64,000 nucleotides of DNA from Anoxybacter fermentans (GTDB taxonomy: Bacteria > Bacillota > Halanaerobiia > DY22613), in NCBI RefSeq assembly GCF_003991135.1, contig NZ_CP016379.1, forward strand, positions 1,922,001 through 1,986,000, in the 5' to 3' direction. How positions within the stretch are numbered: the stretch's first letter is position 1; each line of letters opens with the position of its first letter. This document shows, one piece after another, positions 1-64,000 of the stretch. The translations under genes and the position numbers were made by a program. The notes under the pieces were generated by a model. The model had not been told where the DNA came from and did not search any database. It saw only the letters and a list, made by a program, of their open reading frames with translations.

Positions 1-345
1 TTCTTTGGTCAAAAGAGCACGTAAAATGGTTGCAGTACCAACTAGACCTTTCATTAAGAAATCAGCTTCACCTTCTGCTACAATCTGCACAGCTTTATGA
101 GAAGCTTTTGTAACATCAGGCTCATCATAAATCTTTATATTGGATAGGTCATAATAAACCTCTTTTGCAAAAACTTCAATCTTTTCTTTATCACCAACGA
201 GAATTGGGGTAATTAAACCATCTTCTTCTGCTTTTTTAACTGCTTTTAATACTTCTGGATCTTCCGCAGCGGCTACAGATAAAACCTTAGGTGCTGTAGA
301 TTTTGCCTGTTCTACCATTTCCTCAAATGTTTTAAACATGGTCAT
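1..345 (-). CDS. ptb: Phosphate butyryltransferase, N-terminal part (cut by window edge)
   Basis: Transfers a (branched) acyl group from CoA to phosphate, giving acyl-phosphate for butyrate kinase. About 115 residues are visible, starting MTMFKTFEEMVEQAKS and including ADFLMKGLVGTATILRALL, typical of the phosphate acetyl/butyryltransferase family. The ATG at 345 overlaps the TGA of the butyrate kinase gene (ATGA) and a GAAGGGGTG ribosome site lies just upstream; a second ATG at 339 is an alternative start. It is the last visible gene of the dehydrogenase-kinase-transferase operon and is presumably co-translated with the kinase. The C-terminal two thirds lie outside the window. Confidence 0.88.
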   Translation of the reverse strand, partial: MTMFKTFEEMVEQAKSTAPKVLSVAAAEDPEVLKAVKKAEEDGLITPILVGDKEKIEVFAKEVYYDLSNIKIYDEPDVTKASHKAVQIVAEGEADFLMKGLVGTATILRALLTKE

Positions 346-1424
346 TTCACCCCTTCAACAATATATTCTAAAGGTTCTTCTTCTCTTCTCAAAACCCGAA
401 GAGCTCCCTGGCAAAGAGCCAACATTTCCATTGCCCCTGGATAAACTTTCACCGGAGCAATGTATTGTACATATTCGGTAATTCCATCTGTAACCATCTT
501 CGAGTGAGCCAGTCCACCGGTAAGAATAATAGCATCCACTTCACCCTTTAAAACAGTCGCCATTGCTCCAATCTCTTTGGCAATCTGATAAATCATAGCA
601 TGATAAACTTCTGCTACTTTTTCATCACCTGCTTTGATTTTTTCTTCGATCTCTTGACAATTGTTTGTCCCAAGATAGGCAGTCAAACCGCCCTGACCCA
701 CCATCCTTTTTTTAAGCTCTCTGAAAGTATATTTACCAGAAAACGCCAATCTAACCAGATCACCAACAGGTAATTGACCACAACGTTCTGGGGAAAATGG
801 TCCACTTTCATTGGCATTGTTTACATCCACTATTCGACCTTTTAAAAGAGGTGCAATAGATATACCCCCACCCAGGTGAGCAACAATGAAATTACACTCT
901 GAAAAACTTAAATTTAGATCCCTAGCTGCCTGTCTTGCTGTAGCTTTAATATTCAAAGCATGACTTAAACTTCTCCGTTCAATCTCCGGAATACCTGAAA
1001 TTCTGGCTTCCGGAATAAATTCGTCAACAGCAACCGGATCAACAGTAAATGCAGGAATATTTAACTTACTGGCGAGATCAAAAGCGATTAATCCTGCCAG
1101 ATTGGACGCATGTTCCCCCTGAACTCCCTCTTTAAGATCATTTACCATCTGCTGATTGATCCGGTAAGTTCCACCTGAAAGTGGTCTAAGTAAACCACCA
1201 CGGGCAACAATTGCATCTAATTCTTCTAAAGAAAAGCCTTTTTCTTTAACCGTTTTAATAACCATTTCTTTACGAAAATCCAGTTGGTCAATAATTCGCT
1301 CATATTTAGAAAGCTCTTCAGTTGAATGGGAAATATTTTCTTCAAAAAGTAACTTTTCATTATGATAAATGGCGATCTTGGTCGAAGTTGAACCAGGATT
1401 GATCACCAAAATCTGATATTCCAT
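342..1424 (-). CDS. buk: Butyrate kinase
   Basis: ASKHA-family acyl kinase that converts butyryl- or branched acyl-phosphate plus ADP to the free acid plus ATP. The 360 residues fit the family length (about 355). Visible motifs are NPGSTSTKIAIY at the N terminus (phosphate 1 loop), VAHLGGGISIA near residue 180, the DVNNANESGPFSPERCG segment near 210 and ILTGGLAHS near 300 (adenosine loop). It lies 37 bp downstream of leucine dehydrogenase and overlaps the transferase gene by 4 bp, so the three form one transcription unit. In this context branched substrates (isobutyryl-, isovaleryl-phosphate) are likely; that is inference from the operon. Confidence 0.95.
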   Translation of the reverse strand: MEYQILVINPGSTSTKIAIYHNEKLLFEENISHSTEELSKYERIIDQLDFRKEMVIKTVKEKGFSLEELDAIVARGGLLRPLSGGTYRINQQMVNDLKEGVQGEHASNLAGLIAFDLASKLNIPAFTVDPVAVDEFIPEARISGIPEIERRSLSHALNIKATARQAARDLNLSFSECNFIVAHLGGGISIAPLLKGRIVDVNNANESGPFSPERCGQLPVGDLVRLAFSGKYTFRELKKRMVGQGGLTAYLGTNNCQEIEEKIKAGDEKVAEVYHAMIYQIAKEIGAMATVLKGEVDAIILTGGLAHSKMVTDGITEYVQYIAPVKVYPGAMEMLALCQGALRVLRREEEPLEYIVEGVK

Positions 1425-1461
1425 CTTTAATTAGACCCCTCTTTCTATAGATAGCCTCACT

Positions 1462-2535
1462 TTATTTTAAAATTCTTTTAACCCTACCAACACTCTTAAT
1501 TCTCTCTTCTACCATTAAATCAGCAGCTTTATAAGTCGGGATATTTCTTTCCTTAGAAATTTCCGCAATCTTTAAGATCATGTTATAAATCTGGCTTGCA
1601 TGCTTAAAGGCACGATCTTTATTATAACCTCCAGGCTGTAATTCATCTGCTACCTGAATCAGACCTCCAGCGTTAATCACATAATCAGGAGCATAAAAGA
1701 TTCCTTTTTCATGTAAGATATCACCATGGCGTGGTTCAGCTAATTGGTTGTTAGCAGCTCCACCGATAATTTTACACTTAAGTTTATCAATAGTCTCATC
1801 ATTTATGATTGCACCTAATGCATTTGGTGAGAGAATATCACATTCAACAAACAAAATTTCGTCTGGAGAAACAACTTCAACCTCTGGATATTTTTCCTTA
1901 ACCATTTTAACATTATTCTCATTTACATCACTGATAATCACTTTTGCACCTTCATCGATTAAATGACCGACCAACTTGCTACCCACTTTACCTACACCCT
2001 GAACAGCAACAGTCAGGCCCTTAAGAGAATCAGTTCCAAAAACAACCTTGGCACATGCTTTAAGTCCTTTCCAGGTACCAAAAGCAGTAATAATGGAAGA
2101 GTCACCACTTCCACCATACTCTTCAGGTAATGCACCAACATAACGGGTCTCTTTTGCTGCCAGAACAAAATCATCATAAGTTGTACCTACATCTGTACCG
2201 GTACTATATCTTCCACCCAGTGACTCTACAAAACGACCCAATGCTCTAAAAAGAGCCTCACTTTTGTCTTTCATTGGGTCTCCCCAGATAACTGTCTTAC
2301 CACCACCAAAATCTACGCCAGCAGCACCAGATTTATATGTCATTCCTTTAGAAAGACGGAGCGCATCCAGTATTGCCTCATCTTCAGATTCGTAGTTCCA
2401 CATTCTACATCCACCCAAAGCTGGACCCAATGTAGTATCATGGATTGCAATAATTGCTTTAAGACCAGAGGACTTTTCCTGAAGTAATATCAACTGCTCA
2501 TGTCCTTCCTTCTCCATCATTTCAAAAATTTTCAC
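1462..2535 (-). CDS. bcd: Leucine (branched-chain amino acid) dehydrogenase
   Basis: NAD-dependent oxidative deamination of leucine, isoleucine and valine to 2-oxoacids. At 357 residues it matches the leucine/phenylalanine dehydrogenase family. The substrate domain carries GPALGGCRMW and the catalytic-lysine regions LSKGMTYKSGAAGVDFGGGK; the Rossmann domain starts at VAVQGVGKVGSKL near residue 175. It is the first gene of the operon, 247 bp downstream of the sigma-54 activator, with an AGGAGGTATGG ribosome site before the ATG. A sigma-54 type promoter lies about 60 bp upstream. It supplies 2-oxoacids whose acyl-CoA products would be used by the following transferase and kinase. Confidence 0.95.
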   Translation of the reverse strand: MKIFEMMEKEGHEQLILLQEKSSGLKAIIAIHDTTLGPALGGCRMWNYESEDEAILDALRLSKGMTYKSGAAGVDFGGGKTVIWGDPMKDKSEALFRALGRFVESLGGRYSTGTDVGTTYDDFVLAAKETRYVGALPEEYGGSGDSSIITAFGTWKGLKACAKVVFGTDSLKGLTVAVQGVGKVGSKLVGHLIDEGAKVIISDVNENNVKMVKEKYPEVEVVSPDEILFVECDILSPNALGAIINDETIDKLKCKIIGGAANNQLAEPRHGDILHEKGIFYAPDYVINAGGLIQVADELQPGGYNKDRAFKHASQIYNMILKIAEISKERNIPTYKAADLMVEERIKSVGRVKRILK

Positions 2536-2592
2536 TTGACCATACCTCCTTTATGTATCTTTAATAAAGCAACTACCTTCACTTTCATTCTT

Positions 2593-2610
2593 ATGCAATT
2601 TACGTGCCAA
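2593..2610 (-). promoter_or_regulatory. Sigma-54 (-24/-12) promoter of the bcd-buk-ptb operon
   Basis: On the minus strand the bases read TTGGCACGTAAATTGCAT, which fits the sigma-54 consensus TGGCAC-N5-TTGCA with the invariant GG and GC at correct spacing. It sits about 60 bp before the dehydrogenase start and just downstream of a gene for a sigma-54 activator. Confidence 0.85.
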
Positions 2611-2737
2611 TTAAAAAATTCCGCCAAAAAATATCCCCTTTTTCGAGGACGATTAAAGATATTTAACTTTTCTTATATCTCTACCAAGGAAAAAAAACTC
2701 TAAAAAGAACCATATTAGTATGTAATTCTTTTCATAT

Positions 2738-2753
2738 CTGCAATTTTTTGCAG
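2738..2753. promoter_or_regulatory. Candidate upstream activator site
   Basis: A perfect dyad CTGCAA-N4-TTGCAG lies about 130 bp upstream of the -24 box, the usual distance for an enhancer of a sigma-54 activator. A weak terminator of the activator gene is an alternative, because there is no convincing T-run. Assignment is inference from position and symmetry. Confidence 0.4.
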
Positions 2754-2781
2754 GCAAGAGTTTTCACTTAAAGTTTTTTAC

Positions 2782-4863
2782 TTATTGTATTCCATATTTT
2801 TCTAGTTTGTAGTACAGACTCCGGATTGCAATACCCAAAAGTTTTGCAGCTTCGGTTTTGTTTCCTCCAGTATGGTCAAGAGCTTCTAAAATCACTTCCT
2901 TCTCTACCTCGTCTAAAATCTCTTTTAATGATTTATTCTGAATATCATACTCGCTAACCTGATAACCTGCTTTTGTTTCTTTCTTTTCAGGTCTAGTCAT
3001 TGAAGACAGCATACCTAAAGGAGGGAGATGTTCTTCAGTAATTATATCTGAATCAAAACCTACATTAATAATTGCACGTCCAATGATATTTTCCAATTCA
3101 CGAACATTACCAGGCCAATCATAATCCATCAGAATATCCAGTGCTCCTTTAGAAATATTTTTTATAGAGCGACCGTATTCCTGGTTAAATTTCCGGATCA
3201 AATGATAGGTGAGTTTAGGAATATCTTCTTTTCTTTTTCTAAGCGGTGGAATAAAGATGGGAACTACATTTAAACGGTAATATAAATCTTCTCTAAAGGT
3301 ACCTTCCTGTATCATTCGCTCTAAGTTTGCGTTAGTAGCAACAATAACCCGCACATCCACACTGATTGCCTTTGTTCCTCCAACCCGAATAACCTCTTTT
3401 TCCTGTAATACCCGGAGAAGTTTGGCTTGAAGTTCAAGATTTATTTTACCAATTTCATCCAGAAAGATGGTCCCTCCATCAGCTTCTTCAAACAATCCTT
3501 TTTTTCCACCTTTTCTGGCTCCAGTAAAAGCACCCTCTTCATAACCAAAAAGTTCACTCTCCAAAAGGCTATCAGCAATTGCCGAACAGTTTACCCGGAT
3601 GAATTGACCATCTTTTCTAGGACTAGAATTATGGATAGCATGGGCAAAAAGTTCTTTACCAGTACCGCTTTCACCCCGTAATAAAACAGTAGCTGGAGTC
3701 TTGGAAGCTCTCCGGGCCTGTTGAATTGCTGCTAACATGAGTTTACTTTCGGCAATAATATCCTCAAAGGTATATTTAGCATTTAAATGGCGGATCATCC
3801 GTCTGGCCTGATTTAACTCCTCAGTCAGCTTTTTGATTTCGGAAATATCATGGATGACCCCTACACTTCCTTTTAACTTTCCATCAACTATAATCGGCGC
3901 TACATTAACAATAACTTCTTTTTTTTTGGGACCAACTTTTAATCTAACACCCGAGACAGGTTTTTTGGTCTTTAAGACCTTCATATGCATACTTTCACCT
4001 TCAGCAATATCTACAGTAGCAGGTTTACCGATTACATCTTCTTCAGTCAGGCCAGTTAAACGGGTATAAGCGGGATTGATTAAAATTCCCATACCTTTTT
4101 CATCCACTACAGAGATAGCATCCTGAGTAGACTCAATAATCGCCTCTAGCATAACCCGCATCTCTTTCAAATTGGTTAACTCTTCTGCTAAAGATTTGAC
4201 CTCTGTAATATCCCTAAAAACAGCAACAGCCCCTATTATATTACCCTCATGATCTCTAACTGGAACACGATTAGTAATGATTGTGGTATTTCCAATAGCC
4301 TGGGTCTGGTTTAATTCTTCCTTTCCTGTCTTTAAGACCAGGTGAAGACGGCTATTTGGAATTACTTCCTCTACATATCTTCCTACACACTCCACAGCTT
4401 TAAGATTCATAATCTTTTCAGCAGCCTGATTAAAAAGTGTAATAATTCCATCACTGTTTATAGCAATCATTCCATCATGAGTTGAATTAATGATGACATC
4501 TTTCTCTCGATTGACCCTCTTTAAACGGCGAAGCAAATCTTCTTCATCCTCGATCAAACTATTCAACAACTCCACAGCAGATGCCGATAATATAGAACAA
4601 TCTTCAATAATATCTTTTCCTAAAATCTCCCCTAGCTTTTCTCTAGATAAATTTAAAGTATCAATAACCAGATCAGGTTTGTCCATCTTTCCATCAGATA
4701 AATCCTGTATAATTGGAATTGCTAGATTATGTAAATCGGGATCGGATATGAAGTCAGAATCCAAAGATAAAACTCCTAAAATTTTTACCTGATTCAGTTG
4801 GCTAATTCTTTTAATAATAGATTTACCTGCTTCTTTTAAGCCCACTATCAGGATCTTTAACAT
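2782..4863 (-). CDS. Sigma-54-dependent transcriptional activator (BkdR/BcdR-like)
   Basis: Activates sigma-54 RNA polymerase by ATP hydrolysis. The 693 residues hold an N-terminal Rossmann-like segment (MLKILIVGLKEAGKSI, residues 1-100), two PAS domains (about 125-225 and 240-345), an AAA+ domain with Walker A GESGTGKE and the sigma-54 contact loop GAFTGA (about 375-610), and a Fis-type helix-turn-helix at the C terminus (GGNKTEAAKLLGIAIRSLYY). PAS domains suggest control by a small ligand or redox signal. The gene is directly upstream of the operon with the -24/-12 promoter, as for BkdR regulators in Bacillus and clostridia, so it probably controls branched-chain amino-acid catabolism. Confidence 0.93.
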   Translation of the reverse strand: MLKILIVGLKEAGKSIIKRISQLNQVKILGVLSLDSDFISDPDLHNLAIPIIQDLSDGKMDKPDLVIDTLNLSREKLGEILGKDIIEDCSILSASAVELLNSLIEDEEDLLRRLKRVNREKDVIINSTHDGMIAINSDGIITLFNQAAEKIMNLKAVECVGRYVEEVIPNSRLHLVLKTGKEELNQTQAIGNTTIITNRVPVRDHEGNIIGAVAVFRDITEVKSLAEELTNLKEMRVMLEAIIESTQDAISVVDEKGMGILINPAYTRLTGLTEEDVIGKPATVDIAEGESMHMKVLKTKKPVSGVRLKVGPKKKEVIVNVAPIIVDGKLKGSVGVIHDISEIKKLTEELNQARRMIRHLNAKYTFEDIIAESKLMLAAIQQARRASKTPATVLLRGESGTGKELFAHAIHNSSPRKDGQFIRVNCSAIADSLLESELFGYEEGAFTGARKGGKKGLFEEADGGTIFLDEIGKINLELQAKLLRVLQEKEVIRVGGTKAISVDVRVIVATNANLERMIQEGTFREDLYYRLNVVPIFIPPLRKRKEDIPKLTYHLIRKFNQEYGRSIKNISKGALDILMDYDWPGNVRELENIIGRAIINVGFDSDIITEEHLPPLGMLSSMTRPEKKETKAGYQVSEYDIQNKSLKEILDEVEKEVILEALDHTGGNKTEAAKLLGIAIRSLYYKLEKYGIQ

Positions 4864-4930
4864 TAACTTCTTCCCCCCTAAAACTTTTTTCCAGTAAAAA
4901 TCATTACCTTCTTTATTACAATTTAATATA

Positions 4931-5126
4931 CTGCAAAAAGCTAATTTTGAGCGACATAGAAATTTTTCGCCAAATCATCTTAGCGAGATTTCCGACGAAA
5001 TAAGGCCTCATCACAGGAGGTGATGAGCTAATCAATGGCCAGATTAGGAAGCCTTATTTCGGCGGAAATCAAGCTTTAGATGATTCGAAAAATTTATCAA
5101 GAAGCGAAAAATTAGCTTTTTGCAGT
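4931..5126 (-). repeat. Palindromic element, isolated inverted copy
   Basis: About 196 bp, bounded by CTGCAAAAAGCTAATTTT and its complement. It is in inverted orientation relative to the 16 copies in the Rhs array: here the GAGCGACATAGAAATTTTTCG half comes first. The two internal hairpins (GATGAG/CTCATC type and CTAATC/GATTAG type) are kept. It lies between divergently transcribed genes, far from any Rhs sequence, so the element is able to disperse on its own. Confidence 0.9.
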
Positions 5127-5265
5127 TTAACCATTATATTCGTCAACACTACCCTAAAACCCTTTGCTCCCATTTTGAGAAATAGTAAAGACTTGCGAAT
5201 TAAGAAAGTACGTGGTAAGATATAAGGGTGTATTAATGTGTTTATAAAAGGAGAAGTGATAAGCT

Positions 5266-6201
5266 ATGTTATTAACCAAATTAATATTTTTTACTGTAGG
5301 AATGTTTGCAATTGTCAAAGGAGCTGACTGGTTTACCGATTCTGCAGTATGGATTGCCAAAAAGACAGGAATTCCTAAAGTAATAATCGGAGCCACCATT
5401 GTAAGCCTGGCAACTACTCTTCCAGAATTTGCTGTATCTGTTTACGCTTCCTTTAGCGGCCACCCAGAGATGTCCCTGGGTAATGCAGTTGGATCTAACA
5501 TTTTTAATATTGGTATGATCCTGGGGTTGACTTTGATTATTCACAGTTATCCTACTACTCCAAAAATAATTTCCAAAAAAGCCCTGTTTATGTTAACTGC
5601 TGGTATCCTGGCCTTGTTAACTTCTTTAGATGGTGAAATTAATCAATTTGACGGTTTTTTACTTTTGACTGTTCTCATCGGATATATCTTATTTTTAATT
5701 CTACATTCGAAAAAAAACATAGTCTTTGTTGAAAAAACCGAAGTTAAAGGCACTTTTAAGAAAAATCTTATTAAATTTATAGCTGGTTCTGTCCTGGTTA
5801 TTATCGGTTCTAGAATCGTAGTCAATTCAGGAGTGTGGCTGGCTAAATACTTTGGTGTACCTGAGATTTTCATTGCTCTTACTCTGGTTGCATTGGGTAC
5901 ATCCTTACCAGAACTCGTTACATCTTTAACAGCAACTCTTAAAGGTTATCAGGAATTGTCCATAGGAAATATCATTGGTGCAAACCTGTTAAATATAGGT
6001 TGGGTAACTTCCGTCTCTGCTATGGTCAATCCCATTTCAATTTCTACGAAAAATTTAATTTTAGATTTTCCTTTTATGCTAGCCTTCATGGGACTACTTT
6101 TACTCTTCGGATTAACTAAAGATCATCTTAGCCGCTTAGAGGGAATGATCTTTCTTACTTTATATGCCACCTATATTACAATCCTTTTCGGTACTCTTTA
6201 A
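5266..6201 (+). CDS. Calcium/sodium antiporter, CaCA family (YrbG-like)
   Basis: Inner-membrane cation exchanger of 311 residues with about ten membrane segments. It shows the two inverted alpha repeats of the family: GATIVSLATTLPEFAVS followed by GNAVGSNIFNIG (residues 44-90), and ALTLVALGTSLPELVTS followed by GNIIGANLLNIG (residues 205-250). The acidic residue in each TxPE motif binds the cation. An AAAGGAGAAGTGATAAGCT ribosome site precedes the ATG. The gene stands alone, followed by a strong terminator. Confidence 0.93.
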   Translation: MLLTKLIFFTVGMFAIVKGADWFTDSAVWIAKKTGIPKVIIGATIVSLATTLPEFAVSVYASFSGHPEMSLGNAVGSNIFNIGMILGLTLIIHSYPTTPKIISKKALFMLTAGILALLTSLDGEINQFDGFLLLTVLIGYILFLILHSKKNIVFVEKTEVKGTFKKNLIKFIAGSVLVIIGSRIVVNSGVWLAKYFGVPEIFIALTLVALGTSLPELVTSLTATLKGYQELSIGNIIGANLLNIGWVTSVSAMVNPISISTKNLILDFPFMLAFMGLLLLFGLTKDHLSRLEGMIFLTLYATYITILFGTL

Positions 6202-6223
6202 CTCTTTAAACACCCATAAATCA

Positions 6224-6268
6224 TTGGGGGTATATATGGGCAAAAACGCTTGCCATACATACCCCCAT
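6224..6268 (+). terminator. Rho-independent terminator of the antiporter gene
   Basis: A long stem (TTGGGGGTATATATGGGCAA against TTGCCATACATACCCCCA, loop AAACGC) is followed by GGTTTTCTTTT on the plus strand, 23 bp after the stop codon. Confidence 0.85.
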
Positions 6269-6296
6269 AGGTTTTCTTTTATCAAACAAAATTTTT

Positions 6297-6980
6297 CTAT
6301 CTCATTCTCTTCAACCAATCTGGACGATTATAAAGGTGAATAAACCGCACAGGCTCATCAAAAGCATTTGGATCCAGTTCATCTTTTAAGCTCTCTTCCA
6401 CTGCTAAATATTTAATAGGCACCTTCAACTTTGAAGAAACTTCCTTAATAATGGGATAACCTTTCATAATATCTTCTACTGTGGTCTCATTGCAAAGGTT
6501 AATATTTGCTATCAGATGGGTAACTTTCAGTCTAGAAGATTTCATCACTTTATTTATAATTTTTTCAATTCCCATTACATCTCTGGTAAAAGGCCTATTA
6601 GTATTTACTACAAAGTTCATATCATATTGATCTTCTTTAAAATAGCTGTTAAACCTTCCCAAAGCTACCGCTCCAACATCATCTCCACCCACATCAAAAA
6701 CAACCTGGTATTGTTGATTTTGTAATACCCGCAAAATATGAGGAGAAAGAGCAGGTAAATCAGCGGTAGCCAGAACACCAGCAGGAAAGATCACTTCAAC
6801 TCCTTTTTCCCTCAATGGTCCTGCTGCTTCCCGGGAACGAAAATATGGATTAACAATATCTAAATCAACAAGAGCAACCTTCTCATGTTCTTTTTTTAAA
6901 TCCACTGCAAAATTCATACTAACTTCCGTTTTTCCACTTCCATATGCACCTGTAAAGATCTGAATCCGTTTATCTGACAT
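6297..6980 (-). CDS. P-loop ATPase, CobQ/CobB/MinD/ParA superfamily
   Basis: Cytosolic nucleotide-binding protein of 227 residues. The start at 6980 is chosen because GGAGGTGAAAAA precedes that ATG and the family begins MSDKRIQIFTGAYGSGKTE; an upstream in-frame ATG at 7118 has no ribosome site. Walker A is GAYGSGKT (residues 10-17); VALVDLDIVNPYFRSRE and VVFDVGGDDVGAVALG look like MinD-type Walker A' and B regions. Such proteins often occur near 2-oxoacid oxidoreductase genes in anaerobes, but nothing here shows the client. The exact role is unknown. Confidence 0.75.
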   Translation of the reverse strand: MSDKRIQIFTGAYGSGKTEVSMNFAVDLKKEHEKVALVDLDIVNPYFRSREAAGPLREKGVEVIFPAGVLATADLPALSPHILRVLQNQQYQVVFDVGGDDVGAVALGRFNSYFKEDQYDMNFVVNTNRPFTRDVMGIEKIINKVMKSSRLKVTHLIANINLCNETTVEDIMKGYPIIKEVSSKLKVPIKYLAVEESLKDELDPNAFDEPVRFIHLYNRPDWLKRMR

Positions 6981-7137
6981 TTTTTCACCTCCGTTTGGTT
7001 TGCATTGTAGAAAATTCGCGATAAATAGAGAAAAATCCTTTTGAATGAATTTTAAGTTTCTAAAAAAGATTTTACATATTTTAAATCTATTTCTCTGATG
7101 AATACAAGCAATCAACATGTCTTTTCCAGTTAAGCAT

Positions 7138-7389
7138 TCAGTAATAGTAGGAAGTAAATCCTCTTTCTTTAATAATAATAAAATCTTTTATTGGAGCTTG
7201 GTATGCATCATATGTACCATCATTCCAATGAAAATGTATGTATTGTATATGGAATTTTAAACTCTTTATCCATTCTCTTACTACTAATGATGAATTAGAA
7301 AGAACATGTTCTAATACCTTAACTTTAGGTGAATTAATTTTTTCACAAGCATTCGTTAAAAAATAGAAAAATTCATCATTTCGAGTGTT
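7138..7389 (-). pseudogene. C-terminal gene remnant, unknown family
   Basis: An open frame of 83 codons without a start codon ends at a TGA (7138-7140). It reads FHIQYIHFHWNDGTYDAY and IIIKERGFTSYYY near its end. An in-frame TAG lies immediately upstream and I see no ribosome site. It looks like the tail of a gene whose front has been lost. I do not recognise the family. Confidence 0.35.
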
Positions 7390-7450
7390 CTATCAAACCA
7401 TTTTCTCTTATTCCTTACACTTTCACTCCATCATCCTATAATTAAAACTA

Positions 7451-7507
7451 AAAAAATCATGGATAAATGCAGTTTAAAAAGTCTGCACACTACCCATGAT
7501 TTTTTGG
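7451..7507. terminator. Bidirectional terminator-like hairpin
   Basis: AAAAAATCATGG pairs with CCATGATTTTTT; within the loop TGCAG pairs with CTGCA. Both flanks carry A/T runs, so it could stop transcription both ways. It separates the remnant at 7138-7389 from the acetyltransferase gene. Confidence 0.6.
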
Positions 7508-7577
7508 ATAAATTTTTATCTTTCGGCCGGGTTTTTTATCAGCAAAACGATATCATTATTCATGTACAACTACTACT

Positions 7578-7982
7578 TTAACCGTTTTGATTAATATATT
7601 TACGAATAATCATACCATGTGATTTAAACATACCAAATTTTTTATAAAAATTTTGCATTTCAATATCACAAGTTAAATCTATACATGTTATGTGCTTAAG
7701 CAGCTCTAACATCATCTCCATAAGTCTGCTACCAATTCCCATGTGCTGATACTCCGGTAATACTTCAAGCATCGGAATAAATGCAAAGTAAACCCCATCA
7801 CTTAATGCATTTATAAAACCTACAACTTTTGATTTTCCTGTTTCATATGCTAACACAACATAACTGCTATTTCTAAGTATTTGATAATGTTGTTCCGTTG
7901 TAAGAGGTTTTTTCCATCCAACAAAAAAGCCTTTTAGTTCATCAGGAGACAAACCCTCTATTGTCGTTCTGTATTCAATCAC
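7578..7982 (-). CDS. GNAT-family N-acetyltransferase
   Basis: Small acetyltransferase of 134 residues. The acetyl-CoA binding motif A is visible as VLPEYQHMGIGSRLMEMMLELL (Q/R-x-x-G-x-G/A) around residues 78-100, followed by DIEMQNFYKKFGM, the motif-B segment near the C terminus. Translation most likely begins at a GTG (7982) preceded by AAAGGAGAGATG. It lies just outside the lowest attC-like site of the cassette cluster and may once have been a cassette, but no matching R'' box was found beyond its stop codon. The substrate is unknown. Confidence 0.8.
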   Translation of the reverse strand: MIEYRTTIEGLSPDELKGFFVGWKKPLTTEQHYQILRNSSYVVLAYETGKSKVVGFINALSDGVYFAFIPMLEVLPEYQHMGIGSRLMEMMLELLKHITCIDLTCDIEMQNFYKKFGMFKSHGMIIRKYINQNG

Positions 7983-8100
7983 ACTAACATCTCTCCTTTA
8001 CTGCATAATATTGATAATCCAATAATCATTAAATATAACAATATGCTGCCTATCAAAATTTTCTTTTTCATAATTATTAATACTCCTTTAAACTGTTTGC

Positions 8101-8230
8101 CATCTAACGTTTACATATTTGCGAAATCATCGAACCGCTAATGTTTGCACCTGGTAAGGCGATGTGATGCGTTTGAACTGCTCCAAAAACTTGCTCCGCA
8201 CACCCTCGCGTAAACACTTTGTTATGCGCC
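8101..8230 (-). repeat. attC-like site 1
   Basis: Outer arms are TAACGTTTAC and GTAAACACTTTGTTA. The high end, GTTATGCGCC, is a good R''-type box when read on the minus strand. Lowest site of the cluster. Confidence 0.7.
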
Positions 8231-8285
8231 ATGCCCAAAAAATACTCTAGTTTAAATTTAAAGTATTAATATATAAATATGTAAG

Positions 8286-8457
8286 CTAATCTTTATAATT
8301 AGGATTTACACCTTCCCAATATATCATTTGGTTATCTCTTTTTATCTCAATCAAACCTACTTTTTATAATATCTTTAATATCTTTATTGAACCAATGTTA
8401 TTAATTAAACATTCTGCCTTTATCTTTTTGATATTTTCTTGAGAAAATGCCCACTTA
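8286..8457 (-). pseudogene. GNAT acetyltransferase C-terminal remnant
   Basis: Two adjacent frames read KWAFSQENIKKIKAECL with NNIGSIKILKIL, then, after a shift of one frame, KVGLIEIKRDNQMIYWEG before a TAG at 8286-8288. The N-x-x-S-I-K-(I/V)-L-x-K-x-G pattern is the end of RimJ/RimL-type acetyltransferases. The N-terminal two thirds are missing and the frame is broken, so it is not functional. It occupies the unit between attC-like sites 1 and 2, whose start (GTTATGCC) complements the R'' box at 8221. Confidence 0.55.
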
Positions 8458-8530
8458 ACCGACGTTGACGGTCCCGATAGGGTCGGCGTGATTTTTGCCT
8501 ATCCAAAACAAAACTCTTAATTGCAATAGG

Positions 8531-8592
8531 CATAACAAAGACAATATCCCGAAGGGTAGCGACAGCGTCACGGAAATATCTTGTTATATGAA
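8531..8592 (-). repeat. attC-like site 2
   Basis: Compact site. CATAACAAAGACAATATCCCG pairs imperfectly with CGGAAATATCTTGTTATATG around a GC-rich core. Its R'' box (GTTATATGAAGTATC on plus) complements the unit start at about 8862. Confidence 0.7.
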
Positions 8593-8602
8593 GTATCAAA
8601 GT

Positions 8603-8833
8603 TCAATTTATTAAATGCTTAATTTGATAATATTCTTGTAAACTAATTAGAATATGACTGACTCTCAAGATTACATCAGCTATAAATAAAAAAGGAGAAT
8701 GTAAAATTACTAATACTGGATTTATTGCCATTAAAATTAGAATCCTAAATAAAGGGAAAAATAAAAAGTGTATATTCTCATTTATGAACAAAATATCGAA
8801 TCCAGCCAGCATAATACATGTCTTTACCTCCAT
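8603..8833 (-). CDS. Hypothetical small hydrophobic ORF in a cassette
   Basis: A 76-codon frame fills the unit between sites 2 and 3. The product would be mostly hydrophobic (IHFLFFPLFRILILMAI, FLFIADVILRV), so at best a small membrane protein. A GGAGG ribosome site at this place is better spaced for an ATG in another frame that stops after 13 codons, which suggests the gene may be frameshifted. No family recognised. Confidence 0.3.
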   Translation of the reverse strand: MEVKTCIMLAGFDILFINENIHFLFFPLFRILILMAINPVLVILHSPFLFIADVILRVSHILISLQEYYQIKHLIN

Positions 8834-8856
8834 CCTGCCTATAATGGGAATATTTC

Positions 8857-8925
8857 ATATAACGTATTTCATGTTTCGTAAAAACCACTCTAAGGCAGAG
8901 TATTTACGAACTTGTTTCGTGAACA
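8857..8925 (-). repeat. attC-like site 3 (degenerate)
   Basis: ATAACGTATTTCATGTTTCGTAAA pairs partly with TTTACGAACTTGTTTCGTG. The low end is a good box (its complement matches the R'' of site 2); the high end has diverged to TTGTTTCG. The next ~150 bp (8925-9087) show no gene. Confidence 0.45.
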
Positions 8926-9087
8926 CTCCTCTACAAATTAACCTACATTTGCTAATCCTGATTATCATCTTGTTGCATTAACTTAATGTGCCTCACTTCT
9001 TTTTCACCAATATAAGTGCGTGTCTGCCAATTTAAACAAGAAAGTTATCTTCATTTTCTAACACTTTGAAATACCATGGCTGACAAT

Positions 9088-9176
9088 TCATAGCAGGGTG
9101 AGCTAATGGCAAGCCAAATTGGTTAACGAGGCGATTTGGGCACAGTGAAGCGAAGCCGGGTATCCACTGTTATACA
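9088..9176 (-). repeat. attC-like site 4
   Basis: The low box is CATAGCAG and the high box is CTGTTATAC, with an inner pair CCAAAT/ATTTGG. It directly follows the stop codon of the transglycosylase gene, the normal cassette layout. Confidence 0.5.
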
Positions 9177-9196
9177 AAGTTCCTGCTGACATCATG

Positions 9197-9940
9197 TTAA
9201 TAACCCCAAATCAATCTGTCTAAAAACTTTTTGAAACCACTTTTATGATTTCTATAAGTCTTTCCGCCATAATACAAATCCATTAATCCCTTAGGTTTAT
9301 ATTCACCAGAAATCAATTTCTTAATATGTTCTACTCTATTTTTGTTTGCATCAGGATTTGTTTGAATACCGAATGTCTCTGGCGCAATTATCATGGCAAT
9401 TATTGATATATATTCATCTTCATTTAACTCAGAAACAGATTTATTATAATATTGTTTGGCCGCTTCATAAAGCCCATAAACGGGTTTCCCATTAACTTTT
9501 CCCAGATAGATTAGATTAATAAAGAGTTTAAGTTGTTCATTTTTAGGAACTAACGGATCCAAAGCGTATCTAGCAATAAGAGTTTGTTTTATTTTACTGA
9601 TTCCGGGTTTAAATTGCCTGAAATATAGTTTTTTTACTAACCCTTGTGTTATTGTTGTTATTCCTGCACCTGGAGTTCTTAAATCCACTCCATTATGGTT
9701 ATAAAAATTTGGATCCTCTACCATTAATAGAATTTTGATTTGCTCTTTAGATAAATCACTTAAATCTAATTTAATATTTTCTGAATTTAAAGCATTTCGT
9801 ACTATTTCTGGAGTTTGTTTTCTGGCCTCAATAATAATCATTCCATAATAAAGGATAATGCCAATTACTAACATTACTATGATAGTAATAACTACCCTTA
9901 GTAGAGATATCCGGTTTTTTTTCTTTATATTCTTTTCCAC
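9197..9940 (-). CDS. Membrane-anchored GT51 peptidoglycan glycosyltransferase-like protein
   Basis: Predicted to polymerise lipid II, or to be a derivative of such an enzyme, at the outer face of the inner membrane. Of 247 residues, the first 35 hold a basic stretch and one membrane segment (VVITIIVMLVIGIILYYGM). The GT51 signatures follow: EDPNFYNHNGVD (residues 80-91, catalytic E), ITTITQGLVKKLYF and PKNEQLKLFINLIYLG. No transpeptidase domain is present, so it resembles a monofunctional glycosyltransferase. A GTG start is preceded by a perfect AAGGAGG. The gene sits alone in an integron-type cassette, unusual for a cell-wall polymerase. Confidence 0.8.
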   Translation of the reverse strand: MEKNIKKKNRISLLRVVITIIVMLVIGIILYYGMIIIEARKQTPEIVRNALNSENIKLDLSDLSKEQIKILLMVEDPNFYNHNGVDLRTPGAGITTITQGLVKKLYFRQFKPGISKIKQTLIARYALDPLVPKNEQLKLFINLIYLGKVNGKPVYGLYEAAKQYYNKSVSELNEDEYISIIAMIIAPETFGIQTNPDANKNRVEHIKKLISGEYKPKGLMDLYYGGKTYRNHKSGFKKFLDRLIWGY

Positions 9941-9970
9941 GTTTCATCCTCCTTAAGTTTATTTAAGTGA

Positions 9971-10072
9971 ATATAGCATTTACCCCCTGCGATTTCTGCA
10001 GATCTACCCTAAAACCTTACCCACTGCACCCAAGGAGGGTAACGACACTGCGTGTATACAAGGTTATATGCC
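9971..10072 (-). repeat. attC-like site 5
   Basis: Boxes are ATATAGCA and GGTTATATGCC. The core (CACTGCACCCAAGGAGGGTA) closely resembles the cores of sites 8 and 10, showing common descent. Arm pairing is weak. Confidence 0.45.
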
Positions 10073-10123
10073 TGTACCAGCCCATTTATTCTTAAAATGG
10101 CACCATAATAGTATTCAACTTTT

Positions 10124-10423
10124 TCACGCTTTCTTCTGTATTTCCTTAGAAAGAACTACTAAATCCCACTCGAATAATTCATACTTATATAAATTCCTTT
10201 TCATTAAAGGATCATTATCTGCAATTTGTTTCGCTTCTTCTAAATTTTTAGCTTCAAAAATAATCATACCACCATCTTTATTGCAAAATCCTCCGCCAAT
10301 ACAATACCTTTCAGACGCAATATCCTTTATATAATTGATATGATCGTCAAAGTCAGTTGGCCCAAATTCAGTCCCTTCAATTCTATAGTCTATTCTAACG
10401 AAAAGTTTATCACCTTTTTTCAT
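10124..10423 (-). CDS. YCII-related domain protein
   Basis: A 99-residue alpha/beta-barrel protein of the YCII family. The segment FDDHINYIKDIASERYCIGGGF, then GGMIIFEAKNLEEAKQIADNDP and KRNLYKYELFEWDLV, gives the family pattern with a conserved His in the first helix and the AxxDP motif. Its ATG overlaps the stop of the preceding gene by 4 bp and a GAGGAGG ribosome site lies inside that gene's end, so the two are translationally coupled in one cassette. The reaction is unknown. Confidence 0.82.
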   Translation of the reverse strand: MKKGDKLFVRIDYRIEGTEFGPTDFDDHINYIKDIASERYCIGGGFCNKDGGMIIFEAKNLEEAKQIADNDPLMKRNLYKYELFEWDLVVLSKEIQKKA

Positions 10424-11559
10424 TTAACTTCCTCCTCTAATTTTTTCATTAACCATGCCATGTTCTGGGCAAATTTAACAACATATGATTTGCCTTTTTC
10501 ATCATTAAGAATATCACCTTTACCACAACCAACCCCAGCGTTCCAATAGTAAGAACTAGGAATAACCATTTCATTCACAAGATAAAAGTCAATCAAGCAA
10601 TTAATAGTGGCTAATTGACCGGTTTCTCCAGCGACAGCAATTGGACCCCCAATTTTCTTGGCAAGAGGACGATTATTATTCCATGAAACATAAGTCAACC
10701 TTTGGAGAAAAGCCATGAGTAAAGAAGTTGGTGTGCCAACATAAACGGGACTTCCAACAACAAGCCCTTCGTTTTCCAGAACTTTATTGTAAATATTGTT
10801 GAAATCATCTTTTTGAATACATTTATTGGTATCTATACATTTGTCACAATTGATACAATGCTTGATCTCTTTCTCTGCTAAGGTGGTAAACTCTGTCTGA
10901 ATACCATGTTGTTGCAATTCCTTCTCAAAAAAAGATAGCAATAACTCTGTGTTACCACCCTTCCTTGGGGAGCCACAAATTATTAATACACCATACTCTG
11001 CTAAATGAAATGATGTATTACGATCATATCCAACTCCGAGTAGCAACACCCATCCATCCAAATCATATATACGTGCAAGTAGCGAGTTCTCTCCAAGGCC
11101 ATTATCTAATGAGTGATCCTTTATAATTTTCTCAGCATACTTTCCCCATGCTCCAAATGACAATGCTGGATGTGAACTCCGCAATACACCCGGCCATTTA
11201 CGAAAAGTTTCAGCTATTATTCCCACACCCCTTGTCGGTGTTATATTTGGTTCATAAGCAGGCATCGTTTCTCCTATAATAGGCCACCATTCTTGTGGGA
11301 CAGGTGGATTACTCCACAAAGCCGGATCGGAATAATCTGTAGATTGAGTCGGCATCACGATTGTACCTGAAAATGTAACAACATCCATCAAAGCTTGAAT
11401 TACTGCAACTGGACCACCACAAACCCACCCCAGTGAACTCAACGAAGAATGTACAATAACTATCATCCCTTTATCCAAGCCAAGTTGTTTTAAATCCTTG
11501 GCAAGACTTTGGCGTGTACGCAATATTGGTATTTTTTGCACTACTTGTTCTTCGCTCAT
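10420..11559 (-). CDS. Fusion: truncated AAC(3)-like acetyltransferase plus NADPH-dependent FMN reductase
   Basis: The start at 11559 follows AAAGAGG and lies inside the cassette; an in-frame ATG further upstream would cross the attC site. Residues 1-210 match aminoglycoside 3-N-acetyltransferases (VIVHSSLSSLGWVCGG, GTIVMPTQS, RSSHPALSFGAWG, LLLGVGYDRNTSFHLAE). The sequence then passes directly into a flavodoxin-fold reductase: VLIICGSPRKGGNTELLLSF, a four-cysteine CINCDKCIDTNKC segment, and GLVVGSPVYVGTPTS. The AAC(3) part lacks its last ~60 residues. The product may act only as a flavin reductase; antibiotic acetylation is doubtful. It could be an accidental join of two genes within a cassette. 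Confidence 0.78.
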   Translation of the reverse strand: MSEEQVVQKIPILRTRQSLAKDLKQLGLDKGMIVIVHSSLSSLGWVCGGPVAVIQALMDVVTFSGTIVMPTQSTDYSDPALWSNPPVPQEWWPIIGETMPAYEPNITPTRGVGIIAETFRKWPGVLRSSHPALSFGAWGKYAEKIIKDHSLDNGLGENSLLARIYDLDGWVLLLGVGYDRNTSFHLAEYGVLIICGSPRKGGNTELLLSFFEKELQQHGIQTEFTTLAEKEIKHCINCDKCIDTNKCIQKDDFNNIYNKVLENEGLVVGSPVYVGTPTSLLMAFLQRLTYVSWNNNRPLAKKIGGPIAVAGETGQLATINCLIDFYLVNEMVIPSSYYWNAGVGCGKGDILNDEKGKSYVVKFAQNMAWLMKKLEEEVK

Positions 11560-11596
11560 CCATAAAGACCTCTTTGCCTTGACCCTGATGGCCCTG

Positions 11597-11673
11597 TTGT
11601 ATAACGTTTTCCAGATTGGCAAAGCTGTGAAGCAGGGTGAACGAAGTGAGCCGCAAACCCGTGTTATACGCTG
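11597..11673 (-). repeat. attC-like site 6
   Basis: Exact terminal complement GTATAAC/GTTATAC around a ~60-bp core. Its high box GTTATACGCTGTCATC complements the start of the cellulase unit at 12790 (GTGATAGCGTATAAC). Confidence 0.65.
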
Positions 11674-11701
11674 TCATCAAACTCCTGAAATGTGCATTCC
11701 T

Positions 11702-12755
11702 TCATTTTCTTGATGTTTTCAATTGATTCATTACAAACTCTCCGTATCGAGTATAGTCCTTCCAATCTTGCGTAAACATAGGTGGGCACCAATCATTGTC
11801 ATACCAGCAGGCTACCCATCCGATATGATGGATGTCGAGGTATTCTAGGAGTGGTTCTCCATAGGTGGCCTGGTCACCCGCGAGGTAAGATTGATTTGTA
11901 TTACGGTTCTCATCCATGAAACCCCATTCTGTTATTAAAACTGGGTATATTTCGGCGATTTCACCAAAGAAGTGTGGCCAGAGGTAGCTCGGATGGGCTG
12001 GGTATATGTGCGCGGCATAAGCGACGTTGTCATCCGCTATCGGATTTTCCCTGACCCAGGAAAGATCTTTACCATAGTCTATTCCACCCACAATCACCAA
12101 CTGGTCTGCTCCTTGGTCCCGGATAACTTGGACAATCTCCGCGACGTTACTATGCCAGTCCCTGGCCGTAATGTTTTGCGGTTCGTTGAAAATCTCAAAG
12201 ATAACGTTTGGGGTATCTCGGAAGTAATTTGCAGTCTGTTGCCAGAATTCCAGGGTTAGTTCTTTAGGCTGGACATCGAGGTCAGGCATTTGCGGCCCTG
12301 CACCTGTGACCACGTTCCCTATATAGTTCCAGTCAATAATCACATACCTAGTTTACCTGCCCAGGCCACAATGGGGTCTAGATAACGCCAGAGGTAGTCT
12401 CGATCACGCACCCAATTCTCTGGATAGACGGGAATTCTAATCACATTTGTACCGGTTTCGCTTATCTTGATAAAAAAGTAACGGTTGAATTTATTTTTGC
12501 TATGCAGTTTTGCGGGGTCAGGAGGCATAAGACCCTTAAGCAAGACAGGTGTGCCTACACCGTTAACGATTTGATTGCCTTGAGCTTGTAGCCTGGTTGG
12601 GAAAAAGGAGGTGTTGTCGCTTTCAAATCGGCTTGTATGCTTTACTGGGAGGAGTATTTTGCCGTGTTCGGAGCGGATTACTACCAAAACCAAGATAGTA
12701 AGAAAACAGTTACCACCAGAAAGATGGACAAGCCTTTTAATATCCTTCTAATCAT
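11702..12755 (-). pseudogene. Secreted GH5-type cellulase, broken by two frameshifts
   Basis: The frame starts at 12755 (AGGAGAGGAAATA before ATG) with a signal peptide (MIRRILKGLSIFLVVTVFLL), shifts near 12690, continues from VLVVIRSEHGKILLP through GVGTPVLLKGL and ETGTNVIRIPVYP, then shifts again at 12343. There WAGKLGM should continue into YVIIDWNY; the DNA GGTATGTG is consistent with loss of one TATG unit. The last part keeps the catalytic acid/base FEIFNEP and the nucleophile region VLITEWGF. Intact homologues hydrolyse beta-1,4-glucans outside the cell; this copy cannot be made as one chain. Confidence 0.8.
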
Positions 12756-12787
12756 TATTTCCTCTCCTCTTATTAGTGATAGCGTAT

Positions 12788-12905
12788 AACGTCCTGCAGA
12801 TAAAAGAAGTTGCTAAAGGCAACTTTGGGAAATCTTTGATTTCCCTTTTATCGCTGTTAAGCGACCGAGCGAAGCATGATATGTACAAACCAGGATGCCC
12901 ATAAG
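12788..12905 (-). repeat. attC-like site 7 (partial)
   Basis: The low end, GCGTATAACGTCCTG, is a clear box and matches the start of the cellulase unit. The core has a GATTTCCC-rich hairpin. The high end (CCAGGATGCCCATAAG) has lost the consensus. Confidence 0.4.
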
Positions 12906-13021
12906 TTATTTATTTTGAGAAATAGTTAACTGCATTGTTTCTGAAAACTCAACCCAAAATCGTATCTTGAAAAACTAATATATAATATATAATCTTTATC
13001 TTTCGTAAGTATTTGTCAAAT

Positions 13022-13160
13022 GCAGAAATAAAACAGCAAAAGCCTCTATCAACGGATATGTAGGTAATATCGCTGTGCCATACCGGATTGGCCCGGTTGC
13101 CATGTAAGCTTTCATGCCCAATATTCATCTTTCTTCTAGTGTAAATCTTTTTTTAGGCAT
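13022..13160 (-). pseudogene. Remnant of an IS3-like transposase
   Basis: On the minus strand, MPKKRFTLEER, a typical orfA start, runs straight into a segment reading HGNRANPVWHSDITYIS, the first Asp region of an IS3-type DDE transposase, with a stop between. Both parts are only about 20-30 codons long. This is a deletion relic in the otherwise gene-free 12905-13272 stretch. Confidence 0.4.
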
Positions 13161-13271
13161 GGTAACTCCCTCCCACTGAATTTATTTTATCGTTAGTCCC
13201 GGGATATTACCATGAAATATTAGTTTTAAAATTCTCTGATTTTGCACCAGGGATTCAGAAACATTATATTA

Positions 13272-13664
13272 TTAATCAATGTTATTACGTTTATTTTCAG
13301 GTTGTTTCAACCAAAATCTTATACCTTTCCCTGCTAGTGGTTCATCTTCATATCTCGGTATAACATGTAAATGTGCATGAAATATCTCTTGACCTCCTAC
13401 TCTACCTACATTCCAACCGACATTATATCCCTGTGGGTTATACTTTTTATCAAGATACTCTTTAACTTCTATTAATAAATCATATATTGAATTCCATTCC
13501 TCTGGTGTGAGATCAAATACAGTTTCCCTGTGCTTCCTAGGCACAATAACTCCTGAACCTATTAAAACTTGTTGTGGTTTTTGCAAAAACATACAATGTT
13601 CATTAGTTAAAACAATTTTTTGTTCTTGATCAATTTCTGGAAAACAAAATGGACACTCTTTCAT
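13272..13664 (-). CDS. HIT-family nucleotide hydrolase
   Basis: Histidine-triad protein of 130 residues that would cleave nucleoside phosphoramidates or dinucleoside polyphosphates. The start at 13664 is set by GGAGGAGTAAACAT before the ATG. It begins MKECPFCFPEID (the CxxC zinc half-site) and carries the triad HAHLHVIPRY (H-x-H-x-H) at residues 105-114. A GWNVGRVGGQEIFH segment before the triad is usual. It is the only gene of its cassette; the unit start GTTATACGCC at 13769 is a standard box. Confidence 0.88.
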   Translation of the reverse strand: MKECPFCFPEIDQEQKIVLTNEHCMFLQKPQQVLIGSGVIVPRKHRETVFDLTPEEWNSIYDLLIEVKEYLDKKYNPQGYNVGWNVGRVGGQEIFHAHLHVIPRYEDEPLAGKGIRFWLKQPENKRNNID

Positions 13665-13765
13665 ATGTTTACTCCTCCAGTGAAATACTAGTTTTTTGTT
13701 TACAAGAGTTATCACGTTTCAACTTTAATATATAAAGAAACTGTTTACAGCTATGTGAAAATGGC

Positions 13766-14048
13766 GTATAACGAGCCGCCGGCTTCCGAAGTGTCCCCGG
13801 AGGAACATTGAGCAACAGCCGGGAACCGTCTAATAGGCGACGTCACGAGCACTTTGCGCGAACAAGACACCATGCCCCTTTGGGGGCTGGCGGCCCGACA
13901 TCATTAAACCTACAGGTGAAATTCGAGCCTTAGTGTCTGTACTTCGACCCGGTTGGCGAGACGATGTAGTGCAGTCTTACCCGATAACTAAACTCCCGCA
14001 CCCAAGGAGCGTAGCGACGCAGCGTGAACACATTGTTATCTGACGTTG
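13766..14048 (-). repeat. attC-like site 8 (probably two sites fused)
   Basis: The low box is GGCGTATAAC and the high box GTTATCTGAC; the latter complements the start of the metallophosphoesterase unit exactly. At ~280 bp it is too long for one site. A second boundary-like sequence (AACAAGACACCATGCCCC) at about 13863 suggests two sites flanking a lost gene. Confidence 0.6.
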
Positions 14049-14050
14049 CT

Positions 14051-14770
14051 TCAAACAAAAGTTGCATGTATAAGAGAATATTCGTATTTCTCTAAATTGG
14101 GGGAATCAGAATTCTTAGCCAACCTAATAGTTTCGTCCAAAGGATAATTAACACGCCTAATTATAAATTGAGGCTTTCCCATTGTAAAATCCAATAATCC
14201 ATATGATGCTCGATTATCTCCATCAAATGGTCTCCCCACACTTCCAACATTGAATATTCGTTTTCCTGCTGCTTCACCGATGAAAGGTATATGAGAATGT
14301 CCACATAAAATGATATCTTCTTTAACCTCACTAACCATCATGTGAAAACTATCTTTAGTACGATGGTCCATAACTTCAGAAACAGAACGTGGTGAACCAT
14401 GAACGCAAAGTATACTAACGCCTTTATAGTTAATGGAACTTTTAAATGGCAATTCTGTGAAAAATGTTATCGCCTCTTGGGAAAACTTTGTTTTTGCGTA
14501 TATATAATACTCAAATAATTCTCGTTCTCGAGGTGTTTTTGGCACCCAAGATTCCGTTATTTCCTCAAACCACATATCGGTATTGCCCTTACTCCAACAT
14601 ATTGGGTTTAATTTTCTAATAGAGTTAAAAACAGCAGCAGGTTCAGGACCTATCATTACTAGATCCCCAAGAAAAACAAGATTATTAGCGCCTTACTGTC
14701 TCATATCCTCAAGAACTGCGTCTAGTGCGAATATGTTGGCATGTATGTCAACCAATACAGCTAGTCTCAT
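14051..14770 (-). pseudogene. Calcineurin-like metallophosphoesterase with in-frame stop
   Basis: The reading frame starts at 14770 (MRLAVLVDIHANIFALDAVL) and is open to 14051 except for a TAA at 14693-14695, codon 26. Metal-binding motifs are present on both sides: DIHAN before the stop, then FLGDLVMIGPEP, KGNTDMW (the GNxD/E motif), CVHGSPRS and CGHSHIPF. The family (YfcE/PrpE-like) hydrolyses phosphodiesters or phosphomonoesters. Re-initiation at 14656 would give a 201-residue form lacking the first metal site, so the gene is probably inactive unless the stop is read through. Confidence 0.82.
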
Positions 14771-14784
14771 ATTGTTTACAATGT

Positions 14785-14880
14785 CAGATAACGTTTTGCG
14801 GACATACGAAGTTCGGCTTTGCCGAATTTTAGCGGAGCAAATCGTAGCCGGATACTCGCTGTTAGATGACGTGCGAAGTC
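14785..14880 (-). repeat. attC-like site 9
   Basis: Boxes are CAGATAACG and CTGTTAGATGAC with arms that pair discontinuously (GCGGACATACGA/TCGTAGCCGGATACTCGC) and an inner TTCGGC hairpin. Its high box complements the start of the CPBP protease unit at 15797. Confidence 0.7.
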
Positions 14881-14887
14881 CATATCA

Positions 14888-15736
14888 TCAATAGCCTCCA
14901 AAGAATCTTATAAAATCAATAAACCAATGAAATGTAATAGCAGTTTCTAAATTTCTTTTATATTGCAAAAATGCCATCGGTAATCCAAATAACAAACTTG
15001 TAGATATTAACATAAATAGAGCACCTGGTATATTATATATCCATAATTCTGGAAAGTGAATTAAACTGTGTGGTATTATACCAAAGAAAAAACTAATTAT
15101 AATAGAGTATTTCTTTTCAACCTTCCCATTTAATAAATAAAATAAAGAATTCATAGTAAAAAACCTAAATACAATCTCTTCAGAAATTGCTGGTTCTAGA
15201 GCTAAAAAACCTGCACTAAATATATTCATACATTCAGCCTTACCTAAAGTTAGTCTAAAATAAATGTAATTTATTAATGCAAAAGGAATTGCAACTATAA
15301 CACCTATTAAAAATGACTTAAATAATGATTTATAGTTCTGTAATATGAGTAATGATTTGATTCTATTACTTTCACCCGATAATAAACTACCCCCAAGAAA
15401 TGTGATAAATGTTACAATAGTTCCTATTATTGCTGTGCATATGTCTGTTCGTTGAATAAAACTTAAATAACTTATACCCGATAACAATATTCCAAGCACA
15501 ATATATCTTAAACTCAAATCCTTAAATTTCTTATAAATTACTATTAAAGCAAAACAAGATATATAATACTCTGTCCATGTCCAGGCTCTATTCATAAATC
15601 TAAAATCCTGCTTACTTAGTGTATAAACGATGGAAATTATGTATATTAAAACAAATATGGTGAACAAAAATATGGTGTATATAAAATACTTCTTGAAATT
15701 ATTCTTATTATATCTTTTTATAATAGCATTTCTCAT
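14888..15736 (-). CDS. CPBP-family intramembrane metalloprotease
   Basis: Membrane protein of 282 residues with about eight transmembrane segments. The Abi/CAAX-protease signatures are in the C-terminal half: EEIVFRFF (EExxxR, near residue 190), FFFGIIPHSLIHF (F-x-x-x-H type) and FHWFIDF (H-x-x-x-D/N). The AGAGAGGAATCAAG ribosome site fits the ATG at 15736. CPBP proteins are linked to prenyl-protein processing in eukaryotes and to bacteriocin self-immunity in Firmicutes. The substrate here is unknown; as cassette cargo, an immunity or defence role is plausible but unproven. Confidence 0.82.
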   Translation of the reverse strand: MRNAIIKRYNKNNFKKYFIYTIFLFTIFVLIYIISIVYTLSKQDFRFMNRAWTWTEYYISCFALIVIYKKFKDLSLRYIVLGILLSGISYLSFIQRTDICTAIIGTIVTFITFLGGSLLSGESNRIKSLLILQNYKSLFKSFLIGVIVAIPFALINYIYFRLTLGKAECMNIFSAGFLALEPAISEEIVFRFFTMNSLFYLLNGKVEKKYSIIISFFFGIIPHSLIHFPELWIYNIPGALFMLISTSLLFGLPMAFLQYKRNLETAITFHWFIDFIRFFGGY

Positions 15737-15792
15737 TTCTTGATTCCTCTCTTTCTTTAATCAATATTTCAATTACCATCACACATTAGCAT

Positions 15793-15968
15793 GTCATCTA
15801 ACGGTATCGTGTTCCCGACGTCCCCGAGCCTACAAGCGATGCCTGAGCCCTAGATAACTCCTATCCCGACTAGGTTGGCGAGGGGATGTGGTGCTGGCAT
15901 ACCCGAAAACCTTACTCCCTGCACCCAAGTTGCCATAGGTAGCGCAGTGGGAAAACTGTGTTAGGTAA
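15793..15968 (-). repeat. attC-like site 10
   Basis: TAACGGTATCGTGTTCCC pairs with GTGGGAAAACTGTGTTA at the ends; the core carries CACCCAAG and GGTTGGCGAGGGGATGTGG segments shared with sites 5, 8, 11 and 12. The TAA stop of the kinase-like gene lies inside the R'' box (ACCTAAC). Confidence 0.72.
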
Positions 15969-16668
15969 AGTTAAATGCTTTTCTCCTTAGGTTCTCAATT
16001 TCGTCATTTGTCTCAACAATTATTGGATTATTAAAATCATTATTGTCAATTACTATACTTGCTTTTTCATATGGGTCTGACTCGTATAAGTATATTTGTT
16101 GACCTGGTATATACTTACTTCTATAACGTATTTCAATTTCTTCTTCTGACCCAAACAAGTATTGATCTCTCTTTTTTGCACGTTGAATAACTTGCTCAAA
16201 GTCAACGTGTAGAAATACTTTGTAATCCCAATATTGATACAATTCTGACCTAAGCAAAAAAACGCCTTCCATAATCAAGATAGAATCTTCTGTAGCTATT
16301 TTAGGTTCTTGTTCTACTTCAGATTCTGTTTTGAAATCATAGACTGCTGTGATATACTTCCTGTTTCCTTTTTCGCTAAGTGGGTTTAGAAGACACTGTA
16401 TTAAAGCATCATAGTTAAACGAATCTCTATAATAACCTTCTGGCGATTTAGAACCTAATCTATACCTTTTATCTCTTGGGTTGTGAAATCCATCAATTGA
16501 AGCTTGTATAATAGAATACCCTTTATTTTTCAAGCTTGTAACTATATGTTTTGACAAGGTAGTTTTTCCTGAAGTATCTACTCCATCTATTGCTATAAGC
16601 AAAGGCTTTTCCGCTTTTATACTCGTTATCTGACCACATATATATTCTATTAAATCTTCAAATCTCAT
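15961..16668 (-). CDS. Uridine kinase-like P-loop NTPase
   Basis: Cytosolic kinase-fold protein of about 235 residues. The start at 16668 (MRFEDLIEYI) has TTGAGGTG at good spacing; a GTG three codons earlier is less likely. Walker A is GVDTSGKTT (residues 28-36), and GFHNPRDKRYRLG with DSFNYDAL matches the uridine kinase/phosphoribulokinase lid and substrate region; ILIMEGVFLL is the Walker B strand. It most likely phosphorylates a nucleoside or small sugar. Its stop codon is embedded in the attC-like R'' box, a usual economy in integron cassettes. Confidence 0.82.
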   Translation of the reverse strand: MRFEDLIEYICGQITSIKAEKPLLIAIDGVDTSGKTTLSKHIVTSLKNKGYSIIQASIDGFHNPRDKRYRLGSKSPEGYYRDSFNYDALIQCLLNPLSEKGNRKYITAVYDFKTESEVEQEPKIATEDSILIMEGVFLLRSELYQYWDYKVFLHVDFEQVIQRAKKRDQYLFGSEEEIEIRYRSKYIPGQQIYLYESDPYEKASIVIDNNDFNNPIIVETNDEIENLRRKAFNFT

Positions 16669-16701
16669 TATATTCACCTCAACTTACTATAGCATTTAAT
16701 T

Positions 16702-16830
16702 TCACCTAGCGTTCAGGCATTCAAGACGCCCGTGAGCCCTAGGGCGACTGCCCTTGGCGAACGGGTGTATTGTAACCTAACTAAAATTTCATTTCATCTC
16801 AACTAACTTGAATGCCTTGTTATACGCCGT
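16702..16830 (-). repeat. attC-like site 11
   Basis: One of the clearest sites: CAGGCATTCAAG against CTTGAATGCCTTGTTATAC as outer arms, ACGCCCGT against ACGGGTGT as inner arms. The high box GTTATACGCC complements the next unit's start GGCGCATAAC at 17440. Confidence 0.8.
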
Positions 16831-16925
16831 TGGCATAGGATTACCAAGACTTATTTATTGTTTATATCTTCTATTCCTTTTACCTTGTTTCTTCTAAAAG
16901 AATTAGATAACTTTGCAACTTTGTG

Positions 16926-17405
16926 CTAATAAAAGAAGAAATACAATCCTAGAATTAGTTGAGTAGCAACTTTGATTAACATACTAATATTTACAATGCT
17001 GGATATATCATCTTCTTCTTTCCATGAATTATATATAAGAAATATGTAGTTAGGTATCATGGGTATAGCATGACCTAAAAGGTACAAACCTAAGACAGAA
17101 AACGCTATAACCTGAGAACTGTAAGCAGAAACACCTAAGTCTTCCTCAGATATACTGTCTATTGATGAACTATCTTCCAGAATCATTAAACTCGCAATCC
17201 ATTCTGATTTAAACCATAGAAAAAACGCAAATGCTATAAACAAACTAAAAGGTATAAAAGCAAATATCCAATCTCTTCAGTATGATTGTCTTTCAAGCAC
17301 TGTCACTATTGAAAAACCTATTGTACTCATCAAACCTAATGCATAGATGACAGTATATATACTTAGTATCTTGCATGCTAACTGTGCAACTTCTCGTTTC
17401 CTCAT
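16926..17405 (-). pseudogene. Small membrane protein gene with in-frame TGA
   Basis: The frame opens at 17405 (MRKREVAQLACKILSIYTVI, with GGAGGTGTCTTAGC before it) and runs 159 codons to 16926, interrupted only by a TGA at 17277-17279 in the context SY-stop-RDWIFAF. A Trp codon mutated to TGA is a simple explanation. Four hydrophobic segments are seen overall. Unless suppressed, only a 42-residue peptide or a re-initiated C-terminal part would be made. No family recognised. Confidence 0.6.
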
Positions 17406-17438
17406 GCTAAGACACCTCCTTAACCTTTGACCTAAATG

Positions 17439-17660
17439 GCGCATAACGTTTAATATTCACGACGCCCTTGAGCTTACAGGCGTTTCCGAGCTTTAGATAG
17501 CTTTTATCTTAAGCTCGGGAATGCCGACCCGGTTAGCGAAAGGGTGTGTCGCAGAATATTCTTCTCTGCATAAGTGAACTAACTTCCTTGAATTATCTTC
17601 ATATATCTTCTGGCGACCAAGCCGCCACTGCGGCGGCACGTGAATATTTTGTTATAGGAA
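17439..17660 (-). repeat. attC-like site 12
   Basis: TAACGTTTAATATTCACG at the low end is almost the exact complement of CGTGAATATTTTGTTA at the high end. At ~220 bp it is long; a GGCGACCAAGCCGCC hairpin sits near the high end. Confidence 0.78.
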
Positions 17661-17711
17661 GTGCCATTTTCACAATAACACACCCTCAATTTAATTTACG
17701 AATATCTATAT

Positions 17712-17903
17712 TTATTTTTCAATATTTATCATTTTTTCTGATATTACTTTTATATCTGTAATAAACAGTTTTAGCTCCAATATTTCTTTCTTTGATAACC
17801 CCTTTGTATCAAAAATAAATTCACCTTTAATTTCAAGACTTTCACTTGCTAAAATTTTTTTCTCAACTTTTGTTCTTAAATCTTCTGTTAAACAAGGCGC
17901 CAT
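17712..17903 (-). CDS. Hypothetical 63-residue ORF
   Basis: The frame reads MAPCLTEDLRTKVEKKI and ends DIKVISEKMINIEK; hydrophilic, no family recognised. Its ATG lies within an attC-like sequence (GGCGCCATGCCCC), with only AAGGGGC very close upstream, so it may be the tail of a longer gene cut by recombination. Confidence 0.3.
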   Translation of the reverse strand: MAPCLTEDLRTKVEKKILASESLEIKGEFIFDTKGLSKKEILELKLFITDIKVISEKMINIEK

Positions 17904-18060
17904 GCCCCTTGAGGCTGGTAGCCCGATAATCGGACGGCGAGCGCAGCGAGCGATGTCGGATTATCGGTGTCGTTTTCCCAACGCCTGCAAGCTTACAGGT
18001 CTCCGCTCATGCCCGGGTATCCTCTAGGCGGACAACGCTGAAACAACAATACCTCTGCGC
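17885..18060 (-). repeat. attC-like site 13 (uncertain)
   Basis: AACAAGGCGCCATGCCCC resembles the middle boundary in site 8, and CCGATAATCGG with GGATTATCGG forms an internal inverted repeat. The terminal boxes are not clear. Confidence 0.35.
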
Positions 18061-18171
18061 TCGCAACCCTAGCATTTTCAATATCTTTAAGACTATCCAC
18101 ATTCAAACAATACACTATAAACTAGTATTACACCCTACTACCTCCTGAAGGTATAACCCTTTCTGGTAACT

Positions 18172-18405
18172 TTACACTCTTAAAAAACCTAATCCACCAA
18201 TAACCACCAATATTCCTCCAACTAACTTATATATATTTATGTACTCCTGAAAAACCACCATAAACATTGCTGTATCCATACCTCCGCCATGTGCCCTTAA
18301 GTATGCATTTGCAGAATTGCTCCCCCATGTAATACTGTTAAACATGATAATTAAACCAACAATAAGTATAACAATAGATATGACTTGAAATACTTTTTTA
18401 CTCAC
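18172..18405 (-). CDS. Small two-helix membrane protein
   Basis: A 77-residue product from the GTG at 18405, chosen because AAAGGGGTTTG precedes it; an ATG further upstream has no ribosome site. Two hydrophobic helices (VISIVILIVGLIIMF at the N terminus; LVGGILVVIGGLGFL at the C terminus) flank an outside loop with SNSANAYLRAHGGG. No known family and no partner gene in its unit. Confidence 0.55.
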   Translation of the reverse strand: MSKKVFQVISIVILIVGLIIMFNSITWGSNSANAYLRAHGGGMDTAMFMVVFQEYINIYKLVGGILVVIGGLGFLRV

Positions 18406-18454
18406 ATTACCAAACCCCTTTCGCACTCTATGTTTAAAATAAAAAAGGAATGTG

Positions 18455-18492
18455 GGCATTAGCCCCTTGCGGATATCGCTTGTTAGATGTAA
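18455..18492 (-). repeat. attC-like remnant 14
   Basis: CATTAGCC and TTGTTAGATG boxes lie only ~35 bp apart around GCGGATATCGC. Too short for a full site. The sequence after the high box (TAATTGGGCGG) is almost the same as after site 15. Confidence 0.35.
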
Positions 18493-18543
18493 TTGGGCGG
18501 TTTTTAGAGTACCTAATTCTTTGGAATCTATAGCTTTTTCCTT

Positions 18544-18825
18544 TTATATATCTGAAGTTTCTTCTTGCTTTGGTTCATTGCTACTTAAAACTAATAATAG
18601 TGTTGCTACTGGTCCTGTTATTAAAGATAGTATAAACCAATTGATTCCTGATCTATTTTTTCCTTGTGCTAATCCAGCATTAATTAATGCTAGCGTCCCC
18701 CATCCAACAACATAGTCTTTAATAGTTTCCTTCAAATTAAAATCTGTTGCTTTAACAATCAAAACAATTGCCATACACCATAATAATATTATACTAGAAT
18801 ATAATACCATTAATTTTTTATTCAT
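18544..18825 (-). CDS. Small membrane protein
   Basis: A 93-residue protein with three hydrophobic segments. The first (YSSIILLWCMAIVLIV) is signal-anchor like; the central AQGKNRSGINWFILSLITG resembles the KGRS-x-W-F-x-x-G motif of small phage- or plasmid-borne membrane proteins. The tail NEPKQEETSDI is acidic. The AAGGAGGATAAAG ribosome site supports the start. Role unknown; lone cassette gene. Confidence 0.6.
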   Translation of the reverse strand: MNKKLMVLYSSIILLWCMAIVLIVKATDFNLKETIKDYVVGWGTLALINAGLAQGKNRSGINWFILSLITGPVATLLLVLSSNEPKQEETSDI

Positions 18826-18870
18826 ATACTTTATCCTCCTTTAAATCTATTTTGTATTACGTTTGTATAT

Positions 18871-18970
18871 GTTACCTAACATACATCGCACCGTCCGACG
18901 TTTGGTGAAGCCAAATGTCCCCGAAAGGTGTCGGATGAAATCCGAGCAGATGTACACATGTTAGATGTAG
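18871..18970 (-). repeat. attC-like site 15
   Basis: TAACATACATCGC pairs with GCAGATGTACACATGTTA; inner arms CCGTCCGA and TCGGATGAAATCCGA. The high box TTAGATGTAGTTG complements the unit start at 19690 (AATTACACCTAAC) with few mismatches. Confidence 0.75.
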
Positions 18971-18982
18971 TTGGGCGGTCAT

Positions 18983-19362
18983 TTAAACTCCCAACTTACG
19001 AATTTTGCTTACCCTTTTTTGAACCATGGTAATGAGTGGCATAAGTCTCTCTATCTTAGGATGTCCAGATTTACTAAAACGCAGTTGAATCTTCTTGCCT
19101 TTTCCCCACTCCTTATAAACAGTCCATGACGAACGTAACTTTTTCTTTGGTAGCATACTTTCTTAATTCCTTCATAATTACGATTAGCTTTGAGAGGTTT
19201 CCCGAACAAACCATTTTTAAATACGGTATTTTCCTTCACCACCAATCTTCATAACCTTTTTTAGAATTTTGATCAATAGATCAACCGGGCTTATATAGCC
19301 GTTCCATATAAAAATATCTCGGCAGTTACTCTAATTTTCTTCTTCAAATCCTGTCGATTCAT
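18983..19362 (-). pseudogene. Conserved small protein (GYISPVD / LRFSKSG family), multiply frameshifted
   Basis: Successive frames on the minus strand read MNRQDLKKKIRVTAEIFLYG, YISPVDLLIKILKK, KGYEDWW-stop-RKIPYLKM, GNLSKLIVIMKELRKYA and finally SSWTVYKEWGKGKKIQLRF with SKSGHPKIE. In that order these are the landmarks of a widespread ~120-residue uncharacterised protein (pattern SPVD, YEDW-x-x-x-x-PYLE, NLSK, W-x-x-Y-x-x-WGKG, LRFSKSG). At least two frameshifts and one stop break it. Family recall is from memory and should be checked. Confidence 0.55.
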
Positions 19363-19409
19363 ACGAACCCCTTTCCGGTAGCTTCACTAAATGCATATTC
19401 ATTATCTAT

Positions 19410-19556
19410 CTATGTAAATCCTAACCTTTGATAATACTGAATGGTTTTCTTATTAGAAAAGATTACTTCTAATTGAAAACCACTCACCTTATTTTTGTAA
19501 TGATCAAACAAATGGTCAAAAAAATCTGATTTAAATGTTCTAAAATTAATATTCAT
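19410..19556 (-). pseudogene. GNAT acetyltransferase C-terminal remnant
   Basis: A 48-codon frame ends VSGFQLEVIFSNKKTIQYYQ then RLGFT before a TAG, the typical end of a GNAT fold (N-x-x-A/T-I-x-x-Y-x-x-x-G-F). The N-terminal two thirds are absent. A second acetyltransferase relic in the cluster. Confidence 0.45.
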
Positions 19557-19682
19557 ATAATTGTTCTTCTAAGATTAAGTTACACCTTCTACTTCCTTTT
19601 TTAGAGAATCCACATTCTTTATCTGACGCTACCTTTTTAAACCCAAAAGTTTTTTCAGCTTATATCTAGCCCAGCACAATTA

Positions 19683-19775
19683 CACCTAACGTTTCGCAAA
19701 CATATGAAACCACCCGAAGAGTAATTTGAGCGAAATAAAGCGGAGCCGTATGTCCGTAACAATAGCAACCGTAGT
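19683..19775 (-). repeat. attC-like site 16 (weak)
   Basis: The low box ACACCTAACGTTTCGC is good and matches the preceding unit; the high end CGTATGTCCGTAAC is degenerate. It is the last site before the Rhs locus. The stretch 19560-19683 shows no gene. Confidence 0.45.
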
Positions 19776-19856
19776 CGGGGAAGAGATACTATCATCTCTA
19801 ATTAAATAAAAGCTTTATCTACACTGGTTTTTATTTAGTGCTCTTTTTGCAGAAAG

Positions 19857-21319
19857 CTATACCAATACATAAATATACAGGTGCTGACTTTGTGGATTGA
19901 CTAAATCACCTTTATACTCATCCTCACGAATAAACTGTCCGGTCTCTGGGTCATAATATCTTGCATCATAATAATACAGCCCAATATTTACTTCTTCTCT
20001 CTGGACCGTGTATTTAAACCCTGGTTCTGCTTTCTGTATCGGTCTCTTTATTGTCCCAGGCTTATACAACTCCTCCCAAATGGCAGATAATCCTGTTCCC
20101 AGACTACCTTACCTGTTCTATCTGTCATAAGTCGGGTTGAACCAAGATTATCATGGTGGTAATAGTAAACTTCGGCATCACTTCCTACTATTCCTTCTAC
20201 TTTCGCTATTGGACGGGCAAATGCATAAATATAAGAAACCTTCTTTCCTTCTGAAATATTATCTTCATAAATTACTTTACCTGCATAATTGAATACATAA
20301 TTGATATTGCCTTCCTCTTCTGTTTCAGAGCAAATCCTGTTTCCATCTGCATCATAGATAAACTTAGCCTGTAGTTTGCCATTCCGATATACTGCCTTTA
20401 ACCTATCTCTTACCGTGTACTCATACTGCCAATATTCAACATCAAAACCTTCCTTGACAAATTCTACACTTCTATCCTCTTTTACTGTAAACTGATTGCC
20501 TTTCTCAATTAAATTGCCATTCTCGTCACATACATAGTAGAAACTCTCTCCTGTTCTATTGTTGGTCATTTTCTTCAATCGATTACTGCCTCCATAGTAC
20601 TCATAAGTTATCTCTTCTGTATTGCCAACAATAGTCCTTTTAGCTATCCTATTTCCTCCTGCATCATAATCATACTCCAAACGTGCTCCATCTGTTCTCT
20701 GATAAATTTTAACCATATTACGTAAGTCACCATAAAACTCTGACTTATCAACAAAGCCAAAGTACATATCACGGTCATCAAATTTAGAGTGAATCTTAAA
20801 TGCCAGCGCTTCTACAGGTTCCTCAAATATAATTGTTATATCTCCATCTTCATCCTTCTCAAAATACCATTGATCTTCAGGTAACTTATAGAAAGTAAAG
20901 TTGTCGGGACTATAGTAAACACTTAAAGTATTCTTTTCAACCCGATGTTCAAGTACTTCTGGGGCAGGCTTTAATTCTATCTTTCCTATAGAAGCTTTTT
21001 CAACTAAAACAACCCCAATACTGTTACCCTTATAATCAAACTTAACCCAATAATCCTCTGGCCCAACTAGACTTAATGTTCCAAATATATCCTCTTCTGC
21101 TAACCCTAAAAAGCCTGTCCTCTCTCCATAGAAAGTCCCTTCTACTTCAGCTACTTGGTATTCTCTCATATATACTGACATAAACAATCGCCATTTGTAA
21201 TTCCAGGCAAGGAATTCTATATGGGTCTTTTCTATATTAATCCAATGTCTTATAGTTGAATTCAATATCAAAATATTTTTCAAATCTTTACATATATTAT
21301 TCCTACTTTTGTCTATCAA
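19857..21319 (-). pseudogene. Rhs core fragment, frameshifted and without toxin tip
   Basis: Terminal relic of the array. From about 21165 the frame matches the conserved Rhs core (VAEVEGTFYGERTGFLG onward, YD repeats such as ADGNRICSETEEEGN and YYYHHDNLGSTRLMTD). The first ~50 codons to 21319 are unrelated. Near 20060 one base is missing relative to other copies (CAACTCCTCCCAAATGG), shifting the frame; it resumes as KPGTIKRPIQKAE, passes GLYYYDARYYDPETGQF and stops after YIYVLV. There is no tip or immunity gene after it, so it marks the distal end of the array. Confidence 0.85.
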
Positions 21320-21440
21320 TTCTTATAATAACTGTGTTTAATCCATTTACAAAACCAACTTTCCACATTTATCTCTTATATACATATTCCCTGTTAAATC
21401 TATACACTTCATTGGATGTTGTAATACATAGATTATTTTA

Positions 21441-21647
21441 CTGCAAAAAGCTAATTTTTCGCTCCAGAAGAAATTTTTCGAACCATCTAAAGTTCGATTT
21501 CAGTCGAAATAAGGCTCCCTAATCAATGGGCCCTCCTGGCCCTTGATTAGCTCATCACATCCTGTGATGAGGCCTTATTTCGACTAAAATCTCACTAAGA
21601 TGGTTTGACGAAAAATTTCTATGTCGCTCAAAATTAGCATTTTGCAG
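21441..21647. repeat. Three-way-junction palindrome, copy 2
   Basis: Ends CTGCAAAAAGCTAATTTT and its complement form an outer stem, continued by CGAAATAAGGC/GCCTTATTTCG. Two hairpins lie inside: CTAATCAATGGGCC/GGCCCTTGATTAG, and CTCATCAC-ATCC-TGTGATGAG. The whole thus folds as a three-way junction. One mismatch is seen in the right end (TTAGCATTTTG). Central loop type CACATCC. Confidence 0.9.
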
Positions 21648-21784
21648 TTTTATCATTATATTGCTATATAATCCTTTGGACCCCACTATTACCAGCAACG
21701 CCCTTTTTACGAGTTATCTTCCCACTGGTCAAGAGACAGGGCTTCTTTCAGCCCATCGGCTCAGCAAACATGCAGGCCGAATAC

Positions 21785-21828
21785 AAAAAGGGCTGTTGAC
21801 CTTTAGATTTATGTCAACAGCCTTTAAA
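21785..21828 (-). terminator. Terminator after immunity gene, unit B
   Basis: Minus strand: AAAGGCTGTTGAC pairs with GTCAACAGCC, then CTTTTTG. The same terminator recurs after nearly every DUF4225-like unit. Confidence 0.8.
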
Positions 21829-21902
21829 ATCTTTTTCACATTATCACATAACTTGTCCTTGTTTTCTTAATCCCCTTATCTAATTTAGAAATATTTTATA
21901 TC

Positions 21903-22259
21903 TCAATGGGGTTTTATTATAAATTTCATCTTGTTTACATCAAAATATATTTCTAATATATTTATTCCAAATATTTTAAAGCATACAATGTAAATAATTG
22001 ACCAAAAAATTATCAATACTACAACTAAAACTAACCCAAAAAACTGACCAACAAAATAATTTGTTGTCAAAGTTTGAGCAATTGTTAAAGCCATTGTTAT
22101 AGCTATTATTGCGCTTATATATGCTATCACTGGTATTAAATGACCATCTTCTAATCCCGATCTTCCGCTCCAAATATCTAAACCAGCAATTATTAATATA
22201 GAAATACCAATATTTTTAAGTAGAAGTCTCCAGGTAAATTTTTTCCTGATTGTTTTCAT
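21903..22259 (-). CDS. Putative membrane immunity protein, class 1, unit B
   Basis: A 118-residue protein with three predicted helices (about 13-31, 40-61, 70-97) and a basic N terminus (MKTIRKKFTWRLLLKN). The chosen start gives the same stop-one-base-ATG junction with the toxin tip as in the sister units; an ATG 12 bp upstream is possible. Nine paralogues occur in the window, always directly behind the same tip class, so neutralising that membrane-active tip in the inner membrane is the natural inference. It differs from its paralogues mainly around the second helix. Confidence 0.65.
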   Translation of the reverse strand: MKTIRKKFTWRLLLKNIGISILIIAGLDIWSGRSGLEDGHLIPVIAYISAIIAITMALTIAQTLTTNYFVGQFFGLVLVVVLIIFWSIIYIVCFKIFGINILEIYFDVNKMKFIIKPH

Positions 22260-22260
22260 C

Positions 22261-23416
22261 TTAATCTTCATTCCCTCCTTTTGAATAATTTCTAATACTA
22301 TAATCCAAATCTCTTAACGTTCCTCTATATGAAGGAATATCATTGGTAAGCCCTACAAAATTAAATATAAGTTTTCCTTTACTTATTAAGCTACCCGGAA
22401 ATGGTAATATCTTCTCCCCAAACCCATATCGTACATTCTTTATTAACACGCCACCTTTTTTAAATCGATAATATTTCATTATTTCGGAAGCTGCTGACAT
22501 CGTTCCATAAAAACTTATACAAAAGTCAATACTTAAATACATAATTTCACCTTTCAAACCAAACATTTCTTTATATTTTTCACGTAATTTATTAGGTACT
22601 TCCCCGCCACCTGAAAAAGCTTTACCTATTATCATAATACCTTGTATAGAATTAGAAGCACCATGAACTAAAATATACCCTCCAATACCTTTTGTAACGG
22701 TAGCATCAGGAACTGCAATTAAACCAATTCCAGTAAAAACTTGACCAGCTCCAGAAATTAAAGTTACAGTTCCATTAGCAAAAGCTAACCAAATTATATC
22801 TGCATTCCATTCTATATTTCTGTCCTTTAATTCTCCTGCAACTCTTTCATAAGCGATAAGATATGCATCATAAGAAATTTTACCCTCTAAATATATCTAA
22901 ATATAAATTCGTTAATCTCGCCAGATCTGGACGGTCTATAATTTGTGCATTTGATTTCTTTAAATTTCTATTAATATTGCTAAATGTACTATTTAAATCC
23001 AGTTTTTCTTCTGCAGTTAATCTATCATCATCATTAACAATCTCTTTTAACCGCTCAATATCTTTATCAGTTAACTCTAAAGTTATTCCTCCAGTGCCAG
23101 CTGTCAAATTCACCATATATCCTGAAGGATCCACATATTTTAATGGATTCTGCAATACGTAGATATATAGATTCTGACTTAGCGGGTTAATCAGATTTCC
23201 TCGATAAACATCTTCTGTAATAAACCGTCCGGTCTCAGGATCATAATACTTTGCTCCATAGTAATATAACCCTATTCCTATAACCTGCCTCTGCCCTGTA
23301 AATTTATACCTGGTCTCTACTTCAAAATCCACCACACTTGTTCCAGGCTTATGCAAGTCCTCACCAAATGGCAGATAATCCTGTTCCCAGACTACCTTAC
23401 CTGTTCTATCTGTCAT
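22261..23416 (-). pseudogene. Orphan Rhs tip, class 1 (DUF4225-like), unit B, frameshifted
   Basis: The stub from MTDRTGKVVWEQDYLPFGED through GRFITEDVYRGN to NPLKYVDPSGYM is intact and continues into the linker ELTDKDIERLKEIV. At about 22890-22900 a 10-bp insertion (duplicating TATCTAAATA) shifts the frame, so the chain ends at YLDIFRG. The rest of the tip, including GKAFSGGGEVPN and FPGSLISKGKLIF, remains open in another frame down to 22261. The unit could only be read after repair or recombination. Confidence 0.85.
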
Positions 23417-23562
23417 AAGTCGGGTTGAACCAAGATTATCATGGTGGTAATATATAATTTCTGCATCACTTCCAACTATTCCTTTTACTCGCGCAATCTG
23501 TCAATTATGAGCATAAATAAAACTTGCTTTCTTTATTTTTATAAGATTGTTGAATGATTAAA

Positions 23563-23768
23563 CTGCAAAAAGCTAATTTTTCGCTCCAAAAGAAATTTTT
23601 CTAACCATCTAAAGCTCGATTTCAGTCGAAATAAGGCTCCCTAATCAAAGGGCCCTCCTGGCCCTTGATTAGCTCATCACTTCCTGTGATGAGGCCTTAT
23701 TTCGACTGAAATCTCACTAAGATGGTTAACGAAAAATTTCTATGTCGCTCAAAATTAGCTTTTTGCAG
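23563..23768. repeat. Three-way-junction palindrome, copy 3
   Basis: Full-length copy with outer stem and both inner hairpins. Central loop type CACTTCC. It shares TTTTCTAACCATCTAAAGC with copy 41194. Confidence 0.9.
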
Positions 23769-23781
23769 GTTATATAAAACA

Positions 23782-23837
23782 TTAAAAAGACAGCGTCTGA
23801 AAGCCTGGCATTTAAGCAGGTCTTCAAACGCTGTTTC
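23782..23837 (-). terminator. Terminator after the FG-GAP lipoprotein gene
   Basis: Minus strand: ACAGCGTTTGAAGACCTG pairs with CAGGCTTTCAGACGCTGT, followed by CTTTTTAA. It differs in sequence from the class-1 terminators. Confidence 0.8.
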
Positions 23838-23937
23838 TTATCCATCTGATCTACCTGATTAAGAGGTAAATTAATCTAATTTATCCAGGTTATTGACAAA
23901 GTTAAAAGGTCAACTGCCTAATTCCTTAAACCTGAAA

Positions 23938-25143
23938 TTATTCTATATCTAACATATATAAATATGATTGATAATCCATTAAAAATTCATACTCATCTTG
24001 CGAACCGGCTAAAAATAATATCTCATCTTTTCCATCATTATCTACATCTGCCAATTCTATTTGAAAAATTGCTGGATAGGTATCAAAAATATCCTTAAAA
24101 TCCTCACTTAATTGATAACCATCATCTGTATAACTTAATTTATATCCAAATGTCATTACTACCTCTCTTTTTCCATCCCCCTCTATATCACCTACAGCTA
24201 AGTCCAGTCTCCATTTTTGATGTTTTGTAGTAAGAACATCTGACTTATATACTAACTTATCTCCTTCAAATATTTTAAAACACGGCTTTAAATTATCAAA
24301 TGTTCCTATTATATATTCCAATTTACCATCATTATTTAAATCTAATGTTAACCACCCCCATATCTGAGTTTCAAGCAAAGGTACTTTTTCTGAACTCTCA
24401 ACCAGATTATCACCTTCTAATTTGAAAACTTTTGGAATTATATAGTTAAATAATCTACTTCCTCTATAGTCTGTCGCTTCATACCTTATTAAATCTATTG
24501 AACTGACTTCTTTCGTTAAAACAACTATTCCATTCTCATTCTCATCATTAATTTTTCCTACATATACAATTGGACCACTCAAAATAATTGGGCCTTTCAT
24601 TTTAAAATCATCTGTATACTCCAGAATATACATTATATTTTCAATATTCTTCGGTTTCTCATCTCTATAAACATAAACAATAAACTTCAGTTTACCATTC
24701 TCATTTAATGGCCACATTTTAATAATATCTCCTATTTCTGAACTTCGCCATATTTTTTTATACTCTTTTCCATTGAATTCTATAACATATAAATATGGTG
24801 TACCAAAATATGCCGGAAAAGAATCCTGCCCGACTATAATTTCATTAATCCCATTACCATTTAAATCTGCTATTTCAACACTAGTAGAACTTCCAGAATC
24901 TATTTGATCCAAAATTTCCACAGGTTCATTTATTAATGAATTTACTTTTAAATTAAGAAAATTATCTAAATGGTAAATTATCTCAGGTATATTATCACCA
25001 TTAACATCTCCTGCCTGAAAAAATGCTGTTGGCCAATAACCTATTGAAGCGATTCTTTTAATTTGATAATTCCTCTCTGCTATACAACTAATTGACATCG
25101 TTAGTAACATTATTACTAAAAAATATACTACTTTTTTCTGCAT
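23938..25143 (-). CDS. FG-GAP/VCBS-type repeat lipoprotein, putative immunity to a wall-cleaving tip
   Basis: Exported protein of 401 residues. The N terminus (MQKKVVYFLVIMLLTMSISC) is a signal peptide ending in a possible lipobox Cys. Repeats with calcium-type loops follow: DVNGDNIPEI, DLNGNGINEI, DLNNDGKLEY, DIEGDGKREV and DVDNDGKDEI, suggesting a beta-propeller. The gene starts 12 bp after the transglycosylase-tip gene, at the place where every other unit has its immunity gene. An extracytoplasmic propeller shielding the peptidoglycan target or the toxin would make sense; that role is inferred only from position. Confidence 0.75.
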   Translation of the reverse strand: MQKKVVYFLVIMLLTMSISCIAERNYQIKRIASIGYWPTAFFQAGDVNGDNIPEIIYHLDNFLNLKVNSLINEPVEILDQIDSGSSTSVEIADLNGNGINEIIVGQDSFPAYFGTPYLYVIEFNGKEYKKIWRSSEIGDIIKMWPLNENGKLKFIVYVYRDEKPKNIENIMYILEYTDDFKMKGPIILSGPIVYVGKINDENENGIVVLTKEVSSIDLIRYEATDYRGSRLFNYIIPKVFKLEGDNLVESSEKVPLLETQIWGWLTLDLNNDGKLEYIIGTFDNLKPCFKIFEGDKLVYKSDVLTTKHQKWRLDLAVGDIEGDGKREVVMTFGYKLSYTDDGYQLSEDFKDIFDTYPAIFQIELADVDNDGKDEILFLAGSQDEYEFLMDYQSYLYMLDIE

Positions 25144-25155
25144 TAAAACCCCTCC

Positions 25156-26355
25156 TCAATAATCAAATATTTTTTCACTGACAAACTCACCTTTTTTATT
25201 CCACCACCAATAGATACCTGTCTGATAAAGTTCCATAACTTGCATTGCATAATTATAACGATGTTGTCTACCATTTGGAGTATTTGTACTAATATTTCCA
25301 TTATAATGTAATACTCCAAAATAAATTTGCTTATAACCTTTATGCCATATTCCTGTCCAATGTATTTTATATGCCAACCATCGAACTCCTAAAGCCACAC
25401 TCGCCATTGGGTTAGGTTGAAGTTTTTTCTCGTTAATTAATCTTGCTAAACCATATCCACTTTTGGGAATCCCATACAATCTTCCTTCAGTTCTTTTTCC
25501 AGCGAGAACTGTTAAAGCCGGATTATCTTTATCCAATACTTGCATAGGGTCAGCAATTCCATTCCGTGCTCCACCATAAGTGCCTACCTTGCTTTCCTGA
25601 TACATAACAGCTTTTACAAGATTGGGATCAAGTGCAATATAGTTCTTTACACCTTTTAATCGCCTATTCCAGTAATTTGTCCAGGCTATTATTTCACGGT
25701 CAAATCTATTAAGTTTTTCATCCTTATATTTTTGAATATTTGTATTCTCACCATACATACTAACATAATAAATTGCCATTCCAATATCTAATTCACTAAC
25801 AGTTGATGGATCAGCAATAAACTTATCCATTATCTTATAGTACGTCTCAATATCAAAATATGGTTCCAGTTCTAATTTAGCTTGTATTCCAATAACAAAT
25901 TTTCTAAACTCATCCTGTAATCCTGGAACAATAGAGAGCGAATCTGTTTGAGGCAGAAAAGAGAAACCTATTCGACTATTTTTCATGAGTTTCTCCATCT
26001 CATAATCAAATGTAGTAATTTCTAAATATCCAGTTCCTGAAACAAATTCATATTTATTTCCTGTCGGATCTAAATACTTTAACGGATTATTTAGAACATA
26101 TACGTACAGATTCAATGTCTGCGGTATGAAAATATCTCCTTGATACTCATCCTCACGAGTAAACCGCCCGGCCTCAGGGTCATAATACCTTGCTCCATAG
26201 TAATATAACCCTATTCCTACAACCTGCCTCTGCCCTGTAAATTTATACCTGGTCTCTACTTCAAAATCCACCACACTTGTTCCAGGCTTATGCAAGTCTT
26301 CACCAAATGGCAGATAATCCTGTTCCCAGACTAGCTTACCCGTTCCATCTGTCAT
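25156..26355 (-). CDS. Orphan Rhs tip with lytic transglycosylase (SLT) domain, unit D
   Basis: Of 399 residues, the first ~100 are the Rhs stub (MTDGTGKLVWEQDYLPFGED to NPLKYLDPTGNKY). The tip has a helical segment (about 130-210) and then an SLT-like fold: LDPNLVKAVMYQESKVG with the catalytic Glu, NGIADPMQVL in place of the usual GLMQ motif, NPMASVALGVRWLA and FGVLHYNGN (the YNxG motif). It should cleave the glycan strands of peptidoglycan in the periplasm of a target cell. Its stub lacks a clear ribosome site, so it is probably silent unless joined to the full-length gene. Confidence 0.8.
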   Translation of the reverse strand: MTDGTGKLVWEQDYLPFGEDLHKPGTSVVDFEVETRYKFTGQRQVVGIGLYYYGARYYDPEAGRFTREDEYQGDIFIPQTLNLYVYVLNNPLKYLDPTGNKYEFVSGTGYLEITTFDYEMEKLMKNSRIGFSFLPQTDSLSIVPGLQDEFRKFVIGIQAKLELEPYFDIETYYKIMDKFIADPSTVSELDIGMAIYYVSMYGENTNIQKYKDEKLNRFDREIIAWTNYWNRRLKGVKNYIALDPNLVKAVMYQESKVGTYGGARNGIADPMQVLDKDNPALTVLAGKRTEGRLYGIPKSGYGLARLINEKKLQPNPMASVALGVRWLAYKIHWTGIWHKGYKQIYFGVLHYNGNISTNTPNGRQHRYNYAMQVMELYQTGIYWWWNKKGEFVSEKIFDY

Positions 26356-26500
26356 GAGTCGAATTGAACCAAGATTATCATGGTGGTAATATATAATTTC
26401 TGCATCACTTCCAACTATTCCTTCTACTCTCGAAATCTGTCTGCCATGAGCATAAATGAAACTTGTTTTTTTACTTTTGTAAGATTATTGAATGATTTTA

Positions 26501-26707
26501 CTGCAAAAAGCTAATTTTTCGCTTCAAGAGAAATTTTTCGAACCATCTAAAGTTCGATTTCAGTCGAAATAAGGCTCCCTAATCAAAGGGCCCTCCTGGC
26601 CCTTGATTAGCTCATCACTTCCTGTGATGAGGCCTTATTTCGACTGAAATCTCACTAAGATACTTTAACGAAAAATTTCTATGTCGCTCAAAATTAGCTT
26701 TTTGCAG
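26501..26707. repeat. Three-way-junction palindrome, copy 4
   Basis: Full-length copy. Central loop type CACTTCC; AGATACTTTAACG replaces the usual AGATGGTTTGACG in the right arm, as in copy 28514. Confidence 0.9.
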
Positions 26708-26744
26708 TTTTATCATTAATGATTGTGAGAACAAAAAACAGATT

Positions 26745-26790
26745 ACAAAAAAGGCTGTCGACCTTTAGATTTATGTCAACAGCCTTTAAA
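26745..26790 (-). terminator. Terminator after immunity gene, unit E
   Basis: AGGCTGTTGAC pairs with GTCGACAGCCTTTTTTG on the minus strand, a one-base variant of the class-1 terminator. Confidence 0.75.
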
Positions 26791-26864
26791 ATCTTTTTCA
26801 CATTATTAAACAACTTGTCTTTGTTTTCTTAATCCTCTTACCTGATTTAGAAACATTTTATATC

Positions 26865-27221
26865 TCAATGAGGTTTTATTATAAATTTCATCCTGTTTAA
26901 ATCAAAATATAGCTCTAATATATTTATTCCAAATATTTTAAAGCATATAATGTAAACAATAAACCAAAAAATTATCAATACTATAAGCAAAACTAATCCA
27001 AGAAACTGTGCAACAAAATAATTTGTCGTTACAGTTTGAGCAAACGTTAAAGCAACTGTTCCAATTATTATTACACTTATATACACTACCATTAGTATTA
27101 AATGGCTATCTTCTAATCCCATTTTCCAGTCTAAAATATCTAAACCAGTAATTATTAATATAGAAATACCAATATTTTTAAGTAGAAGTCTCCAGGTAAA
27201 TTTTTTCCTAATTTTTCTCAT
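26865..27221 (-). CDS. Putative membrane immunity protein, class 1, unit E
   Basis: A 118-residue three-helix protein (MRKIRKKFTWRLLLKNIGIS). Relative to unit B it differs mainly in the loop after helix 1 (DWKMGLEDSHLILMVVYIS), while the C-terminal NILELYFDLNRMKFIIKPH is near-identical to the others. It starts one base after the tip's stop codon, so the pair is translationally coupled. Confidence 0.65.
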   Translation of the reverse strand: MRKIRKKFTWRLLLKNIGISILIITGLDILDWKMGLEDSHLILMVVYISVIIIGTVALTFAQTVTTNYFVAQFLGLVLLIVLIIFWFIVYIICFKIFGINILELYFDLNRMKFIIKPH

Positions 27222-27222
27222 C

Positions 27223-28599
27223 TTAATCTCCCTTCTCTTCTTTTGAGTAATTTCTAATACTATAATCCAAATCTCTTAACGTTCCTCTATATGCAGGAAT
27301 ATCATTAGTAAGCCCTACAAAATTAAATATAAGTTTTCCTTTACTTATTAAGCTACCTGGAAATGGTAATATCTTCTCTCCAAATCCATATCGCACGTTC
27401 TTTATTAACACACCACCTTTTTTAAGTCGATAATATTCCCTTATTTCAGAAATTGCTGATACCGTTCCGTAAAGACTTATACCAATGTCGATAGTTAAAT
27501 AGGTAATTTCACCTTTCAAACCAAATATTTCTTTATATTTTTCGCGTAATTTATTAGGTACTTCCCCACCACCTGAAAAAGCTTTACCAATTATTACGAT
27601 ACCTTGCGCAGAATTAAAAAAACCATGAACTAAAATATACCCTCCAATAACTTTTGTAGTAGCCTCAGGAGTTAGAATTAGACCAACTCCAGTAGTAATT
27701 TGACCAAGTCCAGAAATTAAAACTACAGTTCCATCAGCCAAAGCTAACCAATTTATATCTACATTCCATTCTATATTTTTGTCCTTTAATTCTCCTGCAA
27801 CTCTTTCATAAGCGATAAGATATGCATCATAAGAAATTTTACCCTCTAAATATAAATTCGTTAATCTCGCCAGATCTGGATGGTCTATAATTTGTGTATT
27901 TGATTTCTTTAAATTCCTATTAATATTGCTAAATGTATTATTTAAATCCCGCTTTTCTTCTGCAGTTAATCTATCATCATTATTAACAATCTCTTTTAAC
28001 CGCTCAATATCTCTATCTGTTAACTCTGAAGTTACTCCTCCAGTGCCAGCTGTTAAATTCGCCATATATCCTGAAGGATCCACATATTTTAACGGATTCT
28101 GCAATACGTAGATATATAGATTTTGACTTAGCGGGTTAATCAGATTTCCTCGATAAATATCTTCTGTAACAAACCGCCCGGTCTCAGGATCATAATATCT
28201 TGCTCCATAGTAATATAAACCTATTCCTATAACCTGCCTCTGCCCTGTAAATTTATACCTGGTCTCTACTTCAAAATTTACAACACTTGTTCCTGGTTTA
28301 TACAGGTCCTCACCAAATGGCAGATAATCCTGTTCCCAGACTACCTTACCTGTTATATCTGTCATAAGTCGGGTTGAACCAAGATTATCATGGTGGTAAT
28401 ATATAATTTCTGCACTACTTCCAACTATTCCTTCTACTCTCGCAATCTGTCTGCCATGAGCATAAATGAAACTTGCTTTTTTTACTTTTGTAAGATTATA
28501 TTGAATGATAAAACTGCAAAAAGCTAATTTTTCGCTTCTTGAGAAATTTTTCGAACCATCTAAAGTTCGATTTCCGTCGAAATAAGGCTCCCTAATCAA
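27223..28599 (-). CDS. Orphan Rhs tip, class 1 (DUF4225-like), unit E, open through the palindrome
   Basis: The frame is open for 458 codons; the first ~38 lie in the palindrome itself (MIREPYFDGNRTLDGSKNF), so they are probably not native. The stub proper begins SFIYAHGRQIARVEGIVG, with a Met equivalent to other units at 28365. After DPSGYMANLTAGTGG come a charged linker (ELTDRDIERLKEIVNN) and a tip with two Gly-rich hydrophobic helices (VVLISGLGQITTGVGLILT; GGYILVHGFFNSAQG) and the tail FPGSLISKGKLIFNF to DLDYSIRNYSKEEKGD. The H-G-x-x-N helix and layout recall DUF4225 tips, which act on membranes. This is an intact donor unit. Confidence 0.8.
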   Translation of the reverse strand: MIREPYFDGNRTLDGSKNFSRSEKLAFCSFIIQYNLTKVKKASFIYAHGRQIARVEGIVGSSAEIIYYHHDNLGSTRLMTDITGKVVWEQDYLPFGEDLYKPGTSVVNFEVETRYKFTGQRQVIGIGLYYYGARYYDPETGRFVTEDIYRGNLINPLSQNLYIYVLQNPLKYVDPSGYMANLTAGTGGVTSELTDRDIERLKEIVNNDDRLTAEEKRDLNNTFSNINRNLKKSNTQIIDHPDLARLTNLYLEGKISYDAYLIAYERVAGELKDKNIEWNVDINWLALADGTVVLISGLGQITTGVGLILTPEATTKVIGGYILVHGFFNSAQGIVIIGKAFSGGGEVPNKLREKYKEIFGLKGEITYLTIDIGISLYGTVSAISEIREYYRLKKGGVLIKNVRYGFGEKILPFPGSLISKGKLIFNFVGLTNDIPAYRGTLRDLDYSIRNYSKEEKGD

Positions 28600-28720
28600 A
28601 GGGCCCTCCTGGCCCTTGATTAGCTCATCACTTCCTGTGATGAGGCCTTATTTCGACTGAAATCTCACTAAGATACTTTAACGAAAAATTTCTATGTCGC
28701 TCAAAATTAGCTTTTTGCAG
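28514..28720. repeat. Three-way-junction palindrome, copy 5
   Basis: Full-length copy. Flanks extend the symmetry (AATGATAAAA before, TTTGATCATT after). Central loop CACTTCC. GATTTCCGTCG differs from the usual GATTTCAGTCG. Confidence 0.9.
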
Positions 28721-28854
28721 TTTGATCATTATATCGCTATATAATCCTTTAGACCTCACTATTACCAGTAAAGCCCTTGCTTACAGGTTTTCTTCCCCCT
28801 GGTTAGGCAACAGGGCTTCTTTCAGCTCATTGGCTCAGGAAACATGCCGGGCGA

Positions 28855-28888
28855 ACAAAAAACCCCCATCAAAACTGATGGAGGTTAA
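28855..28888 (-). terminator. Terminator after immunity gene, unit G
   Basis: Minus strand: ACCTCCATCAG-TTT-TGATGGGGGTTTTTTG. The same terminator follows unit O. Confidence 0.85.
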
Positions 28889-28900
28889 TGACAATACTTT

Positions 28901-29350
28901 TTAAGAATTTTGCTCTTTCCTTTTTGCTTTTTCTATACGTTTTTTTACATTAGGATGTAAAATAACATGAGGTGCAAAATTATAAATATCAAGTAATAGT
29001 TGATCAATATTTTTAAATCCACTCAAATACATTGCTCTACCTCTTTGGGGAACCAAAATATATATTGGAACTCCAAAGTATTCTTCACATATTATTGTTC
29101 TTACTTCACCCCAGTTTAAATATTTTTGCCACGCATATCCAATTACTTTTGCTTTAATTCCATTCTCATCTAAGATTATTTTTTGATAAAAGGCATTTAA
29201 AGTAACGTAGGTAACTATCAAAGAAGAAAATACTAACCAAATTCCTTTAAAATCTTTAATAATATTCAAAAACATAGAATACCATGATATAATTGTAACT
29301 ACTACGAGCCCAAATTTTATAGTAAAACTAAGTTGATATACTTTCTTCAT
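28901..29350 (-). CDS. Putative immunity protein, class 2 (membrane protein with PH-like domain), unit G
   Basis: Of 149 residues, two hydrophobic helices come first (FGLVVVTIISWYSMFLNII; WLVFSSLIVTYVTLNAF), then a compact beta-rich domain (IILDENGIKAKVIGYAWQ, ICEEYFGVPIYILVPQ) and GRAMYLSGFKNIDQLLLDIY. This resembles bacterial PH-like membrane proteins. The start codon lies 10 bp after the tip's stop. Paralogues follow the other two class-2 tips. Its last ~45 residues are identical to those of the unit-O protein while the first half differs, a sign of recombination. Confidence 0.65.
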   Translation of the reverse strand: MKKVYQLSFTIKFGLVVVTIISWYSMFLNIIKDFKGIWLVFSSLIVTYVTLNAFYQKIILDENGIKAKVIGYAWQKYLNWGEVRTIICEEYFGVPIYILVPQRGRAMYLSGFKNIDQLLLDIYNFAPHVILHPNVKKRIEKAKRKEQNS

Positions 29351-29359
29351 GCTACCACC

Positions 29360-30487
29360 TCATTTTAAATTATAGTGTTCATAATAGCTATTTTTTAAAT
29401 TTGAAATCCAAATCGAAAAAGAAACTGAACCACTGAAACCTACTAACACACCTACAGGACCACTTATTAATCCAGAACCGACGGTTATTATAACTCCTCC
29501 TCCAACATCAATAACAGTAAATCCAGCTTCTGCTATACTTTTATGAATTCTTTGGCTTATAGTTAGATTTGAATCAAGAATAATTTTATATTCATTATAA
29601 GCAAAATCTGTTATTGTAACTAAATAGCCAGCTTTTCTTAAAAATTTAAAAGTATCAACTTCTACTTTTACTGGTTCAATTATATCTCCATATACAGGGT
29701 CAAAACCAACAATCTTATACGTTGTACCAACAAATTTTCCTTTTTCGGCAATTATAGTACCAACCCTATCAAAAGCATTTGCCCCCAACGCTTTTGCTAT
29801 AATTGCATATAATTCGGTAAGTTCAGTCTTTATAGAATTAGATAAATCATAATCCAGGTAATTTAAATTTGAAACTTTTCTGCAAGAAGGCCATATATAT
29901 TCTTGCCACTTCTGTATATCTCCAGTTTCCTGTATTATTCTTTCAACAGCAATATAATAAGCATCAATGCTTATCTTTCCTTCTATATGCAATTCTACTA
30001 TTCTTTTTATATCTGGATTTTCTATTTCTGTATTATTCGCCTTAATTTGATTAAACGTATCCTTTAAATCTTCTTTTTCTTCTTCTGTTAGTCTATCATC
30101 TTCTTCAACAATTTTTTTGAGCCTTTCAATATCTTCATCAGTGATTTTCGAAGTTATTCCTCCAGTACCAGCTGTCAAATTTGCCATATGTCCAGTAGGA
30201 TCCACATATTTTAATGGATTCTGCAATACGTAGATATATAGATTTTGACTTAGTTGGTTAATCAGATTTCCTGGATAAACATCTTCTGTAATAAACCGCC
30301 CGGTCTCAGGATCATAATGCCTTGCTCCATAGTAATATAACCCTATTCCTATAACCTGCCTCTGCCCTGTAAATTTATACTTAGCATCTATAGCAAAATC
30401 TACTACACTTGTTCCCGGTTTATACAAATCCTCACCAAATGGCAGATAATCCTGTTCCCAGGCTACCTGTCCTTTACCATCTGTCAT
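29360..30487 (-). CDS. Orphan Rhs tip, class 2 (glycine-rich C terminus), unit G
   Basis: 375 residues: the Rhs stub (MTDGKGQVAWEQDYLPFGED to NPLKYVDPTGHM), a charged linker variant (KITDEDIERLKKIVEEDDRL), a helix-rich middle (GDIQKWQEYIWPSCRKVSNL; DRVGTIIAEKGKFVGTTYKI) and a C terminus rich in glycine and hydrophobic residues (FTVIDVGGGVIITVGSGLIS then GPVGVLVGFSGSVSFSIWIS). The end looks able to insert in a membrane. No enzyme motif was recognised. The stub uses GKGQVAWEQ and AIDAKYKF, the variant also seen in the longer fragment at 53341-55009. Confidence 0.75.
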   Translation of the reverse strand: MTDGKGQVAWEQDYLPFGEDLYKPGTSVVDFAIDAKYKFTGQRQVIGIGLYYYGARHYDPETGRFITEDVYPGNLINQLSQNLYIYVLQNPLKYVDPTGHMANLTAGTGGITSKITDEDIERLKKIVEEDDRLTEEEKEDLKDTFNQIKANNTEIENPDIKRIVELHIEGKISIDAYYIAVERIIQETGDIQKWQEYIWPSCRKVSNLNYLDYDLSNSIKTELTELYAIIAKALGANAFDRVGTIIAEKGKFVGTTYKIVGFDPVYGDIIEPVKVEVDTFKFLRKAGYLVTITDFAYNEYKIILDSNLTISQRIHKSIAEAGFTVIDVGGGVIITVGSGLISGPVGVLVGFSGSVSFSIWISNLKNSYYEHYNLK

Positions 30488-30910
30488 AAGTCGGGTTGAA
30501 CCAAGATTATCATGGTGGTAATATATAATTTCTGCATCACTTCCAACTATTCCTTCTATTCTCGAAATCTGTCTGCCATGAGCATAAATGAAACTTGCTT
30601 TTTTTACTTTTGTAAGATTATATTGAATGATAAACCTGCAAAAAGCTAATTTTTCGCTCCAAAAGAAATTTTTCGAACCATCTAAAGTTCGATTTCAGTC
30701 GAAATAAGGCTCCCTAATCAAAGGACCCTCCTGGCCCTTGATTAGCTCATCACATCCTCGTATATAATTAAATTAAGCAAAGTTTTATAGCATAAAACCT
30801 TATAAATCAAAGGTTTTCATGCTTCTAAAAATATTGTTAAAATTTTTGTTAAGGTAATTTTAAAACTAAATCTTTACAAATTAGGGTTCGTCCGGCATAA
30901 TTCTCAATAG

Positions 30911-31076
30911 GAATTAGGGGAAATACTACACATCCTTGTTGCACCTCTTTCAGGTGACTTCTTTCACAGATTGTATCCCCTACCCTGACAGGTACTTCTG
31001 ACTCGCAGTTTGTTTCTTTGAATTCTAATTCTGGCGAGGTTGTTGAACTTGTCAGGGATGCCAGGACCCCTAATTC
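30911..31076 (+). ncRNA. Candidate IS110 bridge RNA
   Basis: Two consecutive stem-loops precede the transposase. Loop 1 is closed by GGGG-AA-ATAC (30917-30926) with GTATCCCC (30973-30980). It contains CACATCCT (30929-30936), identical to the target bases 30751-30758, a hairpin CACCT/AGGTG, and TTTCACAG (30962-30969), whose TCACAG complements the target's CTGTGA. Loop 2 is closed by CCCTGACA (30983-30990) with TGTCAGGG (31049-31056). It contains CGCAGT (31004-31009), equal to the bases before the right-hand CT (32725-32730), a hairpin GAATT/AATTC, and CGAG (31035-31038), complementary to CTCG at the left donor end. GAATTAGGGG/CCCCTAATTC could form an outer stem. Confidence 0.75.
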
Positions 31077-31115
31077 CCCTAATTCAACAAAATACTTTCA
31101 TAGGAGGTAATTACA

Positions 31116-32543
31116 TTGTCTAACAAACTCTTTGTCGGTATTGATGTAAGCTTAAAAGAAAACCAGTTGCAATGCCTGGATGCTGATGGTAATTTTATCA
31201 GTAAATCAAAACGCTTTGCCAACAATTTGCCAGGCACTATGGATATGATCAACTATCTTAAATCTATCATGGACAAAGGAAATTTTGAATCACTCACCAT
31301 TGGTATGGAAGCTACATCTTCTTATTGGTTTCCCTTGTTCCATACTCTTGCTTCATCAAACGAACTTAAAAATTATTCTGTCGAAATACTGAGTCTTAAT
31401 CCTAAACTCATCAGTAATTTTCGTAAAGCTTATACTGACATGGATAAAAACGACCTTAAAGATTCTTTTGTCATTGCAGATCGCCTCCGTTTTGGCAGGT
31501 TGCCTGAATCACAAACAACTGATGCTAAATATCTAGCTCTACAACGCCTTACCAGATACCGCTTCTTTTTGTGCCAAACAAAAGCACAATTAAAAAATTA
31601 TACCTGTTCACTCCTGTTTCTGACCTTCAGTGAATGGAATCGGGTTAAACCTTTTTCCGATATGTTTGGTACCACAGCCAAAAATCTATTGAAAAAATTC
31701 CACTCTGCAAAAAAATTGGCCGAAGTACCTATCGATGAACTTAAAAACATGCTTGCTTCGTCCAGCAAAAATCATTTCCGGGATATTGAACAAAAATCTA
31801 TTCTGGTTAATCAAACTGCAAAACATTCATTCTCCATCCCTGACATCTTAGCTGAACAGATACACTTTATCATCAAACTAAACTTACAGCTATTGAATTT
31901 AATCGAACAACATATAGACCGTTTAAATAAAAAAATCTCAAAATTAATGAAAAAATTTAAAAACCCTTTGCTCTCAATACCTGGTATTGGACCTGTTCTG
32001 GCTGCTGGTATAATTGCTGAAATTGGCGACATCTCCCGATTCCCTGGTCAGGCTCAACTGGCCAAATATGCTGGTCTTACCTGGAGAAAAATTCAATCAG
32101 GCAACTTCACTGGCGATCTTACTCCCTTGACCAGAACTGGAAATGCTTATCTTCGCTATTACTTCATTCAAGCTGCCCAATCGATGATAAAACATAATTC
32201 TGAGTATCGTGAATATTATAAACGCAAGTTTAAAGAAACATCTCGCCATCCACATAAAAGAGCATTGACACTTACAGCTCGCAAACTAGTACGTTTAGTT
32301 TATGCTCTATTATCCAAAAACCAACTCTACCTTTCGCCAGAGGAAAGAAAAGAGCATAAACTTAGACAAAAGGAGGTGATTGAAAATCAGACTCCTGAAA
32401 TAGTAGAAGAAAAATCCAAAAAAATACCTGTCGCAGCACAGAAAAACTCAACAAAAAAAGTGAAGACACTAGGTGTTGCTGCAAAATACACACGAACTCA
32501 GCCAAAGCTGGAACACGCATTAGTTTACGCAGTCAACACGTAG
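31116..32543 (+). CDS. IS110-family transposase (DEDD recombinase)
   Basis: 475 residues from a TTG start preceded by TAGGAGGTAA. The N-terminal RuvC-like DEDD domain begins FVGIDVSLKENQLQCLDADG (first Asp), with GMEATSSYW and DKNDLKDSFVIADRLRFG carrying further acidic residues. The C-terminal domain has LLSIPGIGPVLAAGIIAEIG, FPGQAQLAKYAGLT and LTRTGNAYLRYYFIQAAQ, the IS116/IS110/IS902 signature including the conserved Ser region. The tail (about 420-475) is a basic, low-complexity extension. It would act with the upstream RNA to join the element's ends and insert at matching CT sites. Confidence 0.95.
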   Translation: MSNKLFVGIDVSLKENQLQCLDADGNFISKSKRFANNLPGTMDMINYLKSIMDKGNFESLTIGMEATSSYWFPLFHTLASSNELKNYSVEILSLNPKLISNFRKAYTDMDKNDLKDSFVIADRLRFGRLPESQTTDAKYLALQRLTRYRFFLCQTKAQLKNYTCSLLFLTFSEWNRVKPFSDMFGTTAKNLLKKFHSAKKLAEVPIDELKNMLASSSKNHFRDIEQKSILVNQTAKHSFSIPDILAEQIHFIIKLNLQLLNLIEQHIDRLNKKISKLMKKFKNPLLSIPGIGPVLAAGIIAEIGDISRFPGQAQLAKYAGLTWRKIQSGNFTGDLTPLTRTGNAYLRYYFIQAAQSMIKHNSEYREYYKRKFKETSRHPHKRALTLTARKLVRLVYALLSKNQLYLSPEERKEHKLRQKEVIENQTPEIVEEKSKKIPVAAQKNSTKKVKTLGVAAKYTRTQPKLEHALVYAVNT

Positions 32544-32595
32544 GTCTTCACTTACCTTAAAAATAACATTTTTTAGGTAAGTAGTCAAGACCTAC
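32540..32595 (+). terminator. Hairpin at the end of the IS110 transposase gene
   Basis: GTAGGTCTTCACTTACCT pairs with AGGTAAGTAGTCAAGACCTAC around an A/T loop. It starts at the stop codon; no T-run follows, so it may instead protect the mRNA or form part of the right end. Confidence 0.6.
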
Positions 32596-32944
32596 GAAGA
32601 CTTTTCAGACTAAAATTTTATTAATTCAGGTGGCTGAGAATATTGTGTTATTGGTGTGGCAAAATATATTATTTAAGGATAATATTTCTTTTGAATTTTT
32701 TCTCAATTACCTCTTGACTTTCACCGCAGTCTGTGATGAGGCCTTATTTCAACTGAAATCTCACTAAGATGGTTTGACGAAAAATTTCTATTTCGCTCAA
32801 AATTAGCTTTTTGCAGTTTTATCATTATATCACTATATAATCCTTTATACCTCACTATTACCAGTAAAGCCCTTGCTTATAGGTTGTCTTCACGCTGGTC
32901 AAGAAACAGAGCTTCTTTTGCTCAGCAAACATGCAGGCCGAATA

Positions 32945-32988
32945 CAAAAAGGGCTGTTGACCTTTAGATTTCTGCCAACAGCCTTTAA
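32945..32988 (-). terminator. Terminator after immunity gene, unit H
   Basis: Class-1 terminator: AAAGGCTGTTGGC pairs with GTCAACAGCCCTTTTTG on the minus strand (one G-T pair). Confidence 0.75.
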
Positions 32989-33063
32989 AATCTTTTTCAC
33001 ATTATTAAACAACTTGTCTTTGTTTTCTTAATCCTCTTACCTGATTTAGAAACATTTTATATC

Positions 33064-33420
33064 TCAATGGGGTTTTATTATAAATTTCATCCTGTTTACA
33101 TCAAAATATATTTCAAATATATTTATCCCAAAAATTTTAAAACATATAATATAAGCAATTAACCATACAATTATAAATACTATAGCTAAAACTAATCCAA
33201 AAAACTGTCCAACAAAATAATTTGGTGTTAAAGTTTGGATAATTGTTAAAACAATTGTTAAACCTATTATTATGCTCATATATTCTATCACTGATATTAA
33301 ATGACCATCTTCTAATCCCGATTTCCCAACCCAAATAACCATACCAACAACCATTAATATAGAAATACCCATATTTTTAAGTAGAAGTCTCCAGGTAAAT
33401 TTTTTCCTAATTTTTCTCAT
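33064..33420 (-). CDS. Putative membrane immunity protein, class 1, unit H
   Basis: 118 residues, three helices. Its N-terminal half (KNMGISILMVVGMVIW) is like units M and S, its C-terminal half (LVLAIVFIIVWLIAYIICF and GINIFEIYFDV) like units I and S, so it appears to be a mosaic. It is placed one base after the tip's stop codon. Confidence 0.65.
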   Translation of the reverse strand: MRKIRKKFTWRLLLKNMGISILMVVGMVIWVGKSGLEDGHLISVIEYMSIIIGLTIVLTIIQTLTPNYFVGQFFGLVLAIVFIIVWLIAYIICFKIFGINIFEIYFDVNRMKFIIKPH

Positions 33421-33421
33421 T

Positions 33422-34570
33422 TTAATCTCCTTTCTCTCCTTTTAAATAACTTCTAATACTATAATCCAAATCTCTTAACGTTCCTCTATATGCAGGAATA
33501 TCATTGGTAAGCCCAGTAAAATTAAATATAAGTTTTCCTTTACTTATTAAGCTACCTGGAAATGGTAATATCTTTTCTCTAAATCCATATCGTACGTTCT
33601 TGATTAGCTCTCCACCTTTTTTAAGTCGATAATATTCCCTTATTTCAGAAACCGCTGACATTGTCCCGTAAAAACTTATACAAAAGTCAACACCTAAATA
33701 GATAATTTCACCTTTTGAACCAAATATTGTCTTGTATTTTTCTCGTAATTGATTAGGTACTTCTCCACCACTTGAAAAAGCTTTACGCATTGTTGCAAAA
33801 CCTTGTGTAAAATTAAAAGCACCATGAACCAAAATATACCCTCCAATACCTTTTGTAACTAAAGTAGCATCAGGAGTTAGAATCAAAACACCTCCAGTAA
33901 CCATTTGACCAACTCCAGAAAATAAAATTACAGTTCCATCAGCCAAAGCTGACCAATTTATATCTGCATTCCATTCTGTATTTTTGTCCTCTAATTCTCT
34001 TGCAACTCTTTCATAAGCGATAAGATATGCATCATAAGAAATTTTACCCTCTAAATATAAATTCGTTAATCTCTCCAGATCTGGTTGGTCTATAATTTGT
34101 GCATTTGATTTCTTTAAATTTCTATTAATATTGCTAAATGTATTATTTAAATCCTGCTTTTCTTCTGCAGTTAATCTGTCATCATTATTAACAATCTCTT
34201 TTAACCGCTCAATATCTCTATCGGTTAACTCTGAAGTTATTCCTCCAGTGCCAGCTGTCAAATTCGCCATATACCCCAAAGGATCCACATATTTTAATGG
34301 ATTCTGCAATACGTAGATATATAGATTCTGACTTAGTTGGTTAATCAGATTTCCTGGATAAACATCTTCTGTAATAAATCGCCCGATCTCAGGATCATAA
34401 TACCTTGCTCCATAGTAATATAATCCTATTCCTACAACCTGTCTCTGCCCTGTAAATTTATACCTGGTCTCTACTTCAAAATTTACAATACTTGTTCCTG
34501 GTTTATACAGGTCCTCACCAAATGGCAGATAATCCTGTTCCCAGACTACCTTACCTGTTCCATTTGACAT
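33422..34570 (-). CDS. Orphan Rhs tip, class 1 (DUF4225-like), unit H
   Basis: Intact 382-residue frame from MSNGTGKVVWEQDYLPFGED. The boundary reads NPLKYVDPLGYM, with Leu in place of the usual Ser. The first hydrophobic helix is DGTVILFSGVGQMVTGGVLI, the second GGYILVHGAFNFTQGFATM; the tail ends LRDLDYSIRSYLKGEKGD. From KAFSSGGEVPNQLREKYKTI onward it equals the tip of the full-length rhs almost exactly, while the first helix differs. A possible donor or former expressed tip. Confidence 0.8.
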   Translation of the reverse strand: MSNGTGKVVWEQDYLPFGEDLYKPGTSIVNFEVETRYKFTGQRQVVGIGLYYYGARYYDPEIGRFITEDVYPGNLINQLSQNLYIYVLQNPLKYVDPLGYMANLTAGTGGITSELTDRDIERLKEIVNNDDRLTAEEKQDLNNTFSNINRNLKKSNAQIIDQPDLERLTNLYLEGKISYDAYLIAYERVARELEDKNTEWNADINWSALADGTVILFSGVGQMVTGGVLILTPDATLVTKGIGGYILVHGAFNFTQGFATMRKAFSSGGEVPNQLREKYKTIFGSKGEIIYLGVDFCISFYGTMSAVSEIREYYRLKKGGELIKNVRYGFREKILPFPGSLISKGKLIFNFTGLTNDIPAYRGTLRDLDYSIRSYLKGEKGD

Positions 34571-34716
34571 AAGTCGGGTTGAACCAAGATTATCATGGTG
34601 GTAATATATAATTTCTGCACCACTTCCAACTATTCCTTCTACTCTCGAAATCTGTCTACCATGAGCATAAATGAAACTTGCTTTCTTTACTTTTGTAAGA
34701 TTATTGAATGATTTTA

Positions 34717-34923
34717 CTGCAAAAAGCTAATTTTTCACTCCAAAAGAAATTTTTCGAACCATCTAAAGTTCGATTTCAGTCGAAATAAGGCTCCCTAATC
34801 AAAGGGCCCTCCTGGCCCTTGATTAGCTCATCACCTCCTGTGATGAGGCCTTATTTCGACTGAAATCTCACTAAGATGGTTTGACGAAAAATTTCTATGT
34901 CGCTCAAAATTAGCTTTTTGCAG
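34717..34923. repeat. Three-way-junction palindrome, copy 7
   Basis: Full-length copy; TTTTTCACTCC replaces TTTTTCGCTCC in the left arm. Central loop CACCTCC. Confidence 0.9.
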
Positions 34924-35061
34924 TTTGATCATTATATCGCTATATAATCCTTTATACCTCACTATTACCAGTGACACCCTTGCTTACAGGTTGTCTTCAC
35001 GCTAGTCAAGAGACAGAGCTTCTTTTAGCCCATCGGCTCAGCAAACATGCAGGCCGAATAC

Positions 35062-35104
35062 AAAAAGGGCTGTTGACCTTTAGATTTATGTCAACAGCCT
35101 TTAA
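35062..35104 (-). terminator. Terminator after immunity gene, unit I
   Basis: AAAGGCTGTTGAC/GTCAACAGCCCTTTTTG hairpin on the minus strand. Confidence 0.78.
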
Positions 35105-35176
35105 AATCTTTTTCACATTATTAAACAACTTGTCTTTTTCCTAATCCTCTTACCTGATTTTGAAACATTTTATATC

Positions 35177-35533
35177 TCAATTAGGTTTTATTATAAATTT
35201 CATCCTATTTAAATCAAAATATATTTCAAATATATTTATCCCAAAAATTTTAAAACATATAATATAAGCAATTAACCATACAATTATAAATACTATAGCT
35301 AAAACTAATCCAAAAAACTGTCCAACAAAATAATTTGTTGTTAATGTTTGAGCAATTGTCAAAAGTATTGCTATACCTATTATTGCACTTATATATACTA
35401 TTACTAGTATCAAATGACCATCTTTTGATCCCGATTTCCAATCCCAAATAACCATACCAGCAATTATTAATATAGAAATAATGAAATTTTTAAGTAGAAG
35501 TTTCCAGGTAAATTTTTTCCTAATTTTTCTCAT
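35177..35533 (-). CDS. Putative membrane immunity protein, class 1, unit I
   Basis: 118 residues. The N terminus (KLLLKNFIISILIIAGMVIW) matches units R and T; the loop after helix 1 (DWKSGSKDGHLILVIVYIS) is its own; the C-terminal part matches unit H, ending FDLNRMKFIIKPN with Asn instead of His. Confidence 0.65.
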   Translation of the reverse strand: MRKIRKKFTWKLLLKNFIISILIIAGMVIWDWKSGSKDGHLILVIVYISAIIGIAILLTIAQTLTTNYFVGQFFGLVLAIVFIIVWLIAYIICFKIFGINIFEIYFDLNRMKFIIKPN

Positions 35534-35534
35534 T

Positions 35535-36708
35535 TTAATCTCCTTTCTCTTCTTTTAAATAACTTCTAATACTATAATCCAAATCTCTTAACGTTCCTCT
35601 ATATGCAGGAATATCTTTGGTAAGCCCTACAAAATTAAATATAAGTTTTCCTTTACTTATTAAGCTACCTGGAAATGGTAATATCTTCTCTCCAAATCCA
35701 TATCGCACGTTCTTTATTAACACACCACCTTTTTTAAGTCGATAATATTCCCTTATTTCGGAAACTGCTGACATTGTTCCGTAAAAACTTATACAAAAGT
35801 CAACACCTAAATAGATAATTTCACCTTTTGAGCCAAATATTGTCTTGTATTTTTCTCGTAATTTATTAGGTACTTCTCCGCCACCTGAAAAAGTTTTACT
35901 CATCGTTAATAAACCCTGCACAGAATTAAAAGCACCATGAACTAAAACATATCCTCCAATAACTTTTGTAATTGAGGTAGGTTCAGGAACTGCAATTAAA
36001 CCAACTCCAGTAAGAACTTGACCAGCTCCTGAAATTAAAATTACAGTTCCATCAGCCAAAGCTGACCAATTTATATCTACATTCCATTCTATATTTTTGT
36101 CCTTTAATTCTCCTGCAACTCTTTCATAAGCGATAAGATATGCATCATAAGAAATTTTACCCTCTAAATATAAATTCGTTAATCTCGCCAGATCTGGATG
36201 GTCTATAATTTGTGTATTTGATTTCTTTAAATTCCTATTAATATTGCTAAATGTATTATTTATAATATTGCTAAATGTATTATTTAAAATCCCGCTTTTC
36301 TTCTGCAGTTAATCTGTCATCATTATTAACAATCTCTTTTAACCGTTCAATATCTCTATCTGTTAACTCTGAAGTTATTCCTCCAGTGCCAGCTGTCAAA
36401 TTCGCCATATGCCCTGTAGGATCCACATATTTTAACGGATTCTGCAATACGTAGATATATAGATTCTGACTTAGCGGGTTAATCAGATTTCCTGGGTAAA
36501 CATCTTCTGTAATAAACCGTCCGGTCTCAGGATCATAATGCCTTGCTCCATAGTAATATAAACCTATTCCTACAACCTGCCTCTGCCCTGTAAATTTATA
36601 CCTGGTCTCTACTTCAAAATCCACCACACTTGTTCCAGGCTTATGCAAGTCTTCACCAAATGGCAGATAACCCTGTTCCCAGACTACCTTACCTGTTCCA
36701 TCTGTCAT
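35535..36708 (-). pseudogene. Orphan Rhs tip, class 1, unit I, frameshifted
   Basis: The stub from MTDGTGKVVWEQGYLPFGED to NPLKYVDPTGHM is intact. At about 36250-36295 a local duplication of the ATAATATTGCTAAATG segment plus one extra A breaks the frame after AEEKRDFK. The remaining tip, open from ADGTVILISGAGQVLTGVGL to the usual end SYLKEEKGD at 35535, is in another frame. Slippage in the A/T-rich linker is the likely cause. Confidence 0.82.
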
Positions 36709-36854
36709 AAGTCGGGTTGAACCAAGATTATCATGGTGGTAATATATAATTTCTGCACTACTTCCAACTATTCCTTCTACTCTCGCAATCTGTCTGCCAT
36801 GAGCATAAATGAAACTTGTTTTCTTTCCTTCTGTAAGATTATTGAATGATTAAA

Positions 36855-37057
36855 CTGCAAAAAGCTAATTTTTCGCTCCAAAAGAAATTTTTCGAACCAT
36901 CTAAAGTTCGATTTCAGTCGAAATAAGGCTCCCTAATCAAAGGGCCCTCCTGGCCCTTGATTAGCTCATCACATCCTGTGATGAGGCCTTATTTCGACCT
37001 CTCACTAAGATGGTTTAACGAAAAATTTCTATGTCGCTCAAAATTAGCTTTTTGCAG
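36855..37057. repeat. Three-way-junction palindrome, copy 8
   Basis: Slightly short: TGAAAT is missing after TTATTTCGAC in the right arm. Central loop CACATCC, so it keeps the IS110 target. Confidence 0.88.
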
Positions 37058-37213
37058 TTTAATCATATATAATAAATATTTACCAGCTAATTAAGTAAAA
37101 CTATTGAACATTTTTTATTCAAAAATACTTGGCACTCACAAGTTTTAACCAGTACTTATAATATATTTTTGCCGAAATATGCATTTTTATATTTCCAAAC
37201 ATACTACTAAATA

Positions 37214-37804
37214 TTAACTTTTATTATTTTTATTACTTTTCTTAATTTCATACATATAATATAAAATAACTCCAATGAGATTAAATAAAAAAATTATATA
37301 AACCCATTTTTTCTTTTTATGAAACATTGCATGAATAGCTGCTGGTATCACAATAATAAAAGTTAATAAAAAATACCCCGTTTTTTCTGTAAAATAAATT
37401 TCATCAAAAAAATCAGAAACTTTTATTTTAAAAGCAGAATTATATGAAGTACGTGAAAGTATAAAAGTAGAATTAAAAATAAGTATATGTTTAATAAAAC
37501 CATTCTTTTTCCGAAAATGTAATTCATTTTTTAATTCTATTTTATAATTATTTGTATTAATCTTTTTTATCCTTTCTATAGAATAATTATATTTTAATAC
37601 AATATATTTTTTTAAAAATTTATAAATATTACTCCTTAATTCTTTATCAACTACTACTAGGTCAATTGTTTCATCTAAATTGTTTGATTTTAATATCATC
37701 TCAAATTGTTTAATTACTTCAAATGGCTCTACATCATCAGCAAAACAATAATTAGAAATTAATAAACTCAAAATAATAATTATATATTTTTTCAAATTAA
37801 TCAT
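37214..37804 (-). CDS. Putative immunity protein of unit J (signal peptide, C-terminal membrane segments)
   Basis: 196 residues, very Lys/Asn/Ile-rich. The N terminus MINLKKYIIIILSLLISNYC is a signal peptide (cleavage after CFA or a lipobox Cys). A ~110-residue soluble region follows, then two helices (YFLLTFIIVIPAAIHAM; WVYIIFLFNLIGVILYYM) and a basic tail. It lies 17 bp downstream of the unit-J tip, the immunity position. No family recognised. Its base composition is more AT-rich than neighbouring units, suggesting separate acquisition together with its tip. Confidence 0.55.
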   Translation of the reverse strand: MINLKKYIIIILSLLISNYCFADDVEPFEVIKQFEMILKSNNLDETIDLVVVDKELRSNIYKFLKKYIVLKYNYSIERIKKINTNNYKIELKNELHFRKKNGFIKHILIFNSTFILSRTSYNSAFKIKVSDFFDEIYFTEKTGYFLLTFIIVIPAAIHAMFHKKKKWVYIIFLFNLIGVILYYMYEIKKSNKNNKS

Positions 37805-37821
37805 CTCCCTTTAAAAAATTA

Positions 37822-38970
37822 TTAAAATGGAGAAGAGTTAAAAATAATCTTATCCTCTTCTCCATTTAATCCAAAAATATTTTTAGATAGTTTTATTTTT
37901 TTTATTATTTTCCATCCAGCGGAAAATCCTACAATTTTATGTATTCCAAACTTTGTCTCTTTAAGACCAAGTTTAGCTTCGGCTCCTAAACTCCCTGCTG
38001 TAAATTCACCAGTTACATAAAAAATATATTTTGGAGTTTCTATTAGAGCAATTCCTCCTTCAATTTTATACATATAAATTTTTGTCCCAGCTGCTAAAAC
38101 ACCATCTACACATCCACCATATGCTTTTCCACCAACAAGTGAAACATCTGCAAAACCATAACCAGATCTATTTTTATAATTTAACTTTAAAAGTCCACTT
38201 TCTAATATTAATCCTGTCATAAAATCAGCAGTTTTAGCCGGCTGTTTTTGAAAATATAGAGAATCTGCCCATAATACTTCTCCAGCATAATAATAGTCAA
38301 CCCATTCATCATCTAGAGATTTAGCAGGTCTATAATTTATATGATTTATATTTGAAACTTTTCTATAAAAAGGCCATATATATTCTTGCCACTTCTGTAT
38401 ATCTCCAGTTTCCTGTATTATTCTTTCAACAGCAATATAATAAGCATCAATGCTTATCTTTCCTTCTATATGCAATTCTACTATTCTTTTTATATCAGGA
38501 TTTTCTATTTCTGTATTATTCGCCTTAATTTGATTAAACGTATCCTTTAAATCTACTTTTTCTTCTTCTGTTAGTCTATCATCTTCTTCAACAATTTTTT
38601 TGAGTCTTTCAATATCTTCATCAGTGATTTTCGAAGTTATTCCTCCAGTGCCAGCTGTTAAATTCGCCATATACCCTGAAGGATCTACATATTTTAATGG
38701 ATTCTGTAATACGTAGATATATAGATTTTGACTTAGCGGATTAATCAGATTTCCTCGATAAACATCTTCTGTAATAAACCGTCCGGTCTCAGGATCATAA
38801 TATCTTGCTCCATAGTAATATAAACCTATTCCTACAACCTGCCTCTGCCCTGTAAATTTATACCTGGCATCTATAACAAAATCTATTACACTTGTTCCCG
38901 GCTTATGCAAGTCTTCACCAAATGGCAGATAATCCTGTTCCCAGACTACCTTACCTGTTCCATCTGTCAT
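37822..38970 (-). CDS. Orphan Rhs tip, class 4 (unassigned), unit J
   Basis: 382 residues: standard stub (MTDGTGKVVWEQDYLPFGED to NPLKYVDPSGYM), the class-2 type linker (KITDEDIERLKKIVEEDDRL) up to DIQKWQEYIWPFYRKVSNIN, then a different C terminus of ~160 residues. It includes YRPAKSLDDEWVDYYYAGEV, SGYGFADVSLVGGKAYGGCV, ETPKYIFYVTGEFTAGSLGA and LGLKETKFGIHKIVGFSAGW. Alternating Gly/aromatic strands suggest a beta-rich fold. No catalytic motif is recognised. The breakpoint after the shared WQEYIWP segment shows tip swapping inside the helical region. Confidence 0.7.
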   Translation of the reverse strand: MTDGTGKVVWEQDYLPFGEDLHKPGTSVIDFVIDARYKFTGQRQVVGIGLYYYGARYYDPETGRFITEDVYRGNLINPLSQNLYIYVLQNPLKYVDPSGYMANLTAGTGGITSKITDEDIERLKKIVEEDDRLTEEEKVDLKDTFNQIKANNTEIENPDIKRIVELHIEGKISIDAYYIAVERIIQETGDIQKWQEYIWPFYRKVSNINHINYRPAKSLDDEWVDYYYAGEVLWADSLYFQKQPAKTADFMTGLILESGLLKLNYKNRSGYGFADVSLVGGKAYGGCVDGVLAAGTKIYMYKIEGGIALIETPKYIFYVTGEFTAGSLGAEAKLGLKETKFGIHKIVGFSAGWKIIKKIKLSKNIFGLNGEEDKIIFNSSPF

Positions 38971-39116
38971 GAGTCGAGTTGAACCAAGATTATCATGGTG
39001 GTAATATATAATTTCTGCACCACTTCCAACTATTCCTTCTACTCTCGAAATCTGTCTGCCATGAGCATAAATGAAACTTGCTTTCTTTACTTTTTAAGAT
39101 TATTGAATGGATAAAA

Positions 39117-39323
39117 CTGCAAAAAGCTAATTTTTCGCTTCAAGAGAAATTTTTCGAACCATCTAAAGTTCGATTTCAGTCGAAATAAGGCTCCCTAATC
39201 AAAGAGCCCTCCTGACCCTTGATTAGCTCATCACCTCCTGTGATGAGGCCTTATTTCGACTGAAATCTCACTAAGATGGTTTGACGAAAAATTTCTATGT
39301 CGCTCAAAATTAGCTTTTTGCAG
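39117..39323. repeat. Three-way-junction palindrome, copy 9
   Basis: Full-length; AAAGAGCCCTCCTGACCC in the first hairpin slightly weakens pairing. Central loop CACCTCC. Confidence 0.9.
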
Positions 39324-39361
39324 TGTATTTACATTATAAATCTATATCCTTCTTAATATAC

Positions 39362-39610
39362 CTATCCAAACAAAGCAATAAACAAAAACCAAATCCCAAC
39401 TAAAATAAACAAAATTCCAACTACATAATTATACTCTTCAAGAAAATCTTTCCCAAAAACTTTTTTTATTCTAGAATGTGAATAAATTGAAGACAACTTA
39501 TCTGATGGGTCTACTAAAAATTTCCATCTTCTTTTCGTCCCAATTATCAACAAAATCCCAACAATAATTGCAACTAATGAAAAAAACATAATAAACTTCC
39601 TTAAATTCAT
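39362..39610 (-). CDS. Putative small immunity protein of unit K (two helices)
   Basis: 82 residues: helix 1 FFSLVAIIVGILLIIG, a charged loop (TKRRWKFLVDPSDKLSSIYS), helix 2 VVGILFILVGIWFLFIALFG. The AGGAGGTGATTAAATG context is a strong ribosome site. It lies 345 bp after the unit-K tip; in that gap (39611-39955) I see no gene. The gap is longer than in other units, so an intervening gene may have been lost. Confidence 0.55.
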   Translation of the reverse strand: MNLRKFIMFFSLVAIIVGILLIIGTKRRWKFLVDPSDKLSSIYSHSRIKKVFGKDFLEEYNYVVGILFILVGIWFLFIALFG

Positions 39611-39955
39611 TTAATCACCTCCTGATTTCTGAAATGTTCCATCAAATTTTCTCCCTTTTTCAAGGGACAAAAGCTTGATTTTTCCTTATAGGGTCGAGAT
39701 TTTTCTTTAATACTCAATATCCTCTTAAATTTCTTTATTAAATTTTTTTCTTAATCTCTTTTTAGTTCTCTCACAATATCTCTGTATTAATTTTAAACCA
39801 TTTAACCAAATTGATGATAACTACTCCAAACTAAACAGCCTTGATGATCCTTTATCTCTCGTAAAACCTCCTCTTTAAAATATATTTTCAAAACATTTTA
39901 CCTTCCTATAAAATAAAATGAATACATAGCCAATTTAGAAATAAAAATTTAGTCT

Positions 39956-41047
39956 CTATTCTAAAGGCAAATACATTTCAACATTTACAGGAGGAGAAAA
40001 TCCCCATCCTACATGTATTGCTATTCCTCTAAATTTATATTTTCCATTATTTACTTTCTCACATAACAACCCGATACTTAAATATTTATTTGCACCATAA
40101 CTTACTTCAATATCACCCGAACCTATTACTAAATCGACACTTACTCCTCCAATACTTAATGGAGAAAATTTTAATGATGGATTCACATCTGAAGGATTTA
40201 ATTTTATAGGTTCAAAAAGTTCCATTTGCATACTTCCACCTAACATCCATAAATTCCCGCTAATTCCAAATCTTATAGGAAACATTTCTTTTTGATTATA
40301 AGCCACAAACTGTGTCATCAAAGGAGTTAAACTATTTGGATCATACTTAAAACCCAAATATTTTTGCTCTAATAAATATGCTAGAGTATCTTTATCGCCG
40401 TGTTTTTTAGCAGTTTTAAATTTAACATTCCAGTTAATATCATAGAAAACTTTCTCACTTTCGGATAACTGTAATTTCTCTAAATTTTCACCTATTAACC
40501 GTTTACCTGCAATTATATAAGCATCCACTGTTATCTTGCACTCAATATATAATTTTTTTAATCTGGCTAAGTCAAGATTTTCTATTTCTGTATTATTTGC
40601 CTTAATTTGATTAAACGTATCCTTTAAATCTACTTTTTCTTCTTCTGTTAGTCTATCATCTTCTTCAACAATTTTTTTGAGCCTTTCAATATCTTCATCA
40701 GTGATTTTCGAAGTTATTCCTCCAGTGCCAGCTGTCAAATTCGCCATATACCCTAAAGGATCCACATATTTTAATGGATTCTGTAATACGTAGATATATA
40801 GATTTTGACTTAGCGGATTAATCAGATTTCCTCGATAAACATCTTCTGTAATAAACCGCCCGGTCTCAGGATCATAATATCTTGCTCCATAGTAATATAA
40901 CCCTATTCCTATAACCTGCCTCTGCCCTGTAAATTTATACCTGGTCTCTACTTCAAAATCCACCACACTTGTTCCAGGCTTATGCAAGTCTTCACCAAAT
41001 GGCAGATAACCCTGTTCCCAGACTACCTTACCTGTTCCATCTGTCAT
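39956..41047 (-). CDS. Orphan Rhs tip, class 5 (unassigned), unit K
   Basis: 363 residues. The stub ends NPLKYVDPLGYM, the linker is class-2 type, and the tip diverges after LARLKKLYIECKITVDAYII. The C-terminal ~170 residues hold KHGDKDTLAYLLEQKYLGFK, NQKEMFPIRFGISGNLWMLG and then strands with Gly/Ser alternation (FSPLSIGGVSVDLVIGSGDI; YLSIGLLCEKVNNGKYKFRG) ending VGWGFSPPVNVEMYLPLE. Beta-rich, no known toxin motif. The frame is intact. Confidence 0.7.
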   Translation of the reverse strand: MTDGTGKVVWEQGYLPFGEDLHKPGTSVVDFEVETRYKFTGQRQVIGIGLYYYGARYYDPETGRFITEDVYRGNLINPLSQNLYIYVLQNPLKYVDPLGYMANLTAGTGGITSKITDEDIERLKKIVEEDDRLTEEEKVDLKDTFNQIKANNTEIENLDLARLKKLYIECKITVDAYIIAGKRLIGENLEKLQLSESEKVFYDINWNVKFKTAKKHGDKDTLAYLLEQKYLGFKYDPNSLTPLMTQFVAYNQKEMFPIRFGISGNLWMLGGSMQMELFEPIKLNPSDVNPSLKFSPLSIGGVSVDLVIGSGDIEVSYGANKYLSIGLLCEKVNNGKYKFRGIAIHVGWGFSPPVNVEMYLPLE

Positions 41048-41193
41048 AAGTCGGGTTGAACCAAGATTATCATGGTGGTAATATATAATTTCTGCATCAC
41101 TTCCAACTATTCCTTTTACTCACGCAATCTGTCAATTATGAGCATAAATAAAACTTGCTTTCTTTATTTTTATAAGATTGTTGAATGATTAAA

Positions 41194-41403
41194 CTGCAAA
41201 AAGCTAATTTTTCGCTCCAAAAGAAATTTTTCTAACCATCTAAAGCTCGATTTCAGTCGAAATAAGGCTCCCTAATCAAAGGGCCCTCCTGGCCCTTGAT
41301 TAGCTCATCACATCCTGTGATGAGGCCTTATTTCGATTGAAATCTCACTAAGATGGTTTTTTAACGAAAAATTTCTATGTCGCTCAAAATTAGCTTTTTG
41401 CAG
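41194..41403. repeat. Three-way-junction palindrome, copy 10
   Basis: 210 bp, two extra T in GGTTTTTTAACG. Central loop CACATCC. Left arm and the upstream stub (AATTATGAGCATAAATAAAAC) are near-identical to copy 23563. Confidence 0.9.
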
Positions 41404-41561
41404 ATTAATTATTATATCAATTAAGCACTATTTCTCTAAATTCATTAAAGGGCTATATAGTTCCTAATATAATTGGAGTTAAAATATATGAAACTTCTTA
41501 ACTTCTATACAGTGATCCTCAAAAATCACCTAACCTAAATAGTTATAGATATGACAAGTTT

Positions 41562-41602
41562 TAAGACATAACCCCATTCTAGAACGATGGGGTTATGTCT
41601 TA
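41562..41602 (-). terminator. Strong hairpin after immunity gene, unit L
   Basis: A perfect 15-bp stem AAGACATAACCCCAT/ATGGGGTTATGTCTT lies 4 bp after the gene's end. The following sequence (AAAACTTG) has a poor T-run, so termination efficiency is uncertain. Confidence 0.6.
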
Positions 41603-41605
41603 ATA

Positions 41606-42067
41606 TTAATTAAGATTTTTCATTTTCTTCTTTATTCTCTCAATTTTCCTTTTTATTTTAGGATTTATAAAAAGATGAGGTGCAAAATTATATATATCAA
41701 ATAATAACTGTTTACTATTTTTATATCCACTCAAATACATTGCTCTACCTTCCTTGGGAACCAAAATATATATTGGAACTCCAAAATATCTTTCACTAAT
41801 TATTGTCTCTATTTCATCCCACTTTAAACACTTCCGCCAAACAAACCCAATTGCTTCCATTTTAATACCTTCATCATCCAAGATTAATTTATGATATAAA
41901 GAATTAATAGTAAGAAAAGTTATTACTATACTTGGTATTATATACCAAATGTTATATTTATCTATAATAGTATATAGAACTGTACCATACCATGATACAA
42001 TTGTAACCAATAGAGCTATAACTTTAAAAACCAAAGAAAATTGATATATTCTTTTCACCTCTATCAC
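41606..42067 (-). CDS. Putative immunity protein, class 2 (PH-like membrane protein), unit L
   Basis: 153 residues, paralogous to the unit G and O proteins over the whole length: helices VIALLVTIVSWYGTVLYTII and YIIPSIVITFLTINSL, then LILDDEGIKMEAIGFVWRKC, YFGVPIYILVPKEGRAMYLS and a basic tail. It is separated from the tip by 307 bp (42068-42374), where I see no gene; in units G and O the gap is about 5-10 bp. Confidence 0.65.
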   Translation of the reverse strand: MIEVKRIYQFSLVFKVIALLVTIVSWYGTVLYTIIDKYNIWYIIPSIVITFLTINSLYHKLILDDEGIKMEAIGFVWRKCLKWDEIETIISERYFGVPIYILVPKEGRAMYLSGYKNSKQLLFDIYNFAPHLFINPKIKRKIERIKKKMKNLN

Positions 42068-42374
42068 TCCTTCATATATAATGAGTATAATTTATTGAAA
42101 TTAAACCTTATATATTTTTCAGTTGATTTCTCAAGAGTATATCTCTTCTCCTAGTCAGTACTTCTAATCCGTCTGTAATATTAACAAAAATTAAATCAAG
42201 TTAATCAAACTGAATAGTAACTACTTAATATTTCTGTCATTCTAATCAAAAAGATGTATTTAACCAATCCTACAACAATTAGTATAATGTATTAAAATAT
42301 AAGATTTTTAGATAAATATATAAATTTCTATATCTTATACTTTTCTAAAAATAACTTTCATCTTTTATTACAGT

Positions 42375-43500
42375 TTATCTCAAATTAAATCTTTCATAGT
42401 ATTCACTTTTTAAGTTTGAAATTATTTTTGAATACATTACCGCTCCACCAAAACCTAATACAGGAGCCAAAGGACCAGTCACACCAGAAATAATTGATAT
42501 TCCCACTCCCCCTCCAACATCAATAACAGTAAATCCAGCTTCTGCTATACTTTTATGAATTCTTTGACCTATAGTCAGATTGGAATCAAAAATAATTTTA
42601 TATTCATTATAAGCAAAATCTGTTATTGTAACTAAATAGCCAGCTTTTCTTAAAAATTTAAAAGTATCAACTTCTACTTTTACTGGTTCAATTATATCTC
42701 CATATACAGGGTCAAAACCAACAATCTTATACGTTGTACCAACAAATTTTCCTTTTTCGGCAATTTTAGTACCAAACCTATCAAAAGCATTTGCCCCTAT
42801 TGTCTTTGCTATAATTGCATATAATTCGGTAAGTTCAGTCTTTCTAGAACTAGATAAATCATAATCCAGGTAATTTACATTTGAAACTTTTCTACAAGAA
42901 GGCCATATATATTCTTGCCACTTCTGTATATCTCCAGTTTCCTGTATTATTCTTTCAACAGCAATATAATAAGCATCAATGCTTATCTTTCCTTCTATAT
43001 GCAATTCTACTATTCTTTTTAAATCAGGACTTTCTATTTCTGTATTATTCGCCTTAATTTGATTAAACGTATCCTTTAAATCTACTTTTTCTTCTTCTGT
43101 TAGTCTATCATCTTCTTCAACAATTTTTTTGAGTCTTTCAATATCTTCATCAGTGATTTTCGAAGTTATTCCTCCAGTGCCAGCTGTCAAATTTGCCATA
43201 TGCCCTGAAGGATCCACATATTTTAATGGATTCTGCAATACGTAGATATATAGATTTTGACTTAGCGGGTTAATCAGATTTCCTCGATAAACATCTTCTG
43301 TAATAAACCGTCCGGTCTCAGGATCATAATACCTTGCTCCATAGTAATATAACCCTTATTCCTATAACCTGCCTCTGCTCTGTAAACTTATACCTGGTCT
43401 CTACTTCAAAATTTACAACACTTGTTCCTGGTTTATACAGGTCCTCACCAAATGGCAGATAATCCTGTTCCCAGACTACCTGTCCTTTACCATCTGTCAT
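42375..43500 (-). pseudogene. Orphan Rhs tip, class 2, unit L, frameshifted stub
   Basis: The stub starts at 43500 (MTDGKGQVVWEQDYLPFGED) but an extra T near 43355 (AACCCTTATTCC) shifts the frame before GLYYYGARYY. The tip itself is open from NPLKYVDPSGHM (43238) to the stop at 42375: class-2 linker, WQEYIWPSCRKVSNVNYLDY, FTVIDVGGGVGISIISGVTG and the end YYERFNLR. The same extra T occurs in the stub of unit R, which carries a class-1 tip. Confidence 0.82.
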
Positions 43501-43646
43501 AAGTCGGGTTGAACCAAGATTATCATGGTGGTAATATATAATTTCTGCACTACTTCCAACTATTCCTTCTACTCTCGAAATCTGTCTGCCATGAGCATAA
43601 ATGAAACTTGCTTTCTTTACTTTTTAAGATTATTGAATGGATAAAA

Positions 43647-43853
43647 CTGCAAAAAGCTAATTTTTCGCTTCAAGAGAAATTTTTCGAACCATCTAAAGTT
43701 CGATTTCAGTCGAAATAAGGCTCCCTAATCAATGGGCCCTCCTGGCCCTTGATTAGCTCATCACCTCCTGTGATGAGGCCTTATTTCGACTGAAATCTCA
43801 CTAAGATGGTTTGACGAAAAATTTCTATGTCGCTCAAAATTAGCTTTTTGCAG
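43647..43853. repeat. Three-way-junction palindrome, copy 11
   Basis: Full-length; first hairpin begins CTAATCAATGGGCC. Central loop CACCTCC. Matches copies 57276 and 59392 closely. Confidence 0.9.
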
Positions 43854-43991
43854 TTTGATCATTATATCGCTATATAATCCTTTATACCTCACTATTACCA
43901 GTGACGCCCTTGCTTACAGGTTGTCTTCACGCTAGTCAAGAGACAGAGCTTCTTTTAGCCCATCGGCTCAGCAAACATGCAGGCCAAATAC

Positions 43992-44033
43992 AAAAAGGGC
44001 TGTTGACCTTTAGATTTATGTCAACAGCTTTTA
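43992..44033 (-). terminator. Terminator after immunity gene, unit M
   Basis: AAAGCTGTTGAC/GTCAACAGCCCTTTTTG on the minus strand; one base of the left arm is changed. Confidence 0.72.
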
Positions 44034-44106
44034 AAATCTTTTTCACATTATTAAACAACTTGTCTTTTTCTTAATCCTCTTACCTGATTTTGAAACATTT
44101 TATATC

Positions 44107-44463
44107 TCAATGGGGTTTTATTATAAATTTCATCCTGTTTAAATCAAAATATAGCTCTAATATATTTATTCCAAATATTTTAAAGCATATAATGTAAATA
44201 ATTGACCAAAAAATTATCAATACTATAACCAAAACTAACCCAAGAAACTGAGCAGCAAAATAATTTGTCGTTACAGTTTGAGCAAACGTTAAAACAATTG
44301 TTAAACCTATTATCATACTTATATATACTACCACTGATAGTAAATAATAATCTTCTAATTCCCATTTCCAGCCCCAAATAACCATACCAGCAACCATTAA
44401 TATAGAAATACCGATATTTTTAAGTAGAAGTCTCCAGGTAAATTTTTTCTTAATTTTTCTCAT
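44107..44463 (-). CDS. Putative membrane immunity protein, class 1, unit M
   Basis: 118 residues. Helix 1 and the following loop (KNIGISILMVAGMVIWGWKW then ELEDYYLLSVVVYIS) match unit S; the C-terminal half (FAAQFLGLVLVIVLIIFWSI) matches unit E. It overlaps neither neighbour and starts one base after the tip's stop. Confidence 0.65.
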   Translation of the reverse strand: MRKIKKKFTWRLLLKNIGISILMVAGMVIWGWKWELEDYYLLSVVVYISMIIGLTIVLTFAQTVTTNYFAAQFLGLVLVIVLIIFWSIIYIICFKIFGINILELYFDLNRMKFIIKPH

Positions 44464-44464
44464 T

Positions 44465-45614
44465 TTAATCTCCTTTCTCTTCTTTTAAATAATTTCTAAT
44501 ACTATAATCCAAATCTCTTAGTGCTCCTCTATATGAAGGAATATCATTGGTAAACCCTACAAAATTAAATATAAGTTTTCCTTTACTTATTAAGCTACCT
44601 GGAAATGGTAATATCTTTTCTTTAAATCCATACCGTACGTTCCTGATTAGCTCTCCACCTTTTTTAAGTCGATAATATTCTCTTATTTCAGAAATTGCTG
44701 ATACCGTTCTGTAAAGACTTATACCAATGTCGATAGTTAAATAGATAATTTCACCTTTCAAACCAAATGTTTTCGTATATCCTTCACGTAATAGATTAAA
44801 TCCTTCTCCACCACCTGAAAAAGCTTTACCCATTGTTGATAAACCCTGTCCAACATTAAAAGCGCCATGAATCAAAATATACCCTCCAATATATTTTGTA
44901 ATTGAGGTAGGTTCAGGAGCTGTAATTAAACCAATTCCAGTAAGAACTTGACCAGCTCCTGAAATTAAAATTACAGTTCCATCAAACAAAGTTAACCAAT
45001 CTATATCTAAATTCCATTTTCCATTTTCATCATTTAATTCTCCTGCAACTCTTTCATAAGCAATAAGGTATGCATCATAAGAAATTTTACCCTCTAAATA
45101 TAAATTCGTTAATCTCTCCAGATCTGGATGATCTATAATTTGTGTATTTGATTTCTTTAAATTCCTAATTAATATTGCTAAATGTATTATTTAAATCCTG
45201 CTTTTCTTCTGCAGTTAATCTGTCATCATTATTAACAATCTCTTTTAACCGCTCAATATCTCTATCAGTTAACTCTGAAGTTGTTCCTCCAGTGCCAGCT
45301 GTTAAATTCGCCATATATCCTGAAGGATCCACATATTTTAATGGATTCTGCAATACGTAGATATATAGATTTTGACTTAGCGGGTTAATCAGATTTCCTC
45401 GATAAACATCTTCTGTAATAAACCGTCCGGTCTCAGAATCATAATATCTTGCTCCATAGTAATATAAACCTATTCCTATAACCTGCCTCTGCCCTGTAAA
45501 TTTATACCTGGTCTCTACTTCAAAATCCACCACACTTGTTCCAGGCTTATGCAAGTCTTCACCAAATGGCAGATAATCCTGTTCCCAGACTACCTTACCT
45601 GTTCCATTTGACAT
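44465..45614 (-). pseudogene. Orphan Rhs tip, class 1, unit M, frameshifted
   Basis: It is the near-identical sister of the intact unit-S tip (same KYIGGYILIHGAFNVGQGLS and GGGEGFNLLREGYTKTFGLK), but one extra A near 45168 (CCTAATTAATATT for CCTATTAATATT) breaks the frame after NNTFSNIN. The stub from MSNGTGKVVWEQDYLPFGED is intact. Recent duplication followed by a slippage mutation is the simplest reading. Confidence 0.85.
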
Positions 45615-45760
45615 AAGTCGGATTGAACCAAGATTATCATGGTGATAATATATAATTTCTGCACTACTTCCAACTATTCCTTCTACTCTCGAAATCTGTC
45701 TGCCATGAGCATAAATGAAACTTGCTTTCTTTACTTTTGTAAGATTATTGAATGATTTTA

Positions 45761-45967
45761 CTGCAAAAAGCTAATTTTTCGCTTCAAGAGAAATTTTTCG
45801 AACCATCTAAAGTTCGATTTCAGTCGAAATAAGGCTCCCTAATCAAAGGGCCCTCCTGGCCCTTGATTAGCTCATCACTTCCTGTGATGAGGCCTTATTT
45901 CGACTGAAATCTCACTAAGATGGTTTAACGAAAAATTTCTATGTCGCTCAAAATTAGCTTTTTGCAG
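45761..45967. repeat. Three-way-junction palindrome, copy 12
   Basis: Full-length. Central loop CACTTCC; AGATGGTTTAACG in the right arm. Confidence 0.9.
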
Positions 45968-46026
45968 TTTAATCCATTATTCAAAAAGATATAATCAATC
46001 TCCTTTAATATAAATGTTTTAATGAA

Positions 46027-46581
46027 CTATGTAGATAATTTTATTAATTTTTTATTATCCTGTATACTATCTAAGAGTCTCCAAAACTCTTCATATATCG
46101 GAACTGAAAAAGATGGAATAAGTATATCTAGTACTTCTTTATTTCGAATATAATCTGGCGCACCTCCCCAAAAAATTATTTTATTATGTATTTTAGAGTA
46201 ATTTAAGGAAATCTGTACTAAATCGTTATAATGTAATATAATAGTATGCGTAATAGGTTTTGTACGAACACCTGCGTATAAATCTCTTTCTATTTCGTCC
46301 ATTTTAATATTCGATAAACTACTTAAAATATCTATGAAAAACTCATCTTTTTTATAAAGTGGAATATATCCACTTTTTCCATGCAATTTCCCTTGATAAA
46401 TATATTCTTGATATTCTATAGTAATTCTTATAACTTCGTTAAACAACAGTAATTCACCTAAAGTTATTTGTTCCTTTTTATCTCTAATTTTCTCTTTATC
46501 TTTCCATAATTGATAACTTAATAATATAATTAAACATGTTATTATAAATAAAATAAAATATTTCCATACTCTTTTTTTCAT
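46027..46581 (-). CDS. Putative immunity protein of unit N (single membrane anchor)
   Basis: About 184 residues from the ATG at 46581, preceded by GTGGTGAAAAAT; a GTG 12 bp upstream is possible. One N-terminal helix (YFILFIITCLIILLSYQLW) anchors a soluble domain with no recognised family (ELLLFNEVIRITIEYQEYIY; DLYAGVRTKPITHTIILHYN; GGAPDYIRNKEVLDILIPSF). It follows the unit-N tip after 72 bp that contain a hairpin. The position suggests immunity. Confidence 0.55.
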   Translation of the reverse strand: MKKRVWKYFILFIITCLIILLSYQLWKDKEKIRDKKEQITLGELLLFNEVIRITIEYQEYIYQGKLHGKSGYIPLYKKDEFFIDILSSLSNIKMDEIERDLYAGVRTKPITHTIILHYNDLVQISLNYSKIHNKIIFWGGAPDYIRNKEVLDILIPSFSVPIYEEFWRLLDSIQDNKKLIKLST

Positions 46582-46606
46582 ATTTTTCACCACTTTCTTA
46601 TTTAAA

Positions 46607-46650
46607 ACGATGTTCAGTTCCTAACTAAAATCTAGGGAACATCGTTTATA
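46607..46650 (-). terminator. Hairpin between tip and immunity gene, unit N
   Basis: AAACGATGTTC pairs with GAACATCGTTT across an 18-base loop. Placed between the tip and the next gene, it may attenuate rather than end transcription. Confidence 0.5.
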
Positions 46651-46653
46651 ATT

Positions 46654-47829
46654 TTAGTACTTATTTACCGGGTAAAATAAAGCCGGTTTGGACAAATACG
46701 AAGGTAAATACATGCGATAACTAAAAGACCTATATCCACCCAAAATATCTCCGTCTCCGTGAAAATAAGTTTTAATAACAATACTCTCAATACTTGTATT
46801 TCTTGGTATATATATACTTAATGGCTTCTCGGTATCTAAAGCATTTGAATAACCCGGTAAAATAATCCTTAAATCATTTGTTACTTTTAAAGAATTTCTT
46901 ACTTTGAATCCCTCAAAATCATTCACTATATCAACATAAATTACCGTTCCTCCAACAAAATCTCCAGAAACATTAAGGTATGCATAATCTCTAATCTTTA
47001 AAACATAATCTGTAGGAGTAATTTCGACATCAACAATTAACCTGGATTCATAAACACCTCCACTGAAATTTAAAGTTGGTATAAAACTTCTTCCAAGTAC
47101 TATTTTATCACTCTTAATCTCAGTTATTTCTCCATCTAACCCTAAACTGCAAAGAGGATACCGTACTACTGGTGATATAAACCGATAATGATTTTCACCT
47201 ACTTTTTCCGCTATCTCAATTCCCAACCATGAAAAATCTTGTTTCCACCACTCACTTTCATACTTATTTTTCTTTAAGTCATAAATAAATGCTACTTTAA
47301 AGAACATATCATCATCAATAAGTTTATATATGTTGTATTGATTCAATTTATACACAAATTCTATATCTAAATTGGTTAAAATTTCAAAAGGTACTGGAGT
47401 ATGAAATGGATGACCAAATATATCTTCTGAAATCTCATAATTATTTATCAAATCTAATAACTTTTTATCTTCTTCAGTAAATAATGGTTCTGGCGAACCA
47501 CCACCTGGTCCTATTATAAAATTCGCCATATGTCCAGTAAGATCCACATATTTTAATGGATTCTGTAATACGTAGATATATAAATTTTGACTTAGCGGAT
47601 TAATCAGATTTCCTCGATAAACATCTTCTGTAATAAACCGCCCGGTCTCAGAATCATAATATCTTGCTCCATAGTAATATAACCCTATTCCTATAACCTG
47701 CCTCTGCCCTGTAAATTTATACCTGGTCTCTACTTCAAAATCTACAACACTTGTTCCCGGCTTATGCAAATCCTCACCAAATGGCAGATAATCCTGTTCC
47801 CAGACTACCTTACCTGTTATATCTGTCAT
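46654..47829 (-). CDS. Orphan Rhs tip, class 6 (unassigned), unit N
   Basis: 391 residues. The stub (MTDITGKVVWEQDYLPFGED to NPLKYVDLTGHM, with Leu for Pro in the boundary motif) is followed by a unique junction ANFIIGPGGGSPEPLFTEED instead of the NLTAGTGG linker. The ~270-residue tip has SEDIFGHPFHTPVPFEILTN, FSWLGIEIAEKVGENHYRFI, LKIRDYAYLNVSGDFVGGTV and IYIPRNTSIESIVIKTYFHG. It looks like a beta-sandwich domain; no catalytic motif recognised. The frame is intact and this is the largest tip in the array. Confidence 0.7.
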   Translation of the reverse strand: MTDITGKVVWEQDYLPFGEDLHKPGTSVVDFEVETRYKFTGQRQVIGIGLYYYGARYYDSETGRFITEDVYRGNLINPLSQNLYIYVLQNPLKYVDLTGHMANFIIGPGGGSPEPLFTEEDKKLLDLINNYEISEDIFGHPFHTPVPFEILTNLDIEFVYKLNQYNIYKLIDDDMFFKVAFIYDLKKNKYESEWWKQDFSWLGIEIAEKVGENHYRFISPVVRYPLCSLGLDGEITEIKSDKIVLGRSFIPTLNFSGGVYESRLIVDVEITPTDYVLKIRDYAYLNVSGDFVGGTVIYVDIVNDFEGFKVRNSLKVTNDLRIILPGYSNALDTEKPLSIYIPRNTSIESIVIKTYFHGDGDILGGYRSFSYRMYLPSYLSKPALFYPVNKY

Positions 47830-47975
47830 AAGTCGGGTTGAACCAAGATTATCATGGTGGTAATATATAATTTCTGCACCACTTCCAACTATTCCTTCTA
47901 CTCTCGAAATCTGTCTGCCATGAGCATAAATGAAACTTGCTTTCTTTACTTTTGTAAGATTATTGAATGATTTTA

Positions 47976-48182
47976 CTGCAAAAAGCTAATTTTTCGCTCC
48001 AAAAGAAATTTTTCGAACCATCTAAAGTTCGATTTCAGTCGCAATAAGGCTTCCTAATCAAAGGGCCCTCCTGGCCCTTGATTAGCTCATCACCTCCTGT
48101 GATGAGGCCTTATTTCGATTGAACTCTCACTAAGATGGTTTAACGAAAAATTTCTATGTCGCTCAAAATTAGCTTTTTGCAG
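47976..48182. repeat. Three-way-junction palindrome, copy 13
   Basis: Full-length; GTCGCAATAAGGCTTCC and GATTGAACTCTC are small changes. Central loop CACCTCC. Confidence 0.9.
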
Positions 48183-48314
48183 TTTAATCATTATATCTCT
48201 ATACAATTCTTTAGACCCCACTATTACCAGTGACGCCCTTGCTTACAGGTTTTCTTCCCGCTGGTTAAACAACAGAGCTTCTTTCAGCTCATCGGCTCAG
48301 CAAACATGCCGGAC

Positions 48315-48352
48315 GAACAAAAAACCCCCATCAAAACTGATGGAGGTTAATG
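48315..48352 (-). terminator. Terminator after immunity gene, unit O
   Basis: ACCTCCATCAG-TTT-TGATGGGGGTTTTTTG, identical to that of unit G. Confidence 0.85.
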
Positions 48353-48362
48353 ACAATACTTT

Positions 48363-48818
48363 TTAAGAATTTTGCTCTTTCCTTTTTGCTTTTTCTATAC
48401 GTTTTTTTACATTAGGATGTAAAATAACATGAGGTGCAAAATTATAAATATCAAGTAATAGCTGATCAATATTTTTAAATCCACTCAAATACATTGCTCT
48501 GCCTTCTCGGGGAATTAAGATAAAAAAGGGAAAACCATAATATCCAGTATATGTTATCATTTTTAACTCATCCCATCTTAAGTATTTTCTCCAAACATAT
48601 CCGATTGTTTTCATTTCAATTCCTCTTTGATCTAGGATTAATTTTTGATAAAAGGAATTTATTACAACCAAAGTTACTATTAAAGATGGAATTGTCCCGA
48701 AAAATACTGTAACAAATTTACCTTCAATTAAATATTCATATACAACATACCATGATACAAATGCTACAAATATCCCCCCTAGTTTTAAAGCTAAAGCAAA
48801 TTGATATACTTTTTTCAC
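48363..48818 (-). CDS. Putative immunity protein, class 2 (PH-like membrane protein), unit O
   Basis: 151 residues. Helices GGIFVAFVSWYVVYEYLI and FFGTIPSLIVTLVVINSFY, then LILDQRGIEMKTIGYVWRKY and a beta segment with YYGFPFFILIPREGRAMYLS. The C terminus from SGFKNIDQLLLDIYNFAPHV onward is identical to unit G although the first 100 residues differ. The start follows the tip's stop by 5 bp. Confidence 0.65.
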   Translation of the reverse strand: MKKVYQFALALKLGGIFVAFVSWYVVYEYLIEGKFVTVFFGTIPSLIVTLVVINSFYQKLILDQRGIEMKTIGYVWRKYLRWDELKMITYTGYYGFPFFILIPREGRAMYLSGFKNIDQLLLDIYNFAPHVILHPNVKKRIEKAKRKEQNS

Positions 48819-48823
48819 TTAAA

Positions 48824-49954
48824 TCACTCCCTATTTAAATTAAATTTTTCATAATATTTATTTTTCATATTTGAAACCCATATTGAGTATAAAACAGGGC
48901 CACCAATACCTACTGCTGGAGCAACTGGACCAGTTGCAGGAGAAAGTGCAGTTATTATAACTCCCCCTCCAACATCAATAACAGTAAATCCAGCTTCTGC
49001 TATACTTTTATGAATTCTTTGGCCTATAGTTAGATTTGAATCAAGAATAATTTTATATTCATTATAAGCAAAATCTGTTATTGTAACTAAATAGCCAGCT
49101 TTTCTTAAAAATTTAAAAGTATCAACTTCTACTTTTACTGGTTCAATTATATCTCCATATACAGGGTCAAAACCAACAATCTTATACGTTGTACCAACAA
49201 ATTTTCCTTTTTCGGCAATTTTAGTACCAACCCTATCAAAAACATTTGCCCCTATTGTCTTTGCTATAATTGCATATAATTCGGTAAGTTCAGTCTTTAT
49301 AGAATTAGATAAATCATAATCCAGGTAATTTACATTTGAAACTTTTCTACAAGAAGGCCATATATATTCTTGCCACTTCTGTATATCTCCAGTTTCCTGT
49401 ATTATTCTTTCAACAGCAATATAATAAGCATCAATGCTTATCTTTCCTTCTATATGCAATTCTACTATTCTTTTTATATCAGGACTTTCTAGTTCTGTAT
49501 TATTCTCCTTAATTTGATTAAACGTATCCTTTAAATCTACTTTTTCTTCTTCTGTTAGTCTATCATCTTCTTCAACAATTTTATTGAGTAACTCAATATC
49601 TCTATCAGTTAACTCTGAAGTTATTCCTCCAGTGCCAGCTGTCAAATTCGCCATATACCCTGAAGGATCTACATATTTTAATGGATTCTGCAATACGTAG
49701 ATATATAGATTTTGACTTAGTTGGTTAATCAGATTTCCTGGGTAAACATCTTCTGTAATAAACCGTCCGGTCTCAAGATCATAATACCTCGCTCCATAAT
49801 AATATAACCCTATTCCTACAACCTGTCTCTGCCCTGTAAATTTATACCTGGTCTCTACTTCAAAATTTACAACAGTTGTTCCTGGTTTATATAAATCCTC
49901 ACCAAATGGCAGATAATCCTGTTCCCAGACTACCTTACCTGTTCCATCTGTCAT
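48824..49954 (-). CDS. Orphan Rhs tip, class 2 (glycine-rich), unit O
   Basis: Intact 376 residues from MTDGTGKVVWEQDYLPFGED. The linker is a hybrid: it begins as class 1 (ELTDRDIELLNKIV) and continues as class 2 (EEDDRLTEEEKVDLKDTFNQ). The tip is nearly that of units G and L through FAYNEYKIILDSNLTIGQRI, but the Gly-rich end differs (VDVGGG-type start, then VIITALSPATGPVAPAVGIG). The hybrid linker is direct evidence of recombination between tip classes. Confidence 0.78.
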   Translation of the reverse strand: MTDGTGKVVWEQDYLPFGEDLYKPGTTVVNFEVETRYKFTGQRQVVGIGLYYYGARYYDLETGRFITEDVYPGNLINQLSQNLYIYVLQNPLKYVDPSGYMANLTAGTGGITSELTDRDIELLNKIVEEDDRLTEEEKVDLKDTFNQIKENNTELESPDIKRIVELHIEGKISIDAYYIAVERIIQETGDIQKWQEYIWPSCRKVSNVNYLDYDLSNSIKTELTELYAIIAKTIGANVFDRVGTKIAEKGKFVGTTYKIVGFDPVYGDIIEPVKVEVDTFKFLRKAGYLVTITDFAYNEYKIILDSNLTIGQRIHKSIAEAGFTVIDVGGGVIITALSPATGPVAPAVGIGGPVLYSIWVSNMKNKYYEKFNLNRE

Positions 49955-50100
49955 AAGTCGGGTTGAACCAAGATTATCATGGTGGTAATATATAATTTCT
50001 GCACTACTTCCAACTATTCCTTCTACTCTCGCAATCTGTCTGCCATGAGCATAAATGAAACTTGCTTTCTTTACTTTTTAAGATTATTGAATGGATAAAA

Positions 50101-50307
50101 CTGCAAAAAGCTAATTTTTCGCTTCAAGAGAAATTTTTCGAACCATCTAAAGTTCGATTTCAGTCGAAATAAGGCTCCCTAATCAAAGGGCCCTCCTGGC
50201 CCTTGATTAGCTCATCACATCCTGTGATGAGGCCTTATTTCGACTGAAATCTCACTAAGATGGTTTGACGAAAAATTTCTATGTCGCTCAAAATTAGCTT
50301 TTTGCAG
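50101..50307. repeat. Three-way-junction palindrome, copy 14
   Basis: Full-length. Central loop CACATCC, so a full match to the IS110 target. Confidence 0.9.
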
Positions 50308-50445
50308 TTTAATCATTATATCGCTATATAATCCTTTAGACCCCCCTATTACCAGTAACACACTTGCTCACTGGTTGTCTTCCCACTGGTCAAGAGACAG
50401 GGCTTCTTTTAGCCCATCGGCTCAGCAAACATGCAGGCCGAATAC

Positions 50446-50488
50446 AAAAAGAGCTGTTGACTTTTAGATTTCTGTCAACAGCCTTTAA
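50446..50488 (-). terminator. Terminator after immunity gene, unit P
   Basis: AAAGGCTGTTGAC/GTCAACAGCTCTTTTTG on the minus strand. Confidence 0.72.
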
Positions 50489-50671
50489 AATCTTTTTCAC
50501 ATTATTAAACAACTTGTCTTTTTCTTAATCCTCTTACCTGATTTTGAAACATTTTATATCTCAATGGGGTTTTATTATAAATTTCATCCTGTTTAAATCA
50601 AAATATAGCTCTAATATATTTATTCCAAATATTTTAAAGCATATAATGTAAACAATTGACCAAAAAATTAT

Positions 50672-52066
50672 GGCTCTCCGTCAAATGTTGTGAAAGATAA
50701 GTTGGCTCCGTTGAATTGATTGGTAAATTGATTTTGAAATAAACATTTAAATTTAATAACTTAACATTGCATTAAATACTCTTCTCCTTAGATTCATAAC
50801 ATTTGGAACACCATATCCAATCCTTTTGATCAATTTAATCTTGTTATTGATACCCTCAGCAAAGCCATTGGTTATCTTATTCTTAAAATAATTTAGTATT
50901 TTTTCTTCCCATCTTTGTATTATCTTTTTTACCTGGTAAAAAGGCATCAGCTTGCTTTTTATTACTTCTTTATACCACCTTTTTAGAGCTCTGGTGGCTT
51001 CTTTCACATCATCTAGCTGCAATAAGTCTCTGAATTCCTCTTTTAATTCCCAGGCCTTTTCTAGAGCTGGACTGAGTTCAAATAATTTGATGAGCTTTTC
51101 ATGTTCTTCATCTGTCAATTCTTCAGCTCGTTTTTGGAGTAATAAACGACTTTGAAAAAACTTTCTTCTCTGATGATTATTTACTGTTTGTTGAACTTGT
51201 TTTCTAACTTCATCAAGGGCTCTGTTCATTAAAGTTACAAGATGAAATTTATCTATAACAATTTTTGCATGAGTAAATGCTGCATCTGCTACTGCTTTGA
51301 ACGGCCGCCACATATCCATAGAGATCGATTGAATCTGTCGTCTTTGTTCATCTTCCCAACAATTAAAGTAGTCAATTAAATCATCCTTTTTGCGAGTAGG
51401 TAAAATGTCAATTAACTCCCGATTAATTGGATCTGTAATGCTAACTCCATATTTATGGCGTTTTAAAACTGCAAATTCATCGATACTGATGGCTTTTAAT
51501 TGACTAAGTTTTGAAACTTGTTGTTTAATGAGAGGGTCAACTACTTTTTTAACTGCATTATTAACAGCTGTATAACTTAACCCGTTTTCTCTAGCAACTT
51601 TAGAATAATCCTTGCTGACAGTTTCTTTAGCAAGATATTTATCAAAGCGTTTGGTTTTACGGGCATATTTATCAATACTTTCATATTTTTCAGGGATACC
51701 CCTCTTATGACAATAAGGACAACGATATCTTTTTTTTAGAAGTCTAATGATTACTAGTTTACCTCTTATGGGGATGTCTCTAATATTTTGCCATTTTGTA
51801 TCATGGATTTTATTAGTGATATTACCACACTGAGGACACACAATGTGATTTTTCTTTGCTTCAGCGATAAAAATATATCTGTCCTCCGTTGAAATAATTT
51901 CAGTTGCAATAATGTCTGGCAAATCAAGAAATTTTATGATATTATTATATTGCATTTGCTGGACTCCTTTCTTTGGTTTTTAGTTCGCAACTAATTAATT
52001 CAACGGGGCCAGCAAATGCCTTTTTATTTTTTATAATTTTTTCTTCACAACATTAATTATAGACCC
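50672..52066 (-). mobile_element. ISL3-family insertion sequence with 8-bp target duplication
   Basis: 1395 bp. Ends GGCTCTCCGTCAAATGTTGTG and, on the other strand, GGGTCTATAATTAATGTTGTG are imperfect inverted repeats of ISL3 type. AAAATTAT is duplicated at 50664-50671 and 52067-52074, the 8-bp duplication typical of the family. One transposase gene fills it. The well-kept ends and duplication indicate a recent insertion. Confidence 0.93.
50753..51955 (-). CDS. ISL3-family transposase
   Basis: 400 residues, DDE type. A zinc-finger N terminus (CPQCGNITNKIHD; RYRCPYCHKRG, residues 35-90) and an HTH region (KDYSKVARENGLSYTAVNNA) precede the catalytic domain: KAISIDEFAVLKRHKYGV (first Asp near residue 158), MDMWRPFKAVADAAFTHAKI then VIDKFHLV (second Asp), and NGFAEGINNKIKLIKRIGYG (Glu) near the C terminus. 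The frame is complete, so the element could be active. Confidence 0.94.
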   Translation of the reverse strand: MQYNNIIKFLDLPDIIATEIISTEDRYIFIAEAKKNHIVCPQCGNITNKIHDTKWQNIRDIPIRGKLVIIRLLKKRYRCPYCHKRGIPEKYESIDKYARKTKRFDKYLAKETVSKDYSKVARENGLSYTAVNNAVKKVVDPLIKQQVSKLSQLKAISIDEFAVLKRHKYGVSITDPINRELIDILPTRKKDDLIDYFNCWEDEQRRQIQSISMDMWRPFKAVADAAFTHAKIVIDKFHLVTLMNRALDEVRKQVQQTVNNHQRRKFFQSRLLLQKRAEELTDEEHEKLIKLFELSPALEKAWELKEEFRDLLQLDDVKEATRALKRWYKEVIKSKLMPFYQVKKIIQRWEEKILNYFKNKITNGFAEGINNKIKLIKRIGYGVPNVMNLRRRVFNAMLSY

Positions 52067-52321
52067 AAAATTATTAAAATTATAAGCAATACTAACCCAA
52101 AAAACTGACCAACAAAATAATTTGTCGTTAAAGTTTGAACAATTGTCAAAACCATTGTTACAGTTATTATTATGCTTATATATGCTATCACTGGTATTAA
52201 ATAATAATCCTCTAATCCCGATTTCCAGTCCCAAATAACTAAACCAGCAACCATTAATATAGAAATACCAATATTTTTAAGTAGAAGTCTCCAGGTAAAT
52301 TTTTTCCTGATTGTTTTCATC

Positions 52322-55009
52322 TTAATCTTCATTCCCTCCTTTTGAATGATTTATAATAACATAATCCAAATCTCTTAACGCTCCTCTATATGAAGGAATA
52401 TCATTGGCAAGCCCTACAAAATTAAATATAAGTTTTCCTTTACTTATTAAGCTACCTGGAAATGGTAATATCTTTTCTCTAAATCCATACCGTACGTTCT
52501 TGATTAGCTCTCCACCTTTTTTAAATCGATAATATTCCCTTATTTCAGAAATTGCTGACACCGTTCCATATAAACTTATACCAATGTCGATAGTTAAATA
52601 GATAATTTCACCTTTCAAACCAAATATTTCTTTATATTTTTCTCGTAATCGATTAGGTACTTCTCCACCACCTGAACAAGCTTTACTAATTATTACGAAA
52701 CCTTGCACAGAATTAAAAAAACCATGAACTAAAATATACCCTCCAATACCTTTTGTAACGAAAGTAGCATCAGGAACTAGAATTAAACTAGCTCCAGTAG
52801 TCATTTGACCAATCCCAGAAATTAAAATTACAGTTCCATCAGCCAAAGCTGACCAATTTATATCTGCATTCCATTCTGTATTTTTGTCCTCTAATTCTCT
52901 TGCAACTCTTTCATAAGCGATAAGATATGCATCATAAGAAATTTTACCCTCTAAATATAAATTCGTTAATCTCGCCAGATCTGGATGGTCTATAATTTGT
53001 GTATTTGATTTCTTTAAATTCCTATTAATATTGCTAAATGTATTATTTAAATCCCGCTTTTCTTCTGCAGTTAATCTATCATCATTATTAACAATCTCTT
53101 TTAACCGCTCAATATCTCTATCTGTTAACTCTGAAGTTGTTCCTCCAGTGCCAGCTGTCAAATTTGCCATATGTCCAGTAGGATCCACATATTTTAATGG
53201 ATTCTGCAATACGTAGATATATAGATTTTGACTTAGTTGGTTAATCAGATTTCCTGGATAAACATCTTCTGTAATAAACCGCCCGGTCTCAGGGTCATAA
53301 TACCTTGCTCCATAATAATATAGCCCTATTCCTACAACCTACCTCTGCCCTGTAAACTTATATTTAGCATCTATAGCAAAATCTACTACACTTATTCCTG
53401 GCTTATGCAAGTCCTCACCAAATGGCAGATAATCCTGTTCCCAGGCTACCTGTCCTTTACCATCTGTCATAAGTCGGGTTGAACCAAGATTATCATGGTG
53501 ATAATAGTAAACTTCGGTATCACTTCCTACTATTCCTTCTACTTTCGCTATTGGACGGTCAAATGCATAAATATAAGAAATCTTCTTACCTTCTGAAATG
53601 TTATCTTCATAAATTACCTTACCTGCATAATTGAATACATAATTGATATTGCCTTCCTCTTCTGTTTCAGAGCGAATCCTATTACCATCTGCATCATAGA
53701 TAAACTTAGCCTTAAGTTTGCCATTCCGATATACTGCCTTTAACCTGTTTCTTACCGTGTACTCATACCGCCAATATTCAACATCAAAACCTTCCTTGAT
53801 AAATTCTACACTTCCATCCACTTTTACTGTAAACCGATTGCCTTTCTCAATTAAGTTTCCATTCTCATCATATACATAGTAGAAAGTCTCTCCTGTTCTA
53901 TTGTTGGTCATCTTCTTCAATCGATTACTGCCTTCATAGTACTCATAAGTTATCTCTTCTGTATTGCCAACAATAGTCCTCTTAGCTGTCCTGTTTCCTC
54001 CAGCATCATAATCATACTCCAAACGGGCTCCATCTGATCTCTGATAAATCTTAACCATATTACGCAAGTCACCATAAAATTCTGACTTATCAACAAAGCC
54101 AAAGTACATATCACGGTCATCAAATTTAGAGTGAATCTTAAATGCCAGCGCTTCTACCGGTTCCTCAAATATAATTGTTATATCTCCATCTTCATCTTTC
54201 TCAAAATACCATTGATCTTCAGGTAACTTATAGAAAGTAAAGTTGTCGGGACTATAGTAAACAGTTAATGTATTCTTTTCAACCCGGTGTTCAAGTACTT
54301 CTGGCGCAGGCTTTAATTCTATCTTTCCTATAGAAGCTTTTTCAACTAAAACAACCCCAATACTATTACCCTTATAATCAAACTTAACCCAATAATCCTC
54401 TGGCTCTACAAGGCTCAATGTTCCAAATATATCCTCTTCTGCTACTCCTAAAAAGCCTGTCCTCTCTCCATAGAAAGTCCCTTCTACTTCAGCTGCTGTC
54501 AATCTATCCAGCTTATCATAGTAATAATAGTTGGTGTTTCCTGTAATATGGTTGGTTCTGCTCTCCACATTGTTATTACCATCATAGGCATAACTTATAT
54601 CAAAAGGTGTCCCTTCATCTACAGTTATTACTTTTATACTCTTAACTCTTGAATTAGCATCAGGAGTAATCTCAGTATTGGTTCCATTATTGTATCTGAT
54701 TCCTGTCAAAAATCCATTATCAACATAGGTGAATGCTGGATTATCTACTGTTCCATCTGCAAAGCCTGTTATACCTACTAACTGATTCAACTTATTATAT
54801 TTATACTCAACCCAGACATTGCTCTCAGGATATTTGATAAATCGCAGATTTCCAACTTTGTCATATCTATAACCAGTAACATAAGTCTTACCTGCAATTA
54901 TTCTGCTCTCCTCAATAATCCGACCTAATGGGTCATATTCACTTAAGATAACACTATCATTATCTCTTGCTTCCAATCTGTTACCTTCTTTATCATATTT
55001 ATTAAGCAA
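52322..55009 (-). pseudogene. Rhs core fragment with class 1 tip, interrupted by an in-frame TAG (unit P)
   Basis: The frame enters at NKYDKEGNRLEARDNDSVIL, copying the middle of the full-length protein, and runs through YD repeats and the inserted beta-domain (VEGTFYGERTGFLGVAEEDI). At 53339-53341 a Gln codon in FTGQRQVVG has become TAG. Beyond it the same frame continues: VVGIGLYYYGARYYDPETG, NPLKYVDPTGHM and a class-1 tip ending NHSKGGNED at 52322. With the stop in the toxin gene and the insertion in its immunity gene, unit P is dead on both sides. It has no palindrome at its own stub, which suggests it was once the end of an rhs gene. Confidence 0.88.
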
Positions 55010-55015
55010 TAAAAT

Positions 55016-55048
55016 GGCCCGCTATCTCTAGAAAAGAGATAATGGGCC
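55016..55048. terminator. Hairpin at the break point of the Rhs fragment
   Basis: GGCCCGCTATCTCT pairs with AGAGATAATGGGCC, followed by TAATTTTTTC on the plus strand. It sits directly at the truncation point (55009). It could be a terminator or the terminal hairpin of a lost element; 55049-55162 holds no gene. Confidence 0.45.
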
Positions 55049-55162
55049 TAATTTTTTCATATAATTCAAACCATCTAAATTTTACCCATCCAAAATAGAG
55101 CTCGTTACATCAAGGTTTTTCAGAAAGAACAAAATGCCTTTCAGGCACTTAACCTTATTAAA

Positions 55163-55368
55163 CTGCAAAAAGCTAATTTTCGCTTCAAAAGAAATTTTTC
55201 GAACCATCTAAAGTTCGATTTCAGTCGAAATAAGGCTCCCTAATCAAAGGGCCCTCCTGGCCCTTGATTAGCTCATCACTTCCTGTGATGAGGCCTTATT
55301 TCGACTGAAATCTCACTAAGATGATTTAACGAAAAATTTCTATGTCGCTCAAAATTAGCTTTTTGCAG
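55163..55368. repeat. Three-way-junction palindrome, copy 15
   Basis: Full-length, one T shorter in the left arm. Central loop CACTTCC; GATGATTTAACG in the right arm. Confidence 0.9.
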
Positions 55369-55506
55369 TTTTATCATTATATCGCTATATACTCCTTTAG
55401 ACCCCACTATTACCAGTAAAGCCCTTACTTACGGGTTATCTTCCCGCTGGTCAAGAGACAGGGCGTCTTTTAGCTCATCGGCTCAGCAAACATGCAGGCC
55501 GAATAC

Positions 55507-55550
55507 AAAAAGGGCTGTTGACCTTTAGATTTATGTCAACAGCCTTTAAA
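55507..55550 (-). terminator. Terminator after immunity gene, unit R
   Basis: AAAGGCTGTTGAC/GTCAACAGCCCTTTTTG hairpin. Confidence 0.78.
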
Positions 55551-55624
55551 ATCTTTTTCACATTATTAAACAACTTGTCTTTGTTTTCTTAATCCTCTTA
55601 CCTGATTTAGAAACATTTTATATC

Positions 55625-55981
55625 TCAATGAGGTTTTATTATAAATTTCATCCTGTTTACATCAAAATATAGTTCTAATATATTTATTCCAAATATTTTA
55701 AAGCATATAATGTAAACAATAAACCAAAAAATTAGAAATACTATAACCAGAACTAACCCAACAAACTGACCAATAAAATAATTTGTTGTTACAGTTTGAG
55801 CAATTGTTAAAAGAACTGTTAAACCTATTATTATACTTATATATTCTATCACTGATATTAAATGACCATCTTCTAATCCCGATTTCCCAACCCAAATAAC
55901 CATACCAGCAATTATTAATATAGAAATAATGAAATTTTTAAGTAGAAGTTTCCAGGTAAATTTTTTCCTAATTTTTCTCAT
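55625..55981 (-). CDS. Putative membrane immunity protein, class 1, unit R
   Basis: 118 residues. The first half (KNFIISILIIAGMVIWVGKS and GLEDGHLISVIEYIS) is identical to unit T; the middle (GLTVLLTIAQTVTTNYFIGQ) matches unit S; the end matches unit T again. The pattern fits gene conversion within the array. Confidence 0.65.
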   Translation of the reverse strand: MRKIRKKFTWKLLLKNFIISILIIAGMVIWVGKSGLEDGHLISVIEYISIIIGLTVLLTIAQTVTTNYFIGQFVGLVLVIVFLIFWFIVYIICFKIFGINILELYFDVNRMKFIIKPH

Positions 55982-55982
55982 T

Positions 55983-57129
55983 TTAATCTCCTTTCTCTTC
56001 TTTTAAATAACTTCTAATACTATAATCCAAATCTCTTAGTGTTCCTCGATATGAAGGAATATCATTGGTAAGCCCTACAAAATTAAATATAAGTTTTCCT
56101 TTACTTATTAAGCTACCTGGAAATGGTAATATCTTCTCTCCAAATCCATATCGCACGTTCTTTATTAACACACCACCTTTTTTAAGTCGATAATATTCCC
56201 TTATTTCGGAAACTGCTGACATCGTCCCATAAAAACTTATACAAAAGTCAACACCTAAATAGATAATTTCACCTTTTGAGCCAAATATTGTCTTGTATTT
56301 TTCTCGTAATTGATTAGGTACTTCCCCACCACCTGAAAAAGCTTTACGTACTGTTGCAAAACCTTGTGTAAAATTAAAAGCACCATGAACTAAAATATAC
56401 CCTCCAGTAACTTTTGTAACGGTAGCATCAGGAACTGCAATTAAACCAATTCCAGTAAGAACTTGACCAGCTCCAGAAATTAAAGTTACAGTTCCATTAG
56501 CAAAAGCTAACCAATTTATATCTGCATTCCATTCTATATTTTTGTCCTTTAATTCTCCTGCAACTCTTTCATAAGCGATAAGATATGCATCATAAGAAAT
56601 TTTACCCTCTAAATATAAATTCGTTAATCTCGCTAGATCTGGATGGTCTATAATTTGTGTATTTGATTTCTTTAAATTCCTATTAATATTGCTAAATGTA
56701 TTATTTAAATCCCGCTTTTCTTCTGCAGTTAATCTGTCATCATTATTAACAATCTCTTTTAACCGCTCAATATCTCTATCGGTTAACTCTGAAGTTATTC
56801 CTCCAGTGCCAGCTGTCAAATTTGCCATATGCCCTGAAGGATCCACATATTTTAATGGATTCTGCAATACGTAGATATATAGATTTTGACTTAGCGGGTT
56901 AATCAGATTTCCTCGATAAACATCTTCTGTAATAAACCGTCCGGTCTCAGGATCATAATACCTTGCTCCATAGTAATATAACCCTTATTCCTATAACCTG
57001 CCTCTGCTCTGTAAACTTATACCTGGTCTCTACTTCAAAATTTACAACACTTGTTCCTGGTTTATACAGGTCCTCACCAAATGGCAGATAATCCTGTTCC
57101 CAGACTACCTGTCCTTTACCATCTGTCAT
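55983..57129 (-). pseudogene. Orphan Rhs tip, class 1, unit R, frameshifted stub
   Basis: The stub starts at 57129 (MTDGKGQVVWEQDYLPFGED) and carries the same extra T (near 56984, AACCCTTATTCC) and the same TCTGCTCTG change as unit L. The tip is open from NPLKYVDPSGHM (56867) to SYLKEEKGD (55983) with helices NGTVTLISGAGQVLTGIGLI and GGYILVHGAFNFTQGFATV. Confidence 0.82.
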
Positions 57130-57275
57130 AAGTCGGGTTGAACCAAGATTATCATGGTGGTAATATATAATTTCTGCACTACTTCCAACTATTCCTTCTA
57201 CTCTCGAAATCTGTCTGCCATGAGCATAAATGAAACTTGCTTTCTTTACTTTTTAAGATTATTGAATGGATAAAA

Positions 57276-57482
57276 CTGCAAAAAGCTAATTTTTCGCTTC
57301 AAGAGAAATTTTTCGAACCATCTAAAGTTCGATTTCAGTCGAAATAAGGCTCCCTAATCAATGGGCCCTCCTGGCCCTTGATTAGCTCATCACCTCCTGT
57401 GATGAGGCCTTATTTCGACTGAAATCTCACTAAGATGCTTTAACGAAAAATTTCTATGTCGCTCAAAATTAGCTTTTTGCAG
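57276..57482. repeat. Three-way-junction palindrome, copy 16
   Basis: Full-length; GATGCTTTAACG in the right arm, first hairpin CTAATCAATGGGCC. Central loop CACCTCC. Confidence 0.9.
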
Positions 57483-57619
57483 TTTTAACATTATATCGCT
57501 ATATAATCCTTTAGACCCCCCTATTATCTGTAACACACTTGCTCACTGGTTGTCTTCCCGCTGATCAAGAGACAAGGCTTCTTTTAGCCCATCGGCTCAG
57601 CAAACATACAGGCCGAATA

Positions 57620-57663
57620 CAAAAAGGGCTGTTGACCTTTAGATTTATGTCAACAGCCTTTAA
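57620..57663 (-). terminator. Terminator after immunity gene, unit S
   Basis: AAAGGCTGTTGAC/GTCAACAGCCCTTTTTG hairpin. Confidence 0.78.
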
Positions 57664-57738
57664 AATCTTTTTCACATTATTAAACAACTTGTCTTTGTTT
57701 TCTTAATCCTCTTACCTGATTTAGAAACATTTTATATC

Positions 57739-58095
57739 TCAATGGGGTTTTATTATAAATTTCATCCTGTCTAAATCAAAATATATTTCAAATATATTTA
57801 TTCCAAAGATTTTAAAACATATAACATAAGCAATTAACCATACAATTATAAATACTATAGCTAAAACTAACCCGACAAACTGACCAATAAAATAATTTGT
57901 TGTTACAGTTTGAGCAATTGTTAAAAGAACTGTTAAACCTATTATCATACTTATATATACTACCACTGAGAGTAAATAATAATCTTCCAATCCCCATTTC
58001 CAGCCCCAAATAACCATACCAGCAACCATTAATATAGAAATACCCATATTTTTAAGTAGAAGTCTCCAGGTAAATTTTTTCCTAATTTTTCTCAT
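57739..58095 (-). CDS. Putative membrane immunity protein, class 1, unit S
   Basis: 118 residues, mosaic: helix 1 and loop (GISILMVAGMVIWGWKWGLE then DYYLLSVVVYIS) as in unit M, middle (TVLLTIAQTVTTNYFIGQFV) as in unit R, C-terminal helix (LVLAIVFIIVWLIAYVICF) as in units H and I. One base separates it from the tip. Confidence 0.65.
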   Translation of the reverse strand: MRKIRKKFTWRLLLKNMGISILMVAGMVIWGWKWGLEDYYLLSVVVYISMIIGLTVLLTIAQTVTTNYFIGQFVGLVLAIVFIIVWLIAYVICFKIFGINIFEIYFDLDRMKFIIKPH

Positions 58096-58096
58096 T

Positions 58097-59245
58097 TTAA
58101 TCTCCTTTCTCTTCTTTTAAATAATTTCTAATACTATAATCCAAATCTCTTAGTGTTCCTCTATATGAAGGAATATCATTGGTAAGCCCTACAAAATTAA
58201 ATATAAGTTTTCCTTTACTTATTAAGCTACCTGGAAATGGTAATATCTTTTCTTTAAATCCATACCGTACGTTCCTGATTAGCTCTCCACCTTTTTTAAG
58301 TCGATAATATTCTCTTATTTCAGAAATTGCTGATACCGTTCTGTAAAGACTTATACCAATGTCGATAGTTAAATAGATAATTTCACCTTTCAAACCAAAT
58401 GTTTTCGTATATCCTTCACGTAATAGATTAAATCCTTCTCCACCACCTGAAAAAGCTTTACCCATTGTTGATAAACCCTGTCCAACATTAAAAGCGCCAT
58501 GAATCAAAATATACCCTCCAATATATTTTGTAATTGAGGTAGGTTCAGGAGCTGTAATTAAACCAATTCCAGTAAGAACTTGACCAGCTCCTGAAATTAA
58601 AATTACAGTTCCATCAAACAAAGTTAACCAATCTATATCTAAATTCCATTTTCCATTTTCATCATTTAATTCTCCTGCAACTCTTTCATAAGCAATAAGG
58701 TATGCATCATAAGAAATTTTACCCTCTAAATATAAATTCGTTAATCTCTCCAGATCTGGATGATCTATAATTTGTGTATTTGATTTCTTTAAATTCCTAT
58801 TAATATTGCTAAATGTATTATTTAAATCCTGCTTTTCTTCTGCAGTTAATCTGTCATCATTATTAACAATCTCTTTTAACCGCTCAATATCTCTATCTGT
58901 TAACTCTGAAGTTGTTCCTCCAGTGCCAGCTGTTAAATTCGCCATATATCCTGAAGGATCCACATATTTTAATGGATTCTGCAATACGTAGATATATAGA
59001 TTTTGACTTAGCGGGTTAATCAGATTTCCTTGATAAACATCTTCTGTAATAAACCGTCCGGTCTCAGGATCATAATATCTTGCTCCATAGTAATATAAAC
59101 CTATTCCTATAACCTGCCTCTGCCCTGTAAATTTATACCTGGTCTCTACTTCAAAATCCACCACACTTGTTCCAGGCTTATGCAAGTCTTCACCAAATGG
59201 CAGATAATCCTGTTCCCAGACTACCTTACCTGTTCTATCTGTCAT
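58097..59245 (-). CDS. Orphan Rhs tip, class 1 (DUF4225-like), unit S
   Basis: Intact 382 residues from MTDRTGKVVWEQDYLPFGED; boundary NPLKYVDPSGYM. The tip is a divergent subclass shared with unit M: DIDWLTLFDGTVILISGAGQ, TKYIGGYILIHGAFNVGQGL, GGGEGFNLLREGYTKTFGLK and DIGISLYRTVSAISEIREYY. It is the first orphan unit downstream of the expressed gene, and the closest donor for a tip switch. Confidence 0.8.
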   Translation of the reverse strand: MTDRTGKVVWEQDYLPFGEDLHKPGTSVVDFEVETRYKFTGQRQVIGIGLYYYGARYYDPETGRFITEDVYQGNLINPLSQNLYIYVLQNPLKYVDPSGYMANLTAGTGGTTSELTDRDIERLKEIVNNDDRLTAEEKQDLNNTFSNINRNLKKSNTQIIDHPDLERLTNLYLEGKISYDAYLIAYERVAGELNDENGKWNLDIDWLTLFDGTVILISGAGQVLTGIGLITAPEPTSITKYIGGYILIHGAFNVGQGLSTMGKAFSGGGEGFNLLREGYTKTFGLKGEIIYLTIDIGISLYRTVSAISEIREYYRLKKGGELIRNVRYGFKEKILPFPGSLISKGKLIFNFVGLTNDIPSYRGTLRDLDYSIRNYLKEEKGD

Positions 59246-59391
59246 AAGTCGGGGTGAACCAAGATTATCATGGTGGTAATATATAATTTCTGCACTACTT
59301 CCAACTATTCCTTCTACTCTCGAAATCTGTCTGCCATGAGCATAAATGAAACTTGCTTTCTTTACTTTTTAAGATTATTGAATGGATAAAA

Positions 59392-59598
59392 CTGCAAAAA
59401 GCTAATTTTTCGCTTCAAGAGAAATTTTTCGAACCATCTAAAGTTCGATTTCAGTCGAAATAAGGCTCCCTAATCAATGGGCCCTCCTGGCCCTTGATTA
59501 GCTCATCACCTCCTGTGATGAGGCCTTATTTCGACTGAAATCTCACTAAGATGGTTTGACGAAAAATTTCTATGTCGCTCAAAATTAGCTTTTTGCAG
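59392..59598. repeat. Three-way-junction palindrome, copy 17
   Basis: Full-length, the copy nearest the full-length rhs gene. Central loop CACCTCC. There is no palindrome in the full-length gene itself at the equivalent stub position. Confidence 0.9.
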
Positions 59599-59736
59599 TT
59601 TTAACATTATATCGCTATATAATCCTTTAGACCCCCCTATTATCTGTAACACACTTGCTCACTGGTTGTCTTCCCGCTGATCAAGAGACAAGGCTTCTTT
59701 TAGCCCATCGGCTCAGCAAACATACAGGTCGAATAC

Positions 59737-59780
59737 AAAAAGGGCTGTTGACCTTTAGATTTATGTCAACAGCCTTTAAA
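59737..59780 (-). terminator. Terminator after immunity gene of the full-length rhs
   Basis: AAAGGCTGTTGAC/GTCAACAGCCCTTTTTG hairpin about 75 bp after the gene's stop; it would isolate the expressed unit from the orphan units. Confidence 0.8.
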
Positions 59781-59854
59781 ATCTTTTTCACATTATCAAA
59801 TAACTTGTCCTTGTTTTCTTAATCCTCTTACCTGATTTAGAAACATTTTATATC

Positions 59855-60211
59855 TCAATGGGGTTTTATTATAAATTTCATCCTGTTTACATCAAAATAT
59901 AGTTCTAATATATTTATTCCAAATATTTTAAAGCATATAATGTAAACAATTGACCAAAAAATTAAAAATACTATAACCAGAACTAACCCAAGAAACTGTG
60001 CAACAAAATAATTTGTTGTTACAGTTTGAAAAAACGTTAAAGCAATTGTTAAACCTATTATTATGCTTATATATTCTATCACTGATATTAAATGACCATC
60101 TTCTAATCCCGATTTCCCAACCCAAATAACCATACCAGCAATTATTAATATAGAAATAATGAAATTTTTAAGTAGAAGTTTCCAGGTAAATTTTTTCCTA
60201 ATTTTTCTCAT
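59855..60211 (-). CDS. Membrane immunity protein (putative), class 1, partner of the full-length Rhs
   Basis: 118 residues with three predicted helices (13-31, 40-62, 70-97). It follows the rhs stop codon by one base, so translation is coupled and the pair would be made together. N terminus MRKIRKKFTWKLLLKNFIIS, C terminus NILELYFDVNRMKFIIKPH. Distinct residues in helix 2 (IALTFFQTVTTNYFVAQ) may set specificity towards its own tip. Confidence 0.7.
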   Translation of the reverse strand: MRKIRKKFTWKLLLKNFIISILIIAGMVIWVGKSGLEDGHLISVIEYISIIIGLTIALTFFQTVTTNYFVAQFLGLVLVIVFLIFWSIVYIICFKIFGINILELYFDVNRMKFIIKPH

Positions 60212-60212
60212 T

Positions 60213-63200
60213 TTAATCTCCTTTCTCTTCTTTTAAATAACTTCTAATACTATAATCCAAATCTCTTAACGTTCCTCTATATGCAGGAATATCATTGGTA
60301 AGCCCTACAAAATTAAATATAAGTTTTCCTTTACTTATTAAGCTACCTGGAAATGGTAATATCTTCTCTCCAAATCCATATCGCACGTTCTTTATTAACA
60401 CACCACCTTTTTTAAGTCGATAATATTCCCTTATTTCGGAAACTGCTGACATCGTCCCGTAAAAACTTATACAAAAGTCAACACCTAAATAGATAATTTC
60501 ACCTTTTGAGCCAAATATTGTCTTGTATTTTTCTTGTAATTGGTTAGGTACTTCTCCACCACTTGAAAAAGCTTTACGTATTGTTGCAAAACCTTGTGTA
60601 AAATTAAAAGCACCATGAACTAAAATATACCCTCCAATAACTTTTGTAACGGTAGCATCAGGAACTGCAATTAAACTAACTCCAGTAGCTACTTGACCCA
60701 GTCCAGAAATTAAAATTACAGTTCCATCAGCCAAAGCTAACCAATTTATATCTACATTCCACTCTCTATTCTTATCCTTTAATTCTCCTGCAACTCTTTC
60801 ATAAGCGATAAGATATGCATCATAAGAAATTTTACCCTCTAAATATAAATTCGTTAATCTCGCCAGATCTGGATGGTCTATAATTTGTGCATTTGATTTC
60901 TTTAAATTTCTATTAATATTGCTAAATGTATTATTTAAATCCCGCTTTTCTTCTGCAGTTAATCTGTCATCATCATTAACAATCTCTTTTAACCGCTCAA
61001 TATCTCTATCTGTTAACTCTGAAGTTATTCCTCCAGTGCCAGCTGTCAAATTCGCCATATGTCCCATCGGATCAATATATTTTAACGGATTCTGTAATAC
61101 GTAGATATATAGATTCTGACTTAGCGGGTTAATCAGATTTCCTGGATAAACATCTTCTGTAATAAACCGTCCGATCTCAGAATCATAATATCTTGCTCCA
61201 TAGTAATATAAACCTATTCCTATAACCTGCCTCTGCCCTGTAAATTTATACCTGGTCTCTACTTCAAAATCCACCACACTTGTTCCAGGCTTATGCAAGT
61301 CTTCACCAAATGGCAGATAATCCTGTTCCCAGATTACCTTACCTGTTCCATCTGTCATAAATCGGGTTGAACCAAGATTATCATGGTGGTAATAGTAAAC
61401 TTCGGCATCACTTCCTACTATTCCTTCTACTTTCGCTATTGGACGGTCAAATGCATAAATATAAGAAATCTTCTTACCTTCTGAAATGTTATCTTCATAA
61501 ATTACCTTACCTGCATAATTGAATACATAATTGATATTGCCTTCCTCTTCTGTTTCAGAGCGAATCCTATTACCATCTGCATCATAGATAAACTTAGCCT
61601 TAAGTTTGCCATTCCGATATACTGCCTTTAACCTGTTTCTTACCGTGTACTCATACCGCCAATATTCAACATCAAAACCTTCCTTGATAAATTCTACACT
61701 TCCATCTGCTTTTACTGTAAACTGATTGCCTTTCTCAATTAAGTTGCCATTTTCATCATATACATAATAGAAGGTCTCTCCTGTTCCATTGTTGGTCATC
61801 TTCTTCAATCGATTACTGCCTTCATAGTACTCATAAGTTATCTCTTCTGTATTGCCAACAATAGTCCTCTTAGCTGTCCTGTTTCCTCCAGCATCATAAT
61901 CATACTCCAAACGGGCTCCATCTGATCTCTGATAAATCTTAACCATATTACGCAAGTCACCATAAAATTCTGACTTATCAACAAAGCCAAAGTACATATC
62001 ACGGTCATCAAATTTAGAGTGAATCTTAAATGCCAGCGCTTCTACCGGTTCCTCAAATATAATTGTTATATCTCCATCTTCATCTTTCTCAAAATACCAT
62101 TGATCTTCAGGTAACTTATAGAAAGTAAAGTTGTCGGGACTATAGTAAACAGTTAATGTATTCTTTTCAACCCGATGTTCAAGTACTTCTGGTGCAGGCT
62201 TTAATTCTATCTTTCCTATAGAAGCTTTTTCAACTAAAACAACACCAATACTGTTAGCCTTATAATCAAACTTAACCCAATAATTCTCCGGCTCAACTAG
62301 ACTTAATGTTCCAAATATATCCTCTTCTGCTACTCCAAAAATACCTGTCCTCTCTCCATAGAAAGTCCCTTCTACCTCAGCGACTGTCAATCTATCTAAT
62401 TTATCATAGTAATAATAGTTGGTGTTTCCTGTAATATGGTTGGTTCTGCTCTCCACATTGTTATTACCATCATAGGCATAACTTATATCAAAAGGTGTCT
62501 TTAACTGCCCCTCATCTACAGTTATTACTTTTATACTCTTAACTCTTGAATTAGCATCAGGAGTAATCTCAGTATTGGTTCCATTATTATATCTAATTCC
62601 TGCCAAAAATCCATTATCAGCATAGGTAAATGCTGGGTTATCCACTGTTCCATCAGCGAAGCCTGTTACACCTACTAACTGATTCAACTTATTATATTTA
62701 TACTCAACCCAGATATTGCTCTCAGGATATTTGATAAATCGCAGATTTCCAACTTTGTCATACCTATAACCAGTGACATAAATCTTACCTGCAATTATTC
62801 TGCTCTCCTCAATAATCCGACCTAATGGGTCATATTCACTTAAGATAACACTATCATTATCTCTTGCTTCCAATCTGTTACCTTCTTTATCATATCTATA
62901 AGTAATTGTATCTACAATATTACCAGCATTATCTACATAATCAATCTGAATAGGCAAATAATTTTTAAGATAGGTATATACTGTCTTCTGGCCTTTCCTA
63001 TCTATCTTCTCCTTTAGATTACCTACACCATCATAGCTGTATTTGATTACTCCACCCTCTGGTCTAATCTCCCTGACCAGCCTATCTAGTTGATCGTAAA
63101 TATATCTGGTTGTTACTCCATTGGGTAATACTTTTTTCATCAGATTACCATGAGGATCATAATAGTAAGATGTAATACCACCTTCTGCGTCTATCACTTT

Positions 63201-64000
63201 TATCAATTGATTCTGACTATTATATCTATATTCAGTTTCATTGAATCTGCCATCTATCTCTTTGATCTTATTTCCCACATTATCATAAAAATATGTCCGT
63301 TCACTACCGTCCGGATAAATAATATATTTCAATCTGTACAGATCATCATACTCAAACCGGGTAACATTACCTGACGGGTCTTTAACTTCGGTTTTGTTAC
63401 CAACTTTATCATAACTATAACCAGTAACATATTCTCTACCTTTCTCATCAAAAATAATCTCCTTTGAAAGCCAGTATTGTGGAGTGTATCTATATTCTAT
63501 TTTCTGCCCCTCAGAATTGATAACTTCAACTTTATTGCCTACTTTATCATACCTGTATCGTGTTACATATTCTCCAGCTGAACTACCATAAGTGATTGTC
63601 CTGCTCTCTTCAATCACCCGGCCTAATCTATCATATTTAATCTTTAACGTATAATCAGGATCAATCTTATAATATGGCACCTCACTATGTTCATAAATCT
63701 CATCTGCAAAGAGAATTACTGTATCACTACCACCAGAAGATACATGTTTTACCCCTCCTGGAGTTGTTACTGATACCCTGTTACCAATAATGTCATAAGT
63801 GTAGTATGTGATCTGGTCATTATCTCCGGTCTCATTACTTACATCCTCTCCATTCCTTAAAAGACCATTTACTACTGTTTCTGCTACTACCCAGCCACGG
63901 GCATTGTACATTTTCTGGATAATGTTTCCTTCCGTATCTACTGTCTTAATCAGTTTCCCATTTCTATCATAATAGTGATATGTTGTATTACCTGATGGAT
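60213..64000 (-). CDS. Rhs/YD-repeat toxin, C-terminal 1260 residues (5' part beyond window)
   Basis: Large secreted or surface Rhs protein. The frame is open to the window edge (DPSGNTTYHYYDRNGKLIKT), so the start lies outside. Many YD repeats (for example YDKVGNKTEVKDPSGNVTRF, YDPHGNLMKKVLPNGVTTRY) would form the hollow shell enclosing the toxin. About residues 500-640 of the visible part form an inserted beta-rich, discoidin-like domain (VEGTFYGERTGIFGVAEEDI to FGFVDKSEFYGDLRN). The core ends at GRFITEDVYPGN and NPLKYIDPMGHM, the usual cleavage boundary. The tip (~290 residues) has the NLTAGTGG linker, helices ALADGTVILISGLGQVATGV and GGYILVHGAFNFTQGFATI, and ends SYLKEEKGD; it resembles membrane-active DUF4225 tips. 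Confidence 0.9.
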   Translation of the reverse strand, partial: PSGNTTYHYYDRNGKLIKTVDTEGNIIQKMYNARGWVVAETVVNGLLRNGEDVSNETGDNDQITYYTYDIIGNRVSVTTPGGVKHVSSGGSDTVILFADEIYEHSEVPYYKIDPDYTLKIKYDRLGRVIEESRTITYGSSAGEYVTRYRYDKVGNKVEVINSEGQKIEYRYTPQYWLSKEIIFDEKGREYVTGYSYDKVGNKTEVKDPSGNVTRFEYDDLYRLKYIIYPDGSERTYFYDNVGNKIKEIDGRFNETEYRYNSQNQLIKVIDAEGGITSYYYDPHGNLMKKVLPNGVTTRYIYDQLDRLVREIRPEGGVIKYSYDGVGNLKEKIDRKGQKTVYTYLKNYLPIQIDYVDNAGNIVDTITYRYDKEGNRLEARDNDSVILSEYDPLGRIIEESRIIAGKIYVTGYRYDKVGNLRFIKYPESNIWVEYKYNKLNQLVGVTGFADGTVDNPAFTYADNGFLAGIRYNNGTNTEITPDANSRVKSIKVITVDEGQLKTPFDISYAYDGNNNVESRTNHITGNTNYYYYDKLDRLTVAEVEGTFYGERTGIFGVAEEDIFGTLSLVEPENYWVKFDYKANSIGVVLVEKASIGKIELKPAPEVLEHRVEKNTLTVYYSPDNFTFYKLPEDQWYFEKDEDGDITIIFEEPVEALAFKIHSKFDDRDMYFGFVDKSEFYGDLRNMVKIYQRSDGARLEYDYDAGGNRTAKRTIVGNTEEITYEYYEGSNRLKKMTNNGTGETFYYVYDENGNLIEKGNQFTVKADGSVEFIKEGFDVEYWRYEYTVRNRLKAVYRNGKLKAKFIYDADGNRIRSETEEEGNINYVFNYAGKVIYEDNISEGKKISYIYAFDRPIAKVEGIVGSDAEVYYYHHDNLGSTRFMTDGTGKVIWEQDYLPFGEDLHKPGTSVVDFEVETRYKFTGQRQVIGIGLYYYGARYYDSEIGRFITEDVYPGNLINPLSQNLYIYVLQNPLKYIDPMGHMANLTAGTGGITSELTDRDIERLKEIVNDDDRLTAEEKRDLNNTFSNINRNLKKSNAQIIDHPDLARLTNLYLEGKISYDAYLIAYERVAGELKDKNREWNVDINWLALADGTVILISGLGQVATGVSLIAVPDATVTKVIGGYILVHGAFNFTQGFATIRKAFSSGGEVPNQLQEKYKTIFGSKGEIIYLGVDFCISFYGTMSAVSEIREYYRLKKGGVLIKNVRYGFGEKILPFPGSLISKGKLIFNFVGLTNDIPAYRGTLRDLDYSIRSYLKEEKGD

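What the first reader, a model, noticed from the sequence alone, without database searches (positions are those of the whole stretch)
30759..32730. IS110 element whose predicted bridge-RNA guides match the palindrome loop it sits in
Seen: the element is flanked by CT and splits the central hairpin CATCACATCCT/CTGTGATGAG. In its 5' noncoding region, a first stem-loop contains CACATCCT, identical to all 8 bases of the left target including the core, and TCACAG, complementary to CTGTGA on the right. A second loop contains CGCAGT, equal to the right end of the element before the core, and CGAG, complementary to the left donor end with the core. Known: IS110-group recombinases use such a two-loop bridge RNA with a CT core, and IS621 targets repetitive palindromes. 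The match of both target guides to an actual insertion site makes this a testable new example.
Basis: partly seen in the sequence, partly recalled or inferred. Interest (0 to 1): 0.9.

Follow-up and report, generated by a model that had tools for sequence, protein, structure and literature searches.

The report
Jumping gene retargeted to genomic hairpins
A bacterial jumping gene carries an RNA guide that spells out the tip of a hairpin repeated hundreds of times in its host chromosome, and it sits exactly there, while older copies and relatives sit at ribosome-binding sites with other guides, so the guide appears to have been rewritten naturally in this lineage.

Summary
Confirmed. Window 30759-32732 is an IS110-group insertion sequence between CT cores in the palindrome CTCATCACATC-CT-GTGATGAG. 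Its 5' noncoding region folds into two loops. The first carries CACATCCT (8/8 of the left target) and UCACAG (6/6 of the right target); the second carries CGCAGU and CGAG (donor ends). Guides covary with targets and donor ends across about 30-80 relatives per test, far above shuffled pairings. A second full copy (4 differences in 1974 bp) and two remnants lie in the same palindrome. Of 7,416 CT sites in the window, only the 16 palindrome copies match the guides within one mismatch.

New here: relatives (44 of 64 sites) sit at Shine-Dalgarno sequences of opposite-strand genes, and older diverged copies in this genome have Shine-Dalgarno-type flanks. The best-preserved older copy differs from the window copy mainly in the guides (7/10 guide versus 20/143 scaffold positions). 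The lineage was probably retargeted from Shine-Dalgarno sites to a hairpin repeat.

The mechanism is the known bridge-RNA one, and natural re-direction in this family is published, so this is a clear new member of a known kind. Activity was not tested.

The parts
30759..32732 (+). IS110-group insertion sequence, 1974-bp unit including one CT core
   Evidence: Boundaries from the second copy and from empty palindromes
31116..32543 (+). DEDD recombinase gene, 475 aa, TTG start
   Evidence: PF01548 5e-27 and PF02371 2e-25; D10, E65, D113, D116, S328 invariant in 10 relatives and aligned with the IS621 active site
30757..30758 (+). left CT core
   Evidence: direct reading; same in second copy
32731..32732 (+). 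right CT core
   Evidence: direct reading; conserved right end TTGAC..ACCG....CT in the clade
30746..30758 (+). left half of the target palindrome with core (CTCATCACATCCT)
32733..32740 (+). right half of the target palindrome (GTGATGAG)
30636..30758 (.). left part of the interrupted ~205-bp Y-shaped hairpin repeat
   Evidence: inverted repeats; genome-wide copies; fold of an empty copy
32733..32816 (.). right part of the interrupted hairpin repeat
30905..31080 (+). predicted bridge RNA (ends not mapped)
   Evidence: fold; conserved in L017, L018, L084, L087
30917..30980 (+). target-binding stem-loop
30929..30936 (+). left target guide CACATCCT
   Evidence: 8/8 match to left target; covariation in relatives
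30964..30969 (+). right target guide UCACAG
   Evidence: 6/6 complement of right target CTGTGA; covariation in relatives
30970..30971 (+). predicted handshake guide AU, can pair with donor bases GT before the core (A-T, U-G wobble)
   Evidence: covariation in 31 elements; concept from PMC11208158
30983..31057 (+). donor-binding stem-loop
31004..31009 (+). left donor guide CGCAGU, equal to the right end of the element before the core
   Evidence: anchored tetramer test 50 of 60 elements against 4.4 expected
31035..31038 (+). right donor guide CGAG, complement of core plus left end (CTCG)
   Evidence: direct reading; not tested statistically
30873..30901 (+). possible internal promoter TTTACA-17-CATAAT just upstream of the RNA
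   Evidence: consensus scan; same arrangement in L017, L084, L087
32714..32719 (+). -35 box TTGACT at the right end; with TATAAT at 30763-30768 it would form a promoter (spacer 17) when the ends join
   Evidence: junction promoters of IS110 circles in PMC11208160
30763..30768 (+). -10 box TATAAT at the left end (joined-end promoter)

Best explanation
An IS110-group insertion sequence that moves by bridge-RNA-guided recombination. It would excise as a circle; joining the ends makes a promoter (TTGACT-17-TATAAT), and a second possible promoter lies just upstream of the RNA. The RNA's first loop pairs with CACATC-CT-GTGA, the tip of a chromosomal hairpin repeat; its second loop pairs with the joined ends of the element; the DEDD recombinase exchanges strands at the CT cores. 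The guides specify a sequence found in the window only in this repeat, which offers dozens of exact and hundreds of near-exact sites in the genome. The lineage probably used to target Shine-Dalgarno sequences (left guide ending CCTCCT) and was retargeted by changes in both target guides. Shown by sequence: element, boundaries, guide matches, covariation, copies and relatives. Inferred: RNA expression, circle formation, recombination and the direction of retargeting.
For: Recombinase domains and active-site residues. Fold with guides in two internal loops. Left target guide covaries with targets: 7.03 against 6.45 +/- 0.08, above all 5,000 shuffles; anchored p about 1.5e-4, 7e-4 without the window element. 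Right target guide p about 5e-5 with or without the window element. Donor guide exact in 50 of 60 elements against 4.4 expected. Handshake bases p about 5e-5. Second full copy and two remnants in the same palindrome. Guides fit only the palindromes in the window and 69 sites in the genome against 0 control. Window copy versus L017: guides 7/10 changed, scaffold 20/143; versus L018: 0/10 and 9/142. Relatives at Shine-Dalgarno sites: 44 of 64; ATG only 36 of 64 against 5.5% control.
Against: No expression or activity data. One fold of a shorter stretch shows a competing end-to-end stem. The donor guide does not match the C of the core (TT where the end has CT). The two full copies are nearly identical, so they may not be fully independent insertions. 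Relatives share ancestry, so the shuffle p-values are approximate. The oldest copies are decayed, and in L021-L023 the guide region is lost or hard to read.
Confidence: 0.92

Rival explanations
1. The recombinase recognises the hairpin or cruciform shape of the repeat by protein contacts, and the resemblance of the RNA to the target is incidental.
For: The target is the tip of a very stable hairpin, and IS110-type enzymes are related to Holliday-junction resolvases (own knowledge).
Against: Guides and targets covary across relatives whose Shine-Dalgarno sites are no such repeat. Insertion is always at the same base of an asymmetric tip. The guides changed together with the target class within this genome.
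Confidence: 0.03
2. The two full copies come from one insertion, spread by recombination between repeat arms, so the repeated palindrome location is not independent evidence.
For: Only 4 differences in 1974 bp, and arms of about 100 bp are shared.
Against: The right arms of the two sites are only 85% alike, and the left arm of the second copy is at least as close to some empty repeats as to the window site. Unique flanks differ. Two older remnants, 86-90% identical, lie in further palindromes.
Confidence: 0.12
3. The left guide is only a drifted Shine-Dalgarno guide and the match to the palindrome is luck.
For: Relative L087 carries CACCTCCT, one base from the window's left guide, and many palindromes read CACCTCCT.
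Against: The right guide changed too (TTTAAG in L084 and L087, TCACAG here) to fit the palindrome's right half. L018 keeps identical guides on a diverged scaffold, and only palindromes fit the guides in the window.
Confidence: 0.02

Closest known systems
IS621 (IS110 group) and its bridge RNA (PMC11208160, PMC11208158)
   Same: DEDD RuvC plus Tnp domains, CT core, long left noncoding end, two guide loops with the same strand logic, handshake bases, joined-end promoter, insertion into repeated extragenic palindromes
   Different: Distant in sequence (phmmer E 2e-12); 475 aa instead of 326-328; longer leader with a possible internal promoter; different palindrome; the clade's usual target is a Shine-Dalgarno sequence
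ISEc11 and ISXne4 natural re-direction (seekRNA paper, PMC11187229)
   Same: Related elements whose guide segments differ and match different target sites: naturally reprogrammed
   Different: Those are IS1111-type in different species; here old and new guides and sites of one IS110-type lineage lie in one chromosome
ISPpu10 and other IS elements of repetitive extragenic palindromes (Tobes and Pareja 2006, Ramos-Gonzalez 2006; seen as references)
   Same: Insertion into repetitive extragenic palindromes
   Different: A different, much longer Y-shaped repeat of about 205 bp with an asymmetric TCC tip
IS900 (IS110 family; recalled, source not found in the library)
   Same: From own knowledge, inserts at translation start signals on the opposite strand, as most relatives here do
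   Different: Not compared in sequence here; the window element no longer uses such sites

Membership tests
IS110 family, IS110 group | DEDD RuvC-like N-terminal domain and Transposase_20 C-terminal domain | tested here: met
   PF01548 and PF02371 well above cut-offs
IS110 family, IS110 group | Catalytic D, E, D, D and S residues | tested here: met
   D10, E65, D113, D116, S328 invariant in ten relatives and aligned with IS621
IS110 family, IS110 group | Left noncoding end longer than the right, carrying the RNA | tested here: met
   357 bp against 189 bp; predicted RNA in the left end
IS110 family, IS110 group | Short core shared by target and donor, no longer target duplication | tested here: met
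   CT on both sides; empty palindromes have one CT
Bridge-RNA systems (IS621 type) | Two internal loops whose 5' sides equal the top strand and 3' sides complement it | tested here: met
   target and left donor guides supported by covariation
Bridge-RNA systems (IS621 type) | Promoter formed by the joined ends | tested here: inconclusive
   TTGACT-17-TATAAT present in the joined sequence; activity not testable
Bridge-RNA systems (IS621 type) | RNA expressed and bound by the recombinase; guided recombination | not testable with these tools
   needs bench work
Bridge-RNA systems (IS621 type) | Match to a bridge-RNA covariance model | tested here: inconclusive
   No Rfam match; the published IS621 model was not available and none was built here

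The most novel reading that the evidence does not exclude
One insertion-sequence lineage switched, inside one chromosome, from Shine-Dalgarno sites to a hairpin repeat by rewriting both target guides. The hairpin tip, often CACCTCCTG, itself contains the old CCTCCT target and could have been the stepping stone. Fossil copies record the order: copies at least 86% identical to the window copy lie in the palindrome, those at most 84% identical have Shine-Dalgarno-type flanks.
Probability: 0.55. Interest if true: 0.5.

Novelty: new member of a known kind. Interest (0 to 1): 0.42.

Why it matters
Bridge recombinases are being developed as programmable tools. A lineage in which evolution reprogrammed the RNA, with old and new guides and targets still readable in one genome, shows which guide changes the natural scaffold tolerates and how such elements find sites that spare genes. 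It also adds a clade of recombinases of about 400-475 aa, with many named members, in which guides and targets can be read directly.

Tried and rejected
The first genome-contig scan with the single protein found nothing; the alignment scan gave 80 loci. Rfam gave nothing. The first pattern-based anchoring of guides mis-assigned several elements; the revised rule still mis-assigns some, which should dilute rather than create the signal. In the handshake test elements with visibly wrong anchors were left out by inspection and five were re-anchored by hand, so that p-value is approximate. A 12-sequence alignment of the target loop (A3) was too poorly aligned at the right guide to justify a covariance model. 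RNAalifold on five close members gave a different pairing of the first loop from the single-sequence fold and little covariation, since the five are very similar. Batch folding of single loops stopped on an error partway and showed the open two-sided loop clearly for the window element but not for all members. A sliding match of the left donor guide was too noisy; the anchored tetramer test was decisive. Paper searches for IS110 elements at Shine-Dalgarno sites found no direct report in the held library.

Full report
What is there. The window lies in an unnamed single-contig genome of 3,557,532 bp. Between two CT dinucleotides at 30757-30758 and 32731-32732 sits a 1974-bp unit with one long reading frame, 31116-32543. 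It matches Pfam PF01548 (5e-27) and PF02371 (2e-25), the two domains of IS110 recombinases. The residues known to be catalytic in IS621 (D11, E60, D102, D105, S241; PMC11208158) correspond to D10, E65, D113, D116 and S328, invariant in ten relatives. Solved relatives are ISCro4 and IS621. The empty site can be read from intact copies in the same window: CTCATCACATCCTGTGATGAG.

The RNA. The left noncoding end is 357 bp. The stretch 30885-31090 folds as a short hairpin followed by two stem-loops with internal loops, the order described for IS621 (PMC11208160). In the first loop the 5' side holds CACATCCT (30929-30936), identical to the left target with core, and the 3' side holds UCACAG (30964-30969), complementary to the right target with core. 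In the second loop CGCAGU (31004-31009) equals the right end of the element and CGAG (31035-31038) complements the left end with core. The two bases after the right target guide, AU, can pair with the two donor bases before the core (one pair a wobble), as the handshake model of PMC11208158 predicts.

Is it chance? Two kinds of test say no. First, specificity: of 7,416 CT sites in the window on both strands, four fit all ten non-core guide bases and twelve fit with one mismatch; all sixteen are copies of the palindrome, and a single further site has two mismatches. In the genome CACATCCTGTGA occurs 69 times and the reversed control never. Second, covariation. I gathered relatives from related genomes and from named genome contigs and tested guide against site by shuffling partners. 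Left target guide: mean best match 7.03 of 9 against 6.45 +/- 0.08, none of 5,000 shuffles as high; anchored version p about 1.5e-4, and 7e-4 without the window element. Right target guide: 2.04 of 4 against 1.46 +/- 0.12, p about 5e-5, and the same without the window element. Left donor guide: exact tetramer in 50 of 60 elements against 4.4 expected, maximum 13 in 10,000 shuffles. Handshake bases: 1.61 of 2 against 0.98, p about 5e-5. Related elements are not independent draws, so these p-values are approximate.

Other copies in the same genome. A second full copy at 1825653-1827626 differs at four positions and sits in another copy of the palindrome with different outer flanks. A deleted remnant (L018, 90% identical) has the same guides and lies in the same kind of repeat; a right-end remnant (L019, 86%) is followed by the right half of the palindrome. 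More diverged copies (L017 84%; pieces of L020-L023 at about 69-78%) have left flanks of Shine-Dalgarno type, such as ATACTCCCCCT, TACTTCCTCCT and AAAACCTCCT, most of them just upstream of a start codon read on the other strand; L022 and L023 have similar flanks and may be one insertion duplicated. L017's guide reads ATACTCCCC, its own site apart from one missing C. Between the window copy and L017, 7 of 10 non-core guide positions differ but only 20 of 143 scaffold positions (Fisher p = 2e-4); between the window copy and L018, 0 of 10 and 9 of 142. Divergence is thus concentrated in the guides when the target class differs.

The clade. In relatives the left flank is usually a reversed Shine-Dalgarno sequence. 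In 44 of 64 insertions an open reading frame starts 9-18 nt from the core on the opposite strand; counting ATG only, 36 of 64 against 5.5% at control positions. The nearest relatives, 64% identical in protein (L084, L087), carry CCTCCTCCT and ACACCTCCT as left guides and TTTAAG as right guide. The window element is the exception in the set. A plausible path is that palindromes reading CACCTCCTG contain the old CCTCCT target, so that one left-guide base (C to A) and a rewritten right guide complete the switch. The direction of change is inferred from divergence and from the relatives' habit, not proven.

The target. The palindrome is one of two apical hairpins of a ~205-bp Y-shaped repeat (DNA fold -59.7 kcal/mol, z = -13.6). 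About 317 sites match CTCATCACNTCCTGTGATGAG within two mismatches. Related repeats of 67-77% identity (full-length or nearly so) occur in a few genomes of the same class. Close relatives of the RNA region were not found outside this genome among 60 searched, apart from one 26-bp marginal hit.

How it works. Most likely as IS621 does: excision as a circle, RNA made from the joined-end promoter TTGACT-17-TATAAT and perhaps from TTTACA-17-CATAAT at 30873-30901, pairing of one loop with the hairpin tip and of the other with the joined ends, and strand exchange at CT. Expression, circles and recombination are not shown here.

Known or new. Bridge RNAs, CT cores and palindrome targets (PMC11208160) and natural re-direction (ISEc11 and ISXne4, PMC11187229) are published. 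Insertion at ribosome-binding sites I recall for IS900, but I did not find the source in the library. This is therefore a new member of a known kind; its particular value is that both target types and both guide types of one lineage are preserved in one chromosome.

Noticed in passing
window about 5000-60000; minus-strand ORFs such as 29360-30487 and 33422-34570, long ORF 60213-63911: An array of Rhs-tip-like ORFs sharing a start motif (WEQDYLPFGEDLYKPG) with variable ends, spaced about 2 kb, with a copy of the 205-bp Y-shaped hairpin repeat in most gaps; the layout recalls gene-cassette arrays, though the repeat is also spread genome-wide.
   Followed up: partly
window 36860-37080 and about 317 genome sites: Very stable Y-shaped ~205-bp hairpin repeat ending in CTGCAAAAAGC / GCTTTTTGCAG, diverged relatives in a few genomes of the class. 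Origin and function unknown.
   Followed up: partly
L036-L163 (relatives): Most members of this IS110 clade insert at Shine-Dalgarno sequences of genes on the opposite strand, leaving AGGAGG and the start codon intact.
   Followed up: yes
L070 against L064-L068 (genome G127): Within one genome, one copy has left guide GTCACTCCT and target TTCACTCCT while its siblings have TCCTCCT guides and mostly CCTCCT targets: a second natural retargeting.
   Followed up: partly
window 30873-30901; also L017, L084, L087: Promoter-like TTTACA-17-CATAAT just upstream of the RNA, so the RNA might be made from the integrated element as well as from the circle.
   Followed up: partly
L087 upstream flank: This relative sits inside an apparent CRISPR array (repeat GTTTCAATCCCTTATAGGTAGGCTAAAAAC), next to CCTCCT in what looks like a spacer.
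   Followed up: no
L030, L031, L032 (genome 2491365, 1775646, 3227878): Three more distant IS110-type genes, 27-30% identical, elsewhere in the same genome; two have in-frame stops.
   Followed up: no
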